In this document: positions 1 through 64,000 of the stretch, piece by piece
Position numbering within the stretch: the stretch's first letter is position 1
How the letters are laid out: each line of letters begins with the position of its first letter
Origin: Methylobacterium goesingense
GTDB lineage: Bacteria; Pseudomonadota; Alphaproteobacteria; Rhizobiales; Beijerinckiaceae
Reading direction: 5' to 3'
Assembly: GCF_022179225.1 (NCBI RefSeq)
Contig: NZ_BPQL01000066.1
Location: 1 to 64,000 of the forward strand
DNA: 64,000 bases
Notes under the pieces: model-generated
The model's input: the letters and a program-made list of their open reading frames with translations, nothing else
Database searches by the model: none
What the model was told of the DNA's origin: nothing
Program-made: the position numbers and the translations under genes

Positions 1-269
1 TGATGATCGGCGAGATCGGCGGTCCCCAGGAGGCGGAAGCCTCCGCCTGGATCAAGGAGCACATGACGAAGCCCGTGGTCGGTTTCGTCGCCGGCCTAAC
101 CGCCCCCAAGGGGCGCCGCATGGGCCATGCCGGCGCGATCATTTCCGCCACCGGCGACTCCGCCGCCGAGAAGGCCGAAATCATGCGCTCCTACGGCCTG
201 ACCGTGGCCCCGAGCCCCGGCGAGTTCGGCACGACGGTGGCGCAGGTGATGCGCAAGCTGGCGGCCTGA
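1..269 (+). CDS. mtkB: Malate thiokinase / succinyl-CoA synthetase alpha-type subunit, C-terminal part
   Basis: Only the last 88 or so codons are present; the gene enters from the left edge. The peptide has the MGHAGAII segment (from base 120) that carries the phosphorylated His of the succinyl-CoA synthetase alpha family. In that family the subunit transfers phosphate from ATP to the acid before CoA attack. The next two genes are PEP carboxylase and malyl-CoA lyase. In serine-cycle methylotrophs this order is mtkA-mtkB-ppc-mcl, so malate activation to malyl-CoA is inferred rather than the TCA-cycle SucD role. The fragment alone would not separate the two. Confidence 0.8.
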
Positions 270-277
270 GATCGTCG

Positions 278-326
278 ACCCTCCCCCGTCTCGTGGGGAG
301 GGTGGTCATGGGCGAGACGGCGGGGG
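278..326 (+). promoter_or_regulatory. Two mutually exclusive hairpins between mtkB and ppc
   Basis: Hairpin 1 pairs ACCCTCCCC (278-286) with GGGGAGGGT (295-303). Hairpin 2 pairs CCGTCTCG (286-293) with CGAGACGG (313-320), extended by CCC/GGG past one bulged C. They share bases 283-286 and the loop region, so they cannot form together. There is no T-run after either stem. It could be an attenuator or RNA-processing site that sets ppc expression, or a member of a repetitive palindrome family: a similar TCCCC...GGGGAGG palindrome lies at 42262-42376. Confidence 0.45.
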
Positions 327-487
327 ATGTCCCCATGCGCTGAGGTCAGGCCCTCGCGCATCGCCCCCGAGCCCCGGCCCTTGAACGTTCCGGCCGCCGA
401 TCGCATGCTTGCGGTGGCCGCTTCACACGGACCGTTGCCCGCTTCCGTCGCGGTCAGTCGGCGAAGAACTTTCCTCAAGGTGGCCCC

Positions 488-3247
488 ATGACGGATACCC
501 TGCACGCCCCGGTCGGAGCCGTCGACCATACCTTCGCGCCGCCCGTGATCACGGGCACCTCGTCGAAGGAAGCCCTCGACATCCTGTTCCACGCCCTGCT
601 CGCCGTGGCCCGCCGGCACGAGCCCGAGCTTGAGGACGTGCTGCACGGGCGCGCCAACATCTCAGAATTCTCGCCCGAGCTCCTCGCGCGCGCCCTCCAG
701 GTGCAGGGCATCTGGTTTCAGCTGCTCTCCATCGCCGAGCAGAACGCGGCCATGCGCCGGCGCCGTCAGGTCGAGCGCACCAAGGGCCGCGAGGCCTTGG
801 GCGGCAGCTTCAGCGCCGTCCTGTCCGAGGCGGTCGCGAGCGGCATCAAGGCCCCGGAGATTCACGCGCTCCTCAAGGACCTGCGCATCCGACCGACGAT
901 CACCGCGCACCCCACCGAGGGCAAGCGCGTCACCGTGCTGGAGAAGTTCCGCCGCATCTATCTGGTGCTGCGCGAGCTCGAATTGCCGCGCTGGACCGAG
1001 CGCGAGCGCAACGGCCTGATGAACGAGCTGCGCGACCAGATCGAGCTCGTCTGGATGACGGGCGAACTCCACCTGGAGAAGGCCACCGTCGAGCGCGAGG
1101 TCGCCTGGGGCCTGCACTTCTTCGACGAGACCCTGTTCGAGATGCTGCCCGAGGTGCTCTACTCCCTCGAGGAGAGCCTGGCGCAGTATTATCCGGACGA
1201 GAAGTTCGAGGTGCCGCCGTTCTTCCAGTTCGGTTCGTGGATCGGCGGCGACCGGGATGGCAACCCCTACGTCACGTCCTCGGTCACCCGCGCCACCCTG
1301 CAGCGCAACGCGCTCGCCTCCCTCCGGCGCTACCGCGACGGCGTCACGGCGCTCGGCCGTACCCTTTCGCTGACCGAGCGCTCGCTGCCGGTGCCGGAAA
1401 CCTTCAAGGCCGCGCTGGCGCAGATGCTCGCCGAGAGCGGCGACGGCCGCGCCATCGCCAGCCGCAATCCCGGCGAGGCCTATCGCCAATTCCTCACCTG
1501 CGTCCTGCGCAAGCTCGAAGCGACCATCCTGCGCAACAAGGGCCAGCGCTCGACGGGACCCGACTATCCGAGCGCCGACGGCCTGATCAACGATCTGCGC
1601 ACCCTGGAGCAGGGTCTGGCCGACGCCAAGTGCCCGTCGCTGGCCGTCGACCTCGTGCGGCCGGTGCGGCGCATGGTGGAGATCTTCCGTTTCTCGACGG
1701 TCCGCCTGGATCTTCGCGAAAACACCACCCGCACCACCAAGACCCTGCAGGCCCTCTGGCAGGAAGCCAACGGCCAGAACCGGACGCCGCCGGACGTCGA
1801 CGCCCCCGAGTGGAAGGCTTGGCTGCTCGCCGAGCTGGCCAAGCCCCGCCAGGGCGAGCGCAGCTTCGAGAACCTGCCCGACGACGCCCGCGAGACCCTG
1901 GAGACCTTCGCCCTCGTGGGCGAGATGCGGGCGCAGCTCGACCGCGAGGCCTTCGGCGCCTTCATCCTGTCGATGACCCGCTCAGTGCAGGACATCCTGG
2001 GCGCCTACCTGCTGGCCAAGGAGGCCGGCAACTTCCTCGACGCCGCAGGCACCGAGATCTGCTGCCTGCCGATCGTGCCACTGTTCGAGACCATCGACGA
2101 CCTGCGCGCCGCCCCCGCCATCATGAAGGAGCTGTTCTCGATCCCGGTCGTGCGCCGCTCCACCCGCTGGCAGGGCGGCGTCCAGGAGGTCATGATCGGC
2201 TACTCGGATTCGAACAAGGACGGCGGCTTCGTCGCCTCGAACTGGGAGCTCTACAAGGCCCAGGACAAGCTGACCCAGCTCGGCAAGGCCGCCGGCGTGC
2301 CGATCGCGTTCTTCCACGGCCGCGGTGGCTCGGTGAGCCGTGGCGGCGCCCCCACGGCCCGGGCCATCGCGGCCCAGCCGCCGGGCTCGATCAACGGGCG
2401 CTTTCGCACCACGGAGCAGGGCGAGGTCGTCTCGTTCAAGTACGCCAACCGGGGCACTGCCGCCTACCAGATGGAGCTCCTGGCCTCGTCCGTGTTCCAG
2501 CACGCCCTGAAGTCGGAGCGCGAGGCCGCCGGCATCCCACGCAGCGAGTTCGACGATTGCCTGGAGGCGCTCAGCGGCGCCTCGCGGGCAGCCTACGTCA
2601 ACCTGATCCAGCACCCCGATCTCGTGACCTATTTCGGCTCGGCGAGTCCGTTGGACGAGATCGCGCTCCTCAACATCGGCTCGCGCCCGGCCCGCCGCTT
2701 CGGCGCCCGCTCGCTCTCCGACCTCCGGGCGATTCCCTGGGTGTTCGCCTGGTCGCAGAACCGGCACGTCATCACGGGCTGGTACGGCGTCGGCTCGGGC
2801 CTCGCGAGCTTCCTCGACGTGCGCGGCGCGCAGGGCGAGGCGCAGCTGAAGCGGCTTTTCGCCGAATCGAAGCCCTTCCGCCTCATCCTCGACGAGGTCG
2901 AGAAGACGCTGCTCATGGTCGATCTCGAGATTGCCCGCGATTACGCGAGCCTCGTGCCCGACGAGGGCGCCCGCAACAGCATCTTCCCGCTGATCGAGGC
3001 CGAGTACGCGCTGACCCGCGAGATGGCCCTGCGGGTCAGCGGTGGGCGCGAACTCGCCGAGCGCTTCCCCCTGTTCCGCGACCGCCTGAATGGGCGGCTG
3101 CCGACCATCAACCAGGTCAGTCGCGAGCAAGTGGAGCTTCTGCGTCGCTTCCGCTCCGAGCAGGACGAGGACCAGCGCGAGGCGGTCAAATCCGCCCTGC
3201 TGCTCTCCATCAATTGCATCGCGGTCGGCTTCGGTGCGACCGGATGA
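488..3247 (+). CDS. ppc: Phosphoenolpyruvate carboxylase
   Basis: A 919-residue protein, the usual length for bacterial PEP carboxylase, which makes oxaloacetate from PEP and bicarbonate. Visible family motifs are TAHPTEGKR near residue 140 (catalytic His), GYSDSNKDGG near 575, FHGRGGSVSRGG near 610 (glycine loop) and GTAAYQMELL near 655. The C-terminus ends ...GFGATG. In the serine cycle this is the CO2-fixing step feeding malate to malate thiokinase and malyl-CoA lyase, whose genes flank it. The ATG at 488 has an AAGG about 8 bases upstream. It lies 218 bases after mtkB and 130 before mcl, all on the same strand. Confidence 0.97.
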   Translation: MTDTLHAPVGAVDHTFAPPVITGTSSKEALDILFHALLAVARRHEPELEDVLHGRANISEFSPELLARALQVQGIWFQLLSIAEQNAAMRRRRQVERTKGREALGGSFSAVLSEAVASGIKAPEIHALLKDLRIRPTITAHPTEGKRVTVLEKFRRIYLVLRELELPRWTERERNGLMNELRDQIELVWMTGELHLEKATVEREVAWGLHFFDETLFEMLPEVLYSLEESLAQYYPDEKFEVPPFFQFGSWIGGDRDGNPYVTSSVTRATLQRNALASLRRYRDGVTALGRTLSLTERSLPVPETFKAALAQMLAESGDGRAIASRNPGEAYRQFLTCVLRKLEATILRNKGQRSTGPDYPSADGLINDLRTLEQGLADAKCPSLAVDLVRPVRRMVEIFRFSTVRLDLRENTTRTTKTLQALWQEANGQNRTPPDVDAPEWKAWLLAELAKPRQGERSFENLPDDARETLETFALVGEMRAQLDREAFGAFILSMTRSVQDILGAYLLAKEAGNFLDAAGTEICCLPIVPLFETIDDLRAAPAIMKELFSIPVVRRSTRWQGGVQEVMIGYSDSNKDGGFVASNWELYKAQDKLTQLGKAAGVPIAFFHGRGGSVSRGGAPTARAIAAQPPGSINGRFRTTEQGEVVSFKYANRGTAAYQMELLASSVFQHALKSEREAAGIPRSEFDDCLEALSGASRAAYVNLIQHPDLVTYFGSASPLDEIALLNIGSRPARRFGARSLSDLRAIPWVFAWSQNRHVITGWYGVGSGLASFLDVRGAQGEAQLKRLFAESKPFRLILDEVEKTLLMVDLEIARDYASLVPDEGARNSIFPLIEAEYALTREMALRVSGGRELAERFPLFRDRLNGRLPTINQVSREQVELLRRFRSEQDEDQREAVKSALLLSINCIAVGFGATG

Positions 3248-3377
3248 CGAACTTGTCAGGTTGCCGGAGGTGCGTCGCGGTCCATGGGCCGGCGCGCCGC
3301 GGCGCCTCCATCGGTATGGTGGCCCGACTCTCGGGTCTCATGAACGTCCAGAATACTTGCCCTAGGAAGGATACCCA

Positions 3378-4352
3378 ATGAGCTTCACCCTGATCCAGCA
3401 GGCGACCCCGCGCCTCCACCGCTCGGAACTCGCCGTCCCGGGCTCCAACCCGACCTTCATGGAGAAGTCCGCCAGCTCCAAGGCCGACGTGATCTTCCTC
3501 GACCTCGAGGACGCGGTCGCCCCGGACGACAAGGAGCAGGCCCGCAAGAACATCATCCAGGCACTCAACGACCTGGATTGGGGCACCAAGACCATGATGA
3601 TCCGCATCAACGGTCTCGACACCCACTACATGTACCGCGATGTCGTCGACATCGTTGAGGCCTGCCCGCGCCTCGACATGATCCTGATCCCCAAGGTCGG
3701 CGTGCCGGCCGACGTCTACGCGATCGACGTGCTGACCACCCAGATCGAGCAGGCCAAGAAGCGCGAGAAGAAGATCGGCTTCGAGGTGCTGATCGAGACA
3801 GCCCTGGGCATGGCCAACGTGGAGGCGATCGCCACCTCCTCGAAGCGCCTGGAGGCCATGTCGTTCGGCGTGGCGGACTACGCCGCCTCGACCCGCGCCC
3901 GCTCCACCGTCATCGGCGGCGTGAACAAGGACTTCTCGGTGCTCACCGACAAGGACGAGGCCGGCAACCGCGAGACCCATTGGCAGGACCCCTGGCTGTT
4001 CGCCCAGAACCGCATGCTGATCGCCTGCCGCGCCTACGGCCTGCGCCCGATCGATGGCCCCTTCGGCGACTTCTCCGATCCGGATGGCTACACCTCCGCC
4101 GCCCGCCGCTGTGCGGCCCTGGGCTTCGAGGGCAAGTGGGCGATCCACCCGAGCCAGATCGATCTCGCCAACGAAGTCTTCACCCCCTCCGAGGCCGAGG
4201 TCACCAAGGCCCGCCGCATCCTCGAGGCCATGGAAGAAGCCGCCAAGGCGGGACGCGGCGCCGTCTCCCTCGACGGCCGCCTCATCGACATCGCCTCGAT
4301 CCGCATGGCCGAGGCGCTGATCGAGAAGGCTAACGCGATGTCCGCCAGCTGA
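3378..4352 (+). CDS. mcl: L-malyl-CoA / beta-methylmalyl-CoA lyase (CitE family)
   Basis: A 324-residue CitE/HpcH-type lyase starting MSFTLIQQ, with a good AGGAAGGA ribosome site just upstream. The TIM-barrel motifs IFLDLEDAVAP (near residue 40), IGFEVLIETALG (near 130) and the segment MSFGVADYAAS are typical. In the serine cycle it splits malyl-CoA to glyoxylate and acetyl-CoA. In the ethylmalonyl-CoA pathway the same enzyme class cleaves beta-methylmalyl-CoA to glyoxylate and propionyl-CoA, which links it to the propionyl-CoA carboxylase at 27.9 kb. It is the last gene of the cluster, ended by a strong terminator. Confidence 0.95.
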   Translation: MSFTLIQQATPRLHRSELAVPGSNPTFMEKSASSKADVIFLDLEDAVAPDDKEQARKNIIQALNDLDWGTKTMMIRINGLDTHYMYRDVVDIVEACPRLDMILIPKVGVPADVYAIDVLTTQIEQAKKREKKIGFEVLIETALGMANVEAIATSSKRLEAMSFGVADYAASTRARSTVIGGVNKDFSVLTDKDEAGNRETHWQDPWLFAQNRMLIACRAYGLRPIDGPFGDFSDPDGYTSAARRCAALGFEGKWAIHPSQIDLANEVFTPSEAEVTKARRILEAMEEAAKAGRGAVSLDGRLIDIASIRMAEALIEKANAMSAS

Positions 4353-4388
4353 GCGTTCGGCTCGGGCAACCTCAAGAACCCACGACGC

Positions 4389-4417
4389 GGCCGCCCCTTC
4401 GGGGCGGCCCTTTTGTT
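4389..4417 (+). terminator. Intrinsic terminator of the serine-cycle cluster
   Basis: A perfect 9-bp stem, GGCCGCCCC (4389-4397) with GGGGCGGCC (4401-4409), has a 3-base TTC loop and is followed by CTTTTGTTT. It sits 37 bases after the mcl stop. Confidence 0.9.
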
Positions 4418-4571
4418 TGGCGCGTGGCACCGGACCGTCCGGCACCAAATTGCGTCGACATCCGTTAGCAGACGTCCGCTACGGCGTGCCTTGCCGCACC
4501 ATCGACTGGGCGTCGCCGGCCGGCGGCCGCATGACACGAGAACCCTCACCGGTATTCAGGGAGCCCCCATC

Positions 4572-5006
4572 ATGCACGTGACCATCGAAGACGCGCACAA
4601 GGCCATTGAGGCCGCCCGCGCCAAGGCCGTGGAACTCGATACGCAAATGTGCATCGCGGTCGTGGATTCCGGCGGCAACCTCAAGGCCTTCTATCGGATG
4701 GACGGTGCCTGGGTCGGCTCCATCGACATCGCGCACAAGAAGGCGAAGACGTCCGTCTTCTTCGGGATGACGACGGGGCAGATCGGCCAGCTCTCGCAGC
4801 CCGGCGGACCGCTCTACGGCATCGAGCATTCCAACGACGGGCTCATCACCTTTCCGGGCGGCATCCCGATCGTCGACGCCGACGGCGAGATGTCCGGCGC
4901 CATCGGCGTCAGCGGCTCCACCGTGGAGAACGACCACGCCGTGGCCCTGGCGGGCGCCAGCTCCATCGGCGCTACCGAACTGCCCGCCCATCCCTGGCGC
5001 ACCTGA
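4572..5006 (+). CDS. GlcG/HbpS-like heme-binding-family protein
   Basis: A 144-residue protein of the GlcG/HbpS family, compact and cytosolic-looking with no signal peptide at the chosen start. The start [19 protein letters not shown] matches the N-terminal helix of the family. The central [10 protein letters not shown] and the glycine-rich FPGGIPIV and GAIGVSGS stretches are family hallmarks. The ATG at 4572 has a CAGGG about 9 bases upstream. Members are found near oxidative or glycolate-metabolism genes and some bind heme or cobalamin; the ligand here is unknown. It follows the mcl terminator, so it is probably a separate transcript. Confidence 0.8.
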
Positions 5007-5080
5007 GCGGTTTGATGCGCGCGGGCCGGGCGACCGGACCCCGCGCCTTCCCCGGCCGGTTTGCCTGCGCAAGACCGAAA

Positions 5081-5120
5081 CGAAAGAATGCCCCGCTCTC
5101 GCGAGCGGGGCCTTCTTTCG
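5081..5120. terminator. Bidirectional terminator between convergent genes
   Basis: GCCCCGCTC (5090-5098) pairs with GAGCGGGGC (5103-5111) around a TCGC loop. The stem is flanked by GAAAGAA on the left and TTCTTTC on the right, giving T-rich tails on both strands. It separates the + strand GlcG-like gene from the - strand porin gene. Confidence 0.88.
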
Positions 5121-5162
5121 TCTTAAGCTCCGGCCCCACGTGGAAGCCGGAGCGTGGGCAGC

Positions 5163-6029
5163 TCAGAGGCCGCCGAACTTGTAGTTGAAGCCGGCCTTGA
5201 TGATGTTGCCGGAGGTCTCGAAGCGCGAGGTGTAGGAGCCGGTGGCAGCGGGGAGGCCGACGTTGTTGACGACGACGTTGCGGCTGCCGAGGTCGTAGTG
5301 GAGGTACTCGGCCTTCAGCGTGATGGCGCTGGCGCCGAGGAGGCCGCCGATGAAGTTGAAGCGGTTCAGGAAGCTGTCGGTGGGGATCGCGTACTCGATA
5401 CCGCCGCCGTAGGCGAAGCCCGTCTCCATGTCGTTGTAGCGGCCCGAATAGGCCAGGACGTTGGTGCCGGTGAAGAAGTTGGCGCGGTAATCGACGCTGC
5501 CATAGGCGAAGCCGCCGGTTCCATAGACGAGGAACCGGTCGAAGGCGTAGCCGAGGCGGCCCTGCACGGTGCCCAGGTAGTCGAGGCGCTGACGGAAGGT
5601 CGCGGGATCGCCGAGAACCGGGTTCAGGGGCGTCAGGGGACCGAGGTAGCCGTAACGCTTGCTGATGTCGGTCCAGGTGACGTCGGCGTTGACGCCGATG
5701 ACGAAGCCGGAGCCCGGGGTGAACTGATAGTTGTAGCCGATGCCGCCACCGACGTTGCCGATCCCGTCCTGCTCGGAGCGGAAGTTCTGCGGACGACGGT
5801 TGAGGTCGACGTTACGCTGGGTCAGCGCATCGTTGCCGATGGTGCGGATGTTCTGACGGTCGCTAAACGCGTACGAGCTGTGGGTGCCGAGGTAGAAGCC
5901 GGTCCAGGTGAAGACCGGGATGGCCGTGAAGACCGGCGGCGGCGCCTGGCGGCGCGGCAGGTCGGCGGCCGAGGCCGAGCCGATGGCGACCAGCGAGGCG
6001 ACGCCGGCCAGGAGAAACTTCTTGATCAT
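5163..6029 (-). CDS. Outer-membrane beta-barrel porin (Omp25/31 type)
   Basis: A 288-residue protein starting MIKKFLLAGVASLVAIGSASA, a classic signal peptide with cleavage after ASA, followed by ADLPRR as in alphaproteobacterial Omp25/RopB/Omp31 proteins. The body alternates glycine- and aromatic-rich strands (WTGFYLGTHSSYAF, GGGIGYNYQF) and ends with the barrel-type NIIKAGFNYKFGGL. The upstream in-frame ATG at 6086 would add 19 residues in front of the signal peptide, so the ATG at 6029 is preferred. It should sit in the outer membrane as an 8-strand-like barrel; the substrate is unknown. Confidence 0.9.
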   Translation of the reverse strand: MIKKFLLAGVASLVAIGSASAADLPRRQAPPPVFTAIPVFTWTGFYLGTHSSYAFSDRQNIRTIGNDALTQRNVDLNRRPQNFRSEQDGIGNVGGGIGYNYQFTPGSGFVIGVNADVTWTDISKRYGYLGPLTPLNPVLGDPATFRQRLDYLGTVQGRLGYAFDRFLVYGTGGFAYGSVDYRANFFTGTNVLAYSGRYNDMETGFAYGGGIEYAIPTDSFLNRFNFIGGLLGASAITLKAEYLHYDLGSRNVVVNNVGLPAATGSYTSRFETSGNIIKAGFNYKFGGL

Positions 6030-6293
6030 CACGGTGGGTTCCGAAATCCGAGGCTTGACCGCGAAGCTAGCTCGCCCCGCCGGCACGGACTATGCCCGCC
6101 AAGCCACACCCAACCACAGATGCGTTCGCCGACGCACAAAGTTGCGCCCACGCGAAGTCCGACCCACCGCATGATGCACTATGCGCGAAATGCCTGCGGC
6201 TCGGAACGGTGCGTCGCGGGATACGTGAACGGCCGGTTAAGTACGTTGGGCTAAACCGTTCGGGGACGTTTTCCAACCGTGACGGGAGCGACG

Positions 6294-6473
6294 ATGACAC
6301 GGGACCAACTCGCCGCCGAACTGAAGCGCATCGCCGCCGACCAGGTCAGCGACATCGAGCGCGCGGTCAAGGACGGCCACAAGACGATCGCGCTGAACGA
6401 GATCGCCGATCTCAACCGCAATCTCAAGGCTCTCGCCGCGGCAGTGAAGGGTAAGAGTATCGTTCGCGCCTGA
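6294..6473 (+). CDS. Small hypothetical protein (59 aa)
   Basis: A short, mostly helical, charged protein starting MTRDQLAAELKRIAADQ. GGGAG lies 6 bases before the ATG at 6294, which favours this start over an in-frame GTG at 6279. There is no signal peptide or membrane segment. I do not recognise a family. The gene is isolated, divergent from the porin and followed by about 210 bases without a gene. Confidence 0.6.
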   Translation: MTRDQLAAELKRIAADQVSDIERAVKDGHKTIALNEIADLNRNLKALAAAVKGKSIVRA

Positions 6474-6684
6474 AACGACGACACGCTTCAGCCTGGATCG
6501 GAGGATTTGGCCGGCGGCATATGCGTGTCGTTTCTCGATCTACTCCGGCCATGACGCTGTCGATGGGCGGACAGATTTTTCCATGCTCATCAAACACTCC
6601 GCCCCTGGCTCGCTTTTGCTCGACGAGCCCTCCGCGTCTGCTTCGCGGGCCGCCGAGAAAAAAGCGTCCCCCGGTCGTGAACGG

Positions 6685-7443
6685 TCAGCCGGACATGCCG
6701 CCGCGCAACCCGTCGAGAAGCGCGTCCACATCGGCCCGGGCGGCGGCCAGGGCGGCGGCATCGCGCCCACGCACGACGATGCGATTGGCAAAACCATTCG
6801 GCGTCATCGAGGGATAGGAGCCGATCGAGACCGTCGCGTGCGCCTTGGCGATGGCCGCCAAACCACCCGCATAGGTACCCTCGGGCAGGTTGCCGGCCTC
6901 GATCGTCTCGGACAGGACCTTGGCGCCGGTCACCAGCGTCGGCCCGACATTGTCGAGCATCGCCTGCATGATCCCCGGCACGCCTGCCATGACGATGACA
7001 TTGCCGATCCGGAAGCCAGGCGCCTTGGAAATCGGGTTGGTGATGAGGTCTGCCCCAGCCGGGATGCGCGCCATGCGCAGGCGCGCCTCGTTCAGGTCTT
7101 CGGGCTTGTGACGCTCCAGCAACATCGCCTTCGCCCGCGGGTCGACATCGATCGACACGCCGAAGGCAGCGGCGACGCAGTCGGCGGTGATGTCGTCGTG
7201 GGTCGGACCAATGCCGCCGGTGGTGAAGAGGTAGGTGTAGGCACCGCGCAGAGCATCGATGGCGGCGACGATGCGGTCGGCCTCGTCGGGCACGATGCGC
7301 ACCTCCTTCAGATCGATGCCGATGGCGGTGCAGTAATCCGCGATCGTGCCGATGTTCTTGTCCTTGGTGCGCCCGGACAGGATCTCGTCACCGATGACCA
7401 GGACGGCAGCGGTGACGGCGGCGGCTTCGGATGTTTCGGTCAC
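6685..7443 (-). CDS. Competence/damage-inducible CinA-like protein, MoCF domain
   Basis: A 252-residue protein holding only the molybdopterin-binding (MoaB/Mog-like) domain of CinA, without the C-terminal amidohydrolase part. Visible motifs are VLVIGDEILSGRTKDKN near the N-terminus, LFTTGGIGPTHDD near residue 95 and MAGVPGIM near 155, all typical of the family. Stand-alone versions in proteobacteria have been linked to pyrophosphatase-type activities; the function here is not evident. It is 67 bases downstream of the transglycosylase gene on the same strand. Confidence 0.88.
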   Translation of the reverse strand: MTETSEAAAVTAAVLVIGDEILSGRTKDKNIGTIADYCTAIGIDLKEVRIVPDEADRIVAAIDALRGAYTYLFTTGGIGPTHDDITADCVAAAFGVSIDVDPRAKAMLLERHKPEDLNEARLRMARIPAGADLITNPISKAPGFRIGNVIVMAGVPGIMQAMLDNVGPTLVTGAKVLSETIEAGNLPEGTYAGGLAAIAKAHATVSIGSYPSMTPNGFANRIVVRGRDAAALAAARADVDALLDGLRGGMSG

Positions 7444-7510
7444 GGCAAATCCGGGTCAGGGGGACAGAGCCTGCCAAGTAGCGCGACCGGGCCCGCCTGA
7501 CCACGCGTTC

Positions 7511-9781
7511 TCAGCGTGCGCCGCGCTGAAGGTCGCCGTCGATGAGGAGGGCGCTCTTGCCGTCGAGCCGATTGCGGTAGACCTGCAGGTTCTCCATCAC
7601 CCGCTGGACGTAATTGCGCGTCTCGGTGAAGGGGATGCGCTCGACCCAGTCGATGGGATCGATCCCGGTCTTGCGCGGGTCGCCGTAGGCGTCGATCCAT
7701 TTCTTCACGTTGCCGCCACCGGCATTGTAGGCCGCGAAGGCGAGGATGTACGAGCCGCGCCAATCCTCCATAAGTTCGCCGAGGTGGGCTTGGCCGAGGC
7801 GGGCGTTGTAGGCAGGATCGCTGGTCAGGCGGTCCTGGTCGAAACTGGCACTGACGCGGCGGGCGGTACGCTGTGCGGTGGCTGGCATCATCTGCATCAG
7901 CCCACGCGCGCCGACGCTGGACTGCGCCAGCGGATCGAACTGGCTCTCCTGCCGGGCGATGGCGAAGACCATGGCCTTCTCCACCAGGGGCACAGCGGCC
8001 GACGCCTCGTAGCTCGGGATACCGATGGTCGGGTAGGCATGGGCGTCGAGGGGCAGCCCACGCTGGACGGCGATCTTGCCGATGGCCACCAGGGCGCGGG
8101 AGTTGCGCTGCTCGGCGGCGATATTGCCGAGCGCTTCGAGCTCGGCCGCATCGGTGAGGCGGTTGGCGGTGTCGATGTAGAGGGGCAGCGCGAGGTCGCG
8201 GATGGCGGCGGCCTCCAGCATCTTCAGGGCCCGCACGTAGAGGCGCTGGTCGAAGGCTGCTTGCTGGCTGGCGTCGAGGCTGGGGATGCTGCGGAGCGAC
8301 AGGCTCGAGCGTCCGAGCTTCGTCCGCGCCAGTTGGCCGTAATACGCGATGGGCTGGAGGGCGGCGCGCTCGTAGAAGGCCTTGGCGGCATCGGCCTGGC
8401 CGAGTGCCTCGGCCGCGCGGCCCTGCCAATAGGCGGTGCGGGCCAGCGAGATCGGCGTTTCGGCGATTCGGGCCGCCTCGGCGAAATGTTGCGCCGCCCT
8501 GGCGGCATCGTCCTGGAAGCGCAGCGCGATCCAGCCAGCATGAAATTCCGCCTCGATACGCTTTTCGACGGTGCGGGCACACGGCGCACGGGCCACCGCG
8601 TAGGCGGCGCCCGGATCGTTCGCGTCAATCAGCTTGCGAGCGACGATCCGGCGCTCGACCCACCATTCGTCGCCGTCCACGAGCACATCGGGGTTCGAGG
8701 GCGCAGTGGCCAGCATCGCCGCCGCCTCCACGAACTTGTCGTGTCGCCGCAGGTACTGTGCCCGTGACAGGATGTATGAGGAATCGCTGCGCAAGGCCGG
8801 CGGCACCGCGTTGAGGGCGGCCGGTGCGCTCGAGCTTTTGTCTTCCACCGCGCGCCGCGCACGCACGAGGGTCGCGTAGCCACCGCCCGCCAGCGTCGCC
8901 GCCCGCCCGGCCGTGTCGTAATCCTCCTTGAGGAGCGCGCGCTCCATGCGATAGCGGTGATCGACCCGGGTCAGAGCCGTCGGAAAGGCATCGAGCACCC
9001 GCATCTCGAGGTTCCGGCCGAAAGTCTCGGAGCGCCACAAGTCACGCACGAGCACTGAAGCGTCCTCGTCGAGGCCTTCCGCCCGGAACGCCAGAGCCAG
9101 GGCGAACTTGCCCGGCGCACTTGCTGGCCGCGACGCGGCGAAGAAGGCCCGCACCGTCGCGGGATTACGACGTTCGGTCAGCAGGGCTTCCTCGGCCCGG
9201 CGACGGAGGAGGGGGCCGGCCGGCCAGTCGGGATTGGTGCGGGTAAAGGCAACGGTGCGCTCGAAGCCGATGCCGGCGCCTGCCCGGATCGCCACCCATT
9301 CGAGGAGCGCGCGCGCGGCCGGGTCGTTGAAACCGTCCCGCAGTCGGTCACCCTCGGAGACGCGGCCCTTGCGGTAGGCGTCGATGGCCTGCCGCAGAGC
9401 CGGCAGGTCGATACCCGGCGCCACCTGGGCCGCACGGGCAGGGTCGGGCACCTCCGGGACAGGGGCCGCCGGGGAGACGGTCGCGTCAGGCAACGGGAAA
9501 GCGATGCCAGCCTCGGGATCGGCCGAAGCGTAGGCCTTGGCGGCGGCAGGCAGCCCCTGGCTCGGGGCAGCTTCCGGCGTCCTTCCTTCGACCTTAAGAG
9601 CATCGGCCGCGATCGGGTCGGCGGCCTTGGCCTCTGGCAGTGCGGCCGACGGCGCGACAGCGTCGCTGGCTGGGCGATGGCTCGCCGCATCCCCTTCCTG
9701 AGCGGACGCCGCCGCGAGGGCGCCGGCCGAAACAAGGCTGAGGGCCAGCATCAGGGCTGCGCGCTGCGTCGAGAACACCAT
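7511..9781 (-). CDS. Soluble lytic murein transglycosylase
   Basis: A 756-residue Slt70-type enzyme. It starts with a signal peptide (MVFSTQRAALMLALSLVSAG) and a proline/alanine-rich linker. A long alpha-helical superhelical U/L domain of TPR-like repeats follows. The catalytic domain starts near residue 600: ARQES with the catalytic Glu near 610, GLMQMMPATAQ, then AYNAGGGNVKKW. It cleaves the MurNAc-GlcNAc bond in the periplasm, forming anhydro-muropeptides. It is divergent from dapA and 67 bases before the CinA-like gene. Confidence 0.93.
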   Translation of the reverse strand: MVFSTQRAALMLALSLVSAGALAAASAQEGDAASHRPASDAVAPSAALPEAKAADPIAADALKVEGRTPEAAPSQGLPAAAKAYASADPEAGIAFPLPDATVSPAAPVPEVPDPARAAQVAPGIDLPALRQAIDAYRKGRVSEGDRLRDGFNDPAARALLEWVAIRAGAGIGFERTVAFTRTNPDWPAGPLLRRRAEEALLTERRNPATVRAFFAASRPASAPGKFALALAFRAEGLDEDASVLVRDLWRSETFGRNLEMRVLDAFPTALTRVDHRYRMERALLKEDYDTAGRAATLAGGGYATLVRARRAVEDKSSSAPAALNAVPPALRSDSSYILSRAQYLRRHDKFVEAAAMLATAPSNPDVLVDGDEWWVERRIVARKLIDANDPGAAYAVARAPCARTVEKRIEAEFHAGWIALRFQDDAARAAQHFAEAARIAETPISLARTAYWQGRAAEALGQADAAKAFYERAALQPIAYYGQLARTKLGRSSLSLRSIPSLDASQQAAFDQRLYVRALKMLEAAAIRDLALPLYIDTANRLTDAAELEALGNIAAEQRNSRALVAIGKIAVQRGLPLDAHAYPTIGIPSYEASAAVPLVEKAMVFAIARQESQFDPLAQSSVGARGLMQMMPATAQRTARRVSASFDQDRLTSDPAYNARLGQAHLGELMEDWRGSYILAFAAYNAGGGNVKKWIDAYGDPRKTGIDPIDWVERIPFTETRNYVQRVMENLQVYRNRLDGKSALLIDGDLQRGAR

Positions 9782-9968
9782 GGTTCTTCCAGTCCCATCA
9801 CCTCGGACAGTCCTTCAAGCTCACCCAAAGGGCATTAAGAAGGCATTAACCCCGTGAAAGCAGCGTTTGCGCCGTTGCTGGCGAGGGCCTATGTCTGCCC
9901 GTCCGCGTAAAGCGGTGCCGCTGCCGGACAACCGGCGCATGACGAGACCGACGGCTGGGAACGCCAGG

Positions 9969-10868
9969 ATGACCGAGACCTCCACACGACGCCTTAGGGG
10001 CGCAATGTCCGCCCTCGTGACTCCGTTCAAGGACGGTGCCTTCGACGAGGCGGCCTTCCGCAAGTTCGTGAACTGGCAGATCGCGCAGGGCATCCACGGG
10101 CTCGTTCCGACAGGCACCACCGGCGAGAGCCCGACCCTGAGCCATGCCGAACACGACCGCGTCGTCGAAATCTGCATCGAGGAAGCCGCCGGCCGCGTGC
10201 CCGTGATCGCCGGCGCCGGCTCCAATTCCACCGCCGAGGCGGTGGAGCGCGCCCGCCACGCTGAGAAGGCGGGAGCGGATGCGGTGCTGGTTGTCACGCC
10301 TTATTACAACAAGCCGACCCAGGCCGGCCTCTACGCGCATTTCAAGGCCGTGAACGATGCCATCGGCATTCCGATCATCCTCTACAATATTCCGGGCCGT
10401 TCCATCGTCGACATGAGCGTCGAGACGATGGCGCGCCTGTACGAACTCGAGAACATTGCAGGCGTGAAGGATGCCACGGCCAAGCTCGACCGGGTGAGCC
10501 TGCAGCGCCAGGCCATGGGCGAGGATTTCATTCAGCTTTCGGGCGAAGATGCGACGGCGTTGGGCTTCAATGCCCATGGCGGCCGCGGCTGCATCTCGGT
10601 GGTCTCGAACGTGGCGCCGCGGCTCTGCGCCGAACTGCAAGAGGCGACCCTCGGTGGCGACTACGCCAAGGCGCTCCAGATCCAGGACCGCCTGATGCCT
10701 CTTCACGCCAGCATGTTCGTGGAGCCGAACCCGTCGCCCGCGAAGTACGCCCTCGCGCGCCTCGGCCTGATGACCGACGAGGTCCGTCTTCCACTCCTTC
10801 AGGTGAGCGCAGAGACGAAGGCGCTTGTCGATGCCGCTCTGCGCCATGCGGGCCTCCTTGACGCTTGA
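9969..10868 (+). CDS. dapA: 4-hydroxy-tetrahydrodipicolinate synthase
   Basis: A 299-residue class I aldolase condensing pyruvate with aspartate semialdehyde on the lysine/diaminopimelate pathway. Visible are the pyruvate-loop motif [31 protein letters not shown] and the Schiff-base lysine in GVKDAT near residue 165. The ATG at 9969 gives a normal-length protein ([20 protein letters not shown]). Upstream in-frame starts would add an unlikely basic leader. smpB follows 82 bases later on the same strand. Confidence 0.96.
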
Positions 10869-10950
10869 GTCCGACTGGCGAAGTGAACCGCGCAGAACCA
10901 TATTCCTCGGCCCGGTCGCGATGGCGCGGCCGGCCTGACCTGACGTTGTG

Positions 10951-11424
10951 ATGGCTCCCAAACCAGAATCGAACCGCCGCGTCGTCGCCGACAACCGCGC
11001 CGCGCGCTACCATTACGAGATCACCGACACGTTTGAGGCCGGACTCGCCCTGACGGGGACCGAGGTCAAATCGCTGCGCAAGGGCAAGGCGACCATCGGA
11101 GAGGCCTATGCCGGACCGTCCGGTACCGATCTGATGCTGTTCAATGCGTATATCCCGGAATACGTCGAGGCAAACCGCTTCAACCATGAGACGAAGCGGC
11201 CACGCCGGCTTCTGCTTCATCGCAAGCAGATCAACAAACTGATCGGCGCCACCCAGCGCGAGGGCTTTACGGTCGTGCCCCTGAAGATCTACTTCAACGA
11301 GCGCGGCCGGGCCAAGATCGAACTCGGCCTCGGCCGGGGCAAGAAGCTGCATGACAAGCGTGAGGCCGCCAAGGAGCGCGATTGGCAGCGCGCCCGCGCC
11401 CGCATCTTGCGCGATCGCGGCTAG
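10951..11424 (+). CDS. smpB: SsrA-binding protein SmpB
   Basis: A 157-residue SmpB, the tmRNA partner in trans-translation. The N-terminal NRRARYHYEI-like core (residues 15-25), [18 protein letters not shown], the LLLHRKQI stretch and the basic C-terminal tail ([17 protein letters not shown]) are the standard family blocks. The ATG at 10951 is preferred over the adjacent GTG. The dapA-smpB order is common in alphaproteobacteria. Confidence 0.96.
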
Positions 11425-11516
11425 CTGTTTTTCGCCGAACGGTCGGCGTCGAAGGTCCCAATCGCTAGCCTGAGGCGCCGAATCGTCGGCGTTGATACAA
11501 CTTAAACTACACCATC

Positions 11517-11536
11517 GTAGTACCGTACTACCGTAC
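11517..11536. repeat. Palindrome and tandem octamer after smpB
   Basis: GTAGTAC (11517-11523) and GTACTAC (11525-11531) form a perfect palindrome around one C. Overlapping it, TACCGTAC is repeated twice in tandem (11521-11536). It lies between the convergent smpB and NYN genes. The function is unknown; there is no T-run to make it a terminator. Confidence 0.4.
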
Positions 11537-11606
11537 CCGGGTTCACCGGGACGGCAGCGCAATATGGGCAGCTCCAGGCGTGAGGGCGTCCAAAACGACC
11601 GTCGCG

Positions 11607-12299
11607 TCAGGTTTCCGAAACGTCATCGTTCTGACGGATCCCGTAGCGACTTTCGAGGGCTGGGCTCGGCCGCACTGGGCGATCCGCCGCGCTCTCTCCA
11701 CGCGAACGTGTGGGCGTTTCACCATGGGGGCGTGTCTCCTGCCCACGCGCCTCGTGGTTACGCGGAGACCGCTCGCCGGCATCGCGTCCGATTCGCGGCA
11801 GTAGGTGAGCGAGGTCAATGAACTCATCGGCTTGGCGCCGTAGATCGTCGGCAATCATGGCGGGTTGGGTCTGGATCGTCGAGACGACGGTGACTTTCAC
11901 ACCGCGCCGTTGCATCGCCTTCACAAGCGAGCGGAAGTCGCCGTCGCCCGAGAACAGGATCATGTGATCGATACGTGAGGCCAGATCGAGAGCATCGATC
12001 GCCAACTCGATATCGATGTTGCCTTTGACTTTACGCCGTCCCTGCGAGTCTACGAACTCCTTTGCAGGCTTCGTAACAACGCAAAAGCCATTGTAATCCA
12101 GCCAATCGATCAGCGGTCGGATCGAGGAATATTCCTGGTCTTCGACGACCGCAGTATAATAGAACGCTCGCACGAGCATGTCGCGAGATTGAAATTCCTT
12201 CAGTAACCTGCGATAATCAATCTCCGCTCCGAGAGTTTTTGTGGCTGCATACAGATTTGCGCCATCAATGAAGAGCGCGCTACGTTGACCGGAATTCAT
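11607..12299 (-). CDS. NYN-domain (LabA/PIN-like) protein
   Basis: A 230-residue protein whose first 165 or so residues are a LabA-type NYN domain, a PIN-like fold with putative RNase activity. The acidic residues expected for metal binding are visible in ALFIDGANLY (near residue 12), GNIDIELAIDAL (near 95) and LFSGDGDF (near 118). The tail is charged and disordered-looking. The upstream DNA is clearly more AT-rich than the neighbourhood. Family members act in RNA turnover or regulation; no target can be inferred. Convergent with smpB. Confidence 0.85.
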   Translation of the reverse strand: MNSGQRSALFIDGANLYAATKTLGAEIDYRRLLKEFQSRDMLVRAFYYTAVVEDQEYSSIRPLIDWLDYNGFCVVTKPAKEFVDSQGRRKVKGNIDIELAIDALDLASRIDHMILFSGDGDFRSLVKAMQRRGVKVTVVSTIQTQPAMIADDLRRQADEFIDLAHLLPRIGRDAGERSPRNHEARGQETRPHGETPTRSRGESAADRPVRPSPALESRYGIRQNDDVSET

Positions 12300-12395
12300 A
12301 GATTAATCCAAAAATTATCTAATATTTTGACTTGATCGGTGTAGTTCTTGGTCTAGACTATCGTTAAGGATGCATCGATTTTAGATCCCACTGAA

Positions 12396-12415
12396 AATAA
12401 GAATATTTTCTTATT
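12396..12415. repeat. AT-rich perfect hairpin
   Basis: An 8-bp perfect stem (AATAAGAA/TTCTTATT) with a TATT loop in an AT-rich patch upstream of the NYN gene. It could be a remnant terminator of a foreign segment. Confidence 0.35.
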
Positions 12416-13180
12416 AAATTGACTGCCATACTATTACTGTAGCGGAACTGGAAAGGCGAGCATCCGGTACCTGTGACCATAAGCCAGGGAATGTCAATTC
12501 CGTCCCCCGTATTTGTCTTGGGCGGGATCTGCTGACTAAGAGTAAGCGTCAACAGAATGTTGCCATCGACTGAGAGCTATCCTAGGTTGTGCTTGCTTGG
12601 TCTTTAGACTCGCTCGGCCTTGACGTCATCTGCGAGCGCCGCCGTGCCCCGCTTCATCCCCTCGTCCTCATCACCAGATGACTAGAATCGGTGGCGCTCG
12701 GTCTGTGTTCGATAAGATGGGCGCCTCTCCGGGCAGCTGCGGCGGGGACTGCTCGTGCCCGGCATCGTCTCGACGCCGATGCTATCGCGGCGACCGTTGC
12801 GACGGATTTCTCGGGACGACGAGGACAGTCTGTCGGCGACTGCTCAGCATGCACCTCCTTCGCGTCCTGCTCCGCCGGGTCCTGGCAATCCCGGGCGAGC
12901 GTGAGATCGAGGCGATGGTCGCATGACCGCGCCGCAGTTGCTCTCCCTCACCGGTGACGAAACGACGATCCGACGCATCTTTGAATTGCGTCTGTCGCTG
13001 GCCGATGTCCCGCCGTCCGACCTAGGCCTACCCCGTCACAGGCACCGGCGGTGAGACGGCGCGCCAAGGAGGTCGACAGCGCAATGTCCGCATTCTCGAG
13101 GTTGCCGACGAAACTCCGCCGGACGCCCGGGGGCTTCGACAATCCTGATGACGAGGTAACGGGCACGAACGGCATGCGCA

Positions 13181-13606
13181 GAGTTGCTGGTCGAAGGGCG
13201 CAGTCTGGGCCAGCGGGGCCACTTCCTCAGCGATACCTTGTCCGGCCATGTTCTTTCGGAGTTTTCGATCTACCGTGAGGAGATCCTCGGGCCTGTGCTT
13301 GCGATCACCCGGTCAACGGGCGACGCCGCCGCGCGCCTCAGAAACGACTACGCGTTCGGCCGCAGTGCCGCGATCGTCGCCCGCGATGTGGGATGCCGCG
13401 CGCCAGTTCATCCACGGGATCGGCATGGTTGCATCAACGTGCCGATCCCGTGCGACGGCGCTCCACTCGTTCGACCGCCGGGCTTCTAGACCCGTCTCCA
13501 AACCGTCAATGCCCGCTGGCGCACAGGCATCCGCGCCGGCTCCAATCCTGACGTGCCCACTTGGGAATCGGGCCGAATATTCTTTAATCCGCAGCGATCG
13601 CCCTGA
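13181..13606 (+). pseudogene. Decayed methylmalonate-semialdehyde dehydrogenase, C-terminal remnant
   Basis: The main frame reads ELLVEGRS, then IYREEILGPVLAITR, then INVPIP, an in-frame TAG at 13487, and TVNARWRTGIRAG before a stop at 13604. These match in order the C-terminal third of MmsA-type CoA-acylating aldehyde dehydrogenases. Two stretches of the expected sequence (DAARQF..GIGMV and ALHSF) are only readable in the next frame, so there are compensating frameshifts. The N-terminal NAD and catalytic-Cys regions are absent. It is non-functional by inspection. Confidence 0.75.
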
Positions 13607-14129
13607 AACTCCGTCGAACGAATTCGGGTGCCTTCACCGATGATGGGATGATGACCTTGCGCAAGGTAAGGCAGGGTCGTTTTAATATCCTCCGACGGCG
13701 TTGCCGCCTCCCGAAACCAGGCACATCAGCTGCCGTGCGCATACTGAATAGTCTGGATCGCATTTTCTCGGCGACAAATGAGACTTGTCAGAGTGCTGTC
13801 GCTTACCAAGCTGATGCTACCCGGTAAAAAACGATATCGCCTTACATCCCATGCTCTAGCTTTTCCGGAGGCATCGATGTCTTGAGCGATTGGAATCGAC
13901 ACACGTTCCCGGTCGCACATTCCATCCTGCGCTCGCCATGATCAAGGCTTTCGCAGCCAGAGATCTCTTGGTCCCGTCCGATCCGGACCCGGCGCTCGAC
14001 CACTCCGCCTTCCGCAGCGCCTGCGACGTTGGCCTATCCATCGCCACGACACAGGCGCTGCCAGCCGCCTCGGTGGCGGGCGGGAGTCTAACCCGCACGC
14101 CGCCGAGCCCAGGGGCGTGAGAGCCGCCC

Positions 14130-14618
14130 TCAACCTTCCTTGAAGCCGTAATCCGGCACGCCCTCTTCGTTGCCGTAGTACTTATAGGGTAGGAACTTGC
14201 CCGAGAGGTTCATCTTCACCCGGTCACCCTTGTTGTTCGGCTCGCGCTCCATGGTCATGTTGAAGTCGATGGCGGACATGATGCCGTCGCCGAACTCCTC
14301 CTGGATCAGTTCCTTCCAGGTGGTGCCGTAGACCATCACCAACTCGTAGAAGCGGTAGATCAGCGGGTCGGTCGGCGGCATCTGGGCGATCGAGCCGCGA
14401 TAGGGCGCCTCGTTCAGCATGCGCTCTTCGGCCTGCGAAAGGCCGAACAGTGCAGCGGCCTTGGCGGCCTGGGCCTTGGGGAGCTTCATCTGGCCCATGC
14501 AGGCTGCGGTGATCAGAATCGGCGAGATGCCGCCGATCTCGTCCTGGATGTGTTTCCAGGTCCAGCCCTTCTCGCGCTTGATGTCGAGGAGCTTCTCGGT
14601 GAGGTCTTCGCGCTTCAT
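14130..14618 (-). CDS. cynS: Cyanate hydratase (cyanase)
   Basis: A 162-residue cyanase: cyanate + bicarbonate to ammonia + 2 CO2 in the cytosol. The N-terminal helical domain (MKREDLTEKLLDIKREKGWT) is followed by the conserved active-site domain with PTDPLIYRFYELVMVYGTTW (Arg and Glu of the active site) and EEFGDGIMSAIDF containing the catalytic Ser. It is the last gene of a four-gene operon, 36 bases after the ABC ATPase gene, which strongly implies that the transporter imports cyanate. Confidence 0.97.
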   Translation of the reverse strand: MKREDLTEKLLDIKREKGWTWKHIQDEIGGISPILITAACMGQMKLPKAQAAKAAALFGLSQAEERMLNEAPYRGSIAQMPPTDPLIYRFYELVMVYGTTWKELIQEEFGDGIMSAIDFNMTMEREPNNKGDRVKMNLSGKFLPYKYYGNEEGVPDYGFKEG

Positions 14619-14654
14619 GGCTTTCGTCTCCGTGACGGGTTGGAAGGGGGTTGG

Positions 14655-15650
14655 TCAGGCGCGCAGAGCCGGGGCTTCGGCGCCCAGCAGTGCAGCGGTG
14701 TCCGCGTCGCTCAGACTGGGACGGATCACCGGCGGGTGGCGCTGGTCGTAGCCGGGCGGCATTGCGTCCCGCAGGGTCTTCGAGCGCGTGACGAGGAAGT
14801 CCATCAGGTGATTGCGCAGGGCATAGTAGCCGGGCGCGTGGTGCAGTTGCGTGCGGTCACGGACCTTCGGCAGCGGGTTCTCGACGATTTCGGCCACCTT
14901 GGCCTGGGGGCCGTTGGTCATCAGCACGATGCGGTCGGCCAGATAGATCGACTCGTCGACGTCGTGGGTGATCATGAAGACGGTCTGGCCAGTCTCGACG
15001 CAGATTCGCCGGACCTCGTCCTGAAGCGTGCCGCGGGTTAGCGCGTCGAGCGCCGAGAACGGCTCGTCCATGAGCAGGATCTTGGGCTCGATGGCCAGCG
15101 CCCGGGCGATGCCGACACGCTGCTTCATGCCCCCGGACAGCTCCGACGGCCGCTTGTGTTCGGACCCGGCCAGCCCCACCGTCGCGATGGCCTTGTGGGC
15201 GCGGGCCTCGACCTCGGCCCGGCCCGCCTTGCGCCAGCGCGAGGAGACCGCGTAGGCGACGTTGCCCAGCACGGTGCGCCAAGGCAGGAGCGCGTGGCCC
15301 TGGAAGATCACGGCCCGATCGAGGCTGGTTCCCTCGATGGCCTGCCCGTCCGCGATGACGACGCCCTCGCTCGGCGCCTCCAGCCCGGCCAGGATGTTGA
15401 GCACCGTGGTCTTGCCGCAGCCGGAATGCCCGATCATGCAGACGAACTCGCCCCGCCGCATCGGTAGCCAGAGATTCTCGAATACCGTGGTGCTGGTGCC
15501 GCCGGGCGCGGGGTAGCGCCGGGCGATCCCTTCGATCGAGATGAATTTCTCGGATTGGGGTGTGGTCTGGGACGGCATGCGGGCGTCTCCGGTATTGTCC
15601 GACGATCCGGAGCGGAAGGGCGAGGCGCGGAAGGGGAGGAGCGTTGCCAT
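14655..15650 (-). CDS. Cyanate/nitrate-type ABC transporter ATP-binding protein
   Basis: A 331-residue ATPase of the NrtD/SsuB/TauB type. Walker A is GHSGCGKTT (near residue 75), Q-loop GHALLPW, signature LSGGMKQR, Walker B ILLMDEPFSALD and the switch His in MITHDVDE. The ATG at 15650 lies 5 bases after the permease stop; an in-frame extension further upstream would overlap the whole permease end and is rejected. It powers the cognate permease. Sulfonate/nitrate ATPases look alike, so the cyanate assignment rests on the operon with cynS. Confidence 0.92.
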   Translation of the reverse strand: MATLLPFRASPFRSGSSDNTGDARMPSQTTPQSEKFISIEGIARRYPAPGGTSTTVFENLWLPMRRGEFVCMIGHSGCGKTTVLNILAGLEAPSEGVVIADGQAIEGTSLDRAVIFQGHALLPWRTVLGNVAYAVSSRWRKAGRAEVEARAHKAIATVGLAGSEHKRPSELSGGMKQRVGIARALAIEPKILLMDEPFSALDALTRGTLQDEVRRICVETGQTVFMITHDVDESIYLADRIVLMTNGPQAKVAEIVENPLPKVRDRTQLHHAPGYYALRNHLMDFLVTRSKTLRDAMPPGYDQRHPPVIRPSLSDADTAALLGAEAPALRA

Positions 15651-15655
15651 GGCGT

Positions 15656-16495
15656 TCACTCCGGAAAGGTGACGAGGCGTTGCGCCCGCGCCAGCACTTG
15701 GTCGAGGATCATGCCCACGAGGCCGATGACGAGGATCGAGGTGATCACATTGGTGATCGAGAGATTGTTCCACTCGTTCCAGACGAAGTAGCCGATGCCG
15801 GTGCCGCCCACGAGCATCTCGGCCGCCACGATGACGAGCCACGCGATGCCGATCGAGATGCGCATGCCCGTGAGGATGGTGGGCGCCGCCGCCGGTAGGA
15901 TCACCGTCACCGCCCGACGGAATGGGCCCACCTCAAGAGTTCTGGCGACGTTGAGCCACTCGCGCCGGGTTCCGGCGACCCCGAAGGCGGTGTTGATCAG
16001 CATCGGCCAGAGCGAGCAGATGAAGATCACGAAGATCGCCGAGAGCCCGGAATCCTTGATCGTGTAGAGGGCGAGCGGCATCCACGCCAAGGGCGAGACC
16101 GGCTTGAGAAGCTGGATGAAGGGGTCGAGGGCCCGGCCCATCAGGGGCGACATGCCGATGATGAAACCGATCGGGATCGCCACGATCACCGCAAGTCCGT
16201 AGCCGAGCGCCACGCGGCCGATGGAGTAAGCAAGCTGGATACCCAGCCCCTTGTCGTTCGGCCCCCGGTCGTAGAACGGGTCCCGTAGGTGCTTCCAGAT
16301 CGTGGCGCCGACGTCGAGGGGCCCCGGCATGGCCGACTTGCCGGTGGTGGCGCTGGCGCCCATGAGGGCGGCGTATTCCGGGTCCATCGCCTCGGTCTTG
16401 GCCGTGCCGCTCACGGCGATCTGCCAAGTGAGCAGGAATGCGAGAAGCAGGGCAAGCGAGACGAGGCCGGCGCGAAACCGAAGGGTGTTGGCCAT
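15656..16495 (-). CDS. Cyanate/nitrate-type ABC transporter permease
   Basis: A 279-residue inner-membrane permease of the NrtB/SsuC class (binding-protein-dependent transport family). It starts with a membrane segment (LVSLALLLAFLLTWQIAVSG), followed by a periplasmic stretch and five more hydrophobic helices. The EAA-like cytoplasmic loop is near GTRREWLNVARTLEVGP. It begins 3 bases after the substrate-binding protein gene and ends 5 bases before the ATPase gene, so the genes are translationally coupled. Confidence 0.92.
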   Translation of the reverse strand: MANTLRFRAGLVSLALLLAFLLTWQIAVSGTAKTEAMDPEYAALMGASATTGKSAMPGPLDVGATIWKHLRDPFYDRGPNDKGLGIQLAYSIGRVALGYGLAVIVAIPIGFIIGMSPLMGRALDPFIQLLKPVSPLAWMPLALYTIKDSGLSAIFVIFICSLWPMLINTAFGVAGTRREWLNVARTLEVGPFRRAVTVILPAAAPTILTGMRISIGIAWLVIVAAEMLVGGTGIGYFVWNEWNNLSITNVITSILVIGLVGMILDQVLARAQRLVTFPE

Positions 16496-16498
16496 GGT

Positions 16499-17860
16499 TC
16501 AGCCCGCCCGCTTGATCTTGAAGGAGTCGAGATATTCCTTCGGCTTGGCCGGATCGAAGGTCTTGCCCATCACCACGAAGCTCTTGGTGGTGGTCTCCGG
16601 CGGCGTGAGGCCGTTCTGCTTCATCAGCCTGGCGGCGTCGGTGGCGAGGTAGACCTTGGCGGCCACGGCCGCGTAGTCGACATCACCCTTGATCTGACCC
16701 CAGCGCTGCATCTGGGTCATGATCCAGACGGCGAAGGACTGCCAGGGGAAGGCGTCGAAATCGACCCGGTCGGGCACCTTTCGCACGTTGCCGAGGCCGT
16801 CCGCGAAGGTGCCGGTGAGCACCTGCTCCACCACCGTAACCGGCTGGTTGAGGTAATTCGCCGGTGCGATCTGCGCGGCGATCTCTTTCCGGTTCTCGGG
16901 CTTGGCCGCGTAGGTCGTGGCCTCGATGATCGCCCGCAGCAAGGCCGCGTAGGTGTTCGGGGTCTGGGTGATGAATTCCTGCGAGGCCGCGAAGGCGCAG
17001 CAGGGATGGCGGTCCCAGATTTCCTTGGACAGGATGTGAATGAAGCCGACCCCGTCATAGACCGCGCGCTGGTTGACCGGATCGGGGGCCAGGAACCCGT
17101 CGATGTTGTCGGCGCGCAGGTTCGCGACCATGTCGGGCGGCGGCACCGCGCGGATCTGCACATCGGTGTCGGGGTCGATGCCGGCTTCCGCGAGGTAATA
17201 GCGCAGCAAATAGTTGTGCATCGAATAGTCGAAGGGCACCGCGAGCTTGAAGCCCTTCCAGTCCTTCGGGTCGCGCCGGTCCTTGTGCTTCATGGCCAGC
17301 GTGATCGCCTGACCGTTGACGTTCTCTACCGCCGGCATGGTGTAGGGCTGGGGGTTCGACCCGACGCCGAGAGAGATCGCGATGGGCATGGGCGCCAGCA
17401 TGTGGGCGGCGTCGTATTCGCGGTTGAGGGTCTTGTCGCGGATCACCGCCCATCCGGCAGTCTTCACCACCTCGACGTTGAGGCCCTGCTTCTCGTAGAA
17501 GCCCATGGGCTTCGCCATGATGATCGGCGTGGCGCAGGTGATCGGAATGAAGCCGATTTTCAGATCGGTCTTCTCGGGCTTGGCGCCCTGCGCGAAGGCC
17601 TCGGCGATGAGGCCGGTGGGCAGGAACTGGCTGACGGCGGCGAGCGCCGTGCCGGCCCCGACGCTCTTCAGAAAGGCGCGGCGCTCGGCATCCCGCGGGA
17701 ACAGCGCCCGCATCACCGTGCCCTCGACGACCCGCTGGATCGCCGCATCTCCGCTCGGCAAGGCCGCATCGTGCTCGCTTTGAGAACCATGCGCGCCGCA
17801 GGAGCAGCCGCCGCGGCGTAACCGCCGGGACGCATCGAAGGGATTATCGAACAGGGCCAT
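16499..17860 (-). CDS. Cyanate/nitrate-type ABC transporter substrate-binding protein
   Basis: A 453-residue NrtA/CmpA-family periplasmic protein. It has a Cys-rich N-terminal head (GGCSCGAHGSQ) and then a twin-arginine-like export signal, ERRAFLKSVGAGTALAAVSQ, near residues 58-78. The binding lobe starts DLKIGFIPITCATPI. The first gene of the operon, it lies 33 bases downstream of a sigma-54-type promoter. Bicarbonate, nitrate and cyanate binders of this family are hard to tell apart by eye; cyanate is inferred from cynS. Confidence 0.9.
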   Translation of the reverse strand: MALFDNPFDASRRLRRGGCSCGAHGSQSEHDAALPSGDAAIQRVVEGTVMRALFPRDAERRAFLKSVGAGTALAAVSQFLPTGLIAEAFAQGAKPEKTDLKIGFIPITCATPIIMAKPMGFYEKQGLNVEVVKTAGWAVIRDKTLNREYDAAHMLAPMPIAISLGVGSNPQPYTMPAVENVNGQAITLAMKHKDRRDPKDWKGFKLAVPFDYSMHNYLLRYYLAEAGIDPDTDVQIRAVPPPDMVANLRADNIDGFLAPDPVNQRAVYDGVGFIHILSKEIWDRHPCCAFAASQEFITQTPNTYAALLRAIIEATTYAAKPENRKEIAAQIAPANYLNQPVTVVEQVLTGTFADGLGNVRKVPDRVDFDAFPWQSFAVWIMTQMQRWGQIKGDVDYAAVAAKVYLATDAARLMKQNGLTPPETTTKSFVVMGKTFDPAKPKEYLDSFKIKRAG

Positions 17861-17892
17861 GTTTCGCTCGCCGTCGGATGATGCAGCTCATC

Positions 17893-17908
17893 AGCAAGCA
17901 GCATGCCA
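17893..17908 (-). promoter_or_regulatory. Sigma-54 (-24/-12) promoter of the cyanate operon
   Basis: Read on the minus strand, TGGCATGCTGCTTGCT fits the sigma-54 consensus TGGCAC-N5-TTGC with the invariant GG and GC separated by exactly 10 bases (GG at 17907-17906, GC at 17895-17894). The predicted start is near 17882, about 22 bases before the ATG at 17860. A sigma-54 activator gene starts on the other side of this intergenic region, which supports the call. Confidence 0.75.
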
Positions 17909-17957
17909 ACGGGTCCAGAATTTATTGTTCAGACATTGCAACACTTTAAGAGATCGA

Positions 17958-17987
17958 TCATGAAATACGTGAATTCGTGATTCATGA
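17958..17987. promoter_or_regulatory. Imperfect dyad, candidate activator binding site
   Basis: Outer arms TCATGAA (17958-17964) and TTCATGA (17981-17987) are perfectly complementary. ACG (17967-17969) and CGT (17976-17978) add inner symmetry around GAATTC. It lies 50-80 bases upstream of the sigma-54 promoter, between the two divergent genes, where an enhancer-binding protein would be expected to bind. Confidence 0.5.
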
Positions 17988-18030
17988 AAAATCGGAGTTC
18001 TACTCCGAAAATTCGTAGCAGCGATTGGGA

Positions 18031-19938
18031 ATGATGAGCGATACAGCGCGTCGATCAGACTTCGGCCTCGCGTTCGAGGAGTGCCGTGAGCCCATGCTCG
18101 TGCTCGATCCGGCAGCAGACCGCATCGTCGACGCTAATGCGGCTGCCGCCCGCCTACTCGGGTATCCGCGCGCCGGTCTGCAAAGCATGCCCGCGAGCGC
18201 CCTTCATCCCGGTCAATTGGCGACGCTGATCGTCTTCACCCAGGCCGTCCAAGCGAAGGGGCATTGGTGGACGCATGCCCTGACGCCGCGCCATGGCGAG
18301 GGTCGGGCGCTGCGCCTCGAATATGCCGGTTCTCTTCTGCCAAGCGTCGCGCCGATGATGCTGGTCACGCTGGCCGACCTCGAGGATCGCCGCCACCGGC
18401 AAGTGGATGCGCAGGCCGACGCCCACATGCGTGCGGGCCTCTCCGAGTGGCAGCGGATGGAGCGGATCTTTCGCGACATCGAACGCGAGAACCAGCTCAT
18501 CCTGCGGGCAGCCGGGGAGGGCATCTACGGCGTTAACGCCGAGGGCGTGACGACCTTCGTGAACCCGGCGGCCGAACGCATGCTGGGGTGGGCCGCGACC
18601 GACCTCGTCGGCAAGGACATGCACGCCACCGTTCACCACACCCATCCCGACGGCGTGCACTACCACCACCACGATTGCCCGATCTACGCAGCATTCCGCG
18701 ACGGGGCCGTCCATCAGGTCGACACGGAGGTGTTCTGGCGCCGCGACGGCAGCGCGTTCCCGGTGGAGTACACCTCGACGCCGATTCGCGATCGGGGACG
18801 TCTCCTCGGCGCGGTCATCGTGTTCCGCGACGTCAGCCAGCGCCGCGAGGCAGACGAGCGCCTGCGCCAGGCCCTCGCCGAGGTCGATTCCCTGCGCGAG
18901 CGCCTGGAACTCGAGAATGCCTACCTCAAGGAGGAAATCCGGCTGGAGAGCCACCACCAGGGCATCATCGGCCGCTCACCCGCCATCGAGGCGACGTTGC
19001 GGCAGATCGACCTCGTGGCCGGCACCGATGCCACCGTCCTGGTCACGGGCGAATCCGGTACCGGCAAGGAGCTGATCGCGCGCGCGATCCACGAGGCGAG
19101 CCGCCGCCGCGACCGGCCGCTGATCCGGGTGAACTGTGCCGCCGTCCCGCGCGAGCTGTTCGAGAGCGAGTTCTTCGGCCATGCCAAAGGCGCCTTCACG
19201 GGTGCCCTGCGGGACCGGGTCGGGCGCTTCGAGCTCGCTGATGGCGGCACGCTGTTCCTCGACGAGGTCGGAGAGATCCCCCTCGACCTTCAGGGCAAGC
19301 TGCTGCGGGTGTTGCAGGAGCGCTCCTTCGAACGCGTCGGTGACGAGCGCACCCGCGCCGTCGATGTCCGGCTGATTGCCGCCACAAACCGCGACCTGCG
19401 CGATGAGGTCCGGCGCGGTCGCTTCCGCGAGGATCTCTACTTCCGGCTGAACGTCTTTCCCATCGCGGCGAGTCCCTTGCGCGAGCGTCCGGAGGACATC
19501 CCGTTGATCGCGCAGCATTTCCTGAAAGGGGCCGCGCGCCGCCTGAACATCCCGGAGCCGCGTCTGACGGAAGGGGATGCGCGCCGCCTCGCCCGCTATC
19601 CCTGGCCCGGCAACGTGCGCGAATTAGAGAACGTCATCGAACGTGGCGCCATCCTGGCCGTGCGCGGCCGCCTGCATCTCGACCTGCCGGAGGCGGAACC
19701 CGCTGCGCGCGGTCGTGATGCCGTGCCGTCCCTCGCGCCGGCGACCCAGCCCGTGACGGAGGCCGAGCGCCGGGCGCGCGACCGCGCGGAGATCGAGGCG
19801 GCCCTGGCGATGACCGGCGGCAAGGTGTTCGGTGAAGGAGGAGCGGCCGAGATGCTCGGTCTGCGCCCGACCACCCTGGCCTCCCGGATCAAGGTGCTGG
19901 GGATCGATGGCCGGGCCTATCGCGGGAAACGATCATGA
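18031..19938 (+). CDS. PAS-domain sigma-54-dependent transcriptional activator
   Basis: About 635 residues: PAS domain 1 (residues 10-100), a linker, PAS domain 2 (about 150-275) with a His-rich stretch ([18 protein letters not shown]), a short coiled coil, a sigma-54 AAA+ domain (about 305-545) and a C-terminal Fis-type HTH. The AAA+ core shows GESGTGKE (Walker A), GAFTGA (sigma-54 contact loop) and LFLDEVGE (Walker B). The start may be the ATG at 18031 or 18034. It is divergent from the cyanate operon with its -24/-12 promoter, so it is the likely activator of that operon. The signal sensed by the PAS domains is unknown; the clustered His residues might bind a metal or heme. Confidence 0.9.
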
Positions 19939-19956
19939 ACGCCGGCGAGCGCCGCC

Positions 19957-21579
19957 TCAGCTGCGCAGGCCCGGCGCCTCCTGGCCCGTGCGGGCGACGT
20001 ATTCGGTGTAGCCGCCGCCGTACTGGTGGATCCCGTCCGGGGTGAGTTCGAGGACGCGGTTCGAGAGCGCGGCGAGGAAATGCCGGTCGTGGCTGACGAA
20101 GAGCATCGTGCCCTCGTAATTCGCAAGCGCGGCGATGAGCATCTCCTTGGTGCCCATGTCGAGGTGGTTGGTCGGCTCGTCGAGCACGAGGAAGTTCGGC
20201 GGATCGTAGAGCATTCGTGCCATCACCAGCCGTGCCTTCTCGCCGCCCGAAAGTACGCGGCAGCGTTTCTCCACGTCGTCGCCCGAGAAGCCGAAGCAGC
20301 CGGCCAGTGCCCGCAGGCTGCCCTGGCCGGCCTGCGGAAAGGAATCCTCCAGGAAACCGAACACCGTGCGGTCGCCGTCGAGGACATCCATGGCGTGCTG
20401 GGCGAAGTAGCCGAGCTTGACGCTGCCGCCCACCGCCACCGTGCCGTCGTCGGGCTGCGCGGTGCCGGTGACGAGCTTCAGGAGCGTCGACTTGCCGGCG
20501 CCGTTGATGCCCATCACGCACCAGCGCTCGCGCCTGCGAATCCCGAAGTCGAGTCCCTCATAGATCGTGCGGCTGCCGTAGCGCTTGTGCACGTTCTTGA
20601 GCATCACGACGTCGTCGCCGGAGCGGGGAGCCGGCAGGAACTCGAAGGCGACGCTCTGGCGGCGCTTCGGGGGCTCCACGCGCTCGATCTTGTCGAGCTT
20701 CTTGACCCGGCTCTGGACCTGCGCGGCATGGGAGGCGCGCGCCTTGAACCGCTCGATGAACTTGATCTCTTTCGCCAGCATCGCCTGCTGGCGCTCGAAC
20801 TGCGCCTGCTGCTGCGTCTCGTTGACCGCCCGCAGCTGCTCGTAGAAGGCGTAGTCGCCCGAATAGGTGGTGAGCTGGCCGCCGTCGATCTCGACGATCT
20901 TCGTGACGATGCGGTTCATAAACTCGCGGTCGTGCGAGGTCATCAGGAGCGCGCCCTCGTAGCCCTTGAGGAAGGCCTCCAGCCAGATCAGGCTCTCCAG
21001 ATCCAAATGGTTCGACGGCTCGTCGAGGAGCATCACGTCGGGGTTCATCAGCAGGATGCGGGCGAGCGCCACGCGCATCTTCCAGCCGCCCGAGAGCTTG
21101 CCGACATCGCCGTCCATCATCTCCTGGGAGAAGCTGAGGCCCGCCAATACCTCGTAGGCGCGGCCTTCGAGCGCGTAGCCGTCGAGTTCCTCGAAACGGG
21201 CCTGGACCTCGCCGTACCGCTCGATCAGGGCTTCCATCTCGTCGGCCCGGTCCGGGTCGGCGAGGGCCAGTTCGACCTGCTTCAGCTCGGCCCCGATCTC
21301 GCTTACCGGCCCCGCGCCGTTCATCACCTCCGTGACCACGGTGCGGCCGGACATCTCGCCCACATCCTGGCTGAAATACCCGATGGTGATGCCGCGATCG
21401 GCGGCGACCTGGCCCTCGTCGGGCTGCTCCTCGCCGGTGATCATCCGGAACAGCGTGGTCTTGCCGGCACCGTTCGGGCCGACGAGACCGACCTTCTCGC
21501 CCCGCTGAAGGGCGGCGGAGGCCTCGATGAAGACGATCTGGCGGCCGTTCTGCTTGCCGATTTTTTCGAGGCGGATCAT
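19957..21579 (-). CDS. ABC-F family ATPase
   Basis: A 540-residue protein with two ABC domains and no membrane segment. Domain 1 has GPNGAGKTT (near residue 36), signature LSGGWKMR and LLDEPSNHLD. The charged linker (residues about 245-305) contains the arm-like QQQAQFERQQAMLAKE. Domain 2 has GINGAGKST, LSGGEKAR and VLDEPTNHLD. The DEPxNHLD motifs define ABC-F, whose members act on ribosomes (EttA/Uup/YbiT/YheS). The length and linker are closest to the YbiT group. It converges with the activator gene (18 bases apart). Confidence 0.93.
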   Translation of the reverse strand: MIRLEKIGKQNGRQIVFIEASAALQRGEKVGLVGPNGAGKTTLFRMITGEEQPDEGQVAADRGITIGYFSQDVGEMSGRTVVTEVMNGAGPVSEIGAELKQVELALADPDRADEMEALIERYGEVQARFEELDGYALEGRAYEVLAGLSFSQEMMDGDVGKLSGGWKMRVALARILLMNPDVMLLDEPSNHLDLESLIWLEAFLKGYEGALLMTSHDREFMNRIVTKIVEIDGGQLTTYSGDYAFYEQLRAVNETQQQAQFERQQAMLAKEIKFIERFKARASHAAQVQSRVKKLDKIERVEPPKRRQSVAFEFLPAPRSGDDVVMLKNVHKRYGSRTIYEGLDFGIRRRERWCVMGINGAGKSTLLKLVTGTAQPDDGTVAVGGSVKLGYFAQHAMDVLDGDRTVFGFLEDSFPQAGQGSLRALAGCFGFSGDDVEKRCRVLSGGEKARLVMARMLYDPPNFLVLDEPTNHLDMGTKEMLIAALANYEGTMLFVSHDRHFLAALSNRVLELTPDGIHQYGGGYTEYVARTGQEAPGLRS

Positions 21580-21747
21580 GACATCACGGAGGTTCGGGCG
21601 GGTGCAGCGGCCTTACGGCATGCGGGCGCCGAGGGGTAGTGCGGCGCGGCAACCGAGCGGATCGATCCTGCCCGCGTCCGCAATGGCCCTCAAGCGAGGG
21701 ACCGGCTAAGTTCGCTTCGTCTCCGGAACGGTCTCCCGCGCGCAACG

Positions 21748-23646
21748 ATGCTTCACACCGGCTACAATCCGGCGCTCGTCGCCTTGTCCATCTCCATCGC
21801 GGTCTTCGCGTCCTACACCGCGCTGGACCTTGGTGCCCGCGTCGACGCCGCCGGATCGAAACGGCGTTGGGGCTGGATCGCCGGTGCGGCGGTCGCGATG
21901 GGCGGCGGCATCTGGTCGATGCACTTCGTGGGCATGCTGGCTTTCGAGATGGGGATGCCGGCAGCCTACGACCTGCCCACCACCGCGCTGTCCCTGCTTC
22001 TCGCGATTCTCTTCACCGGGGCGGCCTTCGCGTGGATCAGCGCGCGCGGTGCGACGGGCCGCAGCTTCCTGATTGCCGGCCCGGTGATGGGGCTCGGCGT
22101 CGCGGCGATGCACTACACCGGCATGGCGGCGATGCGCGTGCCGGGCAATCTCGCCTATCACTGGCCCGTGGTGATGGTCTCGGTCCTCATCGCGGTAATC
22201 GCCGCGACCACAGCGCTCTGGCTCACATTTCGCCGAAACAGCGTCTGGCAGAAGCTCATCGCCGCCGTGGTGATGGGCATCGCGGTGGCGGGCATGCACT
22301 ACACCGGCATGGCGGCCGCAACGTTCACCGCCGAAGAGGCGGGCGCCCACGCGGTCCACGAAGCCGTTCTCAGCCATGCCCAGCAGAACCTCGCGCTTGG
22401 GGTCTCGGGCGCGACCTTCCTGATTCTGTTCCTGGCGATGCTCGCGTCCTCGTTCGATCAGCAGCGGGTCCAGACCGAGCTGCGCGCCAGCGAGGCGCGC
22501 TTCCGGGCCGCCGTCCAGGCCGTGCGCGGCGTGCTCTGGACCAACGACGCGGAGGGCCGAATGCTCGGCGACCAGCCCGGCTGGAGCGCCATTACCGGCC
22601 AGACCCGCGCGGAGTACGAGGGCTACGGCTGGGCTGACGCCGTGCACCCGGATGACAAGCAGCCCAGCATCGAGGCCTGGAACGAGACGGTGCGCCAGCG
22701 CCGGACCTTCGTGCACGAGCACCGCGTCCGCTCCGCGGACGGGAGCTGGCGCCACTACGCGATCCGGGCCGTGCCGGTGACGGATGCCCACGGGGCGATC
22801 CGGGAATGGGTCGGCGTGCATACCGATATTTCCGAGCAGCGCCTGGCCGAGGCCGAGCTGCGCGAATCGAACGAGGAGATTCAGCGCTACGCCTACATCG
22901 TGAGCCACGATCTGCGTGCGCCCCTCGTCAACGTGATGGGCTTCACCAGCGAGCTCGATGCCACACGCGAGGACGTGCGCGCGGCCCTGGGGGATCATCC
23001 GCAGGCGGCGCGGATCGACGCCGATCTCGAGGAAGCCCTCGGCTTCATCAAGGCGGCCGTGACCCGGATGGAAAGCCTGATCGCCGCGATCCTGAAGCTG
23101 TCGCGGGAGGGCCGACGTACCTTCGCGCCGGAACCCCTCGACATGTCGGCGCTCCTCGGCCGGATCGCCGACGCTCAGCGTCACCAGACCGAGCGGGCGG
23201 GCGCGCAGGTGATCATCGCCCCCGACCTGCCGGTCATCGAGGCGGACCGGCTCGCCGTCGAGCAGGTGTTCGGAAACCTGATCGACAACGCCGTGAAGTA
23301 CCTCGATCCCGCACGGCCCGGCCGGATCGAGATTCACGCCAGCGCCGTCGGCGGGCGCCGCGTCCGTTTCAGCGTCACCGACAACGGACGGGGCATCGCC
23401 GCGCGGGACCACGCTCGGGTGTTCGAACTATTCCGGCGCTCAGGTACGCAGGATAAACCGGGGGAGGGCATCGGGCTCGCCCACGTCAAGGCGCTCGTGC
23501 GCTCCCTCGGCGGGCGCATTCACATCGATTCGGAGTTGGGCATCGGCACAACCTTCAGCGTGACGCTGCCGCGCGAGGGCGTTACAGGTCATGCTTCGTC
23601 CATTCCCGAACGGGACGGGCCGCGGGTGCGGCTCGCAGCAGAGTAA
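21748..23646 (+). CDS. MHYT-PAS sensor histidine kinase
   Basis: A 632-residue kinase. The N-terminal half is a seven-helix MHYT sensor; the repeated signature is visible as MHFVGMLAF, MHYTGMAAMR and MHYTGMAAAT, proposed in this family to bind copper for sensing O2, CO or NO. Next come a PAS domain (about 240-365), HisKA with the phospho-acceptor His in YIVSHDLRAPL (near residue 390), and HATPase with DNAVKYL and GEGIGLAHVKALV. A receiver gene begins 13 bases after the stop, so the two are probably co-transcribed. Divergent from the ABC-F gene. Confidence 0.93.
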   Translation: MLHTGYNPALVALSISIAVFASYTALDLGARVDAAGSKRRWGWIAGAAVAMGGGIWSMHFVGMLAFEMGMPAAYDLPTTALSLLLAILFTGAAFAWISARGATGRSFLIAGPVMGLGVAAMHYTGMAAMRVPGNLAYHWPVVMVSVLIAVIAATTALWLTFRRNSVWQKLIAAVVMGIAVAGMHYTGMAAATFTAEEAGAHAVHEAVLSHAQQNLALGVSGATFLILFLAMLASSFDQQRVQTELRASEARFRAAVQAVRGVLWTNDAEGRMLGDQPGWSAITGQTRAEYEGYGWADAVHPDDKQPSIEAWNETVRQRRTFVHEHRVRSADGSWRHYAIRAVPVTDAHGAIREWVGVHTDISEQRLAEAELRESNEEIQRYAYIVSHDLRAPLVNVMGFTSELDATREDVRAALGDHPQAARIDADLEEALGFIKAAVTRMESLIAAILKLSREGRRTFAPEPLDMSALLGRIADAQRHQTERAGAQVIIAPDLPVIEADRLAVEQVFGNLIDNAVKYLDPARPGRIEIHASAVGGRRVRFSVTDNGRGIAARDHARVFELFRRSGTQDKPGEGIGLAHVKALVRSLGGRIHIDSELGIGTTFSVTLPREGVTGHASSIPERDGPRVRLAAE

Positions 23647-23659
23647 GGGCTCGGTCAGC

Positions 23660-24094
23660 GTGAACGCCGTCGAAATCGTCATGATCGAGGACGATGAGGG
23701 TCATGCCCGCCTGATCGAGCGCAATATCCGCCGGGCGGGCGTGAACAACACCATCCTGCCCTTCCGGGACGGGACGTCGGCGCTCGAGTACCTCCTGGGT
23801 GCCGACGGCTCCGGCGAGGCGAGCGCCAAGCGCCACATCCTGATCCTCCTCGACCTCAACCTGCCGGACATGACCGGCATCGACATCCTCGAGAAGGTGA
23901 AGGCGAACCCGCACACCAAGCGTTCGCCCGTGGTCGTCCTCACCACCACGGACGACAACCGCGAGGTCCAGCGCTGCTATGACCTGGGTGCCAACGTCTA
24001 CATCACCAAACCCGTGAATTACGAAGGCTTCGCGAACGCCATCCGGCAGCTCGGTTTGTTCTTCTCGGTCATGCAAGTGCCTGAAAACCCATGA
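23660..24094 (+). CDS. Single-domain response regulator (Rcp1/CheY-like)
   Basis: A 144-residue receiver. The acidic pair is in MIEDDEGHA, the phospho-acceptor Asp in ILLDLNLPDMTG, then VLTTTDD and the conserved Lys in YITKPV. There is no output domain. The best start is the GTG at 23660; an upstream ATG at 23591 would overlap the kinase gene by 56 bases with an unrelated leader. It lies between two kinases and may shuttle phosphate between them. Confidence 0.9.
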   Translation: MNAVEIVMIEDDEGHARLIERNIRRAGVNNTILPFRDGTSALEYLLGADGSGEASAKRHILILLDLNLPDMTGIDILEKVKANPHTKRSPVVVLTTTDDNREVQRCYDLGANVYITKPVNYEGFANAIRQLGLFFSVMQVPENP

Positions 24095-24107
24095 TGTCTG
24101 CCCGCTC

Positions 24108-25157
24108 ATGACCGAGCCCCTGCCTCCAGGCCGCGGACGCGTCCTCTACATCGACGACGATCCCGGCCTGGGGCGGCTGGTGCAGCGCGCGCTCACGGCG
24201 CGGGGCTACGTCGTGGAACTGGCCCTCGACGGCGATGCAGGGCTGGTCCGCCTCGGGGCGGGCGGCATCGACGTGGTGGCCCTCGATCATCACATGCCCG
24301 GCCAGACAGGTCTCGACATCCTGCCCTGCATCCGTGCCCTGCCCGAGGCGCCGCCCGTCGTCTACGTCACCGGTTCGGAGGACAGCCGCGTCGCGGTGGC
24401 GGCCCTGAAGGCCGGCGCTGTCGATTACGTCTGGAAGGATCTCCAGGGCCAGTTCCGCGAACTCCTCGGCGAGGCGGTCGACACGGCCCTCCGCCAGGAG
24501 GCGCTCCGGCGTGACAAGGAGCGGGCCGAGCAGGCGGTACGCGAGGCCCGCGACCGAGCCGAGATCATGCTGCGCGAGGTCAATCACCGCGTGGCGAACT
24601 CGCTGGCGCTGGTGGCGGCGCTGACGCACATGCAGACCAACGCGGTCTCGGACCCAGCCGCCAAGGCGGCCTTGCGCGAGATGCAGGCGCGGATCTCCGC
24701 TATCGCCGGTATCCACCGGCGGCTCTATACCTCCGACGACGTGGAGGCCGTCGACCTCGACGCATACCTCGCGAGTCTCGTGGAGGAACTTCAGGCTGCG
24801 ATGAAGGCGGCGGGACGCGATCACGCCATTCGCCTCGAGGCGGCCCCGGTACGGCTTGCCACCGACAAGGCGGTCTCGGTGGGCGTGGTCGTCACCGAGC
24901 TCGTGACGAACGCCTACAAGTACGCCTACCCACCGGACGTGCCGGGTGAGATCCGGGTTTCGGTGATTCGCCAGGACGCGGACAGCCTGACCTTGACCGT
25001 CGAAGACGATGGCATCGGTTGGACCGGGGAGGGCCAGCCTCGCGGGACCGGCCTGGGCTCGCGTATCGTCAAGGCGATGGCGGCGAACCTGCGCACGGCC
25101 CTTGTCTACGCCGGCGGCCGGGCCGGCACACAGGCGACCCTGTCATTCCAGGGCTAG
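24108..25157 (+). CDS. Receiver-HisKA_2 histidine kinase
   Basis: A 349-residue protein. The N-terminal receiver (residues about 8-125; YIDDDPG, Asp in ALDHHMPG, VTGSED) is followed by a coiled segment, a HisKA_2 domain with His in EVNHRVANSLALV (near residue 160) and an HATPase with DDGIGW and GTGLGSRIV. Such receiver-first kinases receive rather than start a signal, so this may be the downstream node of the MHYT cluster. It starts 13 bases after the preceding receiver gene. A dispersed structured repeat begins 26 bases after its stop. Confidence 0.9.
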   Translation: MTEPLPPGRGRVLYIDDDPGLGRLVQRALTARGYVVELALDGDAGLVRLGAGGIDVVALDHHMPGQTGLDILPCIRALPEAPPVVYVTGSEDSRVAVAALKAGAVDYVWKDLQGQFRELLGEAVDTALRQEALRRDKERAEQAVREARDRAEIMLREVNHRVANSLALVAALTHMQTNAVSDPAAKAALREMQARISAIAGIHRRLYTSDDVEAVDLDAYLASLVEELQAAMKAAGRDHAIRLEAAPVRLATDKAVSVGVVVTELVTNAYKYAYPPDVPGEIRVSVIRQDADSLTLTVEDDGIGWTGEGQPRGTGLGSRIVKAMAANLRTALVYAGGRAGTQATLSFQG

Positions 25158-25183
25158 AGCCGGGGACGCCAGTCGCGACATTT

Positions 25184-25304
25184 CATACCAAATCTGTTTG
25201 ATCCCTTCCGGCGATCCCTGCGGGATGCCAGATTTGGGCTTCGCTCAAGCGCCGCGCAGGCTTGCTGATGGGTCATCCGCTTCGATCAAGCTGATGACCC
25301 ATCA
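25184..25304 (-). repeat. Dispersed three-hairpin element, copy A
   Basis: Stem 1: CCAAATCTG (25188-25196) with CAGATTTGG (25229-25237), enclosing a smaller ATCCC/GGGAT hairpin. Stem 2: CAAGC (25246-25250) with GCTTG (25260-25264). Stem 3: GATGGGTCATC (25267-25277) with GATGACCCATC (25293-25303), extended inward by GCTT/AAGC past one mismatch. It matches copy B at 59371-59478 in order and core sequence, with compensating changes in stems 1 and 3. Its end overlaps the stop codon of the deacetylase gene. Confidence 0.8.
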
Positions 25305-26231
25305 CCGCCCCATCAGCGCATCCACGTGCGCGGCGGCGGAGAGCCCGAGCCCTTTGAGGCTGTAGCCGCCCTCCAGCACCGAGACCACGCGTCCGCCCGC
25401 GTGCCGCTCGGCCAGGTCCATCAGGCGGCGAGTGGCCCAGCCGAAATCGGCCTCGGTCAGGCGCACGCTCCCGAGCGGGTCGAGGTGGTGCGCGTCGAAA
25501 CCCGCCGAGATGATAATGAGGTCCGGCGCGAAGGACTCGAGGCGGGACAGGATTCCGGCCTCGAAGACCTCGCGGAAGACCGCGCCATCGTCGCCCGCGC
25601 GCAGGGGCACGTTCACGATGGTGTCGTGATTGCCACGCTCCCCACGTGCACCCGTGCCGGGAAACAGGGGCATCTCGTGGGTCGAGGCGTACATGACGGA
25701 TCGATCGTCCCAGAAGATGTCCTGTGTCCCGTTCCCGTGATGGACGTCCCAGTCGACCACGGCGACGCGGGCCGCCCCGTGTGCCTCGCGGGCATGGCGA
25801 GCGGCGATGGCGGCGTTGTTGAAGAGGCAGAAGCCCATGGCGGTCATGCGCTCGGCATGGTGGCCGGGCGGACGCATGGCGACGAACGCATTGGTGCACT
25901 CGCCCGTCATCACCGCATCGACCGCATGGACCGCACCGCCGACCCCGCGCAGGGCCGCCTCCAGGGTGCCGGGCGAGAGAAGCGTATCGCCGTCGATCTG
26001 GACGTAACCATCCTGCGGCGACGCCTCGATGATCGCCTGTACGTAGGGAACCGGGTGAACGAGGGTCGGAACCTCCGGCGCGGCCTTCGGCGCCAGTGCA
26101 CGCACGAGTCCGACGAAGCGTTCGTCCTCCAGGGCCCGGTCCACGGCGCGGATACGGTCCGCCCGCTCGGGGTGCCCCTCCGGCATGGCGTGGTCGAGGG
26201 CAGCGGGATGGCTCACGTACAGCGTCGTCAC
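25302..26231 (-). CDS. Histone deacetylase family protein (AcuC/APAH-like)
   Basis: A 309-residue class II HDAC-like zinc hydrolase. Family motifs: RPPGHHAE (tandem His), VDWDVHHGNGTQDIFW (zinc ligands Asp and His), SAGFDAH (zinc Asp), LEGGYS near the C-terminus. Bacterial members deacetylate small amines such as acetylpolyamines, or lysines as in AcuC; the substrate here is open. The chosen start is the GTG at 26231 (VTTLYVSHPAALDH), with AGGGGGA upstream and the correct family N-terminus; longer readings add an unrelated leader. The stop is embedded in repeat copy A. Confidence 0.9.
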   Translation of the reverse strand: MTTLYVSHPAALDHAMPEGHPERADRIRAVDRALEDERFVGLVRALAPKAAPEVPTLVHPVPYVQAIIEASPQDGYVQIDGDTLLSPGTLEAALRGVGGAVHAVDAVMTGECTNAFVAMRPPGHHAERMTAMGFCLFNNAAIAARHAREAHGAARVAVVDWDVHHGNGTQDIFWDDRSVMYASTHEMPLFPGTGARGERGNHDTIVNVPLRAGDDGAVFREVFEAGILSRLESFAPDLIIISAGFDAHHLDPLGSVRLTEADFGWATRRLMDLAERHAGGRVVSVLEGGYSLKGLGLSAAAHVDALMGR

Positions 26232-26621
26232 GGTCGTCCCCCTGGCGGTATCGCTGCGCGCCGCCGCGCAGCAGCGAGCCTTGCAGATGTGCCATGCCTG
26301 CGCGCACTCCACCATGCCGGGATGCGCGCCGCATTCCGGTTGTGCAAGCCTTCGTTCGCGCGAGCCTTCGCAGACCGAGCCACGATTTTGCAGGCGCTTT
26401 CCGCCGCTGACAGACCCGCGATCGGACATTGAGCCGCGTGAGGTGGCAGAGCATGACATGCGCTCTCGGAGGGATCCGTGCTTGCATCACGGGCCGTCCG
26501 CACGCGATGAGCCTGCCGCGAGTGCAAGGCGCGGCAGGCGCGGGGTATGTCGGCCCCGGACGAGCCATCGTGAGATCAGGGGCTGGCGCCGACGCACGGC
26601 CGAACCAGGGAAGTTTAGACG
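26232..26621. other. Intergenic region between divergent genes
   Basis: 390 bases between the deacetylase and panD. I see no coding frame of family-like sequence and no clear promoter. It must hold the promoters of both divergent genes. Confidence 0.5.
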
Positions 26622-27044
26622 ATGCAGAGTTTCATGCGCGCCAAATTGCATGGCCTCCGGGTGACCGGTGCCGACCTCAACTACCACGGCTCGATCACCC
26701 TTGATGCCGACTTCTGCCGGGAGGTCGGACTCGATCCGCTGGAGTTCGTCGAGATTTGGAACAAGATGTCGGGCGCGCGGATCAGCACCTACGTGCTCTA
26801 CGGAGCAGCCGGCTCGCGCTGCTGCATCCTGAACGGCGCTGCTGCGCGGACCTGTCAGGTCGGCGACGAGGTCATCATCGCCTCCTCGACCTACGGTTCG
26901 GTTGCGGACGTCATCGCGCAAAAGCCGAAGGTACTCATCTTCGGTGACGGCAACACCGTCGCCGACCGTGTCACTTACGATGTCTTCCGAGACGCGGAGG
27001 GACGGCTCGATATGCGCGTCCTCAGCACCGGACCGATCGCGTGA
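26622..27044 (+). CDS. panD: Aspartate 1-decarboxylase
   Basis: A 140-residue PanD that makes beta-alanine for pantothenate/CoA. The proenzyme self-cleaves at Gly-Ser; here HGSITLDAD has Gly23-Ser24, giving the pyruvoyl group on Ser24. Other family features are Tyr in [10 protein letters not shown] and the [18 protein letters not shown] stretch. The start ATG at 26622 gives [10 protein letters not shown], a slightly long but normal N-terminus (ATG at 26634 is an alternative). Confidence 0.95.
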
Positions 27045-27245
27045 ATCTCCGCATCGCGATCGCGCGCCGGGATTCGGGTACGCGGCCGGCAAGTCAGGAT
27101 TTCGAAACGCTCATTCGTGAGCAGGCTTTAACCTGAACGTCGATTCAGATTTGCGCGTTAAGGACTTGAACGATGCCCTCCTGCATAGTCGAACAATCGA
27201 AAGACACACAGACCGGCCAAGACAAAGCCGGAGAGGTATCAAGAG

Positions 27246-27680
27246 ATGATCAACCTTTCGCTGCAGGTTTTCTGTAACCGTATCGTCGCCGCCGGCCGCA
27301 TCGGCGCCGAGGACGTCCAGACCCTCTGCCGGAACGTCCTGCCGGACGGGCTGACCTGCCGGGACGAGGCCGACATGCTGATCGCCCTCGACCGCGTGGC
27401 GACCTCGGATGCCGCCTTCGGCGACTACCTCGTGACCTCCGTGGTGGATTTCGCGGTGTGGGGCGAGCGGCCGACCGGCTACATCGACCCCGAGGTGGCC
27501 CGCTGGCTCGTCGGCTCTCTCAGCAACGGCAGCGGCCCAACCGCGCTCGCCGCCCGGATCGCCCGCGAAGTCGTGCGCGAGGCCCAGGCCAGCGACGAGG
27601 CACTCATCGCCTTCGCGCTGGCCGTAAACCGCCACACCGCCGAGACGACGGCCTCCACGATGGTGCGGCTGGCTGCCTGA
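27246..27680 (+). CDS. Hypothetical protein (144 aa)
   Basis: A 144-residue, mainly helical, soluble protein starting MINLSLQVFCNRIVAAGRIG. There is a good AGAGG upstream of the ATG. Codon use is like the surrounding core genes, with strong GC3. I do not recognise the family; acidic and alanine-rich helices without metal or nucleotide motifs are all that can be seen. It sits alone between panD and pccA, both in acyl-CoA/CoA-related metabolism, but this is weak context. Confidence 0.7.
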   Translation: MINLSLQVFCNRIVAAGRIGAEDVQTLCRNVLPDGLTCRDEADMLIALDRVATSDAAFGDYLVTSVVDFAVWGERPTGYIDPEVARWLVGSLSNGSGPTALAARIAREVVREAQASDEALIAFALAVNRHTAETTASTMVRLAA

Positions 27681-27705
27681 GCGGGTCGCCCACACGATCC
27701 AGGCC

Positions 27706-27746
27706 GCACAAATCGGCGCATACAAAATCCATTTGTGCAATGCACA
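27706..27746. promoter_or_regulatory. Palindromic candidate operator upstream of pccA
   Basis: GCACAAAT (27706-27713) and ATTTGTGC (27731-27738) are perfect inverted repeats 17 bases apart. The right arm overlaps a tight palindrome, TGTGCA-A-TGCACA (27734-27746). It is about 150 bases before the pccA start, and the sequence differs from the TTTGCAAA-type boxes described for PccR regulators. Confidence 0.45.
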
Positions 27747-27893
27747 TCCTCATGGCTGCGACGCACGCACGAAAACTCTGGACACCCTCGGATCGATCAG
27801 CTTCCCGAAGCCGCATAACTGCTTTAACGGGAACGAGCTTGGGCGTTTGTTGAGACGCCGCATGTTCCCTGACGGACCAGAGTGCGCGGAAAG

Positions 27894-29897
27894 ATGTTCG
27901 ACAAGATTCTGATCGCGAACCGTGGCGAGATCGCCTGTCGCATCATCAAGACCGCCCGCCGCATGGGCATCAAGACCGTGGCGGTCTACTCGGATGCCGA
28001 TCGTGACGCCGTGCACGTCGCCATGGCCGACGAGGCGGTGCATATCGGCCCGGCCCCGGCCGCGCAGTCCTACCTGCTGATCGACAAGATCATCGACGCC
28101 TGCAAACAGACCGGCGCCCAGGCGGTGCATCCCGGCTACGGCTTCCTGTCCGAGCGGGAATCCTTCCCGCGTGCGCTCGAGGCAGCCGGCATCGTTTTCA
28201 TCGGGCCGAACCCGGGCGCGATCGCCGCGATGGGCGACAAGATCGAATCCAAGAAGGCGGCCTCGGCCGCCCAGGTCTCGACCGTGCCGGGCTTCCTCGG
28301 CGTCATTGAGAGCCCTGAGCACGCGGTCACCATCGCGGACGAGATCGGCTATCCCGTGATGATCAAGGCCTCCGCTGGTGGCGGCGGCAAGGGCATGCGC
28401 ATCGCCCACTCGGCCGGCGAAGTCGCGGAAGGCTTCGCCCGTGCCAAGTCCGAGGCCGCCTCGTCCTTCGGCGACGACCGCGTCTTCGTCGAGAAGTTCA
28501 TCACCGATCCGCGCCACATCGAGATCCAGGTGATCGGCGACAAGCACGGCAACGTGATCTACCTCGGCGAGCGCGAGTGCTCGATCCAGCGCCGCAATCA
28601 GAAGGTCATCGAGGAGGCGCCGTCGCCGCTGCTCGACGAGGCCACCCGCCGGAAGATGGGCGAGCAGGCCGTCGCACTGGCGAAAGCCGTGAACTACGAT
28701 TCCGCCGGCACGGTGGAGTTCGTGGCAGGCCAGGACAAATCGTTCTACTTCCTCGAAATGAACACCCGCCTGCAGGTGGAGCACCCGGTCACCGAGATGA
28801 TTACCGGCCTCGACCTCGTCGAGCTGATGATCCGTGTCGCGGCCGGTGAGGCTCTGCCGCTGGCGCAGGCCGACGTGAAGCTGAACGGCTGGGCGGTCGA
28901 GAGCCGCGTCTACGCCGAGGACCCGACCCGCAACTTCCTGCCTTCGATCGGTCGCCTCACAACCTACCGGCCGCCGGCGGAGGGTCAGTTCGGCGCCGCG
29001 ACCGTGCGCAACGACACCGGCGTGGAGGAGGGCGGCGAGATCGCGATCCACTACGATCCAATGATCGCCAAGCTCGTCACCTGGGCGCCGACCCGGGCCG
29101 AGGCCATCGAATCGCAGGGCGAGGCCCTCGACGCCTTCGCCATCGAGGGTATCCGCCACAACATCCCGTTCCTCGCCGCCCTGATGGCGCATCCGCGCTG
29201 GCGCGAGGGCAACCTCTCGACGGGCTTCATCGCCGAGGAGTTTCCGGAGGGCTTCGTCGCCCCCGAACCGAAGGGCGAGATCGCACGGCGCATGGCGGCC
29301 GCGGCCGCGGCCATCGACCACAAGATGAACCAGCGCAAGCGCGGCATCTCCGGCCAGATGCGCGACCCCGCGCTGCTGCACTTCGAGCGCGAACGCGTCG
29401 TGGTGCTGGCGGGCGAATCCTATCCGGTCACCGTCGAGGCGGTGGGTGGCACCCTGATCGTCAAGGCCGAGGACGGCGAAACCTGGACGGTGTCGAGCGA
29501 CTGGCGCCCCGGCGAGCCGGTCTGGCAAGGTGAGATCGCCGGAACCCGCGTCGCCATGCAGGTGCGTGGTCTCCTCAACGGCGTCGCGCTCCAGCATGCC
29601 GGCGCCGCCGCCGAAGCCCGCGTCTACACGAAGCGCGAAGCAGCGCTCGCCGCCCTGATGCCCGTCAAGGAGGATGCGGGTTCGGGGAAGCAGGTGCTCT
29701 GCCCGATGCCCGGCCTCGTCAAGGCGATCCTGGTCAAGGAGGGCCAGGAGGTGAAGAACGGCGAAGCGCTCGCCATCGTCGAGGCGATGAAGATGGAGAA
29801 CGTGCTGCGCGCCGAACGCGACGCCACCGTCGCCAAGATCGCCGCGAAGGAAGGCGACAGCCTCGCGGTCGACGCCGTCATCCTCGAATTCGCCTGA
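27894..29897 (+). CDS. pccA: Propionyl-CoA (acetyl-CoA) carboxylase, biotin-carrying alpha subunit
   Basis: A 667-residue fusion of biotin carboxylase (residues 1-450), a BT linker domain and a C-terminal biotinyl domain. Visible: MFDKILIANRGEIACRI, the ATP-grasp glycine loop GGGGKGMRIAH near 160, LEMNTRLQVEHPVTE near 285, and the biotin Lys in EAMKMEN near 630. It carboxylates biotin for transfer to propionyl-CoA, making methylmalonyl-CoA. In organisms using the ethylmalonyl-CoA pathway this consumes the propionyl-CoA formed by Mcl. The beta subunit is not in the window. The ATG at 27894 is preferred to one four codons upstream. Confidence 0.94.
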   Translation: MFDKILIANRGEIACRIIKTARRMGIKTVAVYSDADRDAVHVAMADEAVHIGPAPAAQSYLLIDKIIDACKQTGAQAVHPGYGFLSERESFPRALEAAGIVFIGPNPGAIAAMGDKIESKKAASAAQVSTVPGFLGVIESPEHAVTIADEIGYPVMIKASAGGGGKGMRIAHSAGEVAEGFARAKSEAASSFGDDRVFVEKFITDPRHIEIQVIGDKHGNVIYLGERECSIQRRNQKVIEEAPSPLLDEATRRKMGEQAVALAKAVNYDSAGTVEFVAGQDKSFYFLEMNTRLQVEHPVTEMITGLDLVELMIRVAAGEALPLAQADVKLNGWAVESRVYAEDPTRNFLPSIGRLTTYRPPAEGQFGAATVRNDTGVEEGGEIAIHYDPMIAKLVTWAPTRAEAIESQGEALDAFAIEGIRHNIPFLAALMAHPRWREGNLSTGFIAEEFPEGFVAPEPKGEIARRMAAAAAAIDHKMNQRKRGISGQMRDPALLHFERERVVVLAGESYPVTVEAVGGTLIVKAEDGETWTVSSDWRPGEPVWQGEIAGTRVAMQVRGLLNGVALQHAGAAAEARVYTKREAALAALMPVKEDAGSGKQVLCPMPGLVKAILVKEGQEVKNGEALAIVEAMKMENVLRAERDATVAKIAAKEGDSLAVDAVILEFA

Positions 29898-29965
29898 GGA
29901 TCCGCCGCCGCGCGCGCTTCGCCTCTCGGACGAAGCGGGCGTGACCAAGAGCCAGGGACGGGTCG

Positions 29966-30397
29966 ATGCCCCTCTATTTCGCTTACGGCGCGAACATGGA
30001 CGCCGGCGCGATGGCGGCGCGCTGCCCGCGCTCGACTTTGATCGGGCAGGGCCGTCTCAATCGGCATCGCTTCATCATTATGCGCGAGGGCTATGCCTCG
30101 GTTGTACGCGATCCGCGTGCGACCGTGTTCGGAATCCTTTGGGATCTCGCCCTCGGGGACGTAGCGGCCCTCGACCGCTACGAGGGTGTGGCCTCGGGTC
30201 TCTACATCAAGGCGATGCAGCCGATCACGGTGCCGGGTGGATCGAAGCGAGCGCTGATCTACCTCGGCGGCACGAGCGTCACGGGTTCGCCCCGCCCGGG
30301 CTATCTGGAAGCGGTCCTGGCCGCGGCCACCGCCGCGCAACTGCCGGCGGCGTACCGCGCGGAATTGCATGCCTGGCAGCGAGGACGAACGCCGTGA
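29966..30397 (+). CDS. Gamma-glutamylcyclotransferase-like protein
   Basis: A 143-residue GGCT/AIG2-fold protein. The N-terminal YFAYGANM is the substrate-loop signature, followed by VFGILWDLALGDVAALDRYEG, which carries the family's conserved YEG. Members act on gamma-glutamyl amines or peptides; the specificity is unknown. Its TGA overlaps the ATG of the acylphosphatase gene by one base, so the two are translationally coupled. Confidence 0.87.
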   Translation: MPLYFAYGANMDAGAMAARCPRSTLIGQGRLNRHRFIIMREGYASVVRDPRATVFGILWDLALGDVAALDRYEGVASGLYIKAMQPITVPGGSKRALIYLGGTSVTGSPRPGYLEAVLAAATAAQLPAAYRAELHAWQRGRTP

Positions 30398-30675
30398 TGT
30401 CCGAAATCCGTACCGTTGCCGTCATCATCCGTGGGCGGGTCCAGGGCGTCGGATACCGGATGTGGACACGGGACGAGGCCGAGCGCCAGGGCCTCGCGGG
30501 CCATGTTCGCAATCGGTCCGACGGCAGCGTCGAAGCGGTCTTCTCGGGGTCGAGTGACGCGGTCGGTCGGATGCTGGAGGCTTGCCGGCACGGCCCCCCC
30601 GGCGCGCGGGTCAGCGAAGTGGTGGTGTCCGACCACGGCGAGGCGCCGCCACAAGCTGGATTCGCGATCCGCTGA
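30397..30675 (+). CDS. Acylphosphatase
   Basis: A 92-residue single-domain acylphosphatase hydrolysing carboxyl-phosphate bonds. The active-site Arg is in GRVQGVGYRMW and the Asn in VRNRSDGSVE; the remainder fits the small ferredoxin-like fold. The ATG at 30397 overlaps the preceding stop. Confidence 0.93.
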   Translation: MSEIRTVAVIIRGRVQGVGYRMWTRDEAERQGLAGHVRNRSDGSVEAVFSGSSDAVGRMLEACRHGPPGARVSEVVVSDHGEAPPQAGFAIR

Positions 30676-30790
30676 CGCCGGACACCCTTCGATCGGTTTC
30701 AGGGCACAGGACGGGTGGACAGCCAGTCGGCATCCGGGCTAGCGCCCGGTGCGAGGCGGCCGGCCACCGGGCGTCCAGAGACGGGACCCG

Positions 30791-31513
30791 ATGCTCACCG
30801 CCGACTTCTCCTATCTCGACCTCGCGGCGCTTTGCTACTTCGTGGCGGCCTGGGCCGGATACGGCGTCGCCGTCGCGCGCATGCGCGGGCGCCGCACCAG
30901 CCTCAGCCAGATCATGAACGCCCAGCGCGCCGAGTGGACGCGCCAGCTCATCGGGCGCGACAACCGCGTGGTCGACACCACCATCAACGCTTCGTTGCAG
31001 AACGGGACCGCTTTCTTCGCCTCGACATCATTGATCGCGCTGGGCGGCGTGCTGACCCTTTCGCGCTCCGGCGACGATGTGCTCACGCTGTTCGGGGCCC
31101 TGCCGTTCGGTGCCATCGCCACGCGGGTCACCTGGGAGATCAAGGTCGCGGGCCTGGCGGTCGTGTTCGTCTACGCCTTCTTCAAGTTCTCCTGGGCCTA
31201 TCGCCTGTTCAATTACGGCGCGATCCTCCTCGGTGCCGTGCCGCCGAAGGGATCTGGAGCCACGCCGGAACAGATGCAGCGCGCCGCCCGCAAGGCAGCG
31301 GCGATGAACATCGCCGCCGGTAGCCATTTCGCGCGCGGACAGCGAGCCTTCTTCTTCGCCCTGGCCTATCTCGGCTGGTTCGTGAGTCCCTGGCTCCTCA
31401 TGCTGACGACCACGGCGGTGGTCCTGGTCATGTGGCGGCGGCAATTCGCATCGAAAATTCGCGCGGCACTGCTGGCGGAAGACGACGGGACAGGGCAGGG
31501 GTGGCAACCATGA
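30791..31513 (+). CDS. DUF599 family membrane protein
   Basis: A 240-residue inner-membrane protein with four or so hydrophobic segments: residues about 8-26 (LAALCYFVAAWAGYGVAVA), 75-95, 112-135 and 190-220. The central DNRVVDTTINASLQNGTAFFAS region is typical of DUF599. The function is unknown. Start ATG 30791. Its stop overlaps the start of the DUF3253 gene (ATGA). Confidence 0.85.
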   Translation: MLTADFSYLDLAALCYFVAAWAGYGVAVARMRGRRTSLSQIMNAQRAEWTRQLIGRDNRVVDTTINASLQNGTAFFASTSLIALGGVLTLSRSGDDVLTLFGALPFGAIATRVTWEIKVAGLAVVFVYAFFKFSWAYRLFNYGAILLGAVPPKGSGATPEQMQRAARKAAAMNIAAGSHFARGQRAFFFALAYLGWFVSPWLLMLTTTAVVLVMWRRQFASKIRAALLAEDDGTGQGWQP

Positions 31514-31917
31514 CGATTCCAAAAAAGCCGACGCGCCAGCGCACCTCCTCCCCGAAGAAGCCGCCTGAGGCGGCCAAACCGGTTGCTCAACCGGCCGCCG
31601 CGAAAACGGGTGGGCGGCCGGAGCGGAAGGGCCCATCCGAGGAGGCCATCGCCGAAACGATCCTGCGCCTCGTCGCGGCGCGCGGGGCCAGCAAGACGGT
31701 TTGCCCCTCGGAAGTGGCGCGCGATCTTGCCGGGCCGCAGCCGGAGGCCTGGAGCCCTCTGATGCAGCCCGTCCGCCGGGTCGCGGTGCGGATGACCAAG
31801 GCCGGCGAGGTCGCGATCCTGCGCAAGGGCAAGCCCGTCGAGGACCCGGACGACTTTCGCGGGATCTACCGGCTCGGCGCCGTCTCGGCGACCTCGGACG
31901 ATACCGACGCGGATTGA
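31510..31917 (+). CDS. DUF3253 domain protein
   Basis: A 135-residue protein with a basic, proline-rich, disordered N-terminus (residues 1-42) and a compact winged-helix-like DUF3253 domain: AIAETILRLVAARGASKTVCPSEVARDL, then RVAVRMTKAGEVAILRKGKPV and the FRGIYRL ending. It may bind nucleic acid; this is an inference from the fold. It overlaps the DUF599 gene by 4 bases at its start and the convergent YdcF-type gene by 52 bases at its end. Confidence 0.82.
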   Translation: MTIPKKPTRQRTSSPKKPPEAAKPVAQPAAAKTGGRPERKGPSEEAIAETILRLVAARGASKTVCPSEVARDLAGPQPEAWSPLMQPVRRVAVRMTKAGEVAILRKGKPVEDPDDFRGIYRLGAVSATSDDTDAD

Positions 31918-32708
31918 GGCGCGGGCAACAGGGCGTCGGTGTAGCCGGCGAGCCTGTAGGCCACGAGGCCGAGCCATTCCTTGACCATCAGATCAAGGAG
32001 CATCAGCCCGTCCGAGGCGAAACCGTTGAAGCGCAGGGCATCGCCCCACCCGTTGGTGCGGTAATCCACCGGGTAGGCGGTGACCGTAAACCCCGCCTGT
32101 CGGAAACAGCCGACGGCGCGGGGCATGTGCCAAGCGGATGTGACCAGGAGCCAGCGCTCGCCGGGCTTTGGCTTCACCAAAGCAGCACTGAAGACCGCGT
32201 TCTCGCGGGTGTTGCGAGAGCGATCCTCTAGGATCAGCCGGGTGCGCGGCAGGCCCATCGTTTCGGCGTAGCGCCCGACAATCTCGGCCTCGGAGGCTGT
32301 AGTGCCGTTGAGGCTACCACTGCCGCCGGTAAAGACGAGGCGGCTCTGCGGATATCGCCGGGCGAGGTCCGCCATGGCGATCTGGCGCTCGCCGGCATCG
32401 TTGACGACGAGTTGGCCCCGCTCCGCCGAGGTGCGGGTCTCTATGGCACCGCCAAGCACGATGATGCCCGCTACCGGGATGTCATCGGCCACATGGGCGG
32501 GAAATCGCTCCTCCAGTGGCAGCGCGACCAAGCCTGCGATTGGGGTGAAGCCGACCGTAACGAGTAGGATGCTCGCGAGGGCACCAAGCCAGAGGCCGAG
32601 GCGGAGCCATCCGGATGCCGCGAGACCGAAGCCGACGAGCACCAGCAGCGTCAGGGTATTCGACGGCGTGACAAGGAAGTAGAGAAGTTTCGAGAGCGGG
32701 AAAAACAT
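31866..32708 (-). CDS. YdcF/ElyC-type DUF218 membrane protein
   Basis: A 280-residue protein with two N-terminal membrane helices (LLYFLVTPSNTLTLLVLVGFG and a second near 38-58) and a periplasmic DUF218 domain. Motifs: GIIVLGGAIETR, LVFTGGSGSLNG, LPRTRLILEDRSRNTRENA, WLLVTSAWHMPRAVGCF. E. coli ElyC of this family affects envelope/undecaprenyl-lipid metabolism. The ATG at 32708 is chosen; an upstream in-frame start at 32747 would add 13 residues. The 3' end overlaps the DUF3253 gene. Confidence 0.87.
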   Translation of the reverse strand: MFFPLSKLLYFLVTPSNTLTLLVLVGFGLAASGWLRLGLWLGALASILLVTVGFTPIAGLVALPLEERFPAHVADDIPVAGIIVLGGAIETRTSAERGQLVVNDAGERQIAMADLARRYPQSRLVFTGGSGSLNGTTASEAEIVGRYAETMGLPRTRLILEDRSRNTRENAVFSAALVKPKPGERWLLVTSAWHMPRAVGCFRQAGFTVTAYPVDYRTNGWGDALRFNGFASDGLMLLDLMVKEWLGLVAYRLAGYTDALLPAPQSASVSSEVAETAPSR

Positions 32709-32975
32709 CGGGGCGCGGATTCTCGGGACGGTTTGAAGGTCATACATTAAGGCGCGACGTGCTGTCCCGCGTCATCGCCGACCATCATCCATCCGTCGAT
32801 TGGCGGCGTTTTTCCTTTCGAACGCTTCACCCGCGCGACATCTGAGGACTCTCCCGCCGAGCGTGACAGAAATGTCCCGCAGAGCATCGAAGCGTGCTCC
32901 GGAGATTGCGCTTCAGCCGACGACGGCTTAGGTTAACCATGAGGGTGGGATAAATTCCCACGGATTCTAAGCTTC

Positions 32976-33242
32976 ATGCCACGCTACTTCATCGATCTCC
33001 ACGACGGCGCACATTACGTCAAGGACAAGGTCGGCTTCGAACTCGCCGATGAAGCCGCCGTTCGCGGCAAGCTCGTGCGGATCATGGCCAAGATCGCGCA
33101 GGAATTCAGTCTTGATACCGAACGCCAGGATTATCTAGCGATCGTGCGCGACGAGTCCGCAGGGGTGCTCTATCGCGCCCATCTGTCCCTGGACATCGAG
33201 AAGGTAGACCGCACCCTCGAGATGCCGCGCGACGAATCCTGA
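32976..33242 (+). CDS. Small DUF6894-type protein
   Basis: An 88-residue protein starting MPRYFIDLHDGAHYVKD, the hallmark of the DUF6894 family, abundant in Methylobacterium and rhizobia. It is a small soluble alpha/beta protein of unknown role, and is isolated, with about 270 bases upstream without a gene. Confidence 0.8.
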   Translation: MPRYFIDLHDGAHYVKDKVGFELADEAAVRGKLVRIMAKIAQEFSLDTERQDYLAIVRDESAGVLYRAHLSLDIEKVDRTLEMPRDES

Positions 33243-33473
33243 GCGCGCGACGTAGATAATGGCCAGGCGGCTCGGTGTGTCTGATTGCCACCGAGGACGG
33301 CTCGTTCGTGGCGCTCTTCGTTCCGGAAGCCGACAGTGAGATCGGCGTCGGCGAGGCCGTCAGATCATGGGTGCCGCCGAAATCCCAGCTGGGCGATGCT
33401 GAGCGCACCGACCACGAGCGGATGGGTGGGCACCAGTGCCGGCCTCGGTAACACTGAGGCCGAGACTAAACAC

Positions 33474-36137
33474 CTATTTCTCTGAACGGGTTGCCCGATT
33501 GTGCAGCAGATTCAAAATCAGCGCTGTCCAACCGGTCTGGTGGGACGCACCAAGTCCACGCCCGGTATCGCCATCGAAGAACTCGTGGAAGAGCAGCGCT
33601 TCATCGGAGCCCGGAGCGTCTGGGATGGGCGTACGGCTGCCGTGAAAGGGACGGTGCCCGTCTTCATTTTTGGCGAAGAGCGAAATGAGGCGGTCTTCCA
33701 GAGCGTCCGCGATCGCACTGAGCGTCTTGTGCTCTCCCGAGCCAGTTGGATATTCCACCAAGAAGTCGTCGCCGTAATAGGTGTGAAACCGACGCAGCGC
33801 CTCGAGGATGAGGTAATTCATCGGCATCCAGACAGGCCCTCGCCAGTTTGAGTTGCCGCCGAACATATTGGATGTCGAATCAGCCGGGTCGTATCGGACG
33901 GTGAAGGAGGCGCCGAACTCGTTCAAGGCGTAGGGTTGATCGCGATGTGCCTTCGAAAGCGAGCGGATCCCGTGGACGGAAAGGAACTCGGCCTCGTCGA
34001 GCATGCGGCGCAGCAGCGCCTTCATGCGATGACCGCGCAGCAGCGATAGAAGCTTACGGTCCTGCACCCCACCCTCGTCCCAGCGCGAGACAAGGCAGGC
34101 CAGATGAGGGCGGTTCTCGAGAAGCCAGTTCAAGCGTCGAGCGAAATCCGGGAGGCGCTGGAGCACCCACGGTTCGATCACCTCGACAGCGAAGAGCGGG
34201 ACGAGCCCAACCACCGAGCGAACTCGCAGGGGCAGCATTCCACCGCCGGGGATATCGACCTCGTCGTAGTAGAATTCGTCATCCTCGTCCCAAAGGCCGA
34301 AGCCCTCGCCGCCCATGTCGGTCATCGCTTCCGCGATGAGCAGGAAGTGCTCGAAGAACTTCGAGGCAGTGCTTTCGTAGACATCGTTATGGAGCGCCAG
34401 CTCAAGGGCGATGCGCATCATGTTGAGTGCGTACATCGCCATCCAGGCGGTGCCGTCAGCCTGGTGGATGCGCCCAAACCCAGGCGGCGGTCGTGAGCGG
34501 TCGAACACCCCGACATTGTCGAGGCCGAGGAAGCCGCCCTGGAATACGTTCCGGCCCTCAGCGTCCTTGCGGTTTACCCACCAGGTGAAATTGATCAGGA
34601 GTTTGTGGAACACGCCTTCCAAGAAGGCGAGATCGCCGCGCCCGCCGCGCCGGTCGCGATCGATCTCGAACACCCGATAGGTCGCCCATGCGTGGACCGG
34701 CGGGTTGGCGTCGCCGAATTCCCACTCGTAGGCCGGAAGCTGGCCGTTCGGGTGCATGTACCATTCGCGGGTAAGGAGAAGGAGCTGCTTCTTGGCGAAG
34801 TCCGGGTCGAGCAGGGCGAGCGGAAGACAATGGAAGGCGAGATCCCAGGCGGCAAACCAGGGATACTCCCATTTGTCCGGCATCGAGAGCACATCGGCCG
34901 CCGCGAAATGGCGCCAGTGAATGTTGCGGCCTTCGTTTCGCTCTTTCGGCGGCACCGGCTGGGATGGATCCCCCTTGAGCCAGAGTCGAACATCGTAGGA
35001 GTACAACTGCTTGGACCAGATGAGCCCCGCCGCAGCCTGACGAAAGATTCCGCGCGCGTCTGCGTCCGTGATGCCGTCCTGTAGCGAATCATAGAAGGCA
35101 TCCGCCTCTGCAATGCGGCGGTGAATAATGGTCCCCTCGCGATCCACCGGACGCAGGCGCGTGCCGGCCGAGAGACGTAGCGTCACGCGCGTTGTTTCCC
35201 CCGGCTCTAGCCGGCGGAAATAATGTAGCCCCAGTTTCGTTCCGGATTCGCGGCTCACTGCGGAGTCGTCGCCGTCGACGATGGCGGCGTGGAACCCGTC
35301 CTTGAAGGGACCGATGGCATCGGGTTCCGAGCCGTGCAGACGCAAATTCGTATCGTTCTCGCAGAATAACGGATCGGGGTAGCCGTCGAAGGAGAGCCGG
35401 TACGACCCGAGGCGAGGATGCTCACATGCCACGCCGCCATCGGGTCGCAGCTTCAGGTTTGGACGCCGCTGTGTCGCCCCCTCCCGCCACGACCAGGTGT
35501 TGCGAAACCAAACCTGCGGGACGATGTGAAGATCGGCAGCCTCAGCGCCCCGATTGACGGCGGTGATGACCGCGTGGATATCGTCGACATCCTCTTTTGC
35601 ATACTCGACCGTCACATCGAAGAAGCTGTTGTCTCGAAATATACCGGTGTCCTCAAGCTCGTATTCCGGCTCGTTGCGACCCCGCCGTTGCCCTTCACGC
35701 ACCAATTCGTCGTAGGGATAAGCAGCGTGCGGATAGCGATAAAGGAATTTCAGATAGGCATGGCTCGGGACTGCATCGAGATAGTGGTAGATCTCCTTGA
35801 CATCTTCGCCGTGATTACCTTCTTCGTTCGCTAGGCCGAACAAACGCTCCTTTAAGATATGATCATGCCCGTTCCACAGGGCCAGCGAAACGCACATCTG
35901 TCCGCGCTCATCGCAGAGCCCCGCCAGACCGTCCTCGCCCCAACGATAAGCGCGGGAACGCGCCTCCTCGTGGGGGAGAGAGCGCCAAGCATTCCCGTCG
36001 CGACTGTAATCTTCGCGCACGGTGCCCCATTGGCGCTCCGCGAGGTAAGGGCCCCAGAGCGACCATGGGCGCTCGGCCCGTGCCTGTTCGGCGATCCGGC
36101 GGCGCTCGGCCCAACCATCGAGTTCACTCACGCGCAT
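33474..36137 (-). CDS. GH63-type (MGH1-like) glucosidase
   Basis: An 887-residue cytosolic-looking protein with no signal peptide. An N-terminal beta-sandwich region (residues about 20-330, with EDYSRDGNAWRSLPHEEARS and YAYRWGEDG-like motifs) precedes an (alpha/alpha)6 barrel (about 350-880) with FAAWDLAFHCLPLALLDP, RSRPPPGFGRIHQADGTAW, and NWRGPVWMPMNYLI near 790. Bacterial members act on alpha-glucosidic or mannosyl/glucosyl-glycerate-type substrates; the substrate here is unknown. The ATG at 36137 is preferred over one nine codons earlier. The gene is a lone transcription unit. Confidence 0.85.
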   Translation of the reverse strand: MRVSELDGWAERRRIAEQARAERPWSLWGPYLAERQWGTVREDYSRDGNAWRSLPHEEARSRAYRWGEDGLAGLCDERGQMCVSLALWNGHDHILKERLFGLANEEGNHGEDVKEIYHYLDAVPSHAYLKFLYRYPHAAYPYDELVREGQRRGRNEPEYELEDTGIFRDNSFFDVTVEYAKEDVDDIHAVITAVNRGAEAADLHIVPQVWFRNTWSWREGATQRRPNLKLRPDGGVACEHPRLGSYRLSFDGYPDPLFCENDTNLRLHGSEPDAIGPFKDGFHAAIVDGDDSAVSRESGTKLGLHYFRRLEPGETTRVTLRLSAGTRLRPVDREGTIIHRRIAEADAFYDSLQDGITDADARGIFRQAAAGLIWSKQLYSYDVRLWLKGDPSQPVPPKERNEGRNIHWRHFAAADVLSMPDKWEYPWFAAWDLAFHCLPLALLDPDFAKKQLLLLTREWYMHPNGQLPAYEWEFGDANPPVHAWATYRVFEIDRDRRGGRGDLAFLEGVFHKLLINFTWWVNRKDAEGRNVFQGGFLGLDNVGVFDRSRPPPGFGRIHQADGTAWMAMYALNMMRIALELALHNDVYESTASKFFEHFLLIAEAMTDMGGEGFGLWDEDDEFYYDEVDIPGGGMLPLRVRSVVGLVPLFAVEVIEPWVLQRLPDFARRLNWLLENRPHLACLVSRWDEGGVQDRKLLSLLRGHRMKALLRRMLDEAEFLSVHGIRSLSKAHRDQPYALNEFGASFTVRYDPADSTSNMFGGNSNWRGPVWMPMNYLILEALRRFHTYYGDDFLVEYPTGSGEHKTLSAIADALEDRLISLFAKNEDGHRPFHGSRTPIPDAPGSDEALLFHEFFDGDTGRGLGASHQTGWTALILNLLHNRATRSEK

Positions 36138-36590
36138 AGCTCGACGGCGCCAGATTCCGCGCAATGGTCCCGCTCCGACCGAAACGGGTCGGATAAATGG
36201 ATGTGTGCCTGGCGTAGGATCGTAAAGGGTGACCTGATCACGTTCATCGGTTTCCGGTGGCAGCGCATGGTGACCCGTACGGATGCATCAATGGCGCCAA
36301 GAGCGTGGCGTCATATCCCTTCCGTGCTTCTCGGAGGCGTCCGCGTTTAACGGGCGACATCACGCCAGGCCAAAGGACACCCGACGGCGGCAGATCGAGC
36401 CTCCATCCATCGGAGATCTTTCAGTGACTCTGTCAGATCAGGATTCTGATTGAGCTTTCTGTATCAGCCAAAAGATTATGGGTCTCAAACGGCCGGCTTT
36501 GATAAATCGAACACCTGTAGGGCTACTGTCACTCGATTGATCGAGGCAATTCGCCCATCTGAAGATCAAGTCGGCACAAGCTGCGGTGGT
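36138..36590. other. Intergenic region without a recognisable gene
   Basis: 453 bases between the glucosidase start and the rsh stop. Short open frames exist but none resembles a known protein. The second half is less GC-rich than its surroundings. Confidence 0.5.
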
Positions 36591-38834
36591 TTATCCGTTC
36601 ACGCGCTCGACCTTATTGACGGTTCGCTTTCCGCGCAGCTCCGCGATAATCGCATTCAGGTGCTTGAGGTCCCATACGGATAGATCGATTACGACTTGCG
36701 TAAAATCCTGGGTCTTTCGCTTCATCGATACATTATCGATGTTCCCGTCGTGATCCGCGATCACTTGAGCGATCTGTGCGAGTACGCCGGGCTCATTGAT
36801 GGACTGCATGGCGAGACGCGCGGGAAACCGCTCGCTCGTACCAGCTTCCACATCCCAGCGCACATCGAGCCAGCGATCCGGCTCGTTATCGAACGCGGCC
36901 AACGCCGCCGACTGGATCGGGTAGATCGTGACGCCGATGCCGGGCGTGAGAATCCCGACAATCCGATCACCGGGAACCGCCCCTCCGTTGGGCGCAAAAC
37001 TCACTGGCAAATCACCATCGAGACCACGAATTGGAATTCCATCCGTCCGGCCGATGTCGCTGGTGCTGCCCTCTGGGAACGTCAGGCGCATCGTCTGATC
37101 TTTGGCCAAGCTGAGGCGACCGGCTCCGTCCGTCGAGGCCGGTTGAGGAAGACGCGCCGGGGCACCACGGCGCTCATCTTTATGGTCGGGGTAAACAGCC
37201 CGCACCACGTCGCCCGAAAACATCTCGCCACGACCCACAGCGGCGAAAACGTCCTCGGTGCTCTGGCGCGCGAGGCGTGGCAATGCCCCACGCAGCTTAT
37301 CTTCGGAGAAGCTCTTGGCGGCCCGCTCGAAAGCGCGATCCAGGATCTGACGTCCCAATCCCGCATATTGCCGGCGTACAGCCGAGCGCGTCGCGCGTCG
37401 GATCGCCGAACGGGCTTTTCCCGTGACGACGAGCGATTCCCATGCGGCCGGCGGCGAAGCGCCGTCGGAGCGCGCGATCTCGACTTCGTCACCGTTGACG
37501 AGTTCGTGAAGAAGCGGCGCCATGCGGCCGTTGATCTTCACCCCGACCGCCGAGTTGCCGACATCCGTGTGGACCGCGTAAGCGAAATCAATCGGTGTGG
37601 CGCCCCGCGGGAGGGCGATCAAACGCCCCTTCGGGGTGAAGCAAAAAACTTGATCCTGAAAGAGTTCGAGTTTCGTGTGCTCGAGAAACTCCTCAGGACT
37701 GTCGCCCTCGGCCAGAAGTTCGATCGTTCGGCGAAGCCACTGATAGGCGCCGCTCTCGGTTGCGAGCCGGGGATGAATACCGCCGATTTCGCCCTTACGT
37801 CCACTTTCCTTGTAATGCGCGTGGGCAGCGATGCCGTACTCGGCAATCTCCTCCATCGCGGCCGTGCGAATCTGAAGTTCGACGCGCTGGCTTTTCGGGC
37901 CGATCACCGTCGTGTGGATGGAGCGATAGTCGTTCTGCTTAGGAGTCGAGATGTAATCTTTGTATCGTCCCGGCACCATTGGCCAGCTGGTATGGACGAC
38001 GCCAAGCGCGCTATAGCAGTCCGACAATGTCTGGACGACGACCCGGAACCCGAATATGTCCGACAACTGTTCGAAGGCAACAGATTTACGCTCCATCTTG
38101 GCAGAAATCGAGTAGGGACGCTTCTGCCGCCCCGTCACAACCGCCTCGATGCCTTGGGCAGCGAGCTTCGCAGTCAGATCCTGCTCGATGCTCTCGACGA
38201 GCCGCTCGGATTTGGATGATAGGTCGGTCAGCCGTTGGGCGATGGTCGCGTAGATCTCGGGCTTCAAATTTCGAAGCGCCAAGTCTTCGAGTTCCTCGCG
38301 CAGTTCCTGCATACCCATGCGGCCGGCTAGCGGAGCATAGATATCCAGTGTTTCCTGGGCGATCCGCTCACGCTTGTCCGGCCGCATATGGTGGAGCGTT
38401 CGCATATTGTGCAGGCGGTCGGCGAGCTTGACCAGCAAGACACGGACATCGGCCGCGACGGCCAGGAGCAACTTGCGAAAGTTCTCACCCTGGGCCGCCC
38501 GTTTCGAGACGAGATCCAGTCGTTTCAGTTTGGTCAGGCCATCCACCAGAGCCCCGATCTCGGGGCTGAACAGCTCCCGGATTTCGTCGAGGGTCGCGGC
38601 CGTATCTTCCACAGTGTCGTGCAGGACCGCCGCCACGATGGTGGCGTCATCGAGTCGGAGGTCCGTGAGAATCGCAGCGACTTCAAGGGGATGCGCGAAA
38701 AACGGGTCGCCCGAGGCCCGCTTCTGGGTTCCGTGGGCGCGCATGGCGTAGACGTAGGCGCGGTTGAGCAGGGCCTCGTTCGTCGCAGGATTGTAGCGCT
38801 TGACCCGCTCGACAAGCTCGTATTGGCGCATCAT
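36591..38834 (-). CDS. rsh: Bifunctional (p)ppGpp synthetase/hydrolase (RelA/SpoT)
   Basis: A 747-residue Rsh. An N-terminal HD hydrolase domain (residues 20-150; HDTVED intact) is followed by the synthetase domain (about 230-350; YSISAKMERK, KDYISTPKQNDYRSIHTTV), then TGS (about 395-455; FCFTPKGRLIALPRGATPIDFAY) and a C-terminal ACT domain (last 75 residues). Both catalytic halves look intact, as expected for the single Rsh of alphaproteobacteria, the stringent-response and general-stress alarmone enzyme. The start is at the ATGATG at 38834-38829. It lies downstream of rpoZ on the same strand, with a terminator between. Confidence 0.95.
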   Translation of the reverse strand: MMRQYELVERVKRYNPATNEALLNRAYVYAMRAHGTQKRASGDPFFAHPLEVAAILTDLRLDDATIVAAVLHDTVEDTAATLDEIRELFSPEIGALVDGLTKLKRLDLVSKRAAQGENFRKLLLAVAADVRVLLVKLADRLHNMRTLHHMRPDKRERIAQETLDIYAPLAGRMGMQELREELEDLALRNLKPEIYATIAQRLTDLSSKSERLVESIEQDLTAKLAAQGIEAVVTGRQKRPYSISAKMERKSVAFEQLSDIFGFRVVVQTLSDCYSALGVVHTSWPMVPGRYKDYISTPKQNDYRSIHTTVIGPKSQRVELQIRTAAMEEIAEYGIAAHAHYKESGRKGEIGGIHPRLATESGAYQWLRRTIELLAEGDSPEEFLEHTKLELFQDQVFCFTPKGRLIALPRGATPIDFAYAVHTDVGNSAVGVKINGRMAPLLHELVNGDEVEIARSDGASPPAAWESLVVTGKARSAIRRATRSAVRRQYAGLGRQILDRAFERAAKSFSEDKLRGALPRLARQSTEDVFAAVGRGEMFSGDVVRAVYPDHKDERRGAPARLPQPASTDGAGRLSLAKDQTMRLTFPEGSTSDIGRTDGIPIRGLDGDLPVSFAPNGGAVPGDRIVGILTPGIGVTIYPIQSAALAAFDNEPDRWLDVRWDVEAGTSERFPARLAMQSINEPGVLAQIAQVIADHDGNIDNVSMKRKTQDFTQVVIDLSVWDLKHLNAIIAELRGKRTVNKVERVNG

Positions 38835-38963
38835 CCGCCGAGAGACCCTTTCACGACACGGCGGGTCCGGCAGCGGACGCGCGCCTTCGATGTGTCCCGC
38901 ATCGCACGCGGGGGCGCCAGCCCCACGGCGTCGCATCAGGGGTGAATTCCCGGTTTGCCCATG

Positions 38964-38989
38964 AAAAAACCCGGCGCGGAGGCCGGGTT
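38964..38989 (-). terminator. Intrinsic terminator of rpoZ
   Basis: On the minus strand AACCCGGC (38989-38982) pairs with GCCGGGTT (38975-38968) and is followed by TTTT. It is 28 bases after the rpoZ stop, so rsh probably relies on read-through or its own promoter. Confidence 0.85.
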
Positions 38990-39016
38990 CTGTAGGAAGC
39001 GACGGAGCGTGAGGCC

Positions 39017-39427
39017 TTACTCGGCCTCGTCGTCCGTTTCGGTGGGGGGCGCCAGATTTTCCAGGCCGCGGAGGAGATCCTCCTCGCTCATGCGGTCGAA
39101 CTGCACGGCGCTGTCGTCGCTGGAGGATTGCGGAGCCACGGCGGCGGCGGCCGGAGAGCTCGAGAGCAGCGGAACGGTTTCCGCTTCCGGCTCATCAACT
39201 TCGACGTATTTCTGCATCGAATGGATGAGCTGTTCCTTGAGATCGTCCGCCGTGATCGTCTCGTCGCCGATCTCGCGCAGCGCGCAGACAGGGTTCTTGT
39301 CGCGGTCGCGGTCGATGGTCAGCGGGGCGCCGGCCGCGAGCAGGCGGGCCCGGTGGCTGGCCAGCAGAACCAGCTCGAAGCGGTTCTCGACTTTGTCGAT
39401 GCAGTCTTCAACGGTGACGCGAGCCAT
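39017..39427 (-). CDS. rpoZ: RNA polymerase omega subunit
   Basis: A 136-residue omega subunit: [28 protein letters not shown], the ALREIG motif and an alpha-specific acidic C-terminal extension (about 60 residues). It assists RNA polymerase assembly and ppGpp binding in proteobacteria. Position next to rsh is conserved. Confidence 0.96.
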
Positions 39428-39659
39428 GGCGGACGGCTCCTTCCTCGGACGGAATTTCTGGGCTGAGCCCGCCTCTTACACCCGATGCGCCCGCGCAACA
39501 AGCGGCGCGCGTGGGTGCATCATGCGGCGTACGTCCGGCACCCAGGGGGTCATCCGCGCGGCGAGTCACGCAAAACGTCTCAGCGACGGGCCTGACGACA
39601 CCTGTATACAGGTTCCCGGCCGAGTCGCAGAACCGGTCCGACGAGGGGGAGACGCGACC

Positions 39660-40382
39660 ATGACCATGATGCTCAGCCGCCGGGGCCTGCTCGCCTGCGG
39701 ATGCCGAATCGGCACGGCTTGCTTCGCTGCCAGCACTTTGCCGAACCTGAGTTTCGCCGCCGCGCCCTCCTCCAAGAAAACGACAATGAGCGCCGACCAG
39801 GCCCTGGAGGCCCTGAAGGAAGGCAACCGCCTCTACCACACCGACAGTCCGGTCCGGGCGGTCCAGGGCCGCGAGCGCCGGATCGAGATCGCCCTCGGTC
39901 AGACGCCGTTCGTGGTGCTGGTGAGCTGCTCCGATTCGCGCGTCTCGCCGGAGATCCTGTTCGGGCGCGGGCTCGGTGAGCTCTTCATCGTGCGCAATGC
40001 CGGCAACTGCGTCGACACGGCGGCGCTCGGGTCCATCGAGTACGCGGTCTCGCAGCTCGGGGTGCCGCTCGTCCTGGTGATGGGCCACAGCCGCTGCGGC
40101 GCCGTGGAGGCTGCCGTCGACGTCGTGAAGAACAACACCGTGTTCCCCGGCTCCATCGGCCGGATGATCGAGCCGATCGTGCCCGCAGTGCTCTCGCAGC
40201 GCGACAAGCCGGGCGACTTCGTGGAGAACTGCGTGCGGGCCAACGTGAGCCGGGTGGTAAACCGCCTGCGCTCGGCCTCGGAACCGTCCCTGCTCGACCC
40301 CCTGAAGGCGGGCCGACTGCGGATCGTCGGCGCCTCCTACAGCCTCGACAACGGCACCGTGGACTTCTTCGACGAGGCCTGA
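39660..40382 (+). CDS. Exported beta-class carbonic anhydrase
   Basis: A 240-residue beta-carbonic anhydrase. Zinc ligands are in CSDSRVSPE (Cys, Asp-Arg dyad) and GHSRCGAVEA (His, Cys). The first 34 residues, starting MTMMLSRRGLLACGCRIGT, look like a Tat or Sec signal with a twin Arg and end in an AxA-type SFAAAP, so the enzyme is predicted periplasmic. It interconverts CO2 and bicarbonate. GGGGAGA lies about 7 bases upstream of the ATG at 39660. It is divergent from rpoZ and upstream of fabD by 170 bases. Confidence 0.92.
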   Translation: MTMMLSRRGLLACGCRIGTACFAASTLPNLSFAAAPSSKKTTMSADQALEALKEGNRLYHTDSPVRAVQGRERRIEIALGQTPFVVLVSCSDSRVSPEILFGRGLGELFIVRNAGNCVDTAALGSIEYAVSQLGVPLVLVMGHSRCGAVEAAVDVVKNNTVFPGSIGRMIEPIVPAVLSQRDKPGDFVENCVRANVSRVVNRLRSASEPSLLDPLKAGRLRIVGASYSLDNGTVDFFDEA

Positions 40383-40552
40383 ACTGCCTCGCTCGTGCTG
40401 CGGTGCCATGTTGACACAGGGGGCGGGCGGTGCGACTGCGCCGCCCTCGCGCGGGGGCTGACCGGCTCCCGGGCGGCCCGGCACCGGAATCACTTCAACG
40501 CCGAAGTCCATTCGGCACCGAAGCTGATTCGGCACGACGACGAGGAGTTCAC

Positions 40553-41494
40553 ATGGCGCGCGCTTGCATCTTCCCCGGCCAGGGCAGCCAGGCCGTCGGC
40601 ATGGGGCGGGCGCTCGCCGAGCATTTCCACCAGGCCCGCGACGTGTTCGCGGAGGTCGACGACGCCCTCGGCCAGCCGCTCTCGCGCTTGATGTTCGAGG
40701 GCCCGGTGGAGGAACTCACCCTCACCACCAATGCGCAGCCGGCCCTGATGGCCGCGAGCCTCGCGGCCCTGCGCGTGCTGGAGGCCGAGCGCGGCCTCGA
40801 CCTGAAGCGGGACGTGGCCTGCGTGGCCGGCCATTCGCTCGGCGAGTACACGGCGCTTGCCGCCGCCGGCACCTTCTCCATCGCCGACACCGCCCGGCTT
40901 CTGCGCATTCGCGGCACCGCCATGCAGGGCGCGGTGGCCCCGGGGGAGGGCGCCATGGCGGCCCTGATCGGCGCCGATGCCGAGACCGCCCAGGCCATCG
41001 CCGAAGAGGCCGCCGAGGGCGCGGTCTGTGAGGTCGCCAACGACAATGGCGGCGGGCAGGTCGTCCTCTCCGGCACCCGGGCGGCGGTGGAGCGCGCGGT
41101 CGCCATCGCGCAGGGGCGCGGCATCAAGCGCGCGGTCATGCTCAACGTCTCGGCGCCGTTCCACTGCTCGCTGATGGCGCCGGCGGCCGAGGCCATGCGG
41201 GCGGCGCTCGCCGAGGTGGCGATGCACAGCCCCGTGGTCCCGGTCTACGCCAACGTGCTGGCCGCCCCCGTCACCGAGCCGGGCGCCATCCGCGAGGCCC
41301 TGGTGGCCCAGGTCACCGGCACCGTGCGCTGGCGCGAATCCGTTGCCGCCATGGCGGCGGCCGGCATCGACCAGTTCACCGAGGTCGGCACCGGCAAGGT
41401 GCTCACCGGCCTCGTCAAGCGCATCGCCCCGGGGGTCGCGGCCGGCACCGTCGGCACGCCCGACGACATCGCCAGCTTCCCCGCCCTCGGCTGA
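40553..41494 (+). CDS. fabD: Malonyl-CoA:ACP transacylase
   Basis: A 313-residue FabD that loads malonyl groups onto ACP. FPGQGSQAVGMG at the N-terminus, the nucleophile in GHSLGEYTALAAAG (Ser near residue 98), and the C-terminal EVGTGKVLTGLVKRI are typical. The ATG at 40553 has GAGG 8 bases upstream. It starts the fabD-fabG-acpP-fabF cluster; fabG follows 15 bases later. Confidence 0.96.
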   Translation: MARACIFPGQGSQAVGMGRALAEHFHQARDVFAEVDDALGQPLSRLMFEGPVEELTLTTNAQPALMAASLAALRVLEAERGLDLKRDVACVAGHSLGEYTALAAAGTFSIADTARLLRIRGTAMQGAVAPGEGAMAALIGADAETAQAIAEEAAEGAVCEVANDNGGGQVVLSGTRAAVERAVAIAQGRGIKRAVMLNVSAPFHCSLMAPAAEAMRAALAEVAMHSPVVPVYANVLAAPVTEPGAIREALVAQVTGTVRWRESVAAMAAAGIDQFTEVGTGKVLTGLVKRIAPGVAAGTVGTPDDIASFPALG

Positions 41495-41509
41495 ACGACA
41501 GGATAGCCC

Positions 41510-42250
41510 ATGTTCGACCTGACCGGCCGCAAGGCCCTCGTCACCGGCGCCACCGGCGGCCTCGGCGGCGCCATCGCGCGGGGCCTGCACGCGCAGGGCG
41601 CCACCATCGCCATCTCGGGCACCCGCCAGGCGGCGCTCGAGGCTTTCGCGGCCGAGCTCGGCAACGAGCGCGTCCACGTCGTGCCGGGCGATCTCTCCGA
41701 CAAGGCCTCGGTGGAGGCCCTGGTGCCGGCGGCGGAAGCGGCGCTGGGCGGCCTCGACATCCTGATGAACAATGCCGGCATCACGCGCGACAACCTCGTG
41801 CTGCGCATGAAGGACGACGAGTGGGATGCAGTCATCGCCGTCAATCTCTCGGCGGCGTTCCGGCTCTCGCGGGCGGCCGTCAAGGGCATGATGAAGCGCC
41901 GCCATGGCCGCATCGTGAACATCGGCTCCGTGGTGGGCGCCACCGGCAACCCGGGCCAGGTCAACTATGCCGCCGCCAAGGCCGGCCTCGTGGGCATGAC
42001 CAAGGCGCTGGCCGCCGAGGTCGCCACCCGCAACCTCACGGTCAATTGCATCGCGCCGGGCTTCATCACCTCGCCGATGACGGATGCGCTCAACGACAAG
42101 CAGCGCGAGGGCATCCTCACCCGCGTGCCCATGGGGCGGCTCGGCACCGGCACCGACATCGCGGCGGCGGCGATCTACCTCGCCTCCGACGAGGCCGCCT
42201 ACGTCACCGGCCAGACCCTGCACGTGAACGGCGGCATGGCGATGTATTGA
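41510..42250 (+). CDS. fabG: 3-oxoacyl-[ACP] reductase
   Basis: A 246-residue short-chain dehydrogenase. The NADPH motif is GATGGLGGAIA, followed by NNAGITRD, Ser in IGSVVGATGNPGQ and the YxxxK pair in YAAAKAG. C-terminal GQTLHVNGGMAMY is the FabG-specific end. It reduces beta-ketoacyl-ACP in fatty-acid elongation. Confidence 0.96.
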   Translation: MFDLTGRKALVTGATGGLGGAIARGLHAQGATIAISGTRQAALEAFAAELGNERVHVVPGDLSDKASVEALVPAAEAALGGLDILMNNAGITRDNLVLRMKDDEWDAVIAVNLSAAFRLSRAAVKGMMKRRHGRIVNIGSVVGATGNPGQVNYAAAKAGLVGMTKALAAEVATRNLTVNCIAPGFITSPMTDALNDKQREGILTRVPMGRLGTGTDIAAAAIYLASDEAAYVTGQTLHVNGGMAMY

Positions 42251-42261
42251 GGGAACGCCTC

Positions 42262-42376
42262 ACGACTCCCTCCTTATGGGGAGGAGCCGGAGATGGGGGT
42301 GGTTGGGTGACCCTCGACCCGCGGAAGCCGGCGGCGCCGCCCCCACCCCCGACCCCTCCCCACAAGGGGAAGGGGG
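42262..42376. repeat. REP-like imperfect inverted repeat
   Basis: The left arm (about 42268-42303) contains CTCCTTATGGGGAGGAG and GATGGGGGTGG. The right arm (about 42337-42376) contains CCCCCACCCCC and CCCTCCCCACAAGGGG, the imperfect reverse complement of the left arm. It lies directly after fabG. A related TCCCC/GGGGAGG palindrome occurs between mtkB and ppc (278-326). Confidence 0.6.
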
Positions 42377-42737
42377 ATGCCCGCGCCACCACGTCTTGCT
42401 GCACCGCACAGCCGACAAAACAGGCGATTGGCTCGGAAAAGCCACACCGATGAACGGGTTGTGAACCGCCACTCGCCAGCGTCGGAACCCTGTGTTAACA
42501 CCCCGGCTGCCGTGCGAGGGGGGTGCCGATTCAGCGTGTTGCGGACGTCTTAAAAAACCCGGGTCACCGACTGGACAAACCCGGTGACTTGACCGAAACG
42601 CGCGATCGAACACACCGGCCGCCTTAACCACACAGTCCCGGGACGGGACGGCGGCCACGGCACCTTCACCAGCAAGATCCTTCACCAAACAAGATCCTTG
42701 CACCATCACGACCTTGAAGAGCTAAGGACCAAGACCG
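42377..42737 (+). promoter_or_regulatory. Long structured leader upstream of acpP
   Basis: 361 gene-free bases. Inverted repeats: GTCACCG (42563-42569) with CGGTGAC (42582-42588); GGCCGCC (42617-42623) with GGCGGCC (42650-42656), which encloses GTCCC/GGGAC (42635-42639/42645-42649). Just before acpP, CAAGATCCTT is directly repeated (42673-42682 and 42690-42699). It must contain the acpP promoter; the exact boxes are not clear. Confidence 0.5.
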
Positions 42738-42974
42738 ATGAGCGATATCGCTGAGCGCGTGAAGAAGATCGTTGTCGAGCACCTCGGCGTTGAGCCGGAG
42801 AAGGTGGTCGAGGGCGCGAACTTCATCGATGATCTCGGCGCCGACAGCCTCGACACCGTCGAGCTCGTGATGGCGTTCGAGGAAGAGTTCAACGTCGAGA
42901 TCCCCGACGACGCCGCCGAGACCATCCAGACGGTCGGCGACGCGGTGAAGTTCCTCGAGAAGAACTCCGCTTAA
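42738..42974 (+). CDS. acpP: Acyl carrier protein
   Basis: A 78-residue acidic four-helix ACP with the phosphopantetheine Ser in [12 protein letters not shown]. It carries growing acyl chains for FabD/G/F encoded around it. CTAAGGACC upstream provides the ribosome site. Confidence 0.98.
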
Positions 42975-43059
42975 ACGTCACGGGTCGCGCGCAAGCGGGG
43001 TCTGAAACGGACCCCGCGCGCCATTCGTTGTGATGACAGGACCGGTTCGGGATAGCGCG

Positions 43060-44322
43060 ATGCGTCGGGTAGTGGTGACGGGCTTGGGGATGGTGACGCC
43101 GCTGGCCAGCGGGGTCGAGGCCACCTGGAGCCGGTTGATCGCCGGCGAGTCGGCGGCCAAAGTCGTGACGGCATTCCCCGTCGACGATCTCGCCTGCCGC
43201 ATCGCCTGTTCCGTGCCCTTCGGTGACGGCACGAACGACAGCTTCAACCCCGACGCCTTCATGGAGGCCAAGGAGCAGCGCAAGGTCGATCCGTTCATCG
43301 TCTACGCCATGGCGGCGGCAGGCGAAGCCCTGAACGACGCCGACTGGCACCCGACGAGCTACGAAGACCAGTGCGCCACCGGCGTCATGGTCGGCTCCGG
43401 CATCGGCGGCATCGGCGGCATCTACGACGCCTCCGTGACCCTGCACGACAAGGGCCCGCGCCGGATCTCCCCCTTCTTCATTCCCGGCCGCATCATCAAC
43501 CTGGCCTCCGGCCAGATCTCGATCGCGCACGGGCTCAAGGGCCCCAACCACGCGGTGGTGACGGCCTGCTCGACGGGCGCGCACGCCATCGGCGACGCGG
43601 CCCGGCTGATCCAGTTCGGCGATGCCGACGTCATGGTGGCGGGCGGCGCCGAATCACCCGTGAACCGCCTCGCGCTCGCGGGCTTCGCCGCCTGCCGCGC
43701 CCTCTCCACCGGCTTCAACGATGACCCGACCAAGGCCTCGCGCCCCTACGACAAGGATCGCGACGGCTTCGTGATGGGCGAAGGCGCCGGCGTCGTCGTG
43801 CTGGAAGAGTACGAGCACGCCAAGGCCCGCGGCGCCCGGATCTACGCCGAGGTGATCGGCTATGGCCTCACAGGCGACGCCTACCACATCACCTCGCCGG
43901 CCCCGGACGGCGACGGCGCCTTCCGCTGCATGAGCGCCGCTGTGAAGCGCGCCGGCATCCAGGCCAGCGACCTCGACTACATCAACGCCCACGGCACCTC
44001 GACGCCCATGGGCGACGAGCTGGAGCTGAAGGCCGTTGAGCGCCTGCTCGGCGACCACGCCGCCAAAGCGTCGATGTCCTCCACCAAGTCCTCCATCGGC
44101 CACCTCCTTGGCGCTGCCGGCTCCGTGGAAGCGATCTTTTCGATCCTGGCCATCCGCGACGGCATCCTTCCGCCGACCCTCAACCTCGACAATCCCTCCG
44201 TGGAGACCGCGATCGACCTCGTGCCGCACGAGGCCAAGCGCAAGCGGGTGGATACGGTGCTGTCGAATTCGTTCGGGTTTGGTGGGACGAATGCGAGCTT
44301 GGTGATGCGGCGAGTGGATTGA
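43060..44322 (+). CDS. fabF: 3-oxoacyl-[ACP] synthase II
   Basis: A 420-residue KAS II. The start MRRVVVTGLGMVTPL at 43060 is the family N-terminus. The catalytic triad is visible: Cys in VTACSTGAHAIGDA, His in NAHGTSTPMGD and His in SIGHLLGAAGSVEA. It condenses malonyl-ACP with acyl-ACP. In related genomes mltG normally follows directly; here an AT-rich pair of genes on the other strand comes in between, ending 3 bases from the fabF stop. Confidence 0.96.
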   Translation: MRRVVVTGLGMVTPLASGVEATWSRLIAGESAAKVVTAFPVDDLACRIACSVPFGDGTNDSFNPDAFMEAKEQRKVDPFIVYAMAAAGEALNDADWHPTSYEDQCATGVMVGSGIGGIGGIYDASVTLHDKGPRRISPFFIPGRIINLASGQISIAHGLKGPNHAVVTACSTGAHAIGDAARLIQFGDADVMVAGGAESPVNRLALAGFAACRALSTGFNDDPTKASRPYDKDRDGFVMGEGAGVVVLEEYEHAKARGARIYAEVIGYGLTGDAYHITSPAPDGDGAFRCMSAAVKRAGIQASDLDYINAHGTSTPMGDELELKAVERLLGDHAAKASMSSTKSSIGHLLGAAGSVEAIFSILAIRDGILPPTLNLDNPSVETAIDLVPHEAKRKRVDTVLSNSFGFGGTNASLVMRRVD

Positions 44323-44325
44323 GAC

Positions 44326-45225
44326 TCAGGCTGTTTCCAGATACGCGTTCAGCTCTGGTAAACCCTCAAGGTATGGCCGACTCTGCGAGAAACAGTACGA
44401 GCCTATTTTTGAGAGTAAACTTTCCAGCGAAATTTGCTTTGTACCGCCTATTTGGGCCGCAACATACTTTACAGACATGCGAAGCATCTGCAGCGCGATT
44501 TTCCCTTTTATCCAGTATTTATAGTCAATAGCTTTAAAGCACTTGCATAAAGAAACGATATCGGAGCGACGAAATTCAAAATCGTCAGATTTTATTTGTC
44601 TGGCGATTTTCTCTATTCGATTTCGTTCTTTCACGATCTTATCTTCGTTAGAATTGTATCGAGAAAAGTCACTGATACTCAATTTTTGTAGTTCAACATC
44701 TACTTCCCTAGCCCGCATGTGACAAAACAGGGCCATTGGCGCTAAAAGGTTCCGTGCGAGCACTGCCATAGTACTGTCTATCGAGCTCACGATATTATCA
44801 CGAGCACCCCCCTTAATGGCAGTTGGTATAAATTTTTCGATAAGATATCGAATATACGCCCCTTCCGCAAAGTAGCTCTCTATTGAATAGTATTTAGTTA
44901 CAAACATATCGTTGGGTAATTTATTATTAAATTCGTCAAAATCTCTGTCTCGCAAATACAATATTTTATGCGGATTTATCTTTAATTCGTAATCGTCAAT
45001 AAAACTCTTGACTTCTGCCATCGCTTTCTTCCCGCCACATGTATAAATGCGTAGGGCGTGTCCAGTAAAGTGTGAAGAAAGGAAGTCGAAATAGAAAGGG
45101 GGATCATCGACACCCTCAAAAAAAACGATAACATCGTCAGATTTGTATTCACTATTTATAAACTCAAGGACTGTGGCATTAACGTTGCTCTGCTCTTTAA
45201 TGAGTAGTTCGGCAAAATCAATCAT
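44326..45225 (-). CDS. DUF4435 (TOPRIM-like) protein, AriB-like
   Basis: A 299-residue DUF4435 protein. TOPRIM-like features: VIVFFEGVDDPPFYFDFL (Glu, residues about 30-45), ILYLRDRDFDEF (DxD, near 90) and YYSIESYFAEG (near 115). In PARIS anti-phage loci the DUF4435 protein AriB is the toxic nuclease, held inactive by the ATPase AriA and released on infection to cleave host tRNA. The frame is intact. The ATG at 45225 follows the ATPase stop by one base; a GTG at 45237 is an alternative. The DNA is strikingly AT-rich compared with fabF and mltG, pointing to transfer. PARIS identity is inferred from the two-gene architecture. Confidence 0.8.
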   Translation of the reverse strand: MIDFAELLIKEQSNVNATVLEFINSEYKSDDVIVFFEGVDDPPFYFDFLSSHFTGHALRIYTCGGKKAMAEVKSFIDDYELKINPHKILYLRDRDFDEFNNKLPNDMFVTKYYSIESYFAEGAYIRYLIEKFIPTAIKGGARDNIVSSIDSTMAVLARNLLAPMALFCHMRAREVDVELQKLSISDFSRYNSNEDKIVKERNRIEKIARQIKSDDFEFRRSDIVSLCKCFKAIDYKYWIKGKIALQMLRMSVKYVAAQIGGTKQISLESLLSKIGSYCFSQSRPYLEGLPELNAYLETA

Positions 45226-45226
45226 T

Positions 45227-46594
45227 TTACTGTACACTTAGCTTTCTAACATCAACGATCTGGTTGCGAACCTCATTATCAAAGACAAACGGGCTGTGAG
45301 TTACTGCAAATAACTGACTACACCTTCCCGCTCGCAAGTATGTCAGGCAAAAACTTTCTTTGCCAGGGCACCGAAAGCGATAGCTCGGGCTCATCGATTA
45401 TAACTATATTTTCCTGATCTCGCAGTAGATGCAGGTATGCAAACATGGATACGATCTGTTTTTCTCCCGATGACAAATCATCTAGGAATAATTCTTTTTT
45501 CAATCCTGAACTTTCAAGGTGGAATTCGTAGTTTCGATAAATTACTTGCTTATTATCCGCTATGTATCGAGATACGACGTTCGTAAAATCTACGAATGGG
45601 CGCTCCTCTTCATTCATTTGAACATATACATTCAACATTTTTTCGACAAAAAATCCTAGATATTGCATATCTTTCGACGGCTTCCCTCTCTTTCGCTCTC
45701 TCAGCGACGTTATATCTTTAAACAGGATATTTTTATCTTTTTCCGAGATTAATTGGTCATCAAGACGCGCAACGAACTCCGAAATAATACTAGCATCAAG
45801 GTCGCGTATAATACTGATAGAGTAATCCTTGATTTTCCCCTGCACCATATCTCGGATATATTCCTGCGCAGCAGCATTTGACTTAGTCTTAGATAGTGCA
45901 TTTAGATTTTTCGTGTATTCAAGTATCAGGTTTTTAACATCATCCATGCCGAAGCTGACGATTTCTTGAAATGTAGCACCCCGCCTTGCGAGTGATTGGT
46001 TGGGGTTCAATCGGGTGCGCATCCGATCTTCAATATCGGGAAATATTGACCTTAAATCCTTTTCAATACGTCGATAAGTTGGAAGGTATAGAACCCGGCC
46101 TAAGTTTAATGACTCAAGTTGCCTTTCTGCATCAATGACCTTTGAGCGGAACAAATCGGAAGTTTCGCTTTGTATCATCCGTCGAAGGCGAATGACTTCA
46201 GATGTGGGAACTCCGAGCAACGTTGAATAATATTCGGCTTCAGCTTTCGAAATTCTTGATGAAGAAACAAAATCAGTAAACTTATTAGAATTTCTCAGTG
46301 TAGATATGTATCGATTTAGTCGAGGAGAGATATTATCGGAATTTTCAAAGTCAACCAAATCCAATCGCGACAATACAATTTTTATATCGCCAGCGATCAG
46401 CTCGACATCAGAGAAACTATATTCGATCAGCCTGGACCATTGCTTGTAATAAATAAATAAAATATATTTATGAATGTACTTTTCCCCGTTCCATTTTGGC
46501 CAACAATAATACTGACATTGCCTTTTACATCAAGTTTGTAATTTACATTTCCAAGGATATTATTTGCCCTAAAGCTCCTAATTGGAGTTTTCAT
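45227..46594 (-). pseudogene. AAA/ABC-type ATPase, AriA-like, with two frameshifts
   Basis: Reconstructed length about 455 residues, in three pieces. Piece 1 starts at the ATG at 46594 (MKTPIRSFRANNILGNV), has Walker A VGQNGTGKST, and stops at 46427. Piece 2, one frame away, runs to a TAG at 45318. It contains a coiled-coil middle, the signature LSSGEKQ and Walker B ENIVIIDEPELSLS. Piece 3, back in the first frame, has the switch-His LFAVTHSPFVFD and stops at 45227. The first break lies at a TTTA tetranucleotide repeat (about 46448-46463), the second at GGGAAGG near 45323. The frames compensate, so removing both restores one ORF. It could be decay, phase variation or sequencing error. It is the partner of the DUF4435 gene. 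Confidence 0.78.
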
Positions 46595-46835
46595 CACATA
46601 TGCCCATGCTACCCGAGATATCACTCTAGATTGCACTTTTATGCATTGCAACACTGTCGCTACAAGTAGCTCCGGTGAAGTCGGTTTGCTCACAACTCAT
46701 AGGAGCCTCCGCCACAAAACCCACCAAGTTCGCGCGCCAGAGTGCCAGCCCCCTGCGCCCACCCCCTCGACTCGGGCGCGCGGATTCCCCAACACTCCGG
46801 CGGCGGCCGGGGCGGGGACCTGAGGCCCGAACAGG

Positions 46836-48203
46836 ATGTCCATGTTCTTCCGCAAACGCCCAGAACCGGCGCCGACGCCGATCCCCTCCGACGAGCCGGC
46901 CCTGCCCAATCGCCTGTCGCCGCGCAGCCCCTCCGAGGCGATCAAGCCCACCGCCGCGCCGCCGCCGCCCGACCGTCCGGTTCGTGAGCGCGGCGGGCTG
47001 CTCGCCCGCATCTCCGGCCTGCTCACCGCCTCCGTGGTGCTGGCCATCGCGGTGATGATCGGCGTGACGCTGTTCGAGCGCCAGACCAAGGAGCCGGGGC
47101 CGCTGCCCGCCGACAAGGTCGTGGTGATCCCGCCCCGCAGCGGCACCACCGAGATCGCCGAGGCCCTGAGCCGCGAGGGCGTCATCAGCCACACCGCTCT
47201 GTTCGAGTGGGCGGCCCGGCTCTCCGGCAAGGCGCTGAAGGCCGGCGAGTACACCTTCAAGGCGCATGCCAGCATCGGCGAGGCCATCGACACCCTGGCC
47301 TCCGGCCGGCAGGTGCAGCACGCCATCACCTTCCCGGAGGGGCTGACCTCCGAGCAGATCGTGGTGCGCCTCAACGACAACGACGTGCTCACGGGCGACA
47401 TCAACGAGATCCCCCCCGAGGGCTCGCTCCTGCCCGACACCTACAAGTTCGAGCGCGGCGCCACCCGCCAGCAGATCGTCAACCTCATGCGCGCCAAGCA
47501 GCGCGAGGTCCTGAACCAGATCTGGCTGCGCCGCTCGGCCGAGATTCCCGTGAAGACGCCCGCCGAGATGGTGACGCTCGCCTCCATCGTCGAGAAGGAG
47601 ACGGGCCGGGCCGACGAGCGGCCCCGTGTGGCGGGCGTGTTCGTCAACCGCCTCAACAAGCGCATGAAGCTGCAATCCGACCCCACCATCGTGTACGGGC
47701 TGGTGGGCGGGCGCGGCACCCTCGGGCGCGGCATCCAGCGCTCCGAGATCGAGCGCGCCACGCCCTACAACACCTACGTGATCGAGGGCCTGCCCCCGGG
47801 CCCCATCGCCAATCCGGGCCGCGCGGCGCTCGAAGCCGTCGCCAACCCCTCGCGCACCAAGGACCTGTTCTTCGTGGCCGACGGCACCGGCGGCCACGCC
47901 TTCGCCGAGACCCTGGAGGGCCATTCCCGCAACGTCGCCCGCTGGCGCCAGGTCGAGAAGGCCCGCCAGGCCCCGACCCCGGACGCAGCGGTGGACAAGG
48001 CCGATCCGCCGGGCGCCCCCGCCGTGCCCGGCACCGCCTCGGCCTACGCGCCGGACGGCACCAACATGGCGGCGACGCCCGAGCCCGGCGCCGTGCGCCC
48101 CAAGGCCTTCGACGCCTCGGAGGGGACCCGCCTCGACCCCTTGCGGAACAAGACCTTCGACCTGAATTCGCCCAAGACCGTGCCGGTGCTCAAGCAGCCG
48201 TAG
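46836..48203 (+). CDS. mltG: Endolytic murein transglycosylase MltG
   Basis: A 455-residue YceG/MltG. It has a cytosolic proline-rich N-terminus (residues 1-50), one membrane helix (about 53-75; LLTASVVLAIAVMIGVTLF), LysM-like and catalytic domains. The catalytic Glu is in ASIVEKETGR (near residue 250), followed by LQSDPTIVYG and NTYVIEGLPPGPI. The C-terminal tail is low-complexity. It cleaves nascent glycan strands to set their length. The mltG-yicC-gmk order is conserved in alphaproteobacteria. Confidence 0.95.
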   Translation: MSMFFRKRPEPAPTPIPSDEPALPNRLSPRSPSEAIKPTAAPPPPDRPVRERGGLLARISGLLTASVVLAIAVMIGVTLFERQTKEPGPLPADKVVVIPPRSGTTEIAEALSREGVISHTALFEWAARLSGKALKAGEYTFKAHASIGEAIDTLASGRQVQHAITFPEGLTSEQIVVRLNDNDVLTGDINEIPPEGSLLPDTYKFERGATRQQIVNLMRAKQREVLNQIWLRRSAEIPVKTPAEMVTLASIVEKETGRADERPRVAGVFVNRLNKRMKLQSDPTIVYGLVGGRGTLGRGIQRSEIERATPYNTYVIEGLPPGPIANPGRAALEAVANPSRTKDLFFVADGTGGHAFAETLEGHSRNVARWRQVEKARQAPTPDAAVDKADPPGAPAVPGTASAYAPDGTNMAATPEPGAVRPKAFDASEGTRLDPLRNKTFDLNSPKTVPVLKQP

Positions 48204-48216
48204 GGAGAGCGACACC

Positions 48217-49095
48217 ATGATCCTCTCCAGCATGACCGGGTTCGCCCGGGCGTCCGGCACCACCGGACCGGTGCAGTGGGCCTGGGAGGTCCGCAGCGTG
48301 AACGGGCGCGGCCTCGATGTGCGCCTGCGGGTGCCGAACGGCTACGACGCCGTCGGCGAGGTCGCCCGCACGGCCCTCCAGAAGACCCTGACCCGGGGCC
48401 AGTGCCAGCTGAACCTCAGCCTGACCCGCGCCGATACGGCGCCCCGCGTGCGGATCAACGAGGCGCTGCTCGCCGACCTCGCCGCGGCGATCGCCTGCGT
48501 GCCGCGCCCCGAGGGCATCGCGCCCGCCACCCTCGACGGGCTCCTGTCGGTCCGGGGCGTGGTCGAGGCCGACGAGGAGCCGGGCGCCGACACCGAGGCG
48601 CTCGCCCGGGATCTGGCCGAGGGCGTGGTCCGGCTGGTGGCCGACCTCGTGGAGGCCCGCCGCGCCGAGGGCCGCGCCCTCCTCGGGGTGATCGAGGGCC
48701 AGCGCGCCGAGATGGCCCGGCTGACGGCGCTCGCCGAAGCCTGCCCGGCCCGGAAGCCCGAGGCCGTGAAGGCGCGTCTCGCCGCCGCCGTGGCGAGCCT
48801 CGTGGAGGCCGGCGGGCTCGACCCCGACCGCCTGCACCAGGAAGCGGTGCTGCTCGCCGCGAAGGCCGACGTGCGGGAGGAACTCGACCGCCTGCAGGCG
48901 CATCTGGCCAGCGCCGCCGAACTCCTGGCCGCGGGCGGCCCCATCGGCCGCAAGCTCGATTTCCTGGCTCAGGAGCTCGGGCGCGAGGCCAATACCCTGT
49001 GCGCCAAGGCCAACGACATCACCCTGTCGCGGATCGGACTCGACTTGAAGGCCGTGGTGGAGCAATTCCGGGAGCAGGTTCAGAACGTCGAGTAG
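48217..49095 (+). CDS. yicC: YicC family endoribonuclease
   Basis: A 292-residue YicC. The start MILSSMTGFARA and RSVNGRGLDVRLRVP are the N-terminal family block; the C-terminal LDFLAQELGREANTLCAK and NDITLSR are the highly conserved end. E. coli YicC is an RNase acting on small RNAs. It starts 13 bases after mltG and ends 11 before gmk. Confidence 0.94.
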   Translation: MILSSMTGFARASGTTGPVQWAWEVRSVNGRGLDVRLRVPNGYDAVGEVARTALQKTLTRGQCQLNLSLTRADTAPRVRINEALLADLAAAIACVPRPEGIAPATLDGLLSVRGVVEADEEPGADTEALARDLAEGVVRLVADLVEARRAEGRALLGVIEGQRAEMARLTALAEACPARKPEAVKARLAAAVASLVEAGGLDPDRLHQEAVLLAAKADVREELDRLQAHLASAAELLAAGGPIGRKLDFLAQELGREANTLCAKANDITLSRIGLDLKAVVEQFREQVQNVE

Positions 49096-49106
49096 GTTTT
49101 TCTCAG

Positions 49107-49769
49107 ATGCAGGCCCCCACGAAGGAGAATGCGACGACGATCGGGCGGCGCGGGTTCATCCTCATCCTGTCCTCCCCCTCCGGTGCGGGCAAGACCACGC
49201 TGACGCGCCAGCTGGCGTCCGATCACACATGGGGCCTCGACGTCTCGATCTCGGTGACGACCCGCCAGCGCCGCCCCTCCGAGATCGACGGCAAGCACTA
49301 CCAGTTCATCGACCGCGAGGCCTTCGACGCGCTGCGCAGCGCCGACAACCTCCTCGAATGGGCCGAGGTGCACGGCAATTTCTACGGCACCCCGCGCAAG
49401 CCCGTGGAAAAGGTGCTGGGCGTCGGCCGGGACATGATCTTCGACATCGACTACCAGGGCACCCGGCAGGTGCGGGCCAAGCTCACCGACGACGTGGTCA
49501 CGGTGTTCATCCTGCCGCCCTCGCTGGCCGAGTTGCGCCACCGCCTGGAGCGCCGGGCCGAGGATTCGCCGGACACCATCGAGAAGCGCCTCGCCAACGC
49601 CCGGATGGAGATCCAGCGCTGGAGCGAGTACGACTACGTCATCGTCAACGACGACCTCGACGACGCCTTCCGCTCCCTGGAGGGAATCCTTATCGCCGAG
49701 CGCCTGAAGCGCGCCCGCCGCACCGGCCTGACCACCTTCGTGGAAGGGCTCCTGGCCGAGCCGGATTGA
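49107..49769 (+). CDS. gmk: Guanylate kinase
   Basis: A 220-residue GMP kinase. P-loop LSSPSGAGKTTL (near residue 25), SVTTRQRRPSEIDGKHY (GMP binding), HGNFYGTP, DIDYQGTRQV. It phosphorylates GMP to GDP. The ATG at 49107 is preferred; upstream frames run into yicC. Confidence 0.97.
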   Translation: MQAPTKENATTIGRRGFILILSSPSGAGKTTLTRQLASDHTWGLDVSISVTTRQRRPSEIDGKHYQFIDREAFDALRSADNLLEWAEVHGNFYGTPRKPVEKVLGVGRDMIFDIDYQGTRQVRAKLTDDVVTVFILPPSLAELRHRLERRAEDSPDTIEKRLANARMEIQRWSEYDYVIVNDDLDDAFRSLEGILIAERLKRARRTGLTTFVEGLLAEPD

Positions 49770-49803
49770 GGCGATTTCCGGCGGATCGCTTCGGGCCGCC
49801 GGC

Positions 49804-51456
49804 CTATTCCTCGGCGCCGATCCCGCGCAGGGGCGCGGTGAGTTCGCAGACGAGGCCCGTCTCCGCATAGGTGGTGCTTACCGTGCCCCCCACCGCGCCG
49901 GCCAAGCCCCGCGCGATCAGCCGGCTACCGAACCCCCGGTGCGAGGGGGCGGCGACCGCCGGGCCGCCGCGCTCGGTCCAGCACAGGGACAGCATCGCCT
50001 CGGGGCCGCTCTCGTCCACGGACCAGGCGACGGTCACGGTGCCGGTGGGGCAGGACAGGGCGCCGTACTTGGCGGCGTTCGTGCCGAGTTCGTGCATCAT
50101 CAGGGCGAGCGACAGGGCGGCCTGGGAGCCGACTTGGACATAGGGGCCTTCGCACCGCAGGCGCTCCGAGCCGGCATCGTCGTGAATCGCGAGGGCTCCC
50201 CGGATGACGGCCGCGATGCTGGCGCTCTCCCGGGTGCCGGCGAGGAGCAGGTCGTGGGCCTTGCTCATGGCGATCAGCCGGTCGGCCAGGACGTCCTTGG
50301 CCGTCTCCAGGTCGGGGGCAGTGCGCAGGGTCTGGGTGGCGATGGCCTGGACCATGGCCAGCATGTTCTTCATGCGGTGGCTGAGTTCGCGATTGAGCAC
50401 CGCCTGCTGCTCCTCGGCGCGCAGCCGCGCGATGCCGACCTGGACGCGGTCCGCGACGTTGCGGACGAAGGCGACCTCCTCGGGCCGCCACACGCGGGGC
50501 GCCGCGCTGTGCACGAAGAACAGCCCGACGCTGCGCCCGCGCTCGCGCACCGGGACGTTGAGCAGGGCGCCCACCGGCATGCGGGCTCCGTCCGCGGCGC
50601 TAACCAGGGCGCGGGGATCGTTCGCCATGGCGTCGACCACGAGGGTCTCGCCGCGCGACAGACTTGGACCGAAGGTCTCGTGGTTGAGGGAGCGGTGGCG
50701 CCCCACCAGGCTCTCCGAGCCGGCGGTCGTCCAATCGCGATGGATGGTGATGATGCCACCGGTGGCGTCGAGTTCGCCGTAACCGGTCCGGTTCGCCTCC
50801 AGGGTCTGCCCCACGATCTCGGCCGCCCGGTGGGTCATGGCGGGGATCGACGATTCGTTACGCAGGAAATCCCCGAGTTCGATCAGGGCGGCGCGCCGCA
50901 GCGAGGCCGCGCGAGCGTAGATTTCCTCCGCCTTGACCAGGGCGATCTGGCGGCGCTCGCCGAGCAGAATCGTGACCTGGCGCCCGAGGCGGCGCAGCCC
51001 GTCCGCCTGATCCTCCGTCAGCCCATCCGGGCGCGGCTGGTGGTCGAGCACGCACAGGCTGCCGAGAACCTGGCCGCTCGGCATCCGCAGGGGCGCCCCG
51101 GCATAGAAGCGGACATGCGGTTCGCCCGTGACGAGGGGGTTCCGGGCGGTGCGGGGGTCGCTCGCGAGATCGGGGATGACGAGGAGGTCGGGCTCGCTCA
51201 GGGCATAGACGCAGACGGACGCGCTCAGATCCGTCTCGCAGGGCGGGAAGCCGGCGCGCGCCTTGAACCATTGCCGGTTGCCGTCGACGAGGCTGACCAG
51301 GGCAACCGGGGCTCCGCACAGGAGCCGGGCCAATTGAACGACGTCGTCGTACGCCTGCTCCGGAGGGGTATCGAGGATCTGGAGCCCGGCCAGTTCGTCG
51401 AGCCGCACAGCATCGGATGTATCCGGCCTGATGCTCTGGTCGAGATGGCAGCTCAT
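49804..51456 (-). CDS. GAF-GAF HWE-family histidine kinase
   Basis: A 550-residue soluble kinase. GAF domain 1 (residues about 15-150), a linker helix, GAF domain 2 (about 185-325), then an HWE kinase core: phospho-acceptor His in NRELSHRMKNMLAMVQ (near residue 355), MMHELGTNAAKYGAL and the HWE-type WTERGG, and a GFGSRLIARGL lid. No receiver or HTH nearby, so it is an orphan. HWE kinases often signal to PhyR/NepR or single receivers. The ATG at 51456 fits the first GAF; an upstream reading adds 42 unlikely residues. Confidence 0.9.
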   Translation of the reverse strand: MSCHLDQSIRPDTSDAVRLDELAGLQILDTPPEQAYDDVVQLARLLCGAPVALVSLVDGNRQWFKARAGFPPCETDLSASVCVYALSEPDLLVIPDLASDPRTARNPLVTGEPHVRFYAGAPLRMPSGQVLGSLCVLDHQPRPDGLTEDQADGLRRLGRQVTILLGERRQIALVKAEEIYARAASLRRAALIELGDFLRNESSIPAMTHRAAEIVGQTLEANRTGYGELDATGGIITIHRDWTTAGSESLVGRHRSLNHETFGPSLSRGETLVVDAMANDPRALVSAADGARMPVGALLNVPVRERGRSVGLFFVHSAAPRVWRPEEVAFVRNVADRVQVGIARLRAEEQQAVLNRELSHRMKNMLAMVQAIATQTLRTAPDLETAKDVLADRLIAMSKAHDLLLAGTRESASIAAVIRGALAIHDDAGSERLRCEGPYVQVGSQAALSLALMMHELGTNAAKYGALSCPTGTVTVAWSVDESGPEAMLSLCWTERGGPAVAAPSHRGFGSRLIARGLAGAVGGTVSTTYAETGLVCELTAPLRGIGAEE

Positions 51457-51647
51457 GAAGGGAACTTTCCCCAACGACGCGCCGTTATGTCTCTCGTTCT
51501 GCACCATGTCACTCGGCGCGAGCGGTTCCGGCCGGGACTTGGCGACGCATCTTCGCTCGAGTGTCGCGACGATTCTGGACACGTCGCCGTTCGGGTATTT
51601 CCAAAGCCTGCGGCCGCTCCCCTTATTTCAGCGCCACAAAGCGGAAC

Positions 51648-51677
51648 GGCGCCCGCGATCAGAGGATCGCGAGCGCC
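51648..51677. repeat. Long hairpin between Hint and HWE-kinase genes
   Basis: GGCGCCCGCGATC (51648-51660) pairs with GATCGCGAGCGCC (51665-51677) with one mismatch and an AGAG loop. There is no T-run on either strand. It may stop or stabilise the Hint transcript, whose stop is 70 bases upstream on the minus strand. Confidence 0.45.
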
Positions 51678-51749
51678 GGTCGTGTCTGGGACCCGGCCGC
51701 CGGAATGGTGGCCGGGTCGTCGCGTCCGTCGTCCGGACGGGTCCGTTCT

Positions 51750-53219
51750 TTAAGCGGCGCACTCAGCGTCGGTGGTCGCGTCGACCGCCACGGTGATGGC
51801 GTCCACGGCGGACGGCGCCTGCCAGGCCGACAGGGTGCCGCGCTCGACCGCGATCGCGACGTTCAACGTCACCGCCTCCGTGGTGCCGGCCCAGAGTGCG
51901 GCCGGGAGGGTGGCGTTGCCGTCCGTCCAGCGCCAGGCATCGCCCTCGGCGGTCTGCACGAAGGAGTAGCCGTCCGTCAGCAGCGCATGGTCGACCGGCA
52001 GGCTGCGGACGACGCCGGCGCCGTCGACGGCCGAGAGGCCGCGCAGGGGCAGGCCGAGGCGGCGGCCGTCGCCGGCCCCAACCCGCACGCGCTCCGGCAC
52101 GAAGCTGCGCGAGACGAGGCGGGCCTCGACCGTGCCGGCCGGGATCGTGAAGCGGGCGACGGCCCCGTCACGCTCCGGCTGGATCGCGACTCCATCGGCC
52201 AGGACGTGCAGGTCGTCGGTGTCGGTCAGAGTCCAGCCGAGGGCGGCGGCCCGGGCCAGCAGGCGGACGCGGACCGCATCGACGATCGGGCCTTCCTGCA
52301 CCAGCGGCAGGCAGAACCCGTCCATGGAGAGCGGGCTGAAATCGGGGTGCAGCGCCATGAACGCACCGGCATTCTCGAAGCCGTTGCGCACGCCCGTGTC
52401 GAGGAAGCTCTCGGTCGGCAGGCCCTCGGCCACGAGGATGTCGTGCGCGTCGAGTTCGACGTGCCAGTAGGTCACCGTCTCGGTCTTCACCTGGGCGATG
52501 GTCGCGTCGTTGACGAGGTGCTTGACCGGAATGAGGACCTCGTCGAGCACGCTCACGCGCACCGCATGGTCGGGCGAGAGCCAGAGGTCGCGCTGGGGCA
52601 GGCCTTCGCCGAAGGCGCCGGCCAGAACGCGCACGGGCCAGATCGCGTCGGGGATCCGATGGCGGGTGCAATCGATGCTGCGCTGGCCGATCCACACGAT
52701 GGGCCGGCGTGCGCCGGAGGCCGTCACCACGCTGTCGCCGACCGCGAGCGCCTCGACCGCGACCTCGCCGCGATCCGTCAGGATCAGCGTGCCGCTGGCA
52801 AAGCAAGGCACGGCCGCCACGTTGTAGCTGTTGAGGTTGTTGTCGCCGTCGGCAGTGAAGCGCGTCCGAGTCTGACCGGCCGGGGGCGGGCTTCCGTAGA
52901 CCTGCGTGTTCGACAGGAGGTAGCGGTAGGTGCCCGCATCGGTCTCGCCGGGCGGGATATCAGTGCTGGTGAAGAGGATCTGGGTCGAGTTGTCGAGGGG
53001 CGAGGCCGTCAAGGTGACGGCGCGGTTCGCGTAGCCAGCCGGCGCATCGGCGCCGTAGGTCATCGTGACCGTGTCGCCGGCCTGGTTCACAACTCCATTG
53101 ACGCGCACAGTATAGGTCGACGGCGCGTCGACCTGGAACGTCCTTTGCGCCGGAACACCACCGTCGTCGATGCCCAAAAACCCGGGTGGATAAGTGGTGT
53201 TGTTGAAATTGATTGCCAT
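51750..53219 (-). CDS. Hint (Hedgehog/intein) domain protein
   Basis: A 489-residue protein. The N-terminal region (1-138) is Thr/Asn/Gly-rich and beta-like (MAINFNNTTYPPGF). The Hint domain starts at Cys in CFASGTLILTDRGEVAVEAL (near residue 140), with the block-B His in LWLSPDHAVRV (near 205) and LIPVKHLVND. An uncharacterised C-terminal beta-rich domain of about 200 residues follows. Hint domains cleave the peptide bond before their first Cys; without visible splicing partners, self-cleavage rather than splicing is expected. There is no typical signal peptide; related repeats are common in Methylobacterium surface-type proteins. The start ATG 53219 gives a clean N-terminus. Confidence 0.85.
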   Translation of the reverse strand: MAINFNNTTYPPGFLGIDDGGVPAQRTFQVDAPSTYTVRVNGVVNQAGDTVTMTYGADAPAGYANRAVTLTASPLDNSTQILFTSTDIPPGETDAGTYRYLLSNTQVYGSPPPAGQTRTRFTADGDNNLNSYNVAAVPCFASGTLILTDRGEVAVEALAVGDSVVTASGARRPIVWIGQRSIDCTRHRIPDAIWPVRVLAGAFGEGLPQRDLWLSPDHAVRVSVLDEVLIPVKHLVNDATIAQVKTETVTYWHVELDAHDILVAEGLPTESFLDTGVRNGFENAGAFMALHPDFSPLSMDGFCLPLVQEGPIVDAVRVRLLARAAALGWTLTDTDDLHVLADGVAIQPERDGAVARFTIPAGTVEARLVSRSFVPERVRVGAGDGRRLGLPLRGLSAVDGAGVVRSLPVDHALLTDGYSFVQTAEGDAWRWTDGNATLPAALWAGTTEAVTLNVAIAVERGTLSAWQAPSAVDAITVAVDATTDAECAA

Positions 53220-53522
53220 GATCGACTCCCTACGCCCGATCCGAGTTTTTTGATCTTGGATTTGTTGGTCGCATACCTGCGCCTGGACCGGAGAATGCCG
53301 CGCCCGTGGGAGGGGGGCAATGCACGACGCGTCGCCAACCCGTGAATATCCGGGATGTATCGGATTGTTCTGACGTGATGTTGCGCGTTGGCCACAAGTA
53401 TCTGGGCTTATAGAGAATTTCCGGGATAAGTACGCAGCTTGCCCGGTCCGATTAGGCAAACAGACTGCAAGATGATCCCGGACTAATTGCCACTTCATCC
53501 CAATCCCGGACGCGAGGCCGCG
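53220..53522. other. Intergenic region upstream of the Hint gene
   Basis: About 300 bases with no gene. It separates the Hint gene start from the EamA gene stop on the same strand and should contain the Hint promoter; no convincing boxes seen. Confidence 0.45.
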
Positions 53523-54392
53523 TCAGGCCGGCAGGATCGGCGTGGCCAGGGGGCGCCGGCGCGAGGCGCTCACCGTGTTGCCAACCGAGGCGACGACGAT
53601 GAAGGCGATGGCAAGCCATTCCGTCCCGCTCAGGCGCTCACCGAGGATGGCGAGGCCGGCCAGCGAGCCGATGGCCGGTTCCAGGCTGAGGAGGACGCCG
53701 AAGCTCTGTTTTGTCAGGCGCTTCAGCGCCACCATCTCGAGGGAGTAGGGCAGGGCGCTCGACAGGGCCGCGACGGCGAGGCCGAACGCCAGGGTCGCGG
53801 GATCGAGGAGGGCGGTGCCCGCGCTCGCGACCCCGAAGGGCAGAACCACCAGGGCGGCTACCGACATGCCGATGGCGACGGAGCGGCCGCCATGCAGGTG
53901 GCCGACGCGCTGGCCGAAGACGATGTAGAGCGCCCAGCACAGGGCGGCCCCGAGGGCACAGGCCACACCGACCGGATCGAGTCCGCCGGAGAGGCCGCCG
54001 AGCGGCAGCAGGAGCCCGAGGCCGAGCACCGCGCAGGCGATCCAGACGAAGTCGATCGGCCGTCGCGAGGCGGCCAGCGCGAGGGTGAGGGGCCCGGAGA
54101 ACTCGATGGCGATGGCGAGCCCCAGGGGAATCGTCCGCAGGGACAGGTAGAAGAGCAGGTTCATCGCGCCGAGCACGCCGCCGTAGAGCAGGAGCGCGCC
54201 GGCATCCGCCCGACTCGGCCGCAGGTGCCAGGGGCGCCAGACCGCGTTGAGGATCAAAGCCGCGAGGCCGACCCGCAGGGCGGTCGTGCCCTCGGCACCC
54301 ACCGTGGCGAAAAGGTGCTTGGCAAACGAGGTCCCGACGCTGAGGGAGACCATGCTGGCGACGAGGGCCGCGACCGGGACGAGGCTCCTCAC
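53523..54392 (-). CDS. EamA/RhtA-type exporter
   Basis: A 289-residue DMT-superfamily membrane protein with ten hydrophobic helices in two EamA repeats. The second repeat contains the RhtA-like FGVLLSLEPAIGSLAGLAIL and GERLSGTEWLAIAFIV. RhtA members export threonine/homoserine; the substrate here is unproven. Same strand as, and 36 bases downstream of, the HpnL-like gene. Confidence 0.88.
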   Translation of the reverse strand: MRSLVPVAALVASMVSLSVGTSFAKHLFATVGAEGTTALRVGLAALILNAVWRPWHLRPSRADAGALLLYGGVLGAMNLLFYLSLRTIPLGLAIAIEFSGPLTLALAASRRPIDFVWIACAVLGLGLLLPLGGLSGGLDPVGVACALGAALCWALYIVFGQRVGHLHGGRSVAIGMSVAALVVLPFGVASAGTALLDPATLAFGLAVAALSSALPYSLEMVALKRLTKQSFGVLLSLEPAIGSLAGLAILGERLSGTEWLAIAFIVVASVGNTVSASRRRPLATPILPA

Positions 54393-54428
54393 AGCTGACC
54401 TGCCTTGGGGTGACGCATGCGGGACGGC

Positions 54429-55592
54429 TCAGGCGCGCGGCGGCAGGATTGTCCCGCGGCGTGCCTCCAGCGTCTGCCAGAGGATCAGGGCGGGCAGGCC
54501 CAGCACCACGTCCGGCACGCGCTTGACCAGCGAGAGCGCCAGCGCGGTGCCCGCGTCGATGCCGAACAGCCCGCCGAGGAGCACGAAGCCGCCCTCCTGC
54601 ACGCCGAGGCCGCTCGGCACCGGGAAGGCCGCCGACTTGATGGCCTGGCTCAGCGCCTCGATGATGAGGATCTCGGCGACGCCCACCGAGGGGACGCCGA
54701 TGCAGGCGAGCGCGATGCCGATCTCCACCGCACCCAGCAGCCAGGCCGCCAAATGGAGCAGGATCGAGGCCGCGAGGTTGCCCCGGCGCGCGCGGGCCCA
54801 GATCGCGTCGAGGGCGCCGTAGACGCCGCCGCCTTGCGGCGAATCCGCGGCCTCGGGTCCGCGCAGGGCTCGGCGGCCCCAGGCCACGACACGCCGCGCG
54901 GCCGCCCGCGCCGCCGGGCTGCGCTGGGCCGCCACGAACCCGGCGAGGAGGAGCGCAGTGACGGCGAGCGCCCGCAGCACCCAGGTGGCGAGGGCGTGGG
55001 CCGATTCACCGCTGACCTGGAGCAGCAGCCCGACGCCGAGGAGCGCGAAGACCGCCTGCGTTCCGGCCTGGAACAGCATGTCGACCATGATGGAGGCCGC
55101 CGCCAGGGCCCCCGTCGCGCCCCAGAAGGTCAGCAGGCGCCCGCCGACGACGTCGCCGCCCACGGAGGCGACCGGCAGGAGCACGTTGATGCCCTCGCGC
55201 ACGAAGCGCAGGACCGCGAAGGCGCCGGACCCGGCCTGTCCGATCCCCGCCAGTCCCCGGATGGTCTGGCCCCAGGCCATGCCGCACAGGAGGAGGATAA
55301 GGACGCGCACGAGAACGATGGCGGCAAGGCCCGGGGCGCCGACGCGGCCGAAGGCGTCCGCGATCGCGCCGAGATCATTGGTGGCCACGAGCCAGGTTCC
55401 GAGGGCGAGCCCCAGCAGCGTGCCGACGAGCGGCAACCGCCGCAGCACCGCGCGGCCAAGGGAGCGCGCCGGACGGGGTCGGTCCGTGTCGAGGGCGGGA
55501 TCGGTCAAGCGGCTGGCTCGCGGCAAGTCCGGCGCGCCGGGCGCGCCGGTGAGGGAAGCGGGCGGCGCGCCGGGCGCGCTCAGGTGGAGCAC
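54429..55592 (-). CDS. HpnL-like / LPG-synthase-type membrane protein (UPF0104)
   Basis: A 387-residue inner-membrane protein with a Pro/Ala-rich cytosolic N-terminus (1-48) and about eight membrane helices. The motif REGINVLLPVASVGGDVVGG and the C-terminal VPSGLGVQEGGFVLLGG are the hallmarks of the lysylphosphatidylglycerol-synthase TM / HpnL family. HpnL takes part in hopanoid transport in some alphaproteobacteria; other members are lipid flippases. No soluble aminoacyl-transferase domain is attached, so LPG synthesis is unlikely. Confidence 0.87.
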   Translation of the reverse strand: MLHLSAPGAPPASLTGAPGAPDLPRASRLTDPALDTDRPRPARSLGRAVLRRLPLVGTLLGLALGTWLVATNDLGAIADAFGRVGAPGLAAIVLVRVLILLLCGMAWGQTIRGLAGIGQAGSGAFAVLRFVREGINVLLPVASVGGDVVGGRLLTFWGATGALAAASIMVDMLFQAGTQAVFALLGVGLLLQVSGESAHALATWVLRALAVTALLLAGFVAAQRSPAARAAARRVVAWGRRALRGPEAADSPQGGGVYGALDAIWARARRGNLAASILLHLAAWLLGAVEIGIALACIGVPSVGVAEILIIEALSQAIKSAAFPVPSGLGVQEGGFVLLGGLFGIDAGTALALSLVKRVPDVVLGLPALILWQTLEARRGTILPPRA

Positions 55593-55599
55593 GGGCGCC

Positions 55600-55974
55600 T
55601 CACGGCCCCCGCGTGCGGGTCAGGTCTCCGGTTAGGCTTCCTTTGGGGCCGAAATCGGGGAAGAGCGCGTCGACCGCCTGGGCCGGGGTGGCGGCGGGGT
55701 CGAGAAGGTGGATGCGCTGCTTGGCCAGGCTGTCGGCGGTGGCGACGGCAAGCGCCCGCTTCGGGCAGGGGCCGAGGCAGCCGACCTCCACCACGCGCGG
55801 CTTGCCGGGCATGGCCCGGCCCTTCAGCTCGCGCTTGATGCGCGAGCGCAGGGCGCCCTTCTTCAGGCCCTGGCGCTTGACGCATTTCGTGCAGACGAGC
55901 ACGAGTTCGGAGAACCCGGCGCGGGCCATGCGGATCCGTGCCGGCCTCGGCGCGGTCCCGTCCTTGCTGTCCAT
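55600..55974 (-). CDS. (2Fe-2S) ferredoxin-like protein
   Basis: A 124-residue thioredoxin-fold ferredoxin-type protein. A first Cys pair is in VCTKCVKRQGLKKG (near residue 30) and a second in VGCLGPCPKRAL (near 72), the usual four-Cys pattern of the thioredoxin-like [2Fe-2S] family. The basic N-terminal stretch is typical of annotated DUF1636/cobalt-reductase relatives, and its partner is unknown. The ATG at 55974 fits; longer readings are antisense to the KpsE-like gene. Confidence 0.8.
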   Translation of the reverse strand: MDSKDGTAPRPARIRMARAGFSELVLVCTKCVKRQGLKKGALRSRIKRELKGRAMPGKPRVVEVGCLGPCPKRALAVATADSLAKQRIHLLDPAATPAQAVDALFPDFGPKGSLTGDLTRTRGP

Positions 55975-56184
55975 GAAACCCCCAGACTCCCCATACCCGG
56001 TCGCGCCGACCCGATACGGGGAAAGCGACGCCTTAAAAAGGGCCGAAAAACGCGGGATTGCCGGGGACAACGGCAACGTGTCGAGAGGGCTCCGCAGGCG
56101 TGACCATTTGCAACGTCGCGGGGCGCACGCGCCCCGGATGTCACCCGTGACCCGACCGCGCCGAGCCCCTGGAAACCGGAATCC

Positions 56185-57498
56185 ATGAAGGTCGACGAGA
56201 TCAAGCCGACGGACCGCGTGCGCGGGATGATCGACCTCGCGCTGCGCTCCGTGCCGGATCTGCGGCGCAATGCCGAGACCGTCACCCCCGTGGCGCCCGA
56301 CCGGCTGCCCGCGCTCCTGCGCCGGGCGCGGGAGCGCCTCGACTGGCGCCGCCTGCCGGGCATCCGCCGGCCGCCGTCCCGCCCGCAGAACATCATCGGC
56401 GGCGTGATCAAGCAGTTCGCGATCTTCGTGCTGCTGCCGACCCTGATGGCGGCGTTCTATTTCTACGTCTTCGCCAGCGACCAGTACATCGCCACGGCGC
56501 AGTTCGCCGTGCGCGGCAACGTCGAGCCGATGGAGGAGAGTTCGTCCACGGCCTTCGTCGGGCTCGCCCAGAAGCACAACAGCCAGGACAGCTTCATCGT
56601 CAAAGACTACATCCAAAGCCAGACCCTGGTCTCCGCGGTGGAGGCCAGCCTGAAGGTCTCGACGATGTTCTCCCGCCCGGGCGTGGACTTCTGGGAGCGT
56701 TACGACACGAACCAGCCGGTCGAGGAACTGGTGAAGTACTGGCGCTATCGCGTCACCACCCGGATCGAACCGATCTCGGGCATCATCACCCTGAACGTGC
56801 GGGCCTTCACCCCGGAGGACGCCCTCGTCATCGCCCGCGACGTGGTCGCCCGCAGCGAGCGGTTGATCAACGACATCTCCCGGCGCGCCCAGGCCGACAT
56901 GCTCGCCCATGCCGAGGGGGATGCGGCCAAGGCCCAGGACCGCCTGCGCAAGGCCCACTTGGCGCTCCAGGCCTACCGCAACCGCTGGGGTATCATCGAT
57001 CCGGCCAAGACCGCGGAGGCCATGCTCACCACGATCGGCGGCCTGCGCAAGGAGCGACTGAAGGCGGAATCCGATCTCGCCGTGCTGCGCGGCTCGAGCC
57101 TCGACGAGAAGGCGCGCAGCATCCAGAACCTCGTCTCGCTCGTGACCGCCCTCGACCAGCAGATCAAGAAGCTCACCGACCAGCTCACCACCGAGGCGGG
57201 CACGGGGCCGGACATCACCAACAACATGACGAAGGCGCTCCTGGAGTTCGAGGGTCTTCAGGTCGAGCGCACCATCGCGGGCAAGCTCAACGAATCGGCC
57301 AACCTGATGGTCGACCGGGCCCGCATCGCGGCCGGCAAGCAGCAGATCTTCCTTGCGACCTTCGTGGAGCCGGCGCTGCCGGGCGATTCGCTCTATCCGC
57401 TGCGCGGGCACGCGATCCTGGTGGTGTTCTTCTGCTGCCTCGTGACCTGGAGCTCCATCGCCCTGATCATCGCGGGCATCAACGACCAGCGGCTCTGA
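56185..57498 (+). CDS. KpsE/Wzz-type polysaccharide export inner-membrane protein
   Basis: A 437-residue chain-length/export protein. Basic cytosolic head (1-70), first helix about 73-95 (FAIFVLLPTLMAAFYFYV), a large periplasmic coiled-coil region with YIATAQFAVRGN, LNVRAFTPEDA and a heptad-rich stretch (about 225-340), a second helix about 410-430, and a short tail. This is the capsule-export KpsE-like architecture. No transporter or synthesis genes are visible around it, so it is a lone component here. An 88-residue hypothetical follows. Confidence 0.9.
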   Translation: MKVDEIKPTDRVRGMIDLALRSVPDLRRNAETVTPVAPDRLPALLRRARERLDWRRLPGIRRPPSRPQNIIGGVIKQFAIFVLLPTLMAAFYFYVFASDQYIATAQFAVRGNVEPMEESSSTAFVGLAQKHNSQDSFIVKDYIQSQTLVSAVEASLKVSTMFSRPGVDFWERYDTNQPVEELVKYWRYRVTTRIEPISGIITLNVRAFTPEDALVIARDVVARSERLINDISRRAQADMLAHAEGDAAKAQDRLRKAHLALQAYRNRWGIIDPAKTAEAMLTTIGGLRKERLKAESDLAVLRGSSLDEKARSIQNLVSLVTALDQQIKKLTDQLTTEAGTGPDITNNMTKALLEFEGLQVERTIAGKLNESANLMVDRARIAAGKQQIFLATFVEPALPGDSLYPLRGHAILVVFFCCLVTWSSIALIIAGINDQRL

Positions 57499-57550
57499 TT
57501 ACGTCCGCCCGGAACCTCACGCCCGACCGCCTCACCGAGCCCTGCCGATC

Positions 57551-57817
57551 ATGTCCGAGTTCAGCGATCTCGTCGCCCGCGCCGTCAACCCCACGATGTC
57601 TCGCGCCGAGCGCGAGGCGGTCTACGGCGTCGTGAAACAGGCCGTCGAACGGCTCCAGACGCGGGACGGCCTGACCCCGGACGATCCGCGCATCGCCCTG
57701 CAGCAGCACCTCGTCGAGGAGACGATCCGCGACGTCGAATCCGACATCGCGCGGTTCCTCTCCTTCGAGAAGCTGGAGCGGGCGCATTCCGTCCAGATGG
57801 GTGCCGAGAAGGTCTGA
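57551..57817 (+). CDS. Hypothetical protein (88 aa)
   Basis: An 88-residue acidic helical protein starting MSEFSDLVARAVNPTMSRAERE. It lies 52 bases after the KpsE-like gene on the same strand and probably shares its transcript. I do not recognise a family; the pattern of helices without Cys or metal motifs is all that can be seen. Confidence 0.65.
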   Translation: MSEFSDLVARAVNPTMSRAEREAVYGVVKQAVERLQTRDGLTPDDPRIALQQHLVEETIRDVESDIARFLSFEKLERAHSVQMGAEKV

Positions 57818-57854
57818 TCCGCGACGCGGACCGGCCTGTCGTCCGGCCTGGACC

Positions 57855-57886
57855 GGATCTCGATGAGGCTGACCTCATCGAGGTCC
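57855..57886. terminator. Long hairpin between convergent genes
   Basis: GGATCTCGATGAGG (57855-57868) pairs with CCTCATCGAGGTCC (57873-57886) around a CTGA loop, 14 bp with one G-T pair. It lies between the + strand hypothetical and the - strand flbD. There is no T-run, so it would be a weak or Rho-assisted terminator, or an mRNA 3' end stabiliser. Confidence 0.55.
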
Positions 57887-57937
57887 GCGAGACCCCGGGA
57901 AGCCCGACCTATGGGTCAGGCTCCCTGAGACTTGGTA

Positions 57938-59305
<1,368 letters not shown>

Positions 59306-59370
59306 GGCCGAAGGTCTCCGTCAGGGTCGGCTTCGCGCGGGGGCGCGCGGCGGCCGGAAGGGCAGGGGGT

Positions 59371-59478
59371 CATACCAAATCCGTTTGATCCGTTCGGGAT
59401 GGCGGATTTGGATTTCGCTCAAGCGCCGCGCGGGCTTGCCGATACGACATCCGCTTTGATGAAGCGGATGACGTATCA
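59371..59478 (-). repeat. Dispersed three-hairpin element, copy B
   Basis: Stem 1: CCAAATCCG (59375-59383) with CGGATTTGG (59403-59411). Stem 2: CAAGC (59420-59424) with GCTTG (59434-59438). Stem 3: GATACGACATCCGCTT (59441-59456) with AAGCGGATGACGTATC (59462-59477), one A-A mismatch. Same order and core (TTCGCTCAAGCGCCGCGC) as copy A at 25184-25304. Where the two differ in stems 1 and 3 the change is matched on the other arm. Its end overlaps the fliN stop codon. Confidence 0.8.
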
Positions 59479-59820
59479 GTGGTCGCTCTTGATGATCTCG
59501 GTCATGGTCACGCCGAGGCGTTCCTCGACGAGCACGACCTCGCCGCGGGCCACGAGGCGGTTGTTCACGTAGATGTCGATGGCCTCGCCGACTTTGCGGT
59601 CGAGCTCAAGCACGGCGCCGGGCTGGAGCCGAAGCAGGTCGCCGATCGGCATGCGCGAGGAGCCGAGCACCGCCGAGACCATCACGGGCACGTCGAAGAC
59701 CTGTTCGAGGTCGGCCGCGCTCTTGGGCGTGGTGGGTGCGTCGCGGATCGATTCGGTGCCGAGCCCGTCGAAGGAGGCATCCGTTCCGTTGAGCTGGGGC
59801 AGGCTGAAATCGTCGGACAT
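59476..59820 (-). CDS. fliN: Flagellar motor switch protein FliN
   Basis: A 114-residue FliN with a short variable N-terminus and a SpoA/CheC-like domain (PVMVSAVLGSSRMPIGDLLRL, LDRKVGEAIDIYVNNRLVARGE, LGVTMTEII). It is part of the cytosolic switch ring that sets rotation sense and export. Stop is inside repeat copy B. 21 bases after the FliH-like gene. Confidence 0.95.
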   Translation of the reverse strand: MSDDFSLPQLNGTDASFDGLGTESIRDAPTTPKSAADLEQVFDVPVMVSAVLGSSRMPIGDLLRLQPGAVLELDRKVGEAIDIYVNNRLVARGEVVLVEERLGVTMTEIIKSDH

Positions 59821-59841
59821 GAGGGCTCTCGGGTTCGGGGA

Positions 59842-60441
59842 TCAGGCGACGATGCCGAGGGCGGACAAGACGGCGCCCTCGATGCGGGCGCGGTCGCGGA
59901 CGACGCCGCCATCGGCCCATTCCATGCGGGCGTCGCCGAGGGCGAGGTCGGGTTCGCCGAGGACGACGAGGCGGCCCTCGAAGCCGCGCTCGCGCGCCAG
60001 GCGTTTCACCAGAGCCTCGGATTCGTCGACGAGGCTCTCGTGGACCCGAACGACGAGGTGGGGCACGCCGCGCAGGTGCTGGAGCGCGGCCCGCGCCGCG
60101 TCGCCGATGGCGGCCAGCGGATGCGCGTCGAGGGCTTCACCGGCGATCCTGCGGGCGAGCGCGATGGCGAAGTCCATCGCCTCGTCCTCGCGGGCCGCGT
60201 CCCGGTCGTCGGACTGGCCGATCAGCCCCGCGGCGGCGAGGCCGAGGCGGGTGACGGCGTCCGAGAGCCGGGCCTGGACCTGCTGCTCGGCCAGAGCCTG
60301 GCCGTCGCGCAGGCCCCGCGCATAGGCCTCGGCCTCGGCCCGCAGCACGGCTTCCGCCTGCGCGGCCGCCTCCTGCTGGTGGACGGGATTGTCCGGGCGG
60401 GGCCGGAAATCGGTGTCGAAGAGGAACCGGCGCGCGTTCAA
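59842..60441 (-). CDS. fliH: FliH-like flagellar export regulator
   Basis: A 199-residue protein with an N-terminal Glu/Ala-rich helix (QQEAAAQAEAVLRAEAEAYARG) typical of the FliH/YscL family that restrains FliI ATPase, and a C-terminal domain (about 105-199; VVRVHESLVDESEALVKRL). Sequence identity in this family is low, so the name relies partly on position between fliG and fliN. Its start overlaps the fliG stop by 4 bases. Confidence 0.82.
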   Translation of the reverse strand: MNARRFLFDTDFRPRPDNPVHQQEAAAQAEAVLRAEAEAYARGLRDGQALAEQQVQARLSDAVTRLGLAAAGLIGQSDDRDAAREDEAMDFAIALARRIAGEALDAHPLAAIGDAARAALQHLRGVPHLVVRVHESLVDESEALVKRLARERGFEGRLVVLGEPDLALGDARMEWADGGVVRDRARIEGAVLSALGIVA

Positions 60442-61490
60442 TAGACCAGCTCCTCCTCACCGCTCGACTTGGCGATCATGATCTCGCCCTTCTCGGCCAG
60501 CTCCTTGGCGAGTTCGGTCATCTTGGCCTGGGCCTCGTCGACGTCCTTCAGGCGGATGGGCCCGAGCGAACCCATCTCGTCGGTGATGTTCTTGGCCGCC
60601 CGGGTGGACATGTTCTTCAGGAAGAAGCCGCGCACGCGCTCGTCGGCGCCCTTGAGCGCACGGCACAGGGTCTCGTTGTCGATCTTGCGCAACAGGGTCT
60701 GGACGCTGCCCGCATCGAGCTTGAGCAGGTCCTCGAAGGTGAACATGAGTTGGCGGATCTTCTTGGCCGAGCCCCGGTTGGCCTGATCGAGGGCCGTGAG
60801 GAACCGTCCCTCCGTCTGCCGGTCGAAGGCGTTGAAAACGTCGGCCATGAGCTCGTGGGCGTCGCGCCGTGTGGTCTGCGCGATGGTGGAGACGAACTCG
60901 ACCCGCAGGGTCTCCTCGATGTGGCGCAGGGCCTCCTTCTGGACCGTCTCCATCCGGAGCATCCGGCTGAGGACGTCGATGGCGAATTCTTCGGGCAGGA
61001 TGGTCAGCACCTTGGCGGCATAGTCCGAGCGCACCTTGGAGAGCACCACCGCCACGGTCTGCGGGTACTCGTTGCGCAGGAACGAGGCCAGGATCTCGGG
61101 GTCGATCTGGGTCAGGCTCGCCCAGACGCGCTTGCCCGAAGCTCCCTTGATCTCCGCCATGATCGCCGAGACCTGCTCGCTCGGGAAGATCTTCAGGAGG
61201 AGCGATTCCGTGCGCTCGAAATTCGACGTGATGCCGCCGCCCGAAGACAGGCGCGAGACGAAGTCGACGATGAGCTTCTCGACCGTCTCGGCCTCCAGGG
61301 ACCCGAGCTGAACCATGGCGTGCGAGACGAGCTTGACCTCGTCCTCGTCGAGCATCTGCCAGATCGGCGCGCCCTCGCTCTCGCCGAGCAGCAGCAGCAG
61401 CGCGGCGGCGCGCTGGGCGCCCGTCATGGCCCCGAAGGCGCCGTTGCTGCCCTTGGCGAGCTCGGCCTGGATGTTCAGTCCCGACGACAT
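60438..61490 (-). CDS. fliG: Flagellar motor switch protein FliG
   Basis: A 350-residue FliG: N-terminal domain (AAALLLLLGESEGAPIW), middle domain (ASFLRNEYPQTVAVVLSKV, near 140-160, the EHPQ-like segment) and C-terminal torque domain (about 240-335; TFEDLLKLDAGSVQTLLRKI and MSTRAAKNITDEM). It converts ion flow to rotation with MotA and binds the FliF ring. 39 bases after fliF. Confidence 0.96.
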   Translation of the reverse strand: MSSGLNIQAELAKGSNGAFGAMTGAQRAAALLLLLGESEGAPIWQMLDEDEVKLVSHAMVQLGSLEAETVEKLIVDFVSRLSSGGGITSNFERTESLLLKIFPSEQVSAIMAEIKGASGKRVWASLTQIDPEILASFLRNEYPQTVAVVLSKVRSDYAAKVLTILPEEFAIDVLSRMLRMETVQKEALRHIEETLRVEFVSTIAQTTRRDAHELMADVFNAFDRQTEGRFLTALDQANRGSAKKIRQLMFTFEDLLKLDAGSVQTLLRKIDNETLCRALKGADERVRGFFLKNMSTRAAKNITDEMGSLGPIRLKDVDEAQAKMTELAKELAEKGEIMIAKSSGEEELVY

Positions 61491-61529
61491 GGGCTCAACG
61501 CCTCGCGGCTGCGTGAAGGAGGATCGGCA

Positions 61530-63146
61530 TCAGCTCTCGTGAATCCAGTTGCGGAGGACTTCCACGGTCTCGCTCGGGCTGGCGCGGACCATGTCGACCA
61601 CGCGCTGCACCGTCTCGGCCTGGACCTTGCCGTTGAGCTGGGCAAAATCCACGAGGCGCGCGGTGGCGTTCTCGGGCTGGGCCAAGAGTGCCTCCGCGTT
61701 CCCCGCGACGGCACCGGCGCCCCCGGCCCCGGCGACGAGGGCGATCTGGATCGGGTCGGTCGCCAGCACCTTCTTGAGGAGCGGGCGCACCACCGCCATC
61801 AGCACGATCAGCGTCAGCATGGTGAGGACGGCAAGTTCGACGATGCGCATCACCTCCTCCTTGGAGGGGCTGAGCAGCGACTGGATCAGGCTCGGCTCCA
61901 CGAAGGCGGCCTGCGCGGGCGATTCGGCGAAGCGCAGGTTCACCACCTCGACCTGATCGCCCCGCGCCTTGTCGAAGCCGATGGCGGTGCGAACCAGGGC
62001 GGCGATCCGCTCGACTTCCGCCGCCGGGCGCGGCTGATAGACCGCCTTGCCGTCGGGACCGGCCACGTAGGCGCCGTCGATCACCACCGCCACCGAGAGC
62101 CGCTTGACCCGGCCGCCCTCGGCGACCTCGGTCTTCGTCACGCGGGAGATCTCGTAGTTGGTGGTCTCCTCGTTCTTGTTCGTCGAATCCTTCTGGGTCG
62201 GAGCCTGTCCGGGCTGGTTGGCGCCGGGCAACTCGTTGCCGACGCTGACCGCGCCCTCGGCGCCGCCCGAAAGCGCGTTCTCGCTGCGGGTCTGGGTGGA
62301 GCGCACGACCCGGCTCTCGGGATCGTAGCTCTCCGAGCGGCTCTCGATGCGGTTGAGGTCGAGCTCTGCGCTGACCTGGACGCGGGCGCGCCCGGCCCCG
62401 ACGATGCCCGCGATGATTTCCTCGATCTGGGAGCGCAGGCGCCGCTCGATGCCGACCTGCTTCTCCTCCATGCCGGCCCCGGTCTCGGCCTCGGCCCCGC
62501 GCGCGCCGTCGGCCAGGAGCCGACCGCGCTCGTCCACGATGGAAACGCGCTCCGGCTTGAGCCCCTCGACCGCCGACGCCACGAGGTGACGGACGGCGCG
62601 CACCTGCGAGGCGTCGAGGTCACCCATCAGCTTGAGGACGATGGCGGCGCTCGGGCTCTCGCGGTCGCGCTCGAACAGGCGGCGCTCCGGGATTACGAGG
62701 TGGACGCGGGCGGCCTGAACGCGCCCGATCGCCCGGATCGAGCGGGACAACTCGCCCTCGAGCGCCCGCAGGTGGTTCACGTTCTGGACGAAGTTGGTGG
62801 ACGAGAAGGCGTCGCCCTTGTCGAAGATCTCGTAGCCGACGCCGGCCTGGCTCGGCAGGCCCTTGCCGGCGAGGTCCATGCGCAGGCGCGGGAGGTCGGC
62901 GCGGGGCGCCATCACGGTCTGGCCGGCATCGCCCCGGGTCTCGTACTTGATGCCGCGCGCATCGAGGTCGCGGATCACGGCCGAGGAATCCGACATCGAC
63001 AGGTCGGCGAAGAGCACGCCCATGTCGGGCTTCGAGACGCGCAGGATCACGAAGGCGAAGAAGCCGATCAGCGTCATCGTGACGGCGGCCATGGCGGCGA
63101 GCCGCGCCGGTCCGAGCTTTGCCACGAGGTCGAAGACCGGTTTCAC
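61530..63146 (-). CDS. fliF: Flagellar MS-ring protein FliF
   Basis: A 538-residue MS-ring protein. First membrane helix near residues 12-35 (LAAMAAVTMTLIGFFAFVIL), RBM1-3 ring domains (YEIFDKGDAFSSTNFVQNVN is diagnostic), a disordered charged stretch (about 315-350), second helix near 425-445 (LAVLTMLTLIVLMAVV), and the C-terminal FliG-binding tail (ATARLVDFAQLNGKVQAET). First gene of the operon; a CtrA-like box lies 74-90 bases upstream. Confidence 0.96.
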   Translation of the reverse strand: MKPVFDLVAKLGPARLAAMAAVTMTLIGFFAFVILRVSKPDMGVLFADLSMSDSSAVIRDLDARGIKYETRGDAGQTVMAPRADLPRLRMDLAGKGLPSQAGVGYEIFDKGDAFSSTNFVQNVNHLRALEGELSRSIRAIGRVQAARVHLVIPERRLFERDRESPSAAIVLKLMGDLDASQVRAVRHLVASAVEGLKPERVSIVDERGRLLADGARGAEAETGAGMEEKQVGIERRLRSQIEEIIAGIVGAGRARVQVSAELDLNRIESRSESYDPESRVVRSTQTRSENALSGGAEGAVSVGNELPGANQPGQAPTQKDSTNKNEETTNYEISRVTKTEVAEGGRVKRLSVAVVIDGAYVAGPDGKAVYQPRPAAEVERIAALVRTAIGFDKARGDQVEVVNLRFAESPAQAAFVEPSLIQSLLSPSKEEVMRIVELAVLTMLTLIVLMAVVRPLLKKVLATDPIQIALVAGAGGAGAVAGNAEALLAQPENATARLVDFAQLNGKVQAETVQRVVDMVRASPSETVEVLRNWIHES

Positions 63147-63219
63147 GACGCCACGTACCCATCCGACCCGAAGCGACGGACACTCCGCGCTCGCCCGGCA
63201 AAATTTGCCCAGGCCATGG

Positions 63220-63235
63220 TTAGCGTCCGGTTAAC
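63220..63235. promoter_or_regulatory. CtrA-like box upstream of fliF
   Basis: TTAG (63220-63223), 7 bases, then TTAAC (63231-63235) fit the CtrA consensus TTAA-N7-TTAAC with one mismatch. It lies 74-90 bases upstream of the fliF start, in the 211-base gap shared with sciP. Caulobacter fliF is CtrA-controlled, and SciP is a CtrA inhibitor, which makes the box plausible. A 13-base palindrome GGCAAA-A-TTTGCC lies about 10 bases to its left. Confidence 0.5.
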
Positions 63236-63357
63236 GAATGGCACGCAGGGCGCCGCATCCCGGCTCCGGAATCGCGAAAGCCGCGCCCGGATGAGGGGAC
63301 GCGGCTTCCGATGACGGGGCCCTGGTGGTTCGACCGATGCCCCGGCGGGTCTCGCGC

Positions 63358-63633
63358 TCAGTGCCGGTAGTGCTGGATGCGCGTGGTGCGCAGGCCGGCC
63401 AGACCGTGCTGATCGATGGAGAACTGCCAGCTCAGGAATTCCTCCGTGGTGAGGGTGTAGCGCTGGCAGGCTTCTTCGAGGCTGAGCAGACCGCCCCGGA
63501 CGGCGGCAACCACTTCGGCTTTGCGACGGATGACCCATCGACGGGTGGTGGTCGGCGGAAGATCCGCAATGGTTAACGGACTTCCATCAGGCCCGATCAC
63601 GTACTTCACTCTCGGGCGGCTTGGTTCGGTCAT
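63358..63633 (-). CDS. sciP: SciP / DUF1153 CtrA-inhibitor protein
   Basis: A 91-residue DUF1153 protein with a helix-turn-helix core: VKYVIGPDGSPLTIADLP, then RRWVIRRKAEVVAAVRGGL, then SLEEACQRYTLTTEEFLSW. Caulobacter SciP of this family blocks CtrA-dependent transcription early in the cell cycle. It lies between flgD and fliF, as expected for a cell-cycle/flagellar regulator. Name from the family and context; in rhizobia DUF1153 proteins remain less well studied. Confidence 0.88.
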   Translation of the reverse strand: MTEPSRPRVKYVIGPDGSPLTIADLPPTTTRRWVIRRKAEVVAAVRGGLLSLEEACQRYTLTTEEFLSWQFSIDQHGLAGLRTTRIQHYRH

Positions 63634-63733
63634 GATACGCTCTACAACTCGACTGACCTGTCGAGATTGGAAGCTAGTCCTGCCCGCTTAAGATATCTTG
63701 AAGCGGTTCGATCGCTTTGGAATCATACGGCGT

Positions 63734-64000
63734 TCATGTGGACAACTTGGCGCCGATGTTCTGAACGGCCGAGAGCGGGATCCGGGTCGTGCCGAGCAGG
63801 AGCACCGGTTCCGTCCCCGTGAGGTCGATGCCGTCCACGGTCCCGGCGACCTGGGTGTCAACGGCCACCTTGGCGCCCGTCGCGTCCACCGCGTCCACCT
63901 TGATCGCGTAGGTGCCGTCGGCGGACGTGAAGCCGCTGGTGGAGCGGCCGTCCCAGGCGAAGGTCTGGACGCCGGCGGCCAGCGCCTTGGTCTGGGTCGC
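63734..64000 (-). CDS. flgD: FlgD hook-cap protein, C-terminal part
   Basis: The last 88 codons of a protein running off the right edge. The peptide reads FAWDGRST followed by DGTYAIKVDAVDATG (FlgD Tudor/FN3-like domain) and ends in the GTVDGIDLTGTEPVLLLG / RIPLSAVQNIG block characteristic of alphaproteobacterial FlgD. FlgD caps the growing hook. After the stop, on the minus strand, AAGCG/CGCTT can form a small hairpin. Confidence 0.88.
   Translation of the reverse strand, partial: ATQTKALAAGVQTFAWDGRSTSGFTSADGTYAIKVDAVDATGAKVAVDTQVAGTVDGIDLTGTEPVLLLGTTRIPLSAVQNIGAKLST

Follow-up and report, generated by a model that had tools for sequence, protein, structure and literature searches.

The window analysed here is a stretch of 64,000 nucleotides from Methylobacterium goesingense. 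Two adjacent AT-rich genes on the minus strand have been identified between fabF and mltG (Table 1), in agreement with a sequence-only reading of this DNA. The GC content over 44326-46594 is 39.2%, as compared with 68.3% for fabF, 71.9% for mltG and 66.1% for the whole window. ORFs of low GC are rare elsewhere in the genome, where 2 of 205 mechanically called ORFs (at least 150 aa, from 298 kb sampled) fall below 56% GC. The upstream gene, ariA, starts at 46594 and ends with a stop codon one base ahead of the ATG of ariB, whose own stop is 3 bases from that of fabF. The 64-kb window contains no tRNA or tmRNA genes.

Table 1. Features of the fabF-mltG region of the window and of related loci. 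Names of ATPase motifs are our assignments.
Feature	Position	Strand	Description
fabF	43057..44322	+	Core gene, intact; 3' end is the slot anchor; in compared relatives, left edge of the insert coincides with its stop codon
Variable slot (insert)	44323..46709	.	About 39% GC
ariB	44326..45225	-	Intact, 299 aa; DUF4435/Toprim-like effector
ariA piece 3	45230..45397	-	C-terminal; presumed switch-His VTHSPF; matches C-terminus of P0006
ariA piece 2	45321..46529	-	Long middle piece, other frame; presumed signature LSSGEKQ and Walker B IVIIDEPE; PADLOC AriA 2.1e-15
ariA piece 1	46430..46594	-	N-terminal; presumed Walker A GQNGTGKS; PADLOC AriA 7.8e-7; 90% identical to P0006 residues 1-52
Conserved block 5' of mltG	46710..46835	+	Right edge of slot; 82-95% identity in 9 close relatives
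mltG	46836..48203	+	Intact; right-hand core neighbour in this lineage
Second PARIS pair	G000 contig C201, L105:6530-8867	-	Unbroken, divergent; AriA 461 aa and AriB 324 aa
Second fabF 3' end copy	L115 slot 171-327		Downstream of intact fabF
Second fabF 3' end copy	L121 slot 202-372		Downstream of intact fabF
Second fabF 3' end copy	L065 slot 159-324		Downstream of intact fabF
Low-GC unmatched insert after fabF	L206:457-2415		653 aa
Low-GC unmatched insert after fabF	L210:101-1222		374 aa
Low-GC unmatched insert after fabF	L221:2116-3702		199+320 aa
Low-GC unmatched insert after fabF	L224:3082-3891		270 aa
Low-GC unmatched insert after fabF	L202:2893-3873		327 aa
Low-GC unmatched insert after fabF	L203:1544-2230		229 aa
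Low-GC unmatched insert after fabF	L193:3097-3621		175 aa

The acidic residues of the Toprim domain of E. coli AriB include E26 and others. In the product of the intact ariB of the window, E37-G38, D93, D95, D97 and E116 are invariant across 6 aligned AriB sequences (the window's included), and are putative catalytic residues; the intact DUF4435 with acidic motifs that had been read from the letters is thus confirmed. The protein matches the AriB model of PADLOC (E-value 1.8e-18) and the DUF4435 family of Pfam (PF14491) at 59.3 bits. According to a passage of PMC9122126, PARIS is assigned where DUF4435 scores at least 27 bits next to an ATPase of the AAA_15 (32 bits) or AAA_21 (27 bits) family. 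AAA_21 is found at 30.5 bits on the middle piece of ariA alone. The fold of the window AriB matches that of the solved AriB, with 12% identity over the fold match. Since comparison by sequence with the PDB gave no match below E 0.29, the membership of AriB rests on the models and the fold. The NCBIfam models gave no match for AriB. Its nearest relative, P0002, is 78% identical.

The ATPase gene has all four motifs that had been described for it, which we take to be Walker A, signature, Walker B and switch-His, but they are not carried in one open frame; the break had already been seen, as the word 'repaired' in the sequence-only reading indicates. The gene lies in three pieces and two frames, the third piece being back in the frame of the first. 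Comparison with an intact relative of 455 aa (P0006) places at least two frame changes, at about 46430-46490 and about 45320-45400. The middle piece is 97% identical to this relative over 351 aa and has no stop over that length. The intact relative matches the AriA model of PADLOC with an E-value of 1.1e-27, and it is through this relative that a sequence match to the solved AriA was obtained. P0002 and P0006 are probably from one locus. The nearest relatives are at 97% for AriA (P0006, long piece) and 78% for AriB (P0002), and from these sequences the AriB effector therefore seems to evolve at a much higher rate than AriA, the sensor.

Taken together, PADLOC, Pfam, the AriA sequence match through the intact relative and the AriB fold support the assignment of the pair as AriA/AriB, that is, a PARIS locus. 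The layout of an ATPase with DUF4435 had been proposed earlier as that of PARIS, and the model search suggested for it returns both partners (PADLOC AriB 1.8e-18, AriA 2.1e-15). The pair resembles the PARIS of E. coli B185 and its relatives in being a gene pair of an AAA ATPase and a DUF4435 protein, in the ATPase motifs and in the fold of AriB. It differs in that the window AriB is very divergent (12% identity over the fold match), ariA is frameshifted and the locus is a chromosomal slot behind fabF and not a P4-like satellite.

The proposal that the locus was acquired also holds. Besides the 39.2% GC, this genome is the only one of 111 in the genus in which AriA is matched with an E-value of 1e-20 or lower, and the fabF-mltG site of the other species has short gaps or other cargo. 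Comparison of the junction excludes the occurrence of the pair in all relatives at normal base composition. Beyond the genus, a sample of 347 genomes of the order gives AriA at E 1e-40 in 2, one of them the source genome, and the 6 matches on plasmid records are all below 60% identity. Relatives of the window AriA with an adjacent DUF4435 partner are annotated in Paraburkholderia, and the AriA relative of another genome adjoins an AriB-like ORF (by eye).

In PARIS the AriA ring holds AriB, and sensing of Ocr leads to release of AriB and cutting of tRNA-Lys (PMC11455837). Earlier data are said, in a passage of PMC12409363, to support activation of AriB by AriA and not merely its release. Both genes are needed in the E. 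coli system; deleting either one has no toxic effect and leaves the cells without defence, as stated in part of PMC9122126. By analogy, in an intact pair the AriA ATPase ring would hold AriB until a phage anti-restriction protein is sensed, upon which AriB would be released or activated. AriB so freed would cut host tRNA, as is known from other PARIS systems, and growth would stop. The locus of the window is probably not working, because ariA has at least two frameshifts in the assembly, and ariB would probably be left as a silent and harmless ORF, since E. coli PARIS needs both genes and the loss of either is harmless. We therefore consider the locus a member of PARIS by descent, with a broken ariA and probably not functional.

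It is possible, at less than even odds, that the pair is instead an intact and working PARIS and that the frameshifts arose as errors of sequencing or assembly in the draft. The closeness of the long ariA piece to its intact relative, its freedom from stops, the intact ariB and the position of this AT-rich stretch within a draft of 262 contigs would fit such errors. A real break is favoured by the occurrence of two distinct frame changes within 1.36 kb when the seven core genes around it read without stops. It is also favoured by the finding of no identical intact AriA among the matches listed, where clustering at 90% may hide one, although the window AriB is present on 3 contigs.

The neighbourhood of fabF was surveyed in 111 species-level genomes of Methylobacterium, of which 110 have fabF (G078 is without a fabF match). 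fabF and mltG are adjacent in 63 genomes, including G073 whose contig ends inside fabF, with gaps below 430 bp in 36 and of at least 585 bp in 27. In the remaining 47 genomes mltG lies at a different place or on a different contig; 32 of these loci have an opposite-strand gene with the start MGLL(D/E)SxIGGVLG or similar, presumably DUF937/YidB-like. Among 19 related loci the fabF-mltG gap ranges over 388-2513 bp. The junctions fabD-fabG (11-41 bp), acpP-fabF (80-141 bp) and yicC-gmk (-9 to 12 bp) of the same loci are tight, and fabG-acpP (269-541 bp) and mltG-yicC (-4 to 537 bp) are looser. The fabF-mltG gap of Microvirga is 85-189 bp (12 measurable of 13 loci). In another species group (L132, L134, L143, L152, L126, L148) the mltG-yicC junction is 1.1-3.6 kb long. 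This junction was considered as a second hotspot and rejected, its ORFs being mostly of core GC and not defence-looking (nine loci, by eye).

The edges of the slot are sharp. From the stop of fabF up to the block at 46710, the insert of the window has no DNA in common with the slots of the close relatives compared. The block itself spans the 126 bp before the mltG ATG, is kept in 9 relatives with otherwise unrelated slot contents and is probably the promoter or leader of mltG. The stop codon of fabF varies among the compared relatives (TGA, TAA, TAG). In the species group without an adjacent mltG, the interspecies DNA match resumes where the following gene, which is convergent, has its 3' end. 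In the slots compared, the stop codon of fabF is thus where an insert starts, and it stops short of the leader of the next core gene or of that gene's 3' end; the inserts therefore fill DNA that can be changed harmlessly.

A PADLOC match at 1.8e-18 or better has been found right after fabF in 18 of the 110 genomes, covering 14 types, these matches being to single proteins that do not imply the presence of complete systems. The sequences read were those of the window and 25 others of the 27 long fabF-mltG gaps (G050 was left out) and of all 47 stretches without mltG, one of which (G023) ends at the fabF stop; six of the 36 gaps below 430 bp were fetched but kept outside the scan. Length and GC pattern guided the choice of ORFs for the scan, so that short genes may be missed. 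With mltG as the neighbour, the matches are PARIS in the window, PDC-M19 A+B in G073, a SIR2-type PDC-S25 in Leaf104, PDC-M11A in Leaf465, a type VI retron with an HTH gene in Leaf125, GmrSD/NsnA-like in J-068, dCTP deaminase in BTF04, PDC-M55C/GmrSD in Leaf112 and HEC-07 in M. gossipiicola. The slots without mltG as neighbour have PDC-M34 A+B, PD-Lambda-5 A+B, DRT8, PDC-M11A, AbiU and dCTP deaminase, and in a further set PDC-M07 A+B, NsnA and AbiU. We take PDC and HEC to be names of candidate systems. Since half of the defence-matching slots (9 of 18) are without mltG as neighbour, the 3' end of fabF is the anchor. Broken cargo may be common, because three further defence genes, the dCTP deaminases of BTF04 and of M. 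soli (G047) and the AbiU of G006, are each spread over two ORFs.

A set of 31 inserts was examined, from which inserts of core-like GC were excluded. PADLOC matches at 1e-20 or better are seen in 17; the window AriB stands at 1.8e-18, and G079 (1e-12) and G080 (9e-13) are weak. Eleven have no PADLOC match at 1e-5 (G066, G086, G033, G088, G041, G081, G020, G015, G093, G052 and G055), and among these G015, G093, G052 and G055 have only short or broken ORFs. The seven low-GC unmatched inserts of Table 1 are candidate new defence genes; the one at L202 carries DUF2971 of Pfam. Cargo at core-like GC is also seen, for example an ORF resembling an acyltransferase by eye (4 genomes) and sets of 5-8 kb (4 more); the core-like-GC inserts L069 and L081 and the 199-aa ORF of L211 gave no PADLOC match. 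Transfer of cassettes between species was considered and rejected, as only one cargo pair of the 31 inserts is alike at the DNA level (G012-G060, 67% over 914 nt; at least 120 nt, E 1e-20). The AbiU pair G034/G006 and the dCTP deaminase pair G068/G047 have no DNA-level match at the same thresholds. A remnant without PADLOC match is shared by G015 and G093 (71% over 253 nt).

A conserved core flank with defence systems differing between genomes is thus found in this genus. The placement outside a prophage or P4-type hotspot, within a fatty-acid and cell-wall cluster, was noted from the window; this odd placement is not a one-off, as the slot holds varied defence genes across the genus and is a probable defence hotspot with the 3' end of fabF as its anchor. 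We give a probability of about 0.86 to the reading that the window carries an acquired PARIS locus with a broken ariA in this hotspot, captured probably by recombination. The pair was acquired horizontally and landed in the slot, a place where defence genes can be gained and lost cheaply by every lineage. Against a hotspot, the slot is empty or short in many genomes (36 gaps below 430 bp).

We think it rather unlikely that the slot is just a neutral gap which keeps any insert, in which defence genes dominate as the commonest small AT-rich cargo. The other types of cargo, the two edges at which insertion harms nothing and the want of a recombinase family among 20 slot ORFs (Pfam) would suit a neutral gap, but most other junctions of the same gene block are tight, and the variable mltG-yicC gap held core-GC ORFs without the look of defence genes (nine loci, by eye). 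PADLOC matches at E 1e-20 also occur in 17 of the 31 inserts and in no more than 5 of 60 ORFs taken at random from the source genome (Fisher p 2e-6), the inserts having been chosen by hand after their GC and ORFs were seen and GC being unmatched between the two sets. One of the five baseline matches (QatA) looks like a real defence gene.

The slots of Leaf112, Leaf99 and G015 have a second 3' end of fabF, of 157-173 nt and ending at the end of the gene (E-values 5e-42 to 5e-62). Apart from a 51-nt match in G068, no further matches to the last 180 nt of fabF occur elsewhere in the 111 genomes, the window included. Because three slots keep this second end, we propose that the 3' end of fabF probably serves for capture by recombination; the three duplicated ends fit it, and the cases are few. 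Tentatively, and with low confidence, we suggest the fabF 3' end as a recombination target for repeated and independent capture of single defence systems without mobile-element genes, in which an incoming fabF 3' end would rebuild the essential gene and push the old end and the old cargo downstream. The unmatched inserts would then include undescribed anti-phage systems.

A site-specific recombinase using the fabF 3' end as attachment site to bring cassettes is improbable. Unrelated inserts do have the same left edge at the stop codon and the 3' ends are duplicated in three slots, but no recombinase was found in the 20 slot ORFs by Pfam, and the fabF 3' end has no match in phage records. In plasmid records it has 12 matches, of which 9 are long (80% or more of the query) and lie on replicons of 0.88-4.6 Mb, the other 3 being short and weak; the annotated features under the 12 are fabF in 2, KasA/KasB in 2 and none in 8. 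An attachment core within fabF was considered, as the last 63 nt looked unusually alike between species, and was rejected, the synonymous-codon test giving no excess of conservation: for the last 15 codons 219 of 407 windows equal or exceed the value in an 11-species group, and 45 of 407 in five species.

A second PARIS pair, unbroken and divergent, is encoded in the source genome (PADLOC AriA 4.4e-27, AriB 1.9e-16). It is flanked by two serine recombinase-like ORFs (by eye). That AriB alone was kept for another role after the decay of ariA, for example with this second AriA on contig C201, would agree with the intact ariB and its conserved acidic residues, but is very improbable, as the decay of ariA may simply be recent and cross-activation is unlikely because identity is 21% between the two AriB proteins and 28% between the second AriA and P0006. 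The same genome has a QatA homologue at L236:11789-13762 (G000 C20; PADLOC 2.9e-234) and may hold a Qat system too.

PARIS and hotspots at core genes are already known. The cDHS1 and cDHS2 of Pseudomonas aeruginosa, as described in part of PMC10250203, are like the fabF slot in their fixed core flanks, lower GC, defence systems differing per genome and the lack of a single mobile-element type. The defence-bearing fabF-mltG slots are smaller (1.7-2.5 kb, against medians of 26 and 6 kb), lack tRNA and tmRNA genes in the case of the window, show no recombinase family in 20 slot ORFs (Pfam), and span the species of a genus with one fixed flank, fabF, while the other changes. The hotspots traced through DUF4435 in a portion of PMC9122126, at cI in Vibrionales and at a peptidase gene in Bacillales, are similar in that PARIS traces a place of defence swapping, and have other flanks. 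No report of a defence hotspot at the fabF site was found in the open-licence papers searched, and none combining fabF, mltG and defense. A small slot with sharp edges that follows a core fatty-acid gene, and that carries different defence genes in many species of a plant-associated genus, offers an easy hunting place for new anti-phage genes and a clean case for studying the movement of such genes where mobile elements are gone. The window's copy of PARIS illustrates their turnover, having been acquired and then apparently broken, with a second pair elsewhere in the genome.

A mosaic of fabF has been observed in G093, a MAG. Two of its contigs, C128 and C234 (L093, L094), are concerned: one has a fabF only 86% like that of the window, with a 3' end at 93% and mltG at 94% identity, and the other has a fabF 5' part at 98% identity. 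This mosaic is the result of either recombination or misassembly.
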